Origin: a virus
Strand: one strand, 5' to 3'
DNA length: 29,631 nucleotides
IMG/VR virus record: IMGVR_UViG_3300027805_000060
Coordinates: 1-29,631 of that record
Shown: one piece after another, positions 1 to 29,631 of the stretch
How positions within the stretch are numbered: position 1 is the first letter of the stretch
Layout of the letters: each line of letters begins with the position of its first letter
Translations under genes and position numbers: made by a program
The notes under the pieces: model-generated
Told to the model about the DNA's origin: nothing
The model's database searches: none
The model's input: only the letters and a program-made list of their open reading frames with translations

Positions 1-983
1 ATTGATACGAATAAAAAACAGCTACGTACAAAATAATCAATTGCTTTTCCATCTTTGCCGCCTTTAGCGATTGCAGGCGATTTTTCACTACTTGCAGCGC
101 GTGCTAAACCTATTATTTCCTGCATACGTTGTGCCGCACGTTCATCATTGCCTTCGCCTTCATCTATTGTAACAGGTAGCGCATCGCTATTTAGCTTTTG
201 CCTTACAGCAGGTTCGGTTGCTGCCGTGCCTTGTACACTTACTGCAATATTGCCTATTACTTCATTTATAATGTTTTCTAATACCCAACTTTTGCCGTTT
301 CCCCTGGGTCCTGTTATCCAAACGTGAGGCCGCCATTTTAAAATACCCGAAATCGGCGCTAATGCTAACCATCCCGATAATAGAATTGCATCCGCTTTAG
401 TTTGCCAATTTAATTTGTTTAACATCTTAGGAATCATGCCCGCCTCAGTAGGTAGCAGCGGCGCTTCAATAGGCATATCAATAGCCTTATTATAAACATA
501 GCTGTATTTAGTATCTAAACCGCCTAAATTGTAGCGCTTTTTATCCTGAATCAATTGTTGCCCTGCATGAAATACAACGCCGTTTTTTTCTTGCCATGCA
601 CCGCGCCCGCGTATGTTTTCAGTATTATAAAAACCTACAGCATTACAGAAATTTATAAGATAATCAGCCGCCGTAGTTACATCATAATTACTATTATCAC
701 GGTTCGGAAATGATAGTAGCCAAAATTCTAAAGGCGCAATGCTCAATAAATTAGCCTTGTTTATTGCAGCAGTTTTATACTTTACTATTGACATTGTAGA
801 ACGAATGTAAAAATAATAAAGCATTTGCCCATCTTCAATACCCCATCCTAACGGGCGAAAATAACCACCTATAAAACCTTTTTTATCGGTTTCAGGCGGT
901 GATGCTGCAGGCCGTTCTGCTTTAGGTTTCTTTGTGTTTTGTTTGGGTTTTTGTTCCCAGTCTATTGGTTTGTCTTGTTTCAT
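1..983 (-). CDS. Phage replicative P-loop ATPase/helicase, cut by left edge
   Basis: This reading frame is open from its ATG at 983 to the window edge, so only the first 327 residues are present. A Walker A motif GPRGNGKS lies at about residues 225-232 and a Walker B-like VTIDEGEG at about 270-277, followed by a stretch of the sort seen in D5/DUF927-like phage primase-helicases. Before the ATPase is a region containing RGRGAW and a lysine- and proline-rich N-terminal tail. The start overlaps the stop of the upstream DnaB-N gene as ATGA, which indicates translational coupling. Known of the family: such ATPases unwind DNA at the phage fork. Inference: it works with the adjacent DnaB N-terminal protein. 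No TOPRIM or archaeo-eukaryotic primase domain is visible in the part present. The family name is less certain than the ATPase call. Confidence 0.75.
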   Translation of the reverse strand, partial: MKQDKPIDWEQKPKQNTKKPKAERPAASPPETDKKGFIGGYFRPLGWGIEDGQMLYYFYIRSTMSIVKYKTAAINKANLLSIAPLEFWLLSFPNRDNSNYDVTTAADYLINFCNAVGFYNTENIRGRGAWQEKNGVVFHAGQQLIQDKKRYNLGGLDTKYSYVYNKAIDMPIEAPLLPTEAGMIPKMLNKLNWQTKADAILLSGWLALAPISGILKWRPHVWITGPRGNGKSWVLENIINEVIGNIAVSVQGTAATEPAVRQKLNSDALPVTIDEGEGNDERAAQRMQEIIGLARAASSEKSPAIAKGGKDGKAIDYFVRSCFLFVS

Positions 984-1591
984 TGTCTTACTATTTGCTT
1001 ACCTACATTAAATTTTTTAATATTTTGCATCAGTTCCCGCACCGTTTCAAAAACATCGTCGGTATCAGCGATAATCGTATTTATCATATTTATGCCTACT
1101 TTTATTAGTTCGCGCTGTACATGCTTTTGTATTAGTATCCTTGCATGGTATTCTAAATTTGCAGCACTTGCTACACGATTAGTTAATTCAGCCAAATAAG
1201 CAGGACCGCCGCAACGGTATTTTAATTTTTCAGCCACCGTAATTATGTCAACAACTTCAACCGATTGGCAAAGTTCAAAAATAAGTTTGTGATTATCAAA
1301 ATAAAAATGTTCAGGGCTTAAAAAATTTACTTTGTCGCGTGCGTTGTTATCTACCAGGATAGCACCTAAAATAACCTGTTCTAAGTCTTTGCTATGTGGG
1401 AATCTTATTTGTTTCTCAAAAAAACTTTGTTCCTTTTCCTCAAGTGCTATTATAATATTTTGCAGGGTTAAAAGTTGCCGTTCTTTCAATTGCCTGTAAT
1501 TTTGTCGCTTTGCATCGTCCTTAATATAAGCATCCATTTTTAGCGCTTCGTCTTTAAGTTCCGATAGTAGGTTTTCCGCTTCTGTTTTCAT
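980..1591 (-). CDS. Stand-alone DnaB N-terminal domain protein
   Basis: This 203-residue protein begins with a charged, probably coiled-coil segment (residues 1-60) and then carries the DnaB N-terminal fold at about 62-165. The diagnostic pattern is HSKDLEQVILGAIL, then FYFDNHKLIFE, VDIITVAEKL, GGPAYLAELT and a closing AANLEYHARIL. A complete DnaB has about 450 residues with a RecA-like ATPase; that half is missing here. The next gene, overlapping by four bases, instead supplies a P-loop ATPase. In DnaB the N-domain forms the hexamer collar and binds primase. Inference: this protein is a helicase-associated collar or loader. The ATG at 1591 overlaps the stop of the VRR-NUC gene by four bases. 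Confidence 0.85.
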   Translation of the reverse strand: MKTEAENLLSELKDEALKMDAYIKDDAKRQNYRQLKERQLLTLQNIIIALEEKEQSFFEKQIRFPHSKDLEQVILGAILVDNNARDKVNFLSPEHFYFDNHKLIFELCQSVEVVDIITVAEKLKYRCGGPAYLAELTNRVASAANLEYHARILIQKHVQRELIKVGINMINTIIADTDDVFETVRELMQNIKKFNVGKQIVRQ

Positions 1592-1962
1592 ATCTCATCT
1601 GCTTTAAAGTCTTCATCTACCCAGCGCAAAATATCACCAATGCCGCCCGATTTTCTGACTTGTTTAATAAAATTGATTTGTTCTTTTGTTGCTTTTCCGC
1701 TTAGGTTTTTCACTTCGAGGGCTGTAAATATAGCAATTTTTTGGCCTATCATATCTTTAGTTATAATTTTTTCGGTCCAACCGATTAAATCAGAACTTCC
1801 AACGCATAGCCCAAATGTTATTTGCCGCGGTTCGGTTATTATAGGGCGGCTGTTGATTACCGCCCGTTTGCCCTGAAATGCTGTTCCTGTATTGTTACGA
1901 AATAATATGCCGTGTTTACTGTGTCGCGCTTGCAGGGCCTTGTATAAGTCTTGTTCTTTCAT
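1588..1962 (-). CDS. VRR-NUC domain nuclease
   Basis: The 124-residue protein has the compact VRR-NUC layout of phage nucleases. GSSDLIG at 55-61 gives the metal-binding aspartate, EVK at 83-85 gives the E-x-K pair, and a glutamine at 95 is followed by the GG at 106-107 that closes the domain. Known of the family: PD-(D/E)XK-fold nucleases that often cut branched DNA such as Holliday junctions. Here it sits between replication genes, which suits a role in resolving replication or recombination intermediates before packaging. It overlaps both neighbours by four bases and is clearly part of the same leftward operon. Substrate is inferred, not shown. Confidence 0.85.
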   Translation of the reverse strand: MKEQDLYKALQARHSKHGILFRNNTGTAFQGKRAVINSRPIITEPRQITFGLCVGSSDLIGWTEKIITKDMIGQKIAIFTALEVKNLSGKATKEQINFIKQVRKSGGIGDILRWVDEDFKADEI

Positions 1963-2243
1963 AGCTTTGATAAATCTGATTTTAAACGTTCTATAAATGA
2001 TTCTTCACCATCATCACCAGCTAAAAGCCAATCAATACGGTGCGCATAAATGTGTGCCTTTTTAAGAAATTCTAAACCCTCTTTGAATTTAGCAATTACT
2101 TCAGGTGGGTATTCATAGTTATATTCATCTTCCCATGATTCCCTACGTTCTCGCTTTTTTCCGTTCTTTAAAATTACATCTTCTAACTCTTCAGCTATTT
2201 GATATATTTTATACTGGTTGTATTCGAAAAATCCTCCCGACAT
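1959..2243 (-). CDS. Small acidic phage protein of unknown function
   Basis: I do not recognise a named domain in this 94-residue protein. It is charged, with a basic KKRERRE segment near residue 30, then YPPEVIAKFKEGLEFLKKA and a helical IYAHRIDWLLAGDDGEESF segment. It is predicted to be soluble: there is no signal peptide or membrane helix. The start codon overlaps the stop of the gene above (TAATG arrangement), and its end overlaps the VRR-NUC start by four bases, so it is translated as part of the replication operon. A role as an accessory to the nuclease or helicases is only a guess from position. Confidence 0.75.
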   Translation of the reverse strand: MSGGFFEYNQYKIYQIAEELEDVILKNGKKRERRESWEDEYNYEYPPEVIAKFKEGLEFLKKAHIYAHRIDWLLAGDDGEESFIERLKSDLSKL

Positions 2244-2527
2244 TATATTTTTTTTGTTTTAGGTGAACAGCCTAACCAAAAACTAAAACTAAATTGTTTT
2301 TGACGTTGGCCTTTAATTTTATACTTTGTCATTGTTTCATCGAATATCTGTTGCATTACTGCTTCTTCGCATTGATATTCTAAAAACTTAATTTGTTTTT
2401 CGCCGCGCTCGTTTACTTCGGCATTCGCTACAAGTTCATCGAAATTTGCGGGCGGTTCTGATACTGCATAAACCTTTCGGTAAATTTCTAACAGTATCTC
2501 GTAATCTGTTAATTTTTTGCGTTTCAT
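2243..2527 (-). CDS. Small basic phage protein of unknown function
   Basis: This 94-residue soluble protein starts MKRKKLTDYEILLEIYRKVY and is basic at both ends, with a C-terminal KTKKI tail. Its helical middle (FLEYQCEEAVMQQIFDETM) is followed by KIKGQRQKQFSFSFWLGCSP. No catalytic or metal-binding motif can be seen. It overlaps the transglycosylase gene upstream by four bases and the following gene by one base, so it is a true member of the operon. Function unknown; the basic ends would allow nucleic-acid binding. Confidence 0.75.
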   Translation of the reverse strand: MKRKKLTDYEILLEIYRKVYAVSEPPANFDELVANAEVNERGEKQIKFLEYQCEEAVMQQIFDETMTKYKIKGQRQKQFSFSFWLGCSPKTKKI

Positions 2528-2979
2528 AGTTTTCTAAATTTATTTAAATAGTTTAATGTTGCATTACTTTTGTAGCCTTCAGAACCGCCGCACCACATCC
2601 TGGCTAAATCTTCATAGCTTGGATATTTGCCGTGTTTTTGCGCGTATGTATGGCAGAATATACCCATTGTTGCCCAAAATACGTGTATTGATTTTTCATG
2701 CTTAAACATGTCATCATGGGAATATCCTAATAAGTCATGTAGGCCGCTACCTTTAACACATACATCATAGATTTGATACCTACCATAACCTTGGCCGTTT
2801 GCTTCAATTACTGAATCAGTATTATTAGATTCTATTTGCCCTATCTTGCGTATAAATTCCGAATCGCAAGTGTCCCGGTAAATAGTAATTGTTTTCACTA
2901 TTACAGTTGGTTCGGGTTTGGGTTGCTGGCATCCAAAAAGAACTGAAATTAAGATTAGAAAAGCTGTTAATTGTTTCAT
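2524..2979 (-). CDS. Lipoprotein lytic transglycosylase-like lysozyme
   Basis: The first 20 residues form a lipoprotein signal: MK, a hydrophobic core, and the lipobox LFGC with the modified cysteine at about residue 17. After a proline-rich linker comes an SLT/lysozyme-like domain: IGQIESNN at about 47-54 holds the likely catalytic glutamate, GYGRYQIYDV is the G-x-x-Q-I signature, and DLARMWCGGSEGY matches the late A-R-x-W-N-G-G element, with C in place of N. Known of the family: cleavage of the MurNAc-GlcNAc bond in peptidoglycan. Inference: it is a lipid-anchored endolysin or cell-wall processing enzyme acting in the periplasm. Its place in a DNA-metabolism operon, far from the other cell-wall gene at 28312, is unusual. 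Confidence 0.8.
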   Translation of the reverse strand: MKQLTAFLILISVLFGCQQPKPEPTVIVKTITIYRDTCDSEFIRKIGQIESNNTDSVIEANGQGYGRYQIYDVCVKGSGLHDLLGYSHDDMFKHEKSIHVFWATMGIFCHTYAQKHGKYPSYEDLARMWCGGSEGYKSNATLNYLNKFRKL

Positions 2980-3065
2980 TGTTTAAAATGTTTTAAGGTG
3001 TGTAATAAATGCCTAATTTGTCATAGGCTTGGTTTAAAAAGTGTTTCATAGTATGAATTTTTAAA
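2980..3065 (-). other. Leader between RNA elements and transglycosylase gene
   Basis: AT-rich spacer in a non-coding gap of 292 bases. Read on the minus strand it has a 5-bp hairpin (3011-3015 with 3024-3028) and a possible 18-codon open frame from the ATG at 3049 to a stop at 2993. No clear promoter box was found, so the transglycosylase is probably made from a message that runs through the two tRNA-like elements. Confidence 0.3.
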
Positions 3066-3166
3066 ATATCATTTGGCATCGGATTGAACGACACTTAAGG
3101 TTGAAGATTTTAAAATGATATAATTTTAAAAACCTTGTTTTTCGCCACATAAACTACAAATGATAT
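3066..3166 (-). ncRNA. tRNA-like structured RNA, copy A
   Basis: Read on the minus strand this 101-nt element folds by eye into: a 10-bp closing stem (3157-3166 with 3066-3075); the two bases UA at the place of tRNA positions 8-9; a 4-bp D-arm GUUU/AAAC with loop AUGUGGCGAA, including the GG of tRNA positions 18-19; a third 6-bp stem AAGGUU/AACCUU carrying an 8-bp inner hairpin (3123-3130 with 3109-3116); and a 6-bp T-arm with the loop UUCAAUC, which fits the T-loop consensus. There is no 7-base anticodon loop and no encoded CCA end. A second copy follows at 3177-3265 with compensating changes. It may be a processed RNA, a decoy or mimic of tRNA, or a cis-acting element. Confidence 0.65.
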
Positions 3167-3176
3167 AGAAGTTTAA

Positions 3177-3265
3177 AACCCTGCGGTATCGGATTGAACG
3201 ATACTTAAAACTTGAACATTAGCATTGATTAGTTTTGTTTTTCACCACATAAACTACACAGGGCT
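3177..3265 (-). ncRNA. tRNA-like structured RNA, copy B
   Basis: This 89-nt copy begins 7 bases beyond the stop codon of the helicase-methyltransferase gene. On the minus strand: a closing stem CCCUGUG/CGCAGGG (3257-3263 with 3179-3185), extendable by G-U and A-U; UA; the same 4-bp D-arm with loop AUGUGGUGAA; a 6-bp stem AAAACU/AGUUUU with an 18-base open loop; AA; and a 6-bp T-arm GUAUCG/CGAUAC around UUCAAUC. Compared with copy A, the closing stem and third stem differ completely in sequence but keep pairing, and the T-stem differs by changes that leave G-U pairs. Conservation is highest in the D-loop and T-loop, which interact in true tRNA. Neither copy has an anticodon arm. Confidence 0.65.
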
Positions 3266-3271
3266 ATATTT

Positions 3272-5773
3272 TTAGATACAATCAAATAAAGTAGGTACAT
3301 TGATTTTATACTCAATGCTTTTAAGATAGTATAAACCATCATCGTAATACTCAGGATTTAATTCTACTGATATACATTTACGTTCCATTTCTAAACACTT
3401 ATAAGCCGTAGTAAATAAACCGCCGAAAGGGTCACAAACTAAATCACCTTTCATTGTAAATCTGTTTAAAAGCCTAACTACTATATCAAATTGAAGCGGG
3501 CAAATGTGTTTTTCTTTTTTTCTATTTGCCTGGTTAGCATTTAAAGTAGCCATTCTATTAACATCGGTCCAAACATCCTCACTTGTACTATGAACTGGCA
3601 ATGTCATAAATAAAGAACTTAGCTTATTTTGTGATTCTAAGTCTTCACATGCTTTTAAATGTTCATCAAAACTATAAACATTTGACATATCGTGTTTTTT
3701 CCAATGCTTACAAATCTTTTCAACGTCCATTTGCTTCAATTCGTTATAACTAAAAAATCTATTACCATCGCTTTTCCAATAAGCATGGGCATCTAATTGC
3801 CAATTTGCGCGGGTATAATCGTCTTTTGTTTTTGTGCATGGTTCATCTGCATAGGCATTATCCATTGAAGATGGAGCTTTTCTAAATAATAAAACATATT
3901 CAGGTAAACCTACGCCCATTTTTGTAGCATCTTTGCATTGCTCAGTCCAACCTAAACGATATGTTTGGTTATTTTCACGAACTACATCAGTAGTTACTGT
4001 AATTTTACCAATAAGATAAAATCCATGCTTTTGAAAATGCGCTACAGTTTTGCCGCTAAAATCATCTATTGTAGTAAATGAAGTTCCATTCTGATAACTA
4101 TAACGAATCCTATCTTTAACGTGTATAGCTGCAATTTTACCAGGCTTTAAACATCTTAATAAATTAGGTGTTAAGTAGTCCATTTGTTTAAAAAACTCAT
4201 CATTGCCATGATTATGACCCATATCATTATAATTATCTGAATATTCGTAGTGGTCACCAAATGGAATTGATGTTAATATCATATCAAAAATATTACTATC
4301 AAATTCATTATGCATTATTACAGTATCTTCATTAAATACTTTTGCATTGCCAATTTGAGCATTTCTTCTGTTGTTAAAAATTTGTCTTTTCATGTCTGAT
4401 TTAATTTTATCTGTGTTTAATCCGTATTCTCTAACTAAATTTATCATTTCGGTTTGTAATTCAATATGCTTTATCCATTTTTCTTTTAATGCTTTTAATA
4501 CATCCTGTTCATTTTGAGTAAAAATAGCATAAACGTTCACTTCATTTTCTTGCTTAAATCTATAACATCTATGTATAGCTTGTATAAAATCATTAAACTT
4601 ATAATCAATACCGCAAAAAATCATATTATGGCAGCTGTGTTGAAAATTACAACCTGAACCAGCTATTTTAGGTTTTGTGCTTAGTATTTGATATTTGTTA
4701 TGTTTAAAGTCTATAAGTAGCTGTTCTTTTTCACTGTTATCCTGTGACCCAAAAACAGATTTTATATTATATTCTTTAAAAGTTCTATTTAATTCTTGGC
4801 GCTCAGCTTCTAAATGATGCCACAAAATCCAATTTTTATCAGAATTATTTTTTACAATTTCGTAGGCTTTTTTTATTCTTACATTTATTGATTCTGATTT
4901 TTCGCGGCTAACATCTACAAGACTTTTTGTAGTATCTTTAAACATTACTAATTCACCTTTTTTATTATATATTTCGCCATCTGAATTATTTTGTACTAAT
5001 ACTTCAATAAAGTTCAATTTTGGTAATAAATAGCCAGTATCATCATATCCTAAATCAGAAGGCTTATTTATAAAAACGGCCCATGTAGATACCCATTTCC
5101 AAAACTCTTCTTTTTTATTTGGATATAAAGTTAAATGACCTGCTTTTGTGCTATCACGTTGGAAAAACCTTGTTAAGGCGTGACCTCTGTCAATTACGCT
5201 AAGATAATCAGCATAATTAAGAATTTCTATAAAATCATTTGGTGTTGGTGTTGCAGTAGCTACAAATCTGTAATTAACTTCTCTAAAGTGATTTAAAACA
5301 TAATTAGTAGTTTCAGTCTTTAAGTTTCTAAGTATTGATGCTTCATCAAATGAAACGCCGCCAAATAATTCAGCTGTAACATCGCCTTTTCTGATACGCT
5401 CATAATTTGTTACATAAATTATATCAGCGTTTACAGTATCAACAGTATCTGAATCTGTAATGTATTTTATAGATTTTTCAGGATATAGAAATTCTAAATC
5501 ATCTTTAAATTCACCTACAACGCCAAGTGGCATAACAATTAAAAAAGGCTTTTCAGTTATACGCGAAACCTGAACAGCTATTTCAAGTTGCATCATTGTT
5601 TTGCCTAATCCAAAACTTGCAAATATTGCACGCCTACCGCCTGATATAGCCCAATGTACTATATCTCGCTGATGCGGTAATAATTTAGGTGATAGCGATT
5701 CTATGTCTATTTCAGTTCCATAGTCTTGCGCTATTACAATCTTCCGTTCCAAAAATTCTAAATACTCATTCAT
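3272..5773 (-). CDS. SF2 helicase fused to adenine-type DNA methyltransferase
   Basis: An 833-residue two-domain protein. The N-terminal half is an SF2/SNF2-like helicase: Walker A FGLGKT at 54-59, DEAS at 143-146, motif III TATPTP at 173-178 and a motif VI form IHRCYRFKQ around 400-408. The C-terminal part is a beta-class DNA methyltransferase: motif IV appears as TSIPF at 501-505 in place of DPPY or SPPY, and motif I as DPFGG at 781-785, with the SAM-binding VELN downstream at about 803. Fusions of this kind are known in phages and probably modify phage DNA against restriction; N6-adenine versus N4-cytosine cannot be settled here. It overlaps the upstream helicase gene by four bases. Two tRNA-like RNAs follow its stop. 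Confidence 0.9.
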   Translation of the reverse strand: MNEYLEFLERKIVIAQDYGTEIDIESLSPKLLPHQRDIVHWAISGGRRAIFASFGLGKTMMQLEIAVQVSRITEKPFLIVMPLGVVGEFKDDLEFLYPEKSIKYITDSDTVDTVNADIIYVTNYERIRKGDVTAELFGGVSFDEASILRNLKTETTNYVLNHFREVNYRFVATATPTPNDFIEILNYADYLSVIDRGHALTRFFQRDSTKAGHLTLYPNKKEEFWKWVSTWAVFINKPSDLGYDDTGYLLPKLNFIEVLVQNNSDGEIYNKKGELVMFKDTTKSLVDVSREKSESINVRIKKAYEIVKNNSDKNWILWHHLEAERQELNRTFKEYNIKSVFGSQDNSEKEQLLIDFKHNKYQILSTKPKIAGSGCNFQHSCHNMIFCGIDYKFNDFIQAIHRCYRFKQENEVNVYAIFTQNEQDVLKALKEKWIKHIELQTEMINLVREYGLNTDKIKSDMKRQIFNNRRNAQIGNAKVFNEDTVIMHNEFDSNIFDMILTSIPFGDHYEYSDNYNDMGHNHGNDEFFKQMDYLTPNLLRCLKPGKIAAIHVKDRIRYSYQNGTSFTTIDDFSGKTVAHFQKHGFYLIGKITVTTDVVRENNQTYRLGWTEQCKDATKMGVGLPEYVLLFRKAPSSMDNAYADEPCTKTKDDYTRANWQLDAHAYWKSDGNRFFSYNELKQMDVEKICKHWKKHDMSNVYSFDEHLKACEDLESQNKLSSLFMTLPVHSTSEDVWTDVNRMATLNANQANRKKEKHICPLQFDIVVRLLNRFTMKGDLVCDPFGGLFTTAYKCLEMERKCISVELNPEYYDDGLYYLKSIEYKINVPTLFDCI

Positions 5774-7284
5774 AATTTGGTTTGTTTTCTATGTGTTAAA
5801 AAATTATTCCATGCTCTTTTAGCGGCTGCTTTTAAATCATTCTTATCGGTAGCATCCAAACCGTATTTCTTATTTATCCAGTCAATACTGCCGTTTTCTT
5901 TTAATACACGGCTTTCAAATATGTAATAAACCCAATTATCTTTATGGCCGCGCTTGTTCTTCAGTTCCCACAAATCCGCTAAACTTCTACTTTGCGCTTG
6001 TTCTGATTTTTTAGCTTTTAATAGTTCATCAAGTGTTGTTGTATCTTTTACCGCAACGCCTGCAACTTCTTCAATCTGTTGTATTTTTATTTCTGGTTTA
6101 GCACCGCAATATGGGCATTTAGATTCGGTTTTAACGTAAGTTCTTAAACATTCGGTGCAATCTGCATATTCGTTTTCAAATGTTTCTGTATCGCGTTTTT
6201 TCTTTTGCACGCCTTCCAATGACCATTCGCGCGTTTGTAGTGGGTGACCGTGCATTTTCTGATTTCCTACGTGGTCCAAAATCAAACAGCGGCTTTTACC
6301 TTCCATTGGCCTTAAACCGCGGCCAACTATCTGTAAGTATAACGATAGCGACATAGTACGGCGAAGCATGCCAACAACTGAAACGGCTGGTATATCTGTA
6401 CCTTCACTTATGAGGTCACAAAATGTTACCACATGTAGCGCGCCCGATGCTAAACTTTCAAATGCATGTTTAATTTCATAATCTTCTAAATTACCATGAA
6501 CCGCAACCGCCTTAAAACCTGCAGCATTAAACGCCGCCGCTACATTTTCCGAATGCTTAATATTTACGCACGAATAAATAGCAGGTTCACCAGGTGCCAA
6601 ACGTTTATATTCATCTACTGCGTTACCTGTTATCGCTGGTTTGTCCATTTCTTTAAATAATTCATCCGCTTTATATTCGCCGTTCCTATCTTTTTTAATC
6701 TTTGTAAAATCGGCCAACGGTTTGAAGTTATAATATTCAGGCATAACAAGATTTCCCATTTGCACTAATTCAGCTGGTAACGGTCCTAAAACTAAATCAG
6801 AAAACACATCGCCTAAACCTTGACCATCGCCGCGCCATGGTGTAGCAGTAACTCCAAGCACATAAACCGATTCGCCGTAAAAATCTAAAATATCTTTCCA
6901 TGTTCCCGCGTTGGCGTGGTGCGCTTCATCAATTATCAACAGGTCGGGCGTTGGCACTTCGGTTAACCTATTTTTAAGGCTTTGAACGCTGCAAACTTGC
7001 GCGGGTAAATAATACTGCTTTGGCCTGTTACCAGCTATAAAACCATGCTTTAAACCGTATCTTCTGCAACGTTCAGATATCTGATTCACTAAGTTCTTTT
7101 TATGTACTAAGAAATAAACGCGCTTACCTTTTGCTATTGCTTCTGATGCCATATAAATAAACGTTTCAGTTTTGCCGCCGCCGGTAGGTAACACAAACAA
7201 TACTTTTTTATTACCGCTTTTATAACTCTCTCTTATGTCGCTTACGCTTTTCGATTGATATGGCCTTAGCTGTATTGTGTTCAT
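5770..7284 (-). CDS. SF2 DEAH helicase (type III restriction-like) with zinc finger
   Basis: A 504-residue DNA helicase of the COG1061/ResIII type. Motif I PTGGGKT is at 33-39, motif II DEAH at 119-122, motif III TATPW at 146-150 and motif VI QIVGRGLRP at 318-326. A four-cysteine zinc-binding knuckle (C376, C379, C390, C393) follows the helicase core, and a basic C-terminal region ends the protein. No nuclease domain is seen, so it is not a complete restriction enzyme. The start is fixed by LRPYQ, the Q-motif, which begins at residue 6. It overlaps the XRE gene by 65 bases and the following fusion gene by four. Role inferred: phage replication or recombination. Confidence 0.88.
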   Translation of the reverse strand: MNTIQLRPYQSKSVSDIRESYKSGNKKVLFVLPTGGGKTETFIYMASEAIAKGKRVYFLVHKKNLVNQISERCRRYGLKHGFIAGNRPKQYYLPAQVCSVQSLKNRLTEVPTPDLLIIDEAHHANAGTWKDILDFYGESVYVLGVTATPWRGDGQGLGDVFSDLVLGPLPAELVQMGNLVMPEYYNFKPLADFTKIKKDRNGEYKADELFKEMDKPAITGNAVDEYKRLAPGEPAIYSCVNIKHSENVAAAFNAAGFKAVAVHGNLEDYEIKHAFESLASGALHVVTFCDLISEGTDIPAVSVVGMLRRTMSLSLYLQIVGRGLRPMEGKSRCLILDHVGNQKMHGHPLQTREWSLEGVQKKKRDTETFENEYADCTECLRTYVKTESKCPYCGAKPEIKIQQIEEVAGVAVKDTTTLDELLKAKKSEQAQSRSLADLWELKNKRGHKDNWVYYIFESRVLKENGSIDWINKKYGLDATDKNDLKAAAKRAWNNFLTHRKQTKL

Positions 7285-7456
7285 TTTCTAAATCGTTTAA
7301 AGCATTCATAAGTTTAAAATAGATAATCAATGTTTGCGGTTCTACGTTTTTCCAAACTTCTACCGTTTGCCGCCCTACTTCGGCACGCCTACATAGTTCC
7401 GAAATACTGATGCCTAACATGTCGCATCTAATAGATAGCTGTTCAAAAGTTTTCAT
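7220..7456 (-). CDS. Small XRE-type helix-turn-helix regulator
   Basis: This 78-residue protein has an XRE-like helix-turn-helix at about residues 14-45 (ISELCRRAEVGRQTVEVW), followed by a helix and a basic tail. It is the first gene of the leftward operon and diverges from the recombination genes, with a 91-base control region between them. Such placement is typical of a regulator of early transcription. Its last 65 bases overlap the helicase gene in another frame, an unusually long overlap for this operon. It is shorter than lambda-type repressors and lacks a cleavable or dimerisation domain, so a Cro-like or operon-autoregulatory role is more likely than a lysogeny repressor. Confidence 0.75.
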   Translation of the reverse strand: MKTFEQLSIRCDMLGISISELCRRAEVGRQTVEVWKNVEPQTLIIYFKLMNALNDLENEHNTAKAISIEKRKRHKREL

Positions 7457-7547
7457 ATTTTTTTTATTTTTTCGTTCAAATGTGATGCAAAGTTAAAAAC
7501 CTTTTTTAATTTTGTGCTATTATTTAATAAAAAATTTATAAAAATTT
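7457..7547. promoter_or_regulatory. Divergent control region with leftward -7 box
   Basis: This AT-rich gap separates the leftward early operon from the rightward recombination genes. On the minus strand TAACTTTG at 7495-7488 fits the Bacteroidota -7 consensus TAnnTTTG, about 32 bases before the XRE gene. No good -33 TTG was found upstream of it. For the rightward gene I see no full consensus box, only an A- and T-rich leader directly before the ATG at 7548. The regulator at 7220-7456 may bind here. Confidence 0.5.
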
Positions 7548-8303
7548 ATGACAAACCAAGATTATCACAAAAAAACAGACTTCATAAGTAAGTCACTTTT
7601 AGACTTAGTTCATAAGTCACCAGCGCATTATTTGGCCTATATAGAAGGTGAAAAACAAGCGCCAACTTCAGCTATGAACTTTGGTAGCTTAGTGCATAGT
7701 GTTGTATTCGACCAGGATAATTACGCTATCATGCCCGAATGCGACCGCCGTACAAAAGAAGGTAAAGCTATTTATGAATCATTTTTAGCTGAATCGGAAG
7801 GTAAAGAAATATTAGCATCACTTAAAGACTATGAACAGGCATTGAATATTAAAAACGCTGTATTAGCACATCCTAAGGCGGCGTTACTTTTAGAACAGGG
7901 CCAAGCAGAAATACCGGTATTTGGAAAAATTGCAGAACTTGACGCTAAATGCAAAGTAGATTTTCTAAATACAAAGTATAACGTTTGTATTGACCTTAAA
8001 ACAACAACAAGTTCAGCACCGGGCGAATTTTCTAAATCCATCTATAATTACCGTTATCATGTCCAAGCGGCGTTTTATATGGACCTAACCAAGGCTGAAC
8101 GTTTTATATTTATAGCAGTTGAAAAAGAAGCGCCGTTTAATGTAGAACTTTATGAACTTGATAACGAAGCAATCGAACGCGGCCGCCAGGAATACTTATC
8201 CGATATCGAAACGCTAAAAAAATGTAAAGAATCAGGCATTTACCACGGTTACACAACAGATAACAAAATTCATATTATTTCACTGCCTACATGGGCTAAA
8301 TAA
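7548..8303 (+). CDS. RecE-like PD-(D/E)XK exonuclease (DUF3799 type)
   Basis: The 251-residue protein has the phage recombination exonuclease pattern: an N-terminal serine-rich ISKSLLDLVHKSP that resembles the SxSxL of RecE/DUF3799 proteins, FGSLVHSVVFD at 45-55 with the conserved histidine, KVD at 136-138 and DLK at 149-151 forming the PD-(D/E)XK centre, and QAAFY at 173-177. Known of the family: 5'-to-3' degradation of duplex DNA ends to expose single strands. The next gene, ten bases downstream, is a Rad52-like annealing protein, the usual partner. Together they would recombine or repair phage genomes and may produce concatemers for packaging. It is the first rightward gene of the early divergent region. 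Confidence 0.87.
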   Translation: MTNQDYHKKTDFISKSLLDLVHKSPAHYLAYIEGEKQAPTSAMNFGSLVHSVVFDQDNYAIMPECDRRTKEGKAIYESFLAESEGKEILASLKDYEQALNIKNAVLAHPKAALLLEQGQAEIPVFGKIAELDAKCKVDFLNTKYNVCIDLKTTTSSAPGEFSKSIYNYRYHVQAAFYMDLTKAERFIFIAVEKEAPFNVELYELDNEAIERGRQEYLSDIETLKKCKESGIYHGYTTDNKIHIISLPTWAK

Positions 8304-8312
8304 ATTCAAACC

Positions 8313-8846
8313 ATGCAACAACTAACAAAACTGCCAACACTTCAAGAACTTCTAATTGATAACGAAGATAGCTTGAAACAAAACGCGCTAACCGTATTAT
8401 TGAACCAGGACCCGCCCGCAAAGTGGTTAGTTCAACATCCGATGATACGCGATTACCGGTACATACCTATTGAGAAAATTGAATACCTACTTACTAAGAT
8501 TTATCCGCGCTGGTGGGTTGAAATTCGTAATTCGCAAATCGTTGCAAATTCTGTAGTGGTAACTGTGCGTTTACATGTTATAAACCCATTAACAGGCGCT
8601 GAAGAATGGCAAGATGGTATAGGCGCTGCACCAGTACAGACCGATAAAGGCGCTGGTGCTACCGATTGGAACAGCGTTAAAACCGATGGTGTGCAAAAAG
8701 CCGCACCAGCTGCTGAAACATACGCCGTTAAAGATGCAGCTGAGAAATTTGGTAAAATATTTGGGCGCGATGTTAGCCGTAAAGGGTCTATGGATTACAA
8801 TAATTTACTAAAAGAATCTACGTTAAATAGTGAATTAGAAAAATAA
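8313..8846 (+). CDS. Rad52-like single-strand annealing protein
   Basis: A 177-residue protein that fits the Rad52/Sak superfamily of phage annealases. The middle region has the pattern RYIPIEKIEYLLTKIYPRWW, a V-T-V-R-L-H-V strand, then W-x-D-G-I-G-A-A-P-V-Q, and near the end YAVKDAAEKFGKIFGRDV, the A-x-K-x-x-A-x-x-x-F-G-x-x-x-G segment of the fold. Known of the family: annealing of complementary single strands into rings or filaments. It is encoded just after the exonuclease, which makes a two-component recombination system. A stand-alone SSB gene was not seen nearby. Its C-terminal tail is acidic and probably disordered. Confidence 0.82.
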   Translation: MQQLTKLPTLQELLIDNEDSLKQNALTVLLNQDPPAKWLVQHPMIRDYRYIPIEKIEYLLTKIYPRWWVEIRNSQIVANSVVVTVRLHVINPLTGAEEWQDGIGAAPVQTDKGAGATDWNSVKTDGVQKAAPAAETYAVKDAAEKFGKIFGRDVSRKGSMDYNNLLKESTLNSELEK

Positions 8847-8852
8847 AAGTTT

Positions 8853-8860
8853 TATATTTG
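8853..8860 (+). promoter_or_regulatory. Candidate Bacteroidota-type promoter, -7 box
   Basis: TATATTTG matches TAnnTTTG exactly and lies seven bases past the stop of the annealase gene. A transcript beginning 4-8 bases downstream would start close to 8866, exactly where a structured RNA begins. A -33 TTG at the usual distance is not evident. Confidence 0.55.
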
Positions 8861-8865
8861 TGAAC

Positions 8866-8955
8866 GTTTCGGCACTACAATGAAACATTAAAAGATATTT
8901 TAGCCCTGCATGATATAGGTAGTAGTGTCCCTATTGATTGTGGGGCTTAGTTTTT
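8866..8955 (+). ncRNA. Structured leader or small RNA with kissing loop
   Basis: Hairpin 1 is GUUUC/GAAAC (8866-8870 with 8882-8886) with an 11-base loop. Hairpin 2 is an 8-bp stem (8902-8909 with 8940-8947, two G-U pairs), a symmetric internal loop in which UGAU faces UGAU and allows tandem G-A pairs, an inner 5-bp stem (8915-8919 with 8930-8934) and a 10-base loop. Bases 8871-8878 in loop 1 can pair with 8922-8929 in loop 2 over 8 bp, with one G-U. A T5 run follows at 8951-8955. It could be a terminated small RNA or a cis-acting switch of the gene at 8970. No known riboswitch class was recognised. Confidence 0.6.
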
Positions 8956-8969
8956 AAAAAAAATATGTT

Positions 8970-9242
8970 ATGAAAAAGAAATGTTTTTTAGAAGAGCGCA
9001 TTGAAAAAATAATTGAAATGCAAGAAACAGGATATCCATGTGATGAAGAAATTTTATTAGAATCTGAAAACTGCTATGAAATCATGAATGAACATAGTAA
9101 AACTTATGGCTTAGAATTAGATGAAGATACTTTTAAAGATGGTTTTTATTATGGGGCACTTTATGCAATAGAATTTCATCAAAGACGTAAATCTAAACCC
9201 CATGAAACTACTACAAATCTTCAAACGCAGTCTTTGCACTAA
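8970..9242 (+). CDS. Acidic 90-residue protein of unknown function
   Basis: I do not recognise a family. The protein begins with a lysine-rich MKKKCFLEERIEKIIEMQE and is then strongly acidic with helices (CDEEILLESENCYEIMNEH). The segment DGFYYGALYAIEFHQRR is typical of a short helix-rich DNA-metabolism or immunity-type phage protein, but this is not diagnostic. It lies downstream of a structured RNA leader that could control it, and its end overlaps the next gene by 41 bases. No signal peptide or membrane helix is present. Confidence 0.6.
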   Translation: MKKKCFLEERIEKIIEMQETGYPCDEEILLESENCYEIMNEHSKTYGLELDEDTFKDGFYYGALYAIEFHQRRKSKPHETTTNLQTQSLH

Positions 9243-9471
9243 CTACATAATGTTAGATGATTCTGATTATGAAAAATGCAAAAATTACCGATGGCATTTT
9301 GATAAAAACAGGGTTAAGAGCAATACTGGTATTCTTTTGCATCATTTATTGTTCCCGCTTAAAAACCATGATTTAAAGTACACTATGACGTTTTTAGATG
9401 GTGACCCGTTGAACTATCAAAAAGAAAATATTGAATTTTCACATCGAAAAGTTTTTAAATCTGAAAATTAA
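9202..9471 (+). CDS. Short HNH-endonuclease-like protein, possibly degenerate
   Basis: The 89 residues keep parts of the AP2/HNH homing-endonuclease layout: MLDDSDYEKCKNYRWHFDK corresponds to the V-D-D-E-D-Y-E...Y-x-W strand seen before HNH domains, HHLLFP to the first histidine motif, and FLDGDPLNYQKENIEF to the D-x-x-x-x-x-N-x-x-x-x-N element. The central His-Asn of an active site and the usual C-terminal DNA-binding part are missing. It is therefore either a shrunken, inactive descendant or a small DNA-binding protein. It overlaps the previous gene by 41 bases; an alternative start is the ATG at 9250. Homing endonucleases are common in phage genomes at module boundaries such as this one. 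Confidence 0.5.
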   Translation: MKLLQIFKRSLCTNYIMLDDSDYEKCKNYRWHFDKNRVKSNTGILLHHLLFPLKNHDLKYTMTFLDGDPLNYQKENIEFSHRKVFKSEN

Positions 9472-9475
9472 CTAT

Positions 9476-9483
9476 TACTTTTG
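9476..9483 (+). promoter_or_regulatory. Candidate promoter, -7 box, for a short RNA
   Basis: TACTTTTG is an exact TAnnTTTG match starting five bases after the stop of the HNH-like gene. Transcription from about 9488-9491 would run straight into two GC-rich hairpins and a T7 tract, giving a transcript of about 50 nt. The -33 region has only a T-rich stretch. Confidence 0.5.
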
Positions 9484-9487
9484 CCCT

Positions 9488-9537
9488 AACGGCGGTTCGG
9501 CCGCTTACCGCTGTTCAACAAGTGCAGCGGTTTTTTT
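9488..9537 (+). ncRNA. Possible 50-nt small RNA or attenuator
   Basis: A GC-rich hairpin GCGG/CCGC (9492-9495 with 9501-9504, loop UUCGG) is followed three bases later by a 7-bp terminator hairpin. The GGCGG of the first hairpin could also pair with CCGCU of the second, so the two can exclude one another as in attenuators. There is no open frame of note. The GC content stands out against the AT-rich surroundings. The reading as an RNA depends on the upstream -7 box being active. Confidence 0.4.
9507..9537 (+). terminator. Rho-independent terminator
   Basis: Stem ACCGCTG (9507-9513) pairs with CAGCGGT (9525-9531) and can be extended inward by one T-G pair, leaving a loop of about nine bases. 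It is followed by seven T residues at 9531-9537. It ends transcription of the recombination genes and of the possible short RNA before the site array. Confidence 0.75.
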
Positions 9538-9545
9538 ATTTGAAA

Positions 9546-9768
9546 TGTTAACAAATGTTACGCAGCATGTAACACCTAAACGATTGATTCTAAACGTTGT
9601 TACGCTGTTAACACTTGTTACGGGTTTTTTCTCACATATACGCATACACATGCGTAAATGAACATTAAAATATAATATGTGCGTAATATAGTGTAACAGG
9701 TGTAAACATGTAACATCATATGTATATCAATATGTTATGTGTTACACTTAATGTAACAAGTGTTAACA
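9546..9768. repeat. Symmetric array of 12 TGTWAC sites (candidate pac/cos or origin)
   Basis: Twelve copies of TGTTAC, TGTAACA or the palindrome TGTTAACA lie in four clusters of three: 9546-9574, 9598-9621, 9692-9715 and 9740-9768 (one cluster has the variant TGTAAACA). The outer clusters are reverse complements in layout, both 29 bases with the same internal spacing; the inner clusters are near reverse complements, both 24 bases. Gaps between outer and inner clusters are 23 and 24 bases. All four are symmetric about position 9657. An inverted repeat TACGCA...TGCGTA (9639-9656) is close to the centre. Neighbouring sites are mostly 8-12 bases apart, about one helical turn. The small-terminase gene begins 152 bases downstream. 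Confidence 0.75.
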
Positions 9769-9826
9769 ATAATAATAAATAATAATAATAATATAAATAA
9801 TAATACTAATAATAATATAGATATAG
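9767..9826. repeat. AAT-rich tract beside the site array
   Basis: About 60 bases composed almost only of A and T, mostly AAT triplets, immediately right of the array. It would melt or bend easily, as in the unwinding element of a replication origin, or could be a flexible spacer of a packaging site. No gene is present between here and 9921. Confidence 0.6.
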
Positions 9827-9920
9827 GCTTAAAACGAATTTAAACGGCATTTTAAGACATTTTTATATTAAAGTGGTGTGTATGTATCAAAACTTATTAA
9901 AAGTTGCTTAAAACGAAAAT
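9827..9920. promoter_or_regulatory. Leader of the packaging operon with 12-bp direct repeat
   Basis: GCTTAAAACGAA occurs twice, at 9827-9838 and 9906-9917, 79 bases apart; the second copy ends three bases before the small-terminase ATG. CTTAAAA at 9828-9834 also has an inverted partner TTTTAAG at 9850-9856. These may be operators or part of the packaging site. No exact TAnnTTTG box was found here. Confidence 0.4.
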
Positions 9921-10346
9921 ATGAAGCAAATAGGTAGACCTTTAAAACTTAAAACGCCTGAAGAATTAGAAAAAAGAATTGAAGCATATTTTAATTATTG
10001 TGATTCAAGAACGCGAATAAAACATTTAGCAACTAAAGATGGTATTCATGAAGTTGTTGAACAATGGCCACGACCTTATACGGTTGAAGGGCTTGCTGTA
10101 TTCTTAGATACTAATAGACAGACTTTATTGAATTACAATGAAAAAGAGGCCTACTTTGACATTATTGAGCGTGCCCGCCAAAAGATTTTAGCTAATAAAG
10201 TTGAGGGCGGTTTAGATAGAACCTATGATTCAGGCGTTGCAAAATTCATGCTTATAAACAATTACGGTTTGAAGGATAAGCACGAAACAACCGAAGACGA
10301 TAAAAACATAAACATAAACATTCAGTATCCACCTGATAACAAATAG
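9921..10346 (+). CDS. terS: Terminase small subunit
   Basis: The 141-residue protein has the layout of phage small terminases: an N-terminal GRPLKLKTPEELEKRIEAYF, a helix-turn-helix segment YTVEGLAVFLDTNRQTLLNY at about 53-72 for DNA recognition, then a helical part and the ending GVAKFMLINNYGLKDKHE, which is typical of this family, followed by a polar tail. Known role: it forms a ring, binds the packaging site and directs the large subunit. Its stop TAG overlaps the GTG start of the large terminase by one base. The symmetric site array at 9546-9768 lies directly upstream and is a natural candidate for its binding site, which is not proven. Confidence 0.85.
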   Translation: MKQIGRPLKLKTPEELEKRIEAYFNYCDSRTRIKHLATKDGIHEVVEQWPRPYTVEGLAVFLDTNRQTLLNYNEKEAYFDIIERARQKILANKVEGGLDRTYDSGVAKFMLINNYGLKDKHETTEDDKNININIQYPPDNK

Positions 10347-11797
10347 TGCCGCGTAACATCGACATAACACTATACCGACCGCACCGAGGGCAACAGCGTA
10401 TTTTAGATAATAAACGGCGTTTTAATTGCATAGTTTGTGCGCGGCGATTTGGCAAAACTGAATTGATAACATCGGTTGCGTTACCGCTGATTTCACCCGC
10501 AGTATTTGAAGGTAAATTTGTAGGTATTTTTGTTGATGACTTTAAAGATTTTGCACAATCCTGGGCTAAGATAGTTGACACTTATAAGCTAAGTAATGAA
10601 GGCGGCATCATATCGCACAAAGATGAAACATCTAAGATAATTCACTTTCTTAATGGCGGTGTTTTAGAGGTTTGGTCCATCGGCGATGAAGGGCGAAAAG
10701 ATAAAGGCCGCGGCCGAAAATATCACCGCGTTATATATGAAGAAACGCAAAAGATACCAAGTCATATATTAGAATACCATTGGAAAACAGTTGCACGCCC
10801 TACCTTAACTGACTTTAAAGGTGAGGCGTTTTTTATTGGTACCGCTGCAGGCAAAGACAACTATTGGTACGAACTATGCCGTAACGGCGCTAAGGCTGGT
10901 AACGTTGAACGTAACTGTTATTCTGATATTGATTTGCCGCAAAGTGAAAACGGTTCTGATAGTTGGATTACGTTTAGAATGGAAACAACCGACAACCCAA
11001 ACATTGACCCTGCTGAAGTAGCTGATGCAAGCCGTGACTTAGACCGCCTTACATTTGAACAAGAATATAAATCTGTATTTGTAGATTACAGCGGTGAAGC
11101 ATGGGTTTACGTGCTAAAAGATAAAAGCATTCAGCAAAAAGTATTTCAGCCATCTAAAAAAATACATTGGGAAACAGAACAACTGTATGTTAGTTTTGAC
11201 TTTAACAAAATACCGATGACCGCGGCCGTGATGAAAAAAACAACATTAGCGCCCGATGTATCTGCACGTTCACGTTATCGCTATGGCGTGCATGTAGTTA
11301 AAGAATTTAAAATAGGTTCAGAAGAACGCGGTGAAGCTTCAATCTACGATACATGCCAAGCATTTAGGGAATGGGTATTTTCCGAAACAAATAAAAAAAT
11401 TGGCCGTTGGTCCGATACTGCTATTTATCCCTGTACTATCCCGCTATTGATTACCGGTGATGCGAGTGGTGACCGTTCCGATGGTAGGCAGCGCGTTTCT
11501 AAAACCTACTATGAAATAATACAAGAAGAACTACAACTACCAGCGCGGTTTTTTGTAGTGCCTAAGGCGAATCCATTACATGCTGAATCATACGTGCAAA
11601 CGAATACAATTATAAGCATGTGCCCTGATTTTCAAATATATGAAGATAAATGCCCGGGTTTACGTATGGACTGTTTACGTATCAAATCAGATAATAGCCG
11701 ACGAATCATTAAAGGCAAAGGCGAAGAACGACAGGCCGACTTATTAGATAATCTTAGATACTTACTTAACACGTTTTGTCAAGATATAAAACTATAA
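10346..11797 (+). CDS. terL: Terminase large subunit
   Basis: A 483-residue DNA-packaging motor protein. The ATPase domain has Walker A CARRFGKT at 31-38 and Walker B VIYEE at 129-133, ending with the catalytic glutamate; the GTAAGK at about 165-170 is the coupling-motif region. The RNase H-like nuclease follows, with an aspartate in SFDFNK (D285), ITGDASGD (D372, D376) and a late acidic DLLDNLRYLL near the C-terminus. It pumps DNA into the procapsid and cuts it from the concatemer. The start is GTG, overlapping the small-subunit stop as TAGTG; this gives the proper N-terminus. The metallophosphoesterase follows after six bases. Confidence 0.95.
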   Translation: MPRNIDITLYRPHRGQQRILDNKRRFNCIVCARRFGKTELITSVALPLISPAVFEGKFVGIFVDDFKDFAQSWAKIVDTYKLSNEGGIISHKDETSKIIHFLNGGVLEVWSIGDEGRKDKGRGRKYHRVIYEETQKIPSHILEYHWKTVARPTLTDFKGEAFFIGTAAGKDNYWYELCRNGAKAGNVERNCYSDIDLPQSENGSDSWITFRMETTDNPNIDPAEVADASRDLDRLTFEQEYKSVFVDYSGEAWVYVLKDKSIQQKVFQPSKKIHWETEQLYVSFDFNKIPMTAAVMKKTTLAPDVSARSRYRYGVHVVKEFKIGSEERGEASIYDTCQAFREWVFSETNKKIGRWSDTAIYPCTIPLLITGDASGDRSDGRQRVSKTYYEIIQEELQLPARFFVVPKANPLHAESYVQTNTIISMCPDFQIYEDKCPGLRMDCLRIKSDNSRRIIKGKGEERQADLLDNLRYLLNTFCQDIKL

Positions 11798-11803
11798 CCT
11801 ACC

Positions 11804-12640
11804 ATGATTTACCGCCCCAAAATTAAAGTACATTCTGAATATGAAATTGAATATTGGAAAAACCTTATAAATGAAAAGCGCTATCAGAATAAAACATTAC
11901 AGCGCTGGTTAGTTGTTTCAGATGTGCACCGACCGTTTCATAATCAGATACTATGGCAAAAGCTACTAAGGCTAATAAGCGAATTAGGTACAAACTTGCA
12001 CGGCATTGTGTTAGCTGGTGATTACTTAGATTTATATACCTTAGGTTCTTATAATGCCGAATCATTAGCCAACTTATCAGGGCTTACATTACAGGATGAA
12101 TATATCGATGGGCTGCAAGGTATAGACGATTTAAACAGCGCGTTCAAAGGTGCAAAGAAATATTTTTTATTTGGCAACCATGAAGACCGATACTTTAGGC
12201 ATATCAAAGAAAAGGATAATGCCAAATACGGCGGCGCACTTATAAACCCAACTGAAGCCTTATATCTTCATGAACGCGGTTGGGAAGTTAAAACAGATTG
12301 GCAAAGTGATTATTTCACATTAGGTAAACACTTAGATATAGTTCACGGTGTTTATACATCTATTCATGCAGCAAAAGCGCACTTAGATAAAACACAGCAT
12401 TCAGTTATGTTTGGCCATACACACCGCGTTCAATGCTACCATACCGGTAACAAAGCCGCGTTTAACATCGGCGGTTTATTCGATATAAAAAGCAAAGGTT
12501 TTACCTACATGCCGCGTTTTCAGCGCCAACTGTGGGCTAATGGTTTCGCCATCGTCAACGTTACTGACAATGGCGATTTTTACGTAGAACAGGTTAACGT
12601 GTGGGCCGATAAGTTTTTAGCTAACGGTAAGATGTATTAG
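11804..12640 (+). CDS. Calcineurin-like metallophosphoesterase
   Basis: All metal-binding motifs of the family are present: DVH at 40-42, GDYLD at 72-76, GNHED at 124-128, a histidine followed by G at 181-182, and GHTH at 204-207, over a 278-residue single-domain protein. Known of the family: two-metal hydrolysis of phosphoesters in nucleic acids, nucleotides or proteins. Directly after the large terminase it may act in DNA end processing during packaging or in nucleotide metabolism; position alone does not decide this. It is the last gene of the packaging group, and its end overlaps the end of an opposite-strand gene by four bases, with no obvious terminator between. Confidence 0.9.
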   Translation: MIYRPKIKVHSEYEIEYWKNLINEKRYQNKTLQRWLVVSDVHRPFHNQILWQKLLRLISELGTNLHGIVLAGDYLDLYTLGSYNAESLANLSGLTLQDEYIDGLQGIDDLNSAFKGAKKYFLFGNHEDRYFRHIKEKDNAKYGGALINPTEALYLHERGWEVKTDWQSDYFTLGKHLDIVHGVYTSIHAAKAHLDKTQHSVMFGHTHRVQCYHTGNKAAFNIGGLFDIKSKGFTYMPRFQRQLWANGFAIVNVTDNGDFYVEQVNVWADKFLANGKMY

Positions 12641-13023
12641 GGCATGAACATCGAAGTATACGGATGCGAAGGGTAATGAAATAATGTATGTTCATAGGGC
12701 CATTTAACGCCGCTGGTTATATGCTTTTGCCATGCTTGCCACGGCGTTTTAAATTTAGGTTCTTTGAAGTCTAACCAAAAATAACAACGGTGTGTTTTGA
12801 GTTCGTTATTCAGCATGGCAACCCATGAATAATAACGGTTTTCAGATTCTAATACTGAAAAATGCCGCGATGGTAGCCAAAATTTAAAACGCTTATTCTT
12901 GCGGTAAAACTTACGCGTTAACGGAAACAGATTAAACGAATCATTTAGCATAAAGCCTAATTCTATATTGTCAGGTTGACCGCTTAAAATAAGTTCGCGT
13001 ACCCATTTAGATTCCGTTTGCAT
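12637..13023 (-). CDS. Aromatic-rich protein of unknown function
   Basis: This 128-residue protein is rich in tryptophan, phenylalanine, tyrosine and histidine (for example NRYYSWVAMLN, CYFWLDFKEP and HTLFHYPSHPY). No catalytic motif or known domain was recognised and there is no signal peptide. It is the last gene of the leftward sigma-factor island; its start overlaps the sigma-factor gene by 17 bases, so the two are probably translated together. Its 3' end converges with the metallophosphoesterase gene. A function linked to transcription control is conceivable from the overlap but unproven. Confidence 0.7.
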   Translation of the reverse strand: MQTESKWVRELILSGQPDNIELGFMLNDSFNLFPLTRKFYRKNKRFKFWLPSRHFSVLESENRYYSWVAMLNNELKTHRCYFWLDFKEPKFKTPWQAWQKHITSGVKWPYEHTLFHYPSHPYTSMFMP

Positions 13024-13774
13024 ACTTACTTCTTATTTTATGAAATGCTTGTTTTTCTATTTGCCTAACACGTTCACGGCAAACGTTCAATGTTTCGGCT
13101 ACTTGGCTTAAATCTTTAGGAAATGAACCAAAGAATCTAAGTTCTAAAATCTTCAACTCACGGTCCGTTAAACATTCGGTAACTTCGTTGTAAAGTTCTT
13201 TTAGTTCTTGCTTTAAAATATGCTTATCTGTGCGTTCATCGGATGCAACCTGGTATATTGCATCGCCATCTTCATTTAAATCATCTAAGCTAACAAACCC
13301 TGCAATGCTTTGAGCTGATACAATCATGTGTTCAGGTATGTTTAGCTTTTCGGCCAATAGTTGGCTATCGGTTTCTTCATACTTACCGATTCTGTATCTT
13401 ATATCGTTTATTTTGTGCGGTATTCTAACAAAATTTTTCTTAGTATCTAAAAACTCTTTAATGTAACGCTGAATGTGAAATAGGGCGTAACTTATAAACT
13501 TATTTTCATATGCCGGGTTAAACGTATCGGCAGCTTTAATAAGCCCTATCATAGCCTCAGATACTAAATCCATGATATCACATTGCGAGTTATCGTAACG
13601 AAACGCAACCGATGCAGCAAACAGCATATTGTGTTTTATTAGCATATCGCGATTCGCGGTACGTTCCTGTTCACGCGTCAATGGTTTATATTGTTGCGCT
13701 TCGGTTAGAAACTGTTGCAAGATACCTTTTTTATCGCGCTTGTTGTTGCCTTTAATGTGTATGTGCCTAATCAT
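13007..13774 (-). CDS. Phage sigma-70 family RNA polymerase sigma factor
   Basis: A 255-residue sigma factor with regions 2, 3 and 4. Region 1.2-2: PLTREQERTANRDMLIKHN at 31-49, then DIMDLVSEAMIGLIKAADTF at 66-85 and FISYALFHIQRYIKEFL at 93-109, the core-binding and -10-melting segments. Region 3 spans about 118-165. Region 4 is at about 200-250: LTDRELKILELRFFG and a helix-turn-helix LSQVAETLNVCRERVRQIEK, which contacts the -35/-33 element. It resembles a host primary-type sigma factor without region 1.1 rather than an ECF sigma. Inference: it redirects host polymerase to phage late or middle promoters. It is encoded between packaging and tail genes on the opposite strand and overlaps both neighbours. 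Confidence 0.9.
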   Translation of the reverse strand: MIRHIHIKGNNKRDKKGILQQFLTEAQQYKPLTREQERTANRDMLIKHNMLFAASVAFRYDNSQCDIMDLVSEAMIGLIKAADTFNPAYENKFISYALFHIQRYIKEFLDTKKNFVRIPHKINDIRYRIGKYEETDSQLLAEKLNIPEHMIVSAQSIAGFVSLDDLNEDGDAIYQVASDERTDKHILKQELKELYNEVTECLTDRELKILELRFFGSFPKDLSQVAETLNVCRERVRQIEKQAFHKIRSKYANGI

Positions 13775-14078
13775 GGGTATAGAACAATTTTAAATTATAA
13801 TATTGTTCACGCGTACGAACTGTTATGAATGCATCTTTATGTGCGCGTTTCCATGTGGTTAGCATAATTTCAGCTTCTTCAAGTGTATCGTAAGCAAACA
13901 TGATGCGGTATAGGCTATCTGTTTGTTCTACTAATGCGTTATCTAATGTACACATGGCTAAGTGTTCAGCGCGTATGTATTCGGGGTGTCGCGTGCTAAG
14001 TATTTGAATGCAGTACATTGTGTCGGTTTGCGTGTAAGCTGTAGCGCCAAATAGAAATAAAAAAAGTAGTGTTTTCAT
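13767..14078 (-). CDS. Secreted SPOR-like protein
   Basis: The first 16 residues (MKTLLFLFLFGATAYT) are a Sec signal peptide. The rest has a SPOR-domain look: an opening strand YCIQILSTRH, a helix, a second strand YRIMFAYDTLEEAEIML and the final strand with AFITVRTR. Known of the family: SPOR domains bind glycan strands of peptidoglycan stripped of peptides, usually at division septa. In a phage this may help direct or control cell-wall degradation, or affect host division. The domain call is from pattern only, and the protein is 103 residues, just enough for one SPOR domain. It overlaps the start of the sigma-factor gene by eight bases. Confidence 0.6.
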   Translation of the reverse strand: MKTLLFLFLFGATAYTQTDTMYCIQILSTRHPEYIRAEHLAMCTLDNALVEQTDSLYRIMFAYDTLEEAEIMLTTWKRAHKDAFITVRTREQYYNLKLFYTHD

Positions 14079-14097
14079 TGTGTTAGTGTGTTAATGG

Positions 14098-14406
14098 TTA
14101 TTTGTTGTTTTCTAATGATTCTATTTTACGAATTGCCCAGTTAATACCAGCATCGCCGCCCCAGGCCGAATAGGCAACGCCGCCACATCCTTCGTTAAAT
14201 GGAACGTCTTTGTGTTGCTGATGCCTAATGAATGCCGCCATACGTTTAACCGTTTCTAAACTGATTGGTTCGCCCTTCGCTAATTGGTTAGCGCGTGCCC
14301 AACCTACTAAAGTCAAACAGCCTTTTGTATTTCCTGTTTCCTCTTTCCATTTTAGCGCGCGTTTTGCCGCTTCTGTTGCGGCTTTTGGATAGTCTGTAAA
14401 TGTCAT
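14098..14406 (-). CDS. Small conserved phage-type protein (GWARA...WGGDAG pattern)
   Basis: The 102-residue protein has a pattern I associate with a small domain found in many phages, sometimes attached to head proteins: AAKRALKWKEE at the start, LVGWARANQLAKGEPIS, then TVKRMAAFIRHQQHKDVP and a final AYSAWGGDAGINWAIRK. Its biochemical function is not known to me. There is no signal peptide. It is on the minus strand in the sigma-factor island, 19 bases before the SPOR-like gene, rather than in a head operon. The domain memory is from general recall, so a profile search is the proper test. Confidence 0.65.
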   Translation of the reverse strand: MTFTDYPKAATEAAKRALKWKEETGNTKGCLTLVGWARANQLAKGEPISLETVKRMAAFIRHQQHKDVPFNEGCGGVAYSAWGGDAGINWAIRKIESLENNK

Positions 14407-14425
14407 GATGTTGTGATGTTTAAAA

Positions 14426-14596
14426 TTAACCGATGTAAGAATCTAAAGTTTTATTATCTAAATCTATTTGTCTATAAGTAAAAACAGCGCCTGAAATATA
14501 TTGCACCTCAAATTTATCATCGTAAATAGCTACTACTTTACATACTAAATTATCATCTTTAAGATATTGTCCGATTTTTAAGTTTTGAATAGTCAT
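14426..14596 (-). CDS. 56-residue protein, possible SH3/KOW-like fold
   Basis: A small gene with ATG at 14596 and stop at 14426. The product runs MTIQNLKIGQYLKDDN, then VCKVVAIYDDKFEVQYISG, followed by a short polar end. The alternation of short beta strands with a glycine turn (IGQYL, VCKVVAIY, FEVQYI) is like a small beta-barrel of SH3 or KOW type, often found in RNA polymerase-binding or nucleic-acid-binding proteins. That suits a position upstream of a sigma factor, but no family was identified. It is preceded by the same 12-base leader motif as the next gene upstream. Confidence 0.6.
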   Translation of the reverse strand: MTIQNLKIGQYLKDDNLVCKVVAIYDDKFEVQYISGAVFTYRQIDLDNKTLDSYIG

Positions 14597-14597
14597 G

Positions 14598-14839
14598 TCT
14601 TGAAGTTTTAAATAGTTAAAAAAATTGCAGTGTAAGATGCTGCGCCCTGTTTGGTTAGTTAAGCTATTTATTTAAAAATAAGATTCCGTTTTCAATTTTA
14701 CATTCTTTTCTGCTAACCCACATTTCAACCATTCTACTAAGTTTTTTTGAAATTTCATTTAGGTTTACACCTTGTTGACTTAATTTAATTGCAAGTTCTC
14801 TTCTGTTGATAATTAAGTTTGTCATAATCTTGAAGTTTT
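14598..14839 (-). repeat. Repeated 12-base leader before two small genes
   Basis: On the plus strand TCTTGAAGTTTT occurs at 14598-14609 and again at 14828-14839; on the coding strand it ends one base upstream of one ATG and two bases upstream of the other. Bacteroidota lack strong Shine-Dalgarno signals, so a repeated leader may be a translation or regulator site. Between the two genes (14597-14663) is only a weak 4-bp hairpin followed, on the minus strand, by a T tract. Confidence 0.4.
14664..14825 (-). CDS. 53-residue small helix-turn-helix-like protein
   Basis: First gene of the leftward island: ATG at 14825, stop at 14664. The product has a basic, helical segment RRELAIKLSQQGVNLNEIS with the spacing of a simple helix-turn-helix (LAIKLSQQG turn, NLNEISKKLSR helix), followed by a short C-terminal strand. 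It may be a DNA-binding regulator of the island or a small antirepressor. It lies right behind the best promoter in the window (14866-14896), with a 40-base leader. No wider family was recognised. Confidence 0.6.
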   Translation of the reverse strand: MTNLIINRRELAIKLSQQGVNLNEISKKLSRMVEMWVSRKECKIENGILFLNK

Positions 14840-14865
14840 TTAAAGCGTTTTATCAAATCGATACA

Positions 14866-14896
14866 CAAAGTTACAAACGTTTTTCAAAAGTGCAAA
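14866..14896 (-). promoter_or_regulatory. Leftward promoter of the sigma-factor island
   Basis: On the minus strand a -33 TTTG (14896-14893) and a -7 TAACTTTG (14873-14866) are separated by exactly 19 bases, the best match to the Bacteroidota consensus in this window. It drives the leftward genes 14825 to 12637, which include the sigma factor. Confidence 0.65.
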
Positions 14897-14940
14897 TATT
14901 TTTATTAAAATTTTATAAAATATTTTATCTTTTTTTGCCC

Positions 14941-14948
14941 TAACTTTA
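14941..14948 (+). promoter_or_regulatory. Weak candidate promoter of the tail operon
   Basis: TAACTTTA differs from TAnnTTTG by its last base and lies 18 bases before the ATG of the chaperone gene at 14967. No -33 box at the usual spacing. The divergent layout with the sigma-factor island makes 14826-14966 a likely two-way control region. Confidence 0.35.
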
Positions 14949-14966
14949 CAACCAAATTATAAACAC

Positions 14967-15527
14967 ATGATTTTCAGAAAACGAAACAGAGCAGAACAAA
15001 ACGAAAAGAATTATCAGAAGTGGCTTAAAACCTACATTCCCGAAACCACAAAACAAAGAATAGAATTGGTTAGAGTTTTTACAGACCGCGCTGATAATAA
15101 TTTTTACATTTTGAAAAACCCTGCAAATTTAACGCGTGAACGTGCGCAAAGAATTGAAGAAGCGATGACCGCTATTGATTTTGGCATTAACAAAACTGAA
15201 GTAGTTGAAAAGCTAAACGGCATGTTGCAGATAGTTGAAGATATGCCCTGGCAAAATATGACGCGCGATAAGCTAAAAGAATTTCATACTAAGTCTAAAG
15301 ACCAGTTAAACGATATTCTGTATAGGCTTAAAAGTGTAAAGATAGATGACCTATTATTAGAAGCTGGTTTGTATTTCTTTTATATTGATGGCGAAAACCC
15401 ATATATTATAAATTCAGAAACGCAACAGCGCAAAATGGATGCAATAAAAAAAGACGATGAACTGCGCGCTTTTTTTTTGAACAGTATAGAACAAATATTG
15501 AAAGGTTCGAGCGCTTCAAACGTTTAA
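14967..15527 (+). CDS. Tail assembly chaperone (gpG-like), short form
   Basis: A soluble, helical 186-residue protein with no recognised domain, immediately before the tape-measure gene. The long helices (RAQRIEEAMTAIDFGINKTE, KLNGMLQIVED, DKLKEFHTKSKDQLNDIL) fit a chaperone-like protein. The assignment rests on context: in many siphophages two tail chaperones come before the tape measure, the second produced by a ribosomal frameshift near the end of the first, and a T9 run in exactly that place opens a 100-codon extension here. This short form ends 16 codons after the slip site. Known role: binding the tape measure while the tail tube assembles around it. Confidence 0.7.
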   Translation: MIFRKRNRAEQNEKNYQKWLKTYIPETTKQRIELVRVFTDRADNNFYILKNPANLTRERAQRIEEAMTAIDFGINKTEVVEKLNGMLQIVEDMPWQNMTRDKLKEFHTKSKDQLNDILYRLKSVKIDDLLLEAGLYFFYIDGENPYIINSETQQRKMDAIKKDDELRAFFLNSIEQILKGSSASNV

Positions 15528-15781
15528 ATTTTTCAAGGCTAAATAAGATAGACCCAAACGTAAAACCAAAAAAGAAACCGCAAACATATCAGCACGCACT
15601 TCAAAAACTTAAAGAACAAAACCGCGAAAATGATTATATAATAACAAAGGGCGACCCGGTACAGATGGCAAACGTTAGATTTTGGGTTATTCGTGATTAT
15701 TACAGCGCATTAGAACAAATACTTAAAGATAATGATAGGGCCGAACAAGCCAATAAAAAAATAAACAATGGCAGAAATTAA
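14967..15781 (+). CDS. Frameshifted tail chaperone fusion (gpGT-like)
   Basis: Translation to the T9 run at 15470-15478 followed by a -1 shift (codon phase TTT TTG re-pairing on TTT TTT) joins the first 171 codons to a frame open from 15479 to a stop at 15779-15781, giving about 271 residues. The extension starts EQYRTNIERFERFKRLN and includes VRFWVIRDYYSALEQILKD. The -1 frame has no ATG, GTG or TTG before the ATG at 15665, so it is not a separate gene of that length. It ends 14 bases inside the tape-measure gene. Known parallel: the conserved G/GT shift of dsDNA phages. A transcriptional slip at T9 could have the same result. Confidence 0.7.
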
Positions 15782-18602
15782 AGATGTATATAGTTTAGAA
15801 TTTAACGGTTCACAATTCCAAAGTGAAGTTGACAGCGCAATAGCTAAGGTTAACGAACTAAACGCGGCAATGGAAGAAGGCGCTGATGTAGCTGGTGAAC
15901 TTGAAGATGCGCAGGCTAATTTAGTTAGCGTTTTGAATACTGAAGCTAAAGGTGTTGAACAGCTGAATCAGAAACGCGATGCATTAGTAAAAACACAAAA
16001 AGCCGTTAACAATGAATCAAAAGCTGGTGTAGCTGTTGGTAAACAATTAGATACCACAAACAAACAGATAGCAGTAAGTACAGGTCAGGCGGCAACACAG
16101 CAAAGGAGTTTTGCAGGTTCGTTAATTCAAGGCGCACGAAATATAAACGGTTTACGCCGCGCTGGTATGATGTTGGGCAATGTATTTAGATTGTTAGGCG
16201 GTATAAATCCGTTTGGTTTATTACTTACTGTATTACCTACTGTAATAGATTATATTTTTGGTGCTACAAGTGCGCAAAAAGCATTTAACGAAGCATCTGA
16301 ATCTGCTGTTCAGGCTTATGCAAAAGAAAAAGTAGCATTAGATGATTTGTTTGGTTCTTTGAATAATGCTAATATCAAAGGCGATGAACGAAGCGCAATA
16401 ATTCAAAAAGTAAATGAGCAATACGGCGAATATTTACCCAACTTATTAACTGAAGCATCAACGGCCGAAGAAATTGCAGCGGCTTACGATTTAGTTAACA
16501 ATGCATTGATAAGAAAAGCTGTTACCCAAGCTAAAACAAACGCATTAGAAGCGGCAACAGGTAAATTATTACAAGATAGAATAGCAGGCTTAGAAAGACA
16601 AAGAAAGGCTCAAAAAGCTTTAGATGAATCAGGGGCAGCTATACTTTTTACAACTGCAGAAGGTGAAGAAATGTTTTCAAGACCAACAAACGATGAACAA
16701 GCACGCGCAATAAGTAATTTTAAAGCAGCTAAAAAGAATTTACAAAATATAGATAAAGCTTACAAAGAAGAAGTTAAAAAAATAAACGAATCAGCTAAAG
16801 ACCTTGAAAAATCATTAGGTTTAACTGAAGTAACACCGACACCAACAAGACCAAGACCACAACAACAAAAACCAATAACCCAAGCAAACAGAAACGTTAC
16901 CGATGAAAAAGCAAAACTATTACAAGAAGAACTAACCAACCTTGAAAATGCTTTGAAAATTGAAATCGGTTTAACTGAAGAAGGTACAGCCGCACGCGCA
17001 AGGGCCGAATTAAAATATATAGATGTTATAGAACAATTTAGAATAAACAATCAAAAAGGTTTTGGCGATACTGAAGCTGAAATTACTTTAATGATGCAAG
17101 ACAATGTAGCTAAGCGCAAAAAAATAAACTTAGACTATTTTAATTCTTTAGACGAAAAAGAAAAAGAACGTATAGAAAAAATAAAAACACAAATTGATGA
17201 AACTGAAGCGTTATTAAATTTACAAATTCAAGATACGCAAGAAGGCAGCCAAGAACGTATTGATGCAGAAATGCAATACTATGATGTGCTAAAAGATTTA
17301 TATACAAGGTATGCTAAAGAATTAGGCATGACCGAAAACCAAATAAATGATTTTGTAAAACAAGGTCTTAAAAAGCGTTTTGGCCTATATGAAGATTATT
17401 ATAATAAGCAGTCAACTAATCAGCTAAATAATTTAGAACGCGAACTAAATAACCAGCTAACGGTATTAGAACAAGAACGTAACCAATTATTAAAAGCCGC
17501 TACAGGCAATGCTGAAGAACAAGAAAAGATTAACAAGACTTTTGATAAGCGCCGTTTAGAACTTGAAAAAGATTCTAATAAAAAAATATTAGATGCAAGG
17601 TTAACGCTATTAAATCAGCTAAGAGCATTAGCCGTTTCAACTGGTGATGCTAATTTACTAACTGACATTGATAAGCAAATTTCAGAAGTAGAATTAAAGT
17701 TAGTTGAGTTAAATAAACTTACCGAAGATGGCATTGAACCGCCCGACCCTAAAAAACTTATTGAACAAATAGGCCAAGTTATTACCGGCGTTTCAGATTC
17801 TGTTTTTTCAGTTCTTAACGCGCAAGTGCAAGCCTATATTAGCGGACTTGACAAAGCCATTGATAAAAGCAAATCGGCATTGGATGAAATACGCGCTAAT
17901 AGTGAAGACTTCAACGCGCGCCAATTAGAAATAGAAAAAGAACGTTTAGAAAAGTTGGAAGCCGAAAGGGCGCGCGCTGTTGAACGTGAAAAAACATTAG
18001 CACAGGTTCAGATAGCTATTAACGCATCAATTGCAATATCAAAGGCATTGATTGAAGGCGGTGGTTTTGCATCGGCTGTAACCGTTGGTTTAACTATTGC
18101 ATCATTGATAGCAGGTTTAGCCCAAGCGCGTGCGGCTGCTGGTAATGCGTTCTATGAAGGTGTTGAATATCTTGAACGCGGCAATAATAAACCAGGACGC
18201 GATACAATACCAGCGATGTTAAACGAAGGTGAACGCGTAATTACTACCGATACGAATAATAAGTATTGGGATGTACTTAGCGCCGTACACAATAACAGAA
18301 TACCAGCTGATGTACTTAACACATTTGCTAAAGCATATCAACAAGGCGGCATTAAAAACGCTTTAGGTGCGTTTGGTGATAACGTAAGTTTAAGTAGTGA
18401 GTTAGGTCAAAAATCTATATTTGTAAACGTAGCTCAAACATACGGCGGTTTAGAAAACAGATTAGAACGTATCGAAGCAGTATTAACAGAACTACCTAAA
18501 TACATGCCGAGAACAACAGTTAGCGCGAATGCAAACGGTATATTTAAAATTGTAGAACAAAGACAGGCGCGCAAAAACTTTTCACGTAATTGGTCAAAAT
18601 AA
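15768..18602 (+). CDS. Tape measure protein
   Basis: At 944 residues this is the longest gene here. It has extended coiled coils, a hydrophobic stretch at about 147-165 (PFGLLLTVLPTVIDYIFG), another helical hydrophobic region near 750-790, and near the end a motif typical of tape measures, DTIPAMLNEGERVITT. In siphophages its length sets tail length; at the common ratio of about 0.15 nm per residue the tail would be near 140 nm, an estimate only. The hydrophobic segments may enter the host membrane during DNA ejection. The chaperone fusion overlaps its start by 14 bases. No peptidase or lysozyme domain was seen inside it. Confidence 0.92.
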   Translation: MAEIKDVYSLEFNGSQFQSEVDSAIAKVNELNAAMEEGADVAGELEDAQANLVSVLNTEAKGVEQLNQKRDALVKTQKAVNNESKAGVAVGKQLDTTNKQIAVSTGQAATQQRSFAGSLIQGARNINGLRRAGMMLGNVFRLLGGINPFGLLLTVLPTVIDYIFGATSAQKAFNEASESAVQAYAKEKVALDDLFGSLNNANIKGDERSAIIQKVNEQYGEYLPNLLTEASTAEEIAAAYDLVNNALIRKAVTQAKTNALEAATGKLLQDRIAGLERQRKAQKALDESGAAILFTTAEGEEMFSRPTNDEQARAISNFKAAKKNLQNIDKAYKEEVKKINESAKDLEKSLGLTEVTPTPTRPRPQQQKPITQANRNVTDEKAKLLQEELTNLENALKIEIGLTEEGTAARARAELKYIDVIEQFRINNQKGFGDTEAEITLMMQDNVAKRKKINLDYFNSLDEKEKERIEKIKTQIDETEALLNLQIQDTQEGSQERIDAEMQYYDVLKDLYTRYAKELGMTENQINDFVKQGLKKRFGLYEDYYNKQSTNQLNNLERELNNQLTVLEQERNQLLKAATGNAEEQEKINKTFDKRRLELEKDSNKKILDARLTLLNQLRALAVSTGDANLLTDIDKQISEVELKLVELNKLTEDGIEPPDPKKLIEQIGQVITGVSDSVFSVLNAQVQAYISGLDKAIDKSKSALDEIRANSEDFNARQLEIEKERLEKLEAERARAVEREKTLAQVQIAINASIAISKALIEGGGFASAVTVGLTIASLIAGLAQARAAAGNAFYEGVEYLERGNNKPGRDTIPAMLNEGERVITTDTNNKYWDVLSAVHNNRIPADVLNTFAKAYQQGGIKNALGAFGDNVSLSSELGQKSIFVNVAQTYGGLENRLERIEAVLTELPKYMPRTTVSANANGIFKIVEQRQARKNFSRNWSK

Positions 18603-18604
18603 CA

Positions 18605-18612
18605 TAATTTTG
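18605..18612 (+). promoter_or_regulatory. Candidate promoter, -7 box
   Basis: TAATTTTG is an exact TAnnTTTG match just after the tape-measure stop. A transcript would begin at about 18617-18620, some 20 bases before the 41-residue gene at 18639. No good -33 element is visible. Confidence 0.4.
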
Positions 18613-18638
18613 TATAAACATTTAAACATTATAAAACT

Positions 18639-18764
18639 ATGCCCCTAATTAAATGCTTACCCGGTGATAACAAATGTATTTCAAAAAACATTAGAACTTT
18701 GATAGCTGAAGGCAAGCCACAAGAACAGGCGGTTGCCATCGCTTTAAACTTAGTAAAGAAATGA
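18639..18764 (+). CDS. 41-residue small phage protein (GKPQEQAVAIAL type)
   Basis: The product begins MPLIKCLPGDNKCISKNIR and ends in EGKPQEQAVAIALNLVKK. The last part, with a GKP-x-x-QAVAIA core, is a recurrent small domain in phage genomes whose role I do not know. The start is ATG at 18639, 27 bases beyond the -7 box, and the stop TGA overlaps the next gene's ATG as ATGA, a clear sign of translational coupling and of a real gene. Two cysteines in the N-terminal half are spaced C-x6-C. Confidence 0.7.
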   Translation: MPLIKCLPGDNKCISKNIRTLIAEGKPQEQAVAIALNLVKK

Positions 18765-19090
18765 AATATTTAATTATAACTGTTATCGTTTTAGTTTCTG
18801 TTTTGCTTTATATTACAATTGACAATAGCAACAAGCTACAAAAACAGATACAGAAAAACGAACAGCGAACCCGTGACAGTTTGTCACAAATATATGCTAA
18901 ATTTGTGACAAAATCAGATAGCTTACAAGCGCATATAGATACGATGCAGACTACATTAGACAAACAAATAAAACAGTTTAGATATGACCTATCCAGAATT
19001 AAGATTATTAAAGTACCGATTGTTAATTACGATAATGTTTCTGACACTTTGCTCATTAGCCGCCTCATGTCAGATTACAAAGGTAGATAA
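18761..19090 (+). CDS. Membrane-anchored coiled-coil protein, possible i-spanin-like
   Basis: A 109-residue protein with one N-terminal membrane helix (residues 3-22: YLIITVIVLVSVLLYITI) and a charged, helical periplasmic part with heptad-like spacing (KLQKQIQKNEQ, DSLQAHIDTMQTTLDKQIKQF). This is the architecture of an inner-membrane spanin (Rz), which joins inner and outer membrane at the end of lysis. The next gene begins within it in a different frame, as Rz1 does inside Rz. Spanins have little sequence conservation, so the call is by layout. A structural role in the tail cannot be excluded, given the position between tape measure and tail-tip genes. Confidence 0.5.
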   Translation: MKYLIITVIVLVSVLLYITIDNSNKLQKQIQKNEQRTRDSLSQIYAKFVTKSDSLQAHIDTMQTTLDKQIKQFRYDLSRIKIIKVPIVNYDNVSDTLLISRLMSDYKGR

Positions 19091-19442
19091 CGGTTTTTTA
19101 ATTAGCCGCGATTATGCTGAATATATAGCCGCGCGTTTTGATAGTTTGGATGCCTATAAAATTGCATACGGCGAATGTGTTAATAGGACTGTTGAATGTG
19201 ATGCGTTATTAAACAAATCTGAAAGGCTTATAGCTGATTTAAATGAACAAAAAAATAATTATAGCGACATGCTATTATTAAAAGATGCTATGATTAAAAG
19301 CTATGAACGCGATATTATTATTTTTAAAGACATTGAAAAGAAACTGAAAAAAGAAACACATCTTAAAAAAATGTGGAAAATAACAACTTACGCGTTTATA
19401 TCTGTATCTTTGGGGGCGTTAACATATTCAATACTTAAATGA
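18984..19442 (+). CDS. Lipoprotein with C-terminal membrane helix, u-spanin-like
   Basis: The 152 residues show a basic start, a hydrophobic signal (LLITIMFLTLCSLAAS) and a lipobox-like LAASC with cysteine at 29. A central coiled coil follows (DALLNKSERLIADLNEQKNN), and a C-terminal membrane helix at about 129-150 closes the protein. Lipoprotein end plus C-terminal transmembrane end is the layout of unimolecular spanins such as T1 gp11, which alone bridge outer and inner membranes. It overlaps the previous gene by 107 bases in another frame. Start choice: ATG at 18984 gives the basic n-region; the alternative ATG at 19035 would leave none. Sec-processed membrane protein is the other possibility. 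Confidence 0.5.
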   Translation: MTYPELRLLKYRLLITIMFLTLCSLAASCQITKVDNGFLISRDYAEYIAARFDSLDAYKIAYGECVNRTVECDALLNKSERLIADLNEQKNNYSDMLLLKDAMIKSYERDIIIFKDIEKKLKKETHLKKMWKITTYAFISVSLGALTYSILK

Positions 19443-21106
19443 ACGGTTTACTAATTTATTTTGATGGCATACCTCAGGACCTTGACAATTTCAATGGTAC
19501 TGAATCAGCAAGTTTTGTATTTCGCCGTAAAGATGAAGCGGGCGATTCTGCGTTTAGTTTTGCCCCTGAATTAACCGTTGTCGGCGATACTTACGAATAT
19601 GTTAGGCAGCAAATAATAAACGCGCCTAATCCAAATATAGCAGCTATACAAGTATTGATATATGATACTTGCTGTTTAAATCCTGATGGTACCGACCGTT
19701 TATTATTTACCGGTAAAATTGAAGGCGGTTCTGTTAGGTGGTGTACGTTCCCGACATGTGAAGCGCAAGTTACGGTAGTAGATAATTCAGTAGATGCCGA
19801 AGCGATTAGGTGCTTAAAGAATCATTTAATTTGGGATAGGGTAAATAAAGCCGATGGCAGCGGATTGTCATTAGGTGAAGATACATTTAGAAAAGCGGGC
19901 AATATTCAATACTGTAATGATTTTAGACCTAATGCTTTGCAAGAATCTATAATGATTATTGGCATTATATTTTTTATTATAATTTCGCCTATTGCGCTTT
20001 TAATTACACTTTTTAATTTAATTACAAGTGGTGACCCAGGTAATTTCTATTCTGAATTAGAAAAATATATTGTTGATTGTAGAAACTTTCACAAAGCGCC
20101 GTTTATTGATAATTACATAAAAAACCTATGTAGTATTTGCGGTTTAGGTTATCAAAGTTCTTTATTTGATGTTGGCGGTTATTATCATGATACAGTTAGA
20201 TTAGATGCTTCTTTTGCTGAAGGTAGCGAATTTTTAGGTAGCATATCTGATAACTATAAAACAAATATACCAAACCTAAACGGCATTCAATTTTTAGATG
20301 AACTAAAACAATTCAATATAGAATGGCGAGTTGTTAACGGCGTTTTACAAGTAGAACGCAAAGATTATTTCGTAGGTGTCGAATGGTTTAATACCGATAA
20401 CTTGCAAAATGACCAGCTATTATCTATTTGTTATGAATCACTTGGTGAACGCCCAGCGGCTTATGCTGAATATTTATACCCTAAAGATTTTGCAGATAAT
20501 AGCGGTTCAGAAACAGCGCCAAAATGGGCACAAAAAGTAATAGATTGGAATCCAACTGACAACCCACAGCAAATAGGTTTATTTAGCAAAAACTTTACTT
20601 TTGCATCTGCTTTATTTTTAGACGATTTTAATAGAACAACAAGAAGCCCATTAGATAAACCGATATATCAAACGTTTTATCCAACTTTACAGCAAAGAGG
20701 ATTACTACTAATGGATAAAGGTATAACAGGTTATCCTAAATTGATTGATTGTAATTATACACAACCAGTGCCGGGTTACTTTACTGTTATTCCAAAATCT
20801 TTTAATAATGCGAGTAATCCAAATCTATTTAATTATAATACTATTTGGTGGGTATATGAAAACCCTATACCTAATTTATCAAGTCAGCTAATAGACACCG
20901 CCTACCAACGCCTACTATACATAGATGACCCGCGCTTAACATCGGTAAAAACGCGCAAAGTTACTATATCGGTAACTGCAGATTGTGACCTATTAACAAG
21001 TTTAGATATAGATAAATACGTTACAACGCCGCAAGGCCAAGTACAGATTACAGAAATAACATACGATACAAATAATAATTCATTAACTATAAACGGTTTA
21101 ATTTAA
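19439..21106 (+). CDS. Distal tail/baseplate-hub-like protein with a membrane hairpin
   Basis: A 555-residue protein directly after the tape-measure cluster, the usual place of the distal tail and hub proteins. It has beta-rich N- and C-terminal parts, and a strongly hydrophobic stretch at 170-195 (SIMIIGIIFFIIISPIALLI) that could span a membrane. A soluble tail protein would not normally have this; it may insert in the host envelope during DNA entry. Several cysteines, including CC at about 78-79, are present. The start overlaps the previous stop by four bases (ATGA). No catalytic motif is seen. The hub assignment is from position and size only. Confidence 0.6.
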   Translation: MNGLLIYFDGIPQDLDNFNGTESASFVFRRKDEAGDSAFSFAPELTVVGDTYEYVRQQIINAPNPNIAAIQVLIYDTCCLNPDGTDRLLFTGKIEGGSVRWCTFPTCEAQVTVVDNSVDAEAIRCLKNHLIWDRVNKADGSGLSLGEDTFRKAGNIQYCNDFRPNALQESIMIIGIIFFIIISPIALLITLFNLITSGDPGNFYSELEKYIVDCRNFHKAPFIDNYIKNLCSICGLGYQSSLFDVGGYYHDTVRLDASFAEGSEFLGSISDNYKTNIPNLNGIQFLDELKQFNIEWRVVNGVLQVERKDYFVGVEWFNTDNLQNDQLLSICYESLGERPAAYAEYLYPKDFADNSGSETAPKWAQKVIDWNPTDNPQQIGLFSKNFTFASALFLDDFNRTTRSPLDKPIYQTFYPTLQQRGLLLMDKGITGYPKLIDCNYTQPVPGYFTVIPKSFNNASNPNLFNYNTIWWVYENPIPNLSSQLIDTAYQRLLYIDDPRLTSVKTRKVTISVTADCDLLTSLDIDKYVTTPQGQVQITEITYDTNNNSLTINGLI

Positions 21107-23553
21107 TGTCTTATACTTACCAAAATATACAATTAGATTGCATTGATAGCAGCGGAACGGTTTTATATAATATTGCTACGTTTACATCTTCAACTATACC
21201 AGCTGTGCCTATTGAAGGCTTTGCGATAGGTAATAAAATTAGGCTAACATTAACTATTACAAGTTCGGGCGGTAATAGCTTTTTAAATAAGTTTCTTAGG
21301 TTTAACCCTGGTTTATTTGTTTTGTCAAATCAAACAAACGCTTTTGATTTTGGATATCAAACATTAAACCCATTAAGCACAACGCCACAACAAGCTGTTT
21401 TAAATATAGCTAATCCTGCATTGCAAAATATAAATTGTGAAATGTCTAAAGGACCAGCGCCGCACGATACAGCAACAGTTATTTTTGAATTTTACGTTAC
21501 CAATGATACTACTAACTTTATATTAAATAATTCAAGTAATACAAATGTAAGTAGGTTTTTAACATCTATTCTAAGCCTTCAGAATAATCAGTTTCAAAGC
21601 ATTTATAATACTGCTAAAAACTTTGGTATTGCTACCTGCGTATTTGACCCATCAGGTTTTTCAGCAATACCATTAACACCTGCAGGCGGCAACTTCTTAA
21701 ATCTACCTGTTGAAGCGCGTTGGTATAATTCAGATTATTTAGGTTATAGCTTATTGATGCGCTACATTCGTGAACTTGAAATTAGTTCAGCATCACAAAT
21801 AGCTGCAGGTTTACCACTACTTACCGATGCAACGGCAACAGCGGCACAACCTAATCAGACTACAATACCAAACGCAATATTTACAGTTGCAAATAATCAG
21901 TTAGCAGTAGGCGAATCAAACAGCGTTAGGATATTACTAAGGGGTGAAGCATATAACGGTTCTGTAAATAACCCCGCTATTTCAGATGTGCGCGTTTTAT
22001 TGTTTAGGGTTGACAATGCAACAAACGCAGCTAACTTTGTAGCCGATTTAAGCCTATCTGATGCTGTTATACCGCAAGCTACACCAGGCAGCGGCCAATT
22101 AAACGGCGCTATTTATTCGCCTTCTGATTGGTTTGAAAACGTGCCATTAGCCGATGACATAGAAGTTCAATTTGTAATTGATGGTTCACAACTAATTCTA
22201 AACGGTCAATATTATATAGTAGTAAATATTCATGATGCGGCAAATCCTGAATATGTAACTTCGCATTTAAGCCCATTATTAACGGCTACCTATACAGCGC
22301 CTGCAATACCTACACTAACAGGTTATCTAAGTACATACAATACAGAATATAGCGGTAATGAATTAACTATTGCACCGCACCAACGAATTAAGGCGCGTTT
22401 AGATATTGATAAGCTAAGCTATGCAACAGCTTTAACTGCTTTAGGTTTAACAGGTACTTTTGATGGTTCGTTAGCTGGTATTATTTGTAAACTTACAAAT
22501 GTGCCGGGTGTAGTTAACCAAGTACAAGGTTTTATACCAGCAACACCGCCTATTACAACGGCCGATATGACTATTGTAACGAATGATGCAACCGACCTTG
22601 TTTTAGATTGCATCTTTAGAATAGCTGAAGAATATGCGGGTACATCTACAGAAATAACGTGGACCGTTAGCATAAATCAACCTACTTCAATAAACGGCAT
22701 TACTCAGTTAACACAAATAGATTTTGTTCAAAAATTAGATGTAGATGTTTTTGAAAACGATGCAATAACCCCGAACTTATTAGCGATTCGTTTTTATGAT
22801 TTAGAAGATTATATCTTAGGTATCAAAACTGAAATAATAGATATTTGCGATGCCGACCAAATTATAGCCGAAGTAGAAAAAGACCCAACATTTACAGGTT
22901 CAATTAACTTCATAGCTACTATTTACCCTGCAAACGAATTAGGCGATACGAATAACAATGCCATTGAAGAAGAATCTACATGGGCACCGATAACCGTACA
23001 AATACAACAGTTAACCAGCGCTAAACTTGCAGATGTTGACGCATCATTTGGTACTGATGACTTTGCGGTATTTAAAATAAATGTGCTACAATTAACGCAA
23101 GGCCAACGTTATTTTGTAACAGGTATTGCATATCAGCAGATACCAGATTATTGCCCTATTGGCTTAGTTGCGCTTACAAGTACATCAACTTATAGAACTG
23201 TTGGTGTTTTACCTTTATGGACCATTACAGGCAATCCTACAGCGGTGATAGCAGAAATATTAGCGCATCCCGATTATGTAGGCGGTTTAAATGTTGTTCA
23301 AAATAACTTTACAGATTTTGCAGGTAACCCCGTTGGTGTTTTAAGTTACGCGGGCAATGTAGTTACTGCAATAAAGATTAGCGATACAATACCGGTAGCT
23401 TATTATAGGTTTATAGTTGATGCTGATTTTGACCCTGGTACAGGTCCGCACACAATTAGACATGAAATAGTTATGGCTGTACCAATACCCGCGCCAAGTT
23501 TAATACCTATTGTAACTTTTGACAATACTTATAAATGTAGCGATTTAGGATAA
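21106..23553 (+). CDS. Large beta-rich tail protein
   Basis: At 815 residues this is the second-longest complete tail gene. The sequence is made of short beta strands with many Asn, Thr, Ser and Pro turns, as in tail fibre or tail-tip proteins, with no detected catalytic residues, transmembrane helix or signal. Modules of about 100-150 residues with similar features (a Y-I-V-V-N-I-H-D-type strand and repeated T-I-P/T-A-x-I turns) suggest Ig- or fibronectin-like domains, but no exact repeats were seen. The start overlaps the stop of the hub-like gene by one base. Likely role: receptor or host-surface binding, inferred. Confidence 0.6.
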   Translation: MSYTYQNIQLDCIDSSGTVLYNIATFTSSTIPAVPIEGFAIGNKIRLTLTITSSGGNSFLNKFLRFNPGLFVLSNQTNAFDFGYQTLNPLSTTPQQAVLNIANPALQNINCEMSKGPAPHDTATVIFEFYVTNDTTNFILNNSSNTNVSRFLTSILSLQNNQFQSIYNTAKNFGIATCVFDPSGFSAIPLTPAGGNFLNLPVEARWYNSDYLGYSLLMRYIRELEISSASQIAAGLPLLTDATATAAQPNQTTIPNAIFTVANNQLAVGESNSVRILLRGEAYNGSVNNPAISDVRVLLFRVDNATNAANFVADLSLSDAVIPQATPGSGQLNGAIYSPSDWFENVPLADDIEVQFVIDGSQLILNGQYYIVVNIHDAANPEYVTSHLSPLLTATYTAPAIPTLTGYLSTYNTEYSGNELTIAPHQRIKARLDIDKLSYATALTALGLTGTFDGSLAGIICKLTNVPGVVNQVQGFIPATPPITTADMTIVTNDATDLVLDCIFRIAEEYAGTSTEITWTVSINQPTSINGITQLTQIDFVQKLDVDVFENDAITPNLLAIRFYDLEDYILGIKTEIIDICDADQIIAEVEKDPTFTGSINFIATIYPANELGDTNNNAIEEESTWAPITVQIQQLTSAKLADVDASFGTDDFAVFKINVLQLTQGQRYFVTGIAYQQIPDYCPIGLVALTSTSTYRTVGVLPLWTITGNPTAVIAEILAHPDYVGGLNVVQNNFTDFAGNPVGVLSYAGNVVTAIKISDTIPVAYYRFIVDADFDPGTGPHTIRHEIVMAVPIPAPSLIPIVTFDNTYKCSDLG

Positions 23554-23578
23554 AATTTTTTAATTTAATTTTTATTTG

Positions 23579-23586
23579 TATCTTTG
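23579..23586 (+). promoter_or_regulatory. Promoter box that may give a leaderless message
   Basis: TATCTTTG is an exact TAnnTTTG match with its last base only seven bases before the ATG at 23594. The start site would fall at or next to the ATG, so the mRNA may be leaderless. It also argues against using the TTG at 23576 as start codon. Confidence 0.5.
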
Positions 23587-23593
23587 CGAATAT

Positions 23594-24547
23594 ATGTTAG
23601 TAAATTATCCTGTTTCATATACGCCCGAAATTAGTAGGACATATTCTTTTAGGCAGCCCGTACCGATTCGGTATGCCTGTCCTATTTTGCCGCCTAATTT
23701 AATGCAGAATTTTAATGATGCGTGGAACTGTAATTTGTGCGGTTCTGATTTACCGTTTTATATTCCATTTGTTGAAGGCGATATTATACCATTTCAAACG
23801 CAAGTAACAGATAATTTTAACCAACCTAATGATGTTTTGGTAGCAGGGTTTAAAACATCTACAAGTACATCGCATTATGTAGTAGTTAGTTTATATGATT
23901 GTTGCCAAAATTTAGTATCTGATTTTATAGATGATTTTTCAGATAGTTACCATGTAGGGCAAAGCCTTGCAACTGGTAGTATTCAAACATGGTTTGTTAA
24001 TACTGGTTTGTTCCCCGCTGATTTGGATTGCTTTAGATTATATATTGAAATTTACAAAATAAATCAGATTACTTTAGAACCTGAATTAGATAGAAAATTT
24101 TGGTCTGAATACTATAAAAAAGTTGAAGGTTGCGGTAACTTAAACGATACTTCACTAATTTATAGTACCTATGCTAATTATGATTGCAACGGTAATTTTT
24201 ACGGAACTTTGACTAATTATTTAGGTTCTAATAATACGCCGTTTTATAATTCGCTTCGCATCTTTGGAACTGTTGAGTTCTTTGGCGATACTGAAGCGAT
24301 TACAGAAAATGATAGAAATGTAGTTATTAGTAAAGATATAACAGAAAATTACGGTATTATTTCGGGCGCTGTGCCACCGTTCTACATTAAGTTACTACAA
24401 CAAGCTGTGAGAGGCAATTACGTAACAGTAGATGGTGTGCAGTATCAAAACTTTAGATATGATTCAAAGCCTGAAGATAACCGAATGTTTTTGTTAGATT
24501 TGTCATTTGACAAAAAATGTCGTTTAGATAACAAACAATGTAGATGA
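23594..24547 (+). CDS. Cysteine-containing tail structural protein
   Basis: The 317-residue product (from ATG at 23594; a TTG at 23576 in the same frame lies within the promoter box) has a mostly beta character and cysteine pairs such as CNLCGSD and YDCCQN, and a tail CRLDNKQC. I do not recognise a family. Its position between the large tail protein and the Ig-domain virion protein points to a tail-tip, connector or minor tail function. No signal peptide or transmembrane part. The gene has its own putative promoter, unlike most genes of this operon. Confidence 0.6.
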   Translation: MLVNYPVSYTPEISRTYSFRQPVPIRYACPILPPNLMQNFNDAWNCNLCGSDLPFYIPFVEGDIIPFQTQVTDNFNQPNDVLVAGFKTSTSTSHYVVVSLYDCCQNLVSDFIDDFSDSYHVGQSLATGSIQTWFVNTGLFPADLDCFRLYIEIYKINQITLEPELDRKFWSEYYKKVEGCGNLNDTSLIYSTYANYDCNGNFYGTLTNYLGSNNTPFYNSLRIFGTVEFFGDTEAITENDRNVVISKDITENYGIISGAVPPFYIKLLQQAVRGNYVTVDGVQYQNFRYDSKPEDNRMFLLDLSFDKKCRLDNKQCR

Positions 24548-24585
24548 GGTCGTAAATCATTTACAAATATTTAAAAACAAAAAAC

Positions 24586-25461
24586 ATGAATATTTCATTT
24601 ATCAATGGGTTTTTGGGCGCGTTTGGTGTTTGCCCACCTTGCATAGACGAGGATAACGCCCCTAACTATCTTTGCGACCCATGCGATTCTACCGTTTATA
24701 GTGGTGGTATCGCTGGTTGGTTTGCAAAAAAATGTAACTACGAATTTGACGATATTACAGATTCTACTGAGTGGGAAACTGCAATAGCTGATAAAAACGT
24801 ATTTGGCCGCGTAAACGGTTCACGTATTAGCGGTGGTTTGCCTGCACCAGAATTTACTACTAAAAAACGTGGTAGCTGCGGACAGGAGGAGGTAGTAAAA
24901 CAGTCGCGTGTTGTATCACTTACCGATGCAGAAAATGACCTAACATTTACTATTGATGCACTTTACAATTTCCTATCAAATCCTGCTAAAGCTGCGGGTT
25001 ATGAATTTGGTTTTGTAACTTGCGATGGTCGTTTCTTAGGTTGGTATTCAAACGTTACAGTTCGCCCATTTTATCAGATTGCAGAAACTGATGAAGATGA
25101 TGCGTATTGGACTGTTGAATTCCGTTATAATGAACAGTTAGGTACATTTAGCCAATTATCTTTAGACTTCTTGTTAACATTACCTTATAACGTTTGTTGG
25201 GTAACTTCAATCGTTGTAACAGGCACAGGTAACGTTACAACTGTAGCCGATGGCGCAACCTTGCAAATGCTTGCTGCTATCCTACCATTGAACGCAACTG
25301 ATTCAACTGTTACATGGTCGGTTGTTAACGGTACCGGTACTGCAACTATTAGCGGTGGTGGTTTGCTTACTGCTACAAGTGCGGGCCAAGTTACTGTTAT
25401 TGCAACGGCTAATGATGCTTCGGGTGTTACTGGTTCACTTGTAATTACGATTACTCCATAG
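24586..25461 (+). CDS. Virion structural protein with C-terminal Big_2 Ig domain
   Basis: A 291-residue protein with two parts. Residues 1-200 form a structural domain with cysteine-rich start (CPPCIDEDNAPNYLCDPC) and a beta-rich core. Residues about 206-291 form a bacterial Ig-like group 2 domain: a first strand TSIVVTG, the L-x-A-x-x-x-P-x-N-A-T-D-x-T-V-T-W core, then G-T-A-T-I-S-x-G-G-L-L-T-A and a final strand. In phages such C-terminal Ig domains decorate major tail or capsid proteins and may bind cell-surface sugars. A terminator follows its stop. It may be the major tail tube protein, by size, position and terminator; this is inferred. Confidence 0.65.
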   Translation: MNISFINGFLGAFGVCPPCIDEDNAPNYLCDPCDSTVYSGGIAGWFAKKCNYEFDDITDSTEWETAIADKNVFGRVNGSRISGGLPAPEFTTKKRGSCGQEEVVKQSRVVSLTDAENDLTFTIDALYNFLSNPAKAAGYEFGFVTCDGRFLGWYSNVTVRPFYQIAETDEDDAYWTVEFRYNEQLGTFSQLSLDFLLTLPYNVCWVTSIVVTGTGNVTTVADGATLQMLAAILPLNATDSTVTWSVVNGTGTATISGGGLLTATSAGQVTVIATANDASGVTGSLVITITP

Positions 25462-25473
25462 TTAGATAGTTTT

Positions 25474-25505
25474 AGGGCGGTTGCTTAAATGTAGCCGCCC
25501 TCTTT
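25474..25505 (+). terminator. Rho-independent terminator after the tail module
   Basis: AGGGCGG (25474-25480) pairs with CCGCCCT (25495-25501), 7 bp with a 14-base loop, followed by a short T-containing run (TCTTT). It marks the end of the tail transcript and partial separation from the portal gene. The T-run is short, so read-through is likely. Confidence 0.6.
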
Positions 25506-25518
25506 AAAATCAAATCAA

Positions 25519-27453
25519 ATGAACATAGAACAGTTTTACGAATTTTTAAATACTGTAAATGCTACAATACTAAACCCACCTGTTCACCCATTTAAACAGG
25601 ATTGGAAACGTATTTATGAAAGTATTAAACCGCATTTTTACGGTGAAGTGCCGCCCGCGTTAGATAAGGCATTCCCGAATGAAGATGAACAAATATTAGC
25701 ATACAGAAAAAATACGTATCAGCCTAAAACAGAATCGCCATTGGTTAAGGCCATTACCGAACTGCATAGGCTGCTAAGTTCTGCTAAACATTCTGTTAGA
25801 TTTGAAAATACAGATATGAAAGAATTTGCCGAAAATGAAAAATTTGGCGATTCTAATTTACAAAATTATATATTTTCTGTATTTATTCCTAACCGCGTAC
25901 TTGACCCTAACGCCGTTTTACTTATCGAACCTAAAGGCGAAGGCTTAGAAACAGATAACGTACGCGTTAACATTGACATGAAAGTAATTCAGTCTGATAG
26001 GATTGTTTTTAATGACCCCGAATACAAATTATTGATATATAAAGGCATATCAAAAAATAAATATGCTACCTTAGGTATTGAAAACCCTTTGTATTATCAC
26101 ATCGTAACTGATATGTTTTACGCACAGGCGCGCGCGTATGGTGATAAAACAATGTTTGAAGTTATCTACGAACACAACAGCGGCATTATGCCATGGGTTA
26201 CTTTAGGCGGTCGCGTTGTACCTAAATATGATACTTATGGCAATACGTTTAAAATTTATAAGTCTGATTTTAGCCCTGCAATACCGTATCTTAATGATGC
26301 TGCTATATTTGATAATCAGCATAAATCGGTTATGCTTGCGACATGCTTCCCTATTAAATTTGTTGAAGGCGTTGATTGTAGCAGTTGTAATGGTGTTGGG
26401 CGCGTTCCTGACCCTAACGATTACGATAGCAGCATAACATGTAAGACATGCAACGGTCACGGTAAAACGTTAAGCATAACACCTTTAGCGGCTTACAACC
26501 TAAATCCAACTACTTCGAAATTTGGCGATAATGATAAACAACAAGTAGAACCGATAAGATATTATAGCCCCGATGTTAGTACTATTCAAGAAACTAATAA
26601 AGTAGCTGATTCAGCACTAAGCAAAGCTGAACAAGTATTAAACATAAACCGTTCTTTAAAGTCAGCGCAAAGCGGTGTAGCTAAAGAATTAGACCGTGAA
26701 CCCGAATATATTGAAGTTGGTAAAATATCAGATGATGTTTATGCGCGTTATAAAGATGTTTTAAAGATTATTCAGGCAATTGTATTTTTAGATACTGAAA
26801 GCCCGATAATGGTAAACGCGCCGATTAGTTTTGACTTGAAAACAGAAACGGAACTAATGGCCGAATTTGCAGCATCACAAAAAGGTTTACCAGCGGCTAT
26901 ACGTTATGAATCTTATATTAGCTATGTAGACCGCCGTTATAATTCAGATAACGTTGCACGCCAAATAGCTACGATTTGCGCCATGTATAATAGTGCCTAT
27001 CTTTATACAGTTGAAGAACGTGTACAACTTTTAGCAAGCGGTCAAATAACAGAAAAGGATGCTATTAGCGCCCAATTCGTTTTCGATGCTGTTACAGAAC
27101 TTTACTATGATGAAGGTTTTGATATTATGAATAATGATTACACAGCTATTAAAAATGCTATTGATGCAAAGTTAGCGCCAAGGTTTGATGCGGTGGCAAT
27201 ACTTGAAATACCCGATGTTAATATGGATGAATTTAACACGCCCGTAGCTAATGACATTGAAGCCGAAGCTAAAGCGAATTTGAAAGGTTCTGTAGGTGGC
27301 GTTCAGGGTATTCTTGAAATTCAAAAATCAGTATCAGAGGGCGTAACAGATTACAACGCTGCAATAGGTATTTTAGATTTGATTTATGGTATTTCACTTG
27401 ATGATGCAAGGCGCATTTTAGGAACGCCAAAAATAATTAAGCCTACAGCGTAA
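25519..27453 (+). CDS. Portal protein with DnaJ-like zinc knuckles
   Basis: A 644-residue portal: it precedes a MuF-like head gene and has the portal layout of alpha/beta wing, central helices and a crown (late helical region with LNINRSLKSAQSGVAKEL and EYIEVGKI). Unusual are two CxxCxGxG units at 287-294 and 308-315 (CSSCNGVG and CKTCNGHG), of the kind that bind zinc in DnaJ. They are separated by 13 residues, as in one DnaJ zinc centre. They may stabilise an inserted domain or bind a partner. Known role of portals: a 12-subunit channel for packaging and ejection. Gap to the next gene is three bases. Confidence 0.85.
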   Translation: MNIEQFYEFLNTVNATILNPPVHPFKQDWKRIYESIKPHFYGEVPPALDKAFPNEDEQILAYRKNTYQPKTESPLVKAITELHRLLSSAKHSVRFENTDMKEFAENEKFGDSNLQNYIFSVFIPNRVLDPNAVLLIEPKGEGLETDNVRVNIDMKVIQSDRIVFNDPEYKLLIYKGISKNKYATLGIENPLYYHIVTDMFYAQARAYGDKTMFEVIYEHNSGIMPWVTLGGRVVPKYDTYGNTFKIYKSDFSPAIPYLNDAAIFDNQHKSVMLATCFPIKFVEGVDCSSCNGVGRVPDPNDYDSSITCKTCNGHGKTLSITPLAAYNLNPTTSKFGDNDKQQVEPIRYYSPDVSTIQETNKVADSALSKAEQVLNINRSLKSAQSGVAKELDREPEYIEVGKISDDVYARYKDVLKIIQAIVFLDTESPIMVNAPISFDLKTETELMAEFAASQKGLPAAIRYESYISYVDRRYNSDNVARQIATICAMYNSAYLYTVEERVQLLASGQITEKDAISAQFVFDAVTELYYDEGFDIMNNDYTAIKNAIDAKLAPRFDAVAILEIPDVNMDEFNTPVANDIEAEAKANLKGSVGGVQGILEIQKSVSEGVTDYNAAIGILDLIYGISLDDARRILGTPKIIKPTA

Positions 27454-27456
27454 CAC

Positions 27457-28308
27457 ATGGACCTCAACGCACCTGAAAGAATTAACGACAAAGCATTAGA
27501 AATTTTACAAAAGCGGTACGATAAAGTAGAACCTAAATTTGTAAAAGCTGTAGTGGCGTGGATTGAAAAGTTTAGAACAACATCGGGTAATTTAGTTAGG
27601 TCAAAAGAAAATATAGGCCGCCTTAGTACGTTTAAACGCGCGATAGAACGCTATCTGATTCAGTCGGGGTATAATGACATGGTAAGCGGTTTTTTATCTA
27701 ATTTCGATACATTAGCCGCTGAACAACAAGCAATACAAAGCGAACTAAACGGTTTAGATATTACAAAAAGTTTTTTGAATCCTTTTAAACGTTGGGCCGT
27801 TAATAATGTTATAGCGGCGATGCAAGGCCAAGGCTTAACACAAACGCTAATAAACCCGCTTAAACAAGAATTATTAGTAGCCGTTAACCAAGGTAGCAGC
27901 CTAACCGATGTAGTTACTTCAATAGCTGGTCAGCTTACAACAACAGAAGCGCGCCAAGGTGTTTTAAAACGTATAAGTTTGCAGGCTTCACGCGATGCGC
28001 TATTGCAATACGATGGTGTGGTAAATGAAGCGGTGCGCAAAGTTTACAAAATGGATGCACTGTTATACGTTGGCAGTATTGTAAAAGATAGCCGCGCGCA
28101 ATGCGAAAGATGGGTAACAGAAACTAAAAATGGAAAAAAAGGTTTAATTTTGTTTGCCGATTTGCAAGATGAAATAGATTGGGCTGATGATAACGGTACC
28201 GGTATGATACCGAACACAACGCCTGAAAACTTTTGTCAAAATCGCGGCGGTTATAATTGTAGGCATATAGCTTACCCGGTTAGGTCGGCTAATTATCAAA
28301 AAAAATAA
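27457..28308 (+). CDS. MuF-like minor head protein
   Basis: A 283-residue protein with an N-terminal helical part and a C-terminal MuF domain: RISLQASRDALLQYDGVVNE, then DSRAQCERWV, and the final PENFCQNRGGYNCRHIAYPV, with the paired cysteines and C-R-H-x-x-x-P element of the SPP1 gp7/Mu F family. Known role: minor head component, loaded with the portal. It follows the portal gene, the usual order. No toxin domain is fused to its end, as sometimes happens in MuF proteins. Two internal cysteines (CQ and NC) may bind a metal. Confidence 0.85.
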   Translation: MDLNAPERINDKALEILQKRYDKVEPKFVKAVVAWIEKFRTTSGNLVRSKENIGRLSTFKRAIERYLIQSGYNDMVSGFLSNFDTLAAEQQAIQSELNGLDITKSFLNPFKRWAVNNVIAAMQGQGLTQTLINPLKQELLVAVNQGSSLTDVVTSIAGQLTTTEARQGVLKRISLQASRDALLQYDGVVNEAVRKVYKMDALLYVGSIVKDSRAQCERWVTETKNGKKGLILFADLQDEIDWADDNGTGMIPNTTPENFCQNRGGYNCRHIAYPVRSANYQKK

Positions 28309-28311
28309 CAC

Positions 28312-28938
28312 ATGCAAAACTTTCAAAAAATACTTAAAGACCGTGGCTATTATAGCGGTGCCATTGATGGCATAGTCGGACCGTTAACATTAGGCGGTGC
28401 TAAACAATGGATTGACGCGGAAATGAATATTCGCGGTTGGGTAAAACCTGTTACTGATTTAGTTTGGATTAGAACTGACCAAAGTTTTGATAATAAGTTT
28501 TCCGATTATGTTGTAAGGTTTAACAACAGAATTGCGGACATGGTTATGGCATGCAGTACAACACCAGGTGATAATATTATTTTTAACCCGCTAACCGTTG
28601 GCGGCATAACTGGTAGTGCGGTTGCATGTGAACAACAAGTGATAGGTTCACATAGGTTTGTAACTGCTCCTGATTGGCGGCACTTATGGTTAAATGCACC
28701 GTATTTTTTTCAAGCTGGTGCAATTGATATTTGGCGCGATAACACACGCGACCGTAAATTAGATAAAACCGTTAAAACTCGCGGTTGGTATGGCATAAAC
28801 TTTCACCGCGGCGGCATAGGCCATGCAGTAGATACTTGGTCGGCTGGTTGTTTAATAGTGCCCGATAAAATATGGTTTCAAGCTATTAAAATATTTAGAC
28901 CTAATCAACTTATTAACTTTACACTAATAGAACTTTAG
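28312..28938 (+). CDS. Peptidoglycan-binding protein with YkuD-like S-x-G-C site
   Basis: The 208-residue protein has an N-terminal peptidoglycan-binding motif of PG_binding_1 type, LKDRGYYSGAIDGIVGPLT, at about 8-26. The C-terminal part contains FHRGG (H165) and WSAGC (S177, C180), which match the H...S-x-G-C arrangement of L,D-transpeptidase-like cysteine enzymes. Known of related phage proteins: they act on the cell-wall peptide, as endolysins or virion-associated hydrolases. It lies four bases after the MuF gene, so it could be carried in the particle rather than act as a late lysin; the lipoprotein transglycosylase at 2524 is the other candidate for lysis. No signal peptide. Confidence 0.75.
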   Translation: MQNFQKILKDRGYYSGAIDGIVGPLTLGGAKQWIDAEMNIRGWVKPVTDLVWIRTDQSFDNKFSDYVVRFNNRIADMVMACSTTPGDNIIFNPLTVGGITGSAVACEQQVIGSHRFVTAPDWRHLWLNAPYFFQAGAIDIWRDNTRDRKLDKTVKTRGWYGINFHRGGIGHAVDTWSAGCLIVPDKIWFQAIKIFRPNQLINFTLIEL

Positions 28939-28939
28939 C

Positions 28940-29131
28940 ATGTTAGTAATTAAAGCAAAGCATAAAACAAACGGTACAGAATACCAATTTACGCCAACGC
29001 AATGGTATAACGAACAACAAACAGGTAATTATAATTACTTAGGTACTATTCATGTATCTGAACCAGCGCAACCAATACAAAGAACTGTAACCCCAAAACG
29101 CGGCTGCGGCTGTGCAAATAAACGTAGATAA
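28940..29131 (+). CDS. 63-residue protein with cysteine/arginine-rich end
   Basis: The short product starts with a beta-rich segment (MLVIKAKHKTNGTEYQFTP) and ends GCGCANKRR, after a proline-rich linker. It begins one base after the stop of the cell-wall gene and ends just before the next start, so it is part of the same tightly packed operon. No family was recognised. The C-terminal C-x-C-basic ending could bind a metal or a membrane; alternatively it is a small head-completion protein. Confidence 0.6.
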   Translation: MLVIKAKHKTNGTEYQFTPTQWYNEQQTGNYNYLGTIHVSEPAQPIQRTVTPKRGCGCANKRR

Positions 29132-29132
29132 T

Positions 29133-29492
29133 ATGGCACGTTTTATGAAATTCGTTATTCAGTTAGAATACGATAACGAACCGCTAACACTTGAAGAACT
29201 GCAAAGCGATTATAATGAAGCGGTGCAATTAGAAGATTATAAAGAAGCTGGTAAAATTAAAAAGCTAATAGATGAACGTTTAGCTAATAATGAACCTGAA
29301 TTTATTGTTGAACTTGAAGATTATTGTTATATTGATTTAGATGAAGTAGCAACGTTCTATAAAGCTGAATGGCAAGATGGCGGCGTTTTTACTAAGGTTA
29401 TTTTAAAGGGCGGTTATGAACTACCGTTAAGTATAGATTTTGATGAATTTACTAAAATATTTTTTAATTTAAACACACATGGAAATGCTTGA
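29133..29492 (+). CDS. Small acidic protein with UVR-like motif
   Basis: From the ATG at 29133 the product has 119 residues (a GTG at 29112 in the same frame would overlap the previous gene, and the ATG lies one base after its stop). LEELQSDYNEAVQLEDYKEA followed by GKIKKLIDERL resembles the UVR motif of UvrB/UvrC, a helical hairpin for protein contacts. The rest is acidic, with VELEDYCYIDLDEVATFY and a final DEFTKIFFNLNTH. It is encoded just before a possible scaffold gene and overlaps it by 14 bases. Function unknown; a DNA-repair role is not implied by the motif alone. Confidence 0.6.
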   Translation: MARFMKFVIQLEYDNEPLTLEELQSDYNEAVQLEDYKEAGKIKKLIDERLANNEPEFIVELEDYCYIDLDEVATFYKAEWQDGGVFTKVILKGGYELPLSIDFDEFTKIFFNLNTHGNA

Positions 29493-29631
29493 AAAATTTG
29501 TAGAAAAATTGGGTATTGAACCCGAACTAATTTTGAAACTTGAAGCTAATGAAATTAGTTTAGATGAAGCCGTTACCGGGTACGTTTCAAAACTTGAAAA
29601 AACCGTACAAGAACGCTTAGGCAAACAGATT
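29479..29631 (+). CDS. Possible capsid scaffold protein, cut by right edge
   Basis: Only 51 codons are present. The start, MEMLEKFVEKLGIEPE, is followed by LILKLEANEISLDEAV and then a run of heptad-like charged residues, which is coiled-coil. A helical charged protein after portal and MuF genes is often the scaffold that precedes the major capsid gene. No capsid or protease motif is within the part visible. The assignment is from position and helical character. Confidence 0.5.
   Translation, partial: MEMLEKFVEKLGIEPELILKLEANEISLDEAVTGYVSKLEKTVQERLGKQI

Follow-up and report, generated by a model that had tools for sequence, protein, structure and literature searches.

A family of predicted tRNA-like RNAs without an anticodon arm in uncultured phages

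tRNA mimics without an anticodon are rare, and the main bacterial cases are the bacterial Y RNA YrlA and the tRNA-like domain of tmRNA. In YrlA (Rfam RF02553), D-, T- and acceptor-like arms mimic tRNA while a long stem joining the 5' and 3' ends tethers the Ro protein Rsr, and the tRNA-like module binds PNPase (PMC8394870). The tmRNA tRNA-like domain and the mammalian mascRNA (MALAT1 3' tRNA-like RNA) are tRNA-like folds with an absent or reduced anticodon arm that are processed by RNase P. Among phages, T4 encodes in its tRNA cluster two stable RNAs without known function, rnaC (species 1) and rnaD (species 2) (PMC9697503; NC_000866). Phage-supplied tRNA(Tyr) can act against the Septu defence system, which cuts the tRNA variable loop, and the authors of that work propose that it is a decoy or a supplement (PMC13096335). 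Here, we describe a previously unlisted family of predicted small RNAs that keep the shape of tRNA but in which the decoding arm is replaced by a different hairpin.

The analysed window is the 29,631-nucleotide stretch of the IMG/VR record IMGVR_UViG_3300027805_000060. It is a fragment of a tailed phage (terminase, tape measure, sigma-70 factor, DnaB-like N-terminal domain, VRR-NUC). An initial annotation of positions 3066-3265 had described two adjacent tRNA-shaped elements on the minus strand, without an anticodon arm and with compensating changes between the copies. This observation is confirmed, except that the span adds a few bases at each end and that the 9-10 bp closing stems are not a family property. 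Copy A (3179-3263, minus strand, 85 nt) reads CCCUGUG-UA-GUUU[AUGUGGUGAA]AAAC-AAAACU[18 nt]AGUUUU-AA-GUAUCG[UUCAAUC]CGAUAC-CGCAGGG and copy B (3069-3163, minus strand, 95 nt) reads UCAUUUG-UA-GUUU[AUGUGGCGAA]AAAC-AAGGUU[28 nt]AACCUU-AA-GUGUCG[UUCAAUC]CGAUGC-CAAAUGA. The closing stem can extend to 9 bp in copy A and 10 bp in copy B, but only 7 bp are kept across relatives.

In copy A, the 5' strand of the acceptor-like stem (3257-3263) pairs with 3179-3185 and is followed by the U8-A9 linker (3255-3256), the D-arm (3237-3254) with G18G19 in its 10-nt loop (AUGUGGYGAA in the two copies), the third arm (3207-3236), made of a 6-bp stem and an 18-nt apical region with the motif GCUAAUG, two A residues, and the T-arm (3186-3204), made of a 6-bp stem and a UUCAAUC loop. 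In copy B, the acceptor-like stem (3157-3163 with 3069-3075), the D-arm (3137-3154), the third arm (3097-3136; 6-bp stem, 28-nt region with an inner A/U hairpin) and the T-arm (3076-3094) follow the same order, and the T-stem contains two G-U pairs that exist only in minus-strand RNA, as the initial annotation had stated. In order to test whether such structures could arise by chance, we scanned the window with a generic tRNA-scaffold descriptor containing no family-specific sequence (7-bp acceptor, U8, 4-bp D-stem with A14 and GG, 5- or 6-bp T-stem with UUCRANY). It found exactly these two places, and none in 100 first-order Markov simulations of the window. The unconstrained minimum-energy fold of either copy is however not the cloverleaf, so that the cloverleaf rests on comparative evidence.

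Pattern scans of IMG/VR brought in at least 37 other viral contigs with the element. With the window this makes 38 records and 46 copies, of which 37 are distinct sequences. A covariance model trained only on these elements (R1) scored copy A at 91.6 bits and copy B at 88.3 bits, and found one locus per record, as a tandem pair about 100 nt apart in 8 records, and no second locus. The scans were anchored on the D-arm or T-arm, and more diverged members may thus exist. Scans relaxing the D-stem or D-loop gave only the known members plus non-elements, suggesting that within IMG/VR the D-arm is nearly fixed. Outside these records, R1 used with strict filters gave no hit in 395 Bacteroidota genomes, the only pattern hits in bacterial genome contigs were chance matches lacking the rest of the element, and there was no convincing blastn hit in 50,697 phage records. 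A bacterial or prophage origin was rejected on the grounds of the searches in bacterial genomes. All relatives are uncultured contigs, many of them partial.

Third arms, which carry 16-50 nt in place of a 5-bp anticodon stem with a 7-nt loop, fall into four types: short (28 nt between D- and T-arm), A (with GCUAAUG), B (with an inner A/U hairpin) and long C (records L069-L072, L075, L080 and L085; L numbers designate individual viral records or loci). Type-A relatives of copy A are present in the 7 other tandem loci and in several single-copy loci.

Over 36 distinct sequences, 97.2% of base-pair cells are standard and 14 of 23 pairs show changes on both sides, compared to 7.9 in shuffles. None of 500 shuffles was as good on any measure, and sliding the partners dropped pairing to 40-53% (42-53% for a slide of one column). 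In the acceptor-like helix 95.2% of cells are paired and 6 of 7 pairs covary, in the third arm 5 of 6 pairs covary across the family, and the T-stem, which also covaries, is paired in 100% of cells. The D-stem never varies, so that this helix has no covariation support. G-U cells outnumber A-C cells 83 to 4, which fixes the RNA strand. Type C third arms have their own covariation: they contain an 11-bp helix with a bulged G and an inner 5-bp helix, 100% paired with 7 doubly changed pairs overall, while their inner and apical loops are constant. In L053 (2556-2744, minus strand) the two tandem copies have an identical interior, copy B having taken over that of copy A, but different and correctly paired acceptors, as in a gene conversion with the acceptors protected. 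Together, these results show that selection on the fold is active.

They also make it very unlikely that the elements are relic tRNA genes losing the anticodon arm under no selection. This possibility could have been suggested by the two short members (L011 and L036) that ARAGORN calls "tRNA-???" and by the presence of other odd tRNA-like genes in the same phages, but it is disfavored by the compensatory changes in acceptor, third and T stems, the invariant D-arm and the L053 copies. These other genes form a second set of tRNA-scaffold genes, at L026:1713-1827(-), L048:643-760(-), L084:346-436(+), L274:83-186(-), L439:63-171(+) and L440:55-189(+). They have nearly constant tRNA-Leu-like outer halves (AGTCCTG or AGTCAGG acceptor, D-arm, ACAGG-TTCRAAT-CCTGT T-arm, no CCA) around a 40-85 nt centre that differs completely between phages. 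Five of the six lack an obvious anticodon loop, the one of L084 has an 8-nt loop, and all six score above the Rfam tRNA cut-off.

The conserved columns coincide with tRNA positions. U8, A14, G18, G19, G53, U54, U55, C56, purine 57, A58, pyrimidine 60 and C61 are kept, U8-A9 is invariant in 36/36 sequences, and the T-loop (UUCRAUY) fits the tRNA consensus UUCRANY. The D-stem and 8 of 10 D-loop columns are invariant, variation being confined to columns 17 and 20, which also vary in tRNAs. R1, which has seen no tRNA, ranked the tRNA-Lys, Thr, Ile, Glu and Leu of the unrelated phage locus L391 as its five best matches, in register, and four of its best five matches in the T4 cluster are tRNAs. The D-arm is nevertheless conserved to the letter, more than a tRNA fold requires, which suggests a binding partner.

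The almost invariant 20-bp core (TAGTTTATGNGGYGAAAAAC) could alternatively be a protein-binding, recombination or attachment site in DNA, the RNA pairing being secondary. Exchange does occur here, since copy B of L015 (5894-5988, plus strand) joins the 5' part of a B element to the 3' part of a short-type element, leaving 5 of 7 acceptor pairs. However, pairs covary over 80-100 nt on one strand with G-U pairs, and no bacterial genome searched carries the sequence as an attachment site, so that we regard a DNA-level element as very unlikely. A coding function was also rejected. An ATG in the D-loop opens a short frame (M-W/R-R-K-T...), but it stops after two codons in copy A of the window and after eight in the short type, frames through the T-arm differ between A and B, and the variable D-arm bases are codon first positions while third positions are fixed.

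The host is probably a flavobacterium. Upstream of copy A lies a helicase/DNA methyltransferase fusion gene (3272-5773, minus strand; Pfam N6_N4_Mtase and Helicase_C), whose stop codon is 8 nt before the element and whose product is 76% identical over its full length to those of the Flavobacterium columnare phages FCOV-S1 and FCL-2, relating the window to Ficleduovirus phages. Downstream, an 18-codon ORF (2992-3048, minus strand) precedes a lipoprotein-like gene, C0 (2524-2979, minus strand), with homologues in Cellulophaga phages, some annotated lysozyme. In almost all loci the element lies between genes on the strand of the upstream gene, but the genes differ: several methyltransferases, helicase, ParB-like, Gp157-like and glucosaminidase-like genes upstream, and C0, methyltransferases and others downstream (names other than the Pfam hits are our reading of the sequences). 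The gene slot just upstream (3272-7284, minus strand, in the window) differs between close relatives (DNA methyltransferases, PAPS-reductase-like and ParB-like genes, others) and looks like an accessory-gene exchange region.

Of 80 viral loci encoding C0, only 28 hold the element and 52 show none. In several of the latter the upstream stop overlaps the C0 start by 4 nt; in L314 and L316 the ATG of the 18-codon ORF overlaps the upstream stop (ATGA), an empty junction, and FCL-2 has an overlapping gene directly after its helicase-methyltransferase. Phages of the same group thus live without the element. Cis-regulation of C0, which is adjacent in most but not all element-bearing phages, was therefore rejected as the sole function. 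In L069 and in L071 (read from the sequence in the latter) a terminator-like hairpin and convergent genes follow a type-C copy. The element is thus a self-contained module, gained or lost without a fixed partner gene, that behaves as an independent RNA gene rather than as a cis-regulator. Only L084 has a consensus Bacteroidota promoter nearby (TTG...TATTTTTG), followed about 5 nt before the element by a strong terminator-like hairpin (CCGCCTG...CAGGCGG, T8; L084:2014-2113, plus strand, for the whole arrangement) that was read from the sequence, its loop being too long for our scanner, and that is possibly an attenuator controlling the element. In the 37 other loci no such promoter was found, so that most copies would have to be made with the upstream gene and, if they act as small RNAs, be cut out.

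This favors to some extent a cis-acting processing punctuation, close to the proposal of the initial annotation that the element is an RNase P/Z substrate that processes the operon. In this view the fold would be a cutting site that separates and stabilizes the flanking messages, the excised piece being waste. Elements mostly start 3-30 nt after a stop codon and end about 20 nt before a start codon in otherwise packed operons. On the other hand, no gene pair is conserved around the element, two type-C copies are at operon ends, relatives do without it at the same junction, and the conservation of third-arm loops within types is not needed for cutting. Punctuation remains possible but is unlikely as the main function.

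A second alternative is that the RNA occupies a host enzyme recognizing the tRNA elbow or acceptor (RNase P, RNase Z, a tRNA-modifying enzyme or a tRNA-targeting defence protein). The elbow nucleotides and the whole D-arm are the most conserved part, patchy presence would suit an accessory counter-defence gene, and the Septu case is a precedent for tRNA-shaped counter-defence. However, no defence or anti-defence gene is consistently adjacent, and on sequence evidence alone we consider this reading doubtful. A decoy for tRNA-cutting defence enzymes, as suggested in the initial annotation, is not excluded, but the anticodon loop that most such enzymes cut is exactly what is missing, making anticodon nucleases unlikely targets.

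The interpretation given in the initial annotation is thus only partly supported: "tRNA mimic" and "new phage RNA family" hold, whereas its processing and decoy proposals are weakened. Two outcomes named beforehand as refuting it, an absence of homologues with conserved pairing and a match to a known non-tRNA family, did not occur. What our analyses establish is the strand, the conserved fold with its tRNA-like core, the replacement of the anticodon arm by one of several hairpins, and the status of a discrete module between genes in uncultured tailed phages that probably infect Flavobacteriaceae. The rest is inferred, with decreasing certainty: that the element is transcribed with the upstream gene; that host RNase P and RNase Z or 3' exonucleases cut it out through its acceptor, T-arm and elbow; that the elbow protects it as a stable small RNA; and that it acts in trans, the tRNA shape being scaffold and address label for a host or phage factor that reads the elbow and D-arm, and the third arm being the type-specific functional part. 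We favor this model with moderate confidence, keeping in mind that the 13-bp acceptor/T stack, stem extension beyond 7 bp and absence of CCA may impair RNase P/Z cleavage or CCA addition.

A more speculative and tentative possibility is that these phages use the tRNA fold as a natural modular scaffold, in which a fixed core would supply processing, stability and docking to a host tRNA-binding factor, and the anticodon arm would be an exchangeable slot for functional hairpins acting in trans, perhaps against host defence or translation control. The tRNA-Leu-like genes would be a further use of the same principle. The family is compact, strongly supported by covariation, present or absent at otherwise identical junctions in close relatives, and related through a neighbouring gene to culturable Flavobacterium phages, so that the question of what a phage gains from a tRNA that cannot decode can be put to experiment. 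It also shows that genome annotation misses such RNAs, the Rfam tRNA and YrlA models overlooking them all and ARAGORN nearly all.

We finally compared the element with the known systems. No paper in the library searched, which is limited to open licences, describes this family, and Rfam searches at gathering and relaxed thresholds returned no match, whether to group I introns or to other families. YrlA is the nearest in kind, sharing tRNA-like D and T arms without an anticodon. However, RF02553 run directly does not match, both ends of the present element close the acceptor-like stem instead of forming a terminal Ro-binding stem, and no TROVE/Ro gene (PF05731) was found in the 38 records, some of which may be partial. 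T4 rnaC folds with a tRNA-type T-arm (CCGGG-UUCGAAU-CCCGG) and large non-anticodon hairpins, but rnaC and rnaD are 139 and 119 nt long with another architecture, and R1 scores rnaC at 6.1 bits, a noise level, and does not list rnaD. For tmRNA, ARAGORN detected no tag-peptide frame, no open frame is shared by all members (frames of A and B differ and the short type stops early), and there is no SmpB context; mascRNA is mammalian, and Rfam finds neither here. With canonical tRNA (RF00005) the element shares the 7-bp acceptor, U8-A14, D-loop G18G19, T-loop UUCRANY and G53-C61. Nevertheless, ARAGORN finds no tRNA in the window, and over 10 records no element matched RF00005 even at E<=10, apart from an 8.6-bit T-arm fragment in one. 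CCA is not encoded, but neither is it in the tRNA-like genes of related phages. The element has no anticodon stem-loop and a 2-nt connector before the T-stem, and its 6-bp T-stem, with a sixth pair that is G-C in 36/36 sequences, gives a 13-bp instead of a 12-bp acceptor/T stack. It therefore cannot decode, and by inference from tRNA-Sec such a stack would be expected to disfavor ordinary elongator-tRNA functions. tRNA-Sec itself reaches 13 bp with an 8-bp acceptor and has a 6-bp D-stem and a UCA anticodon, whereas here the stack is 7+6 bp, the D-stem is 4 bp and there is no anticodon.
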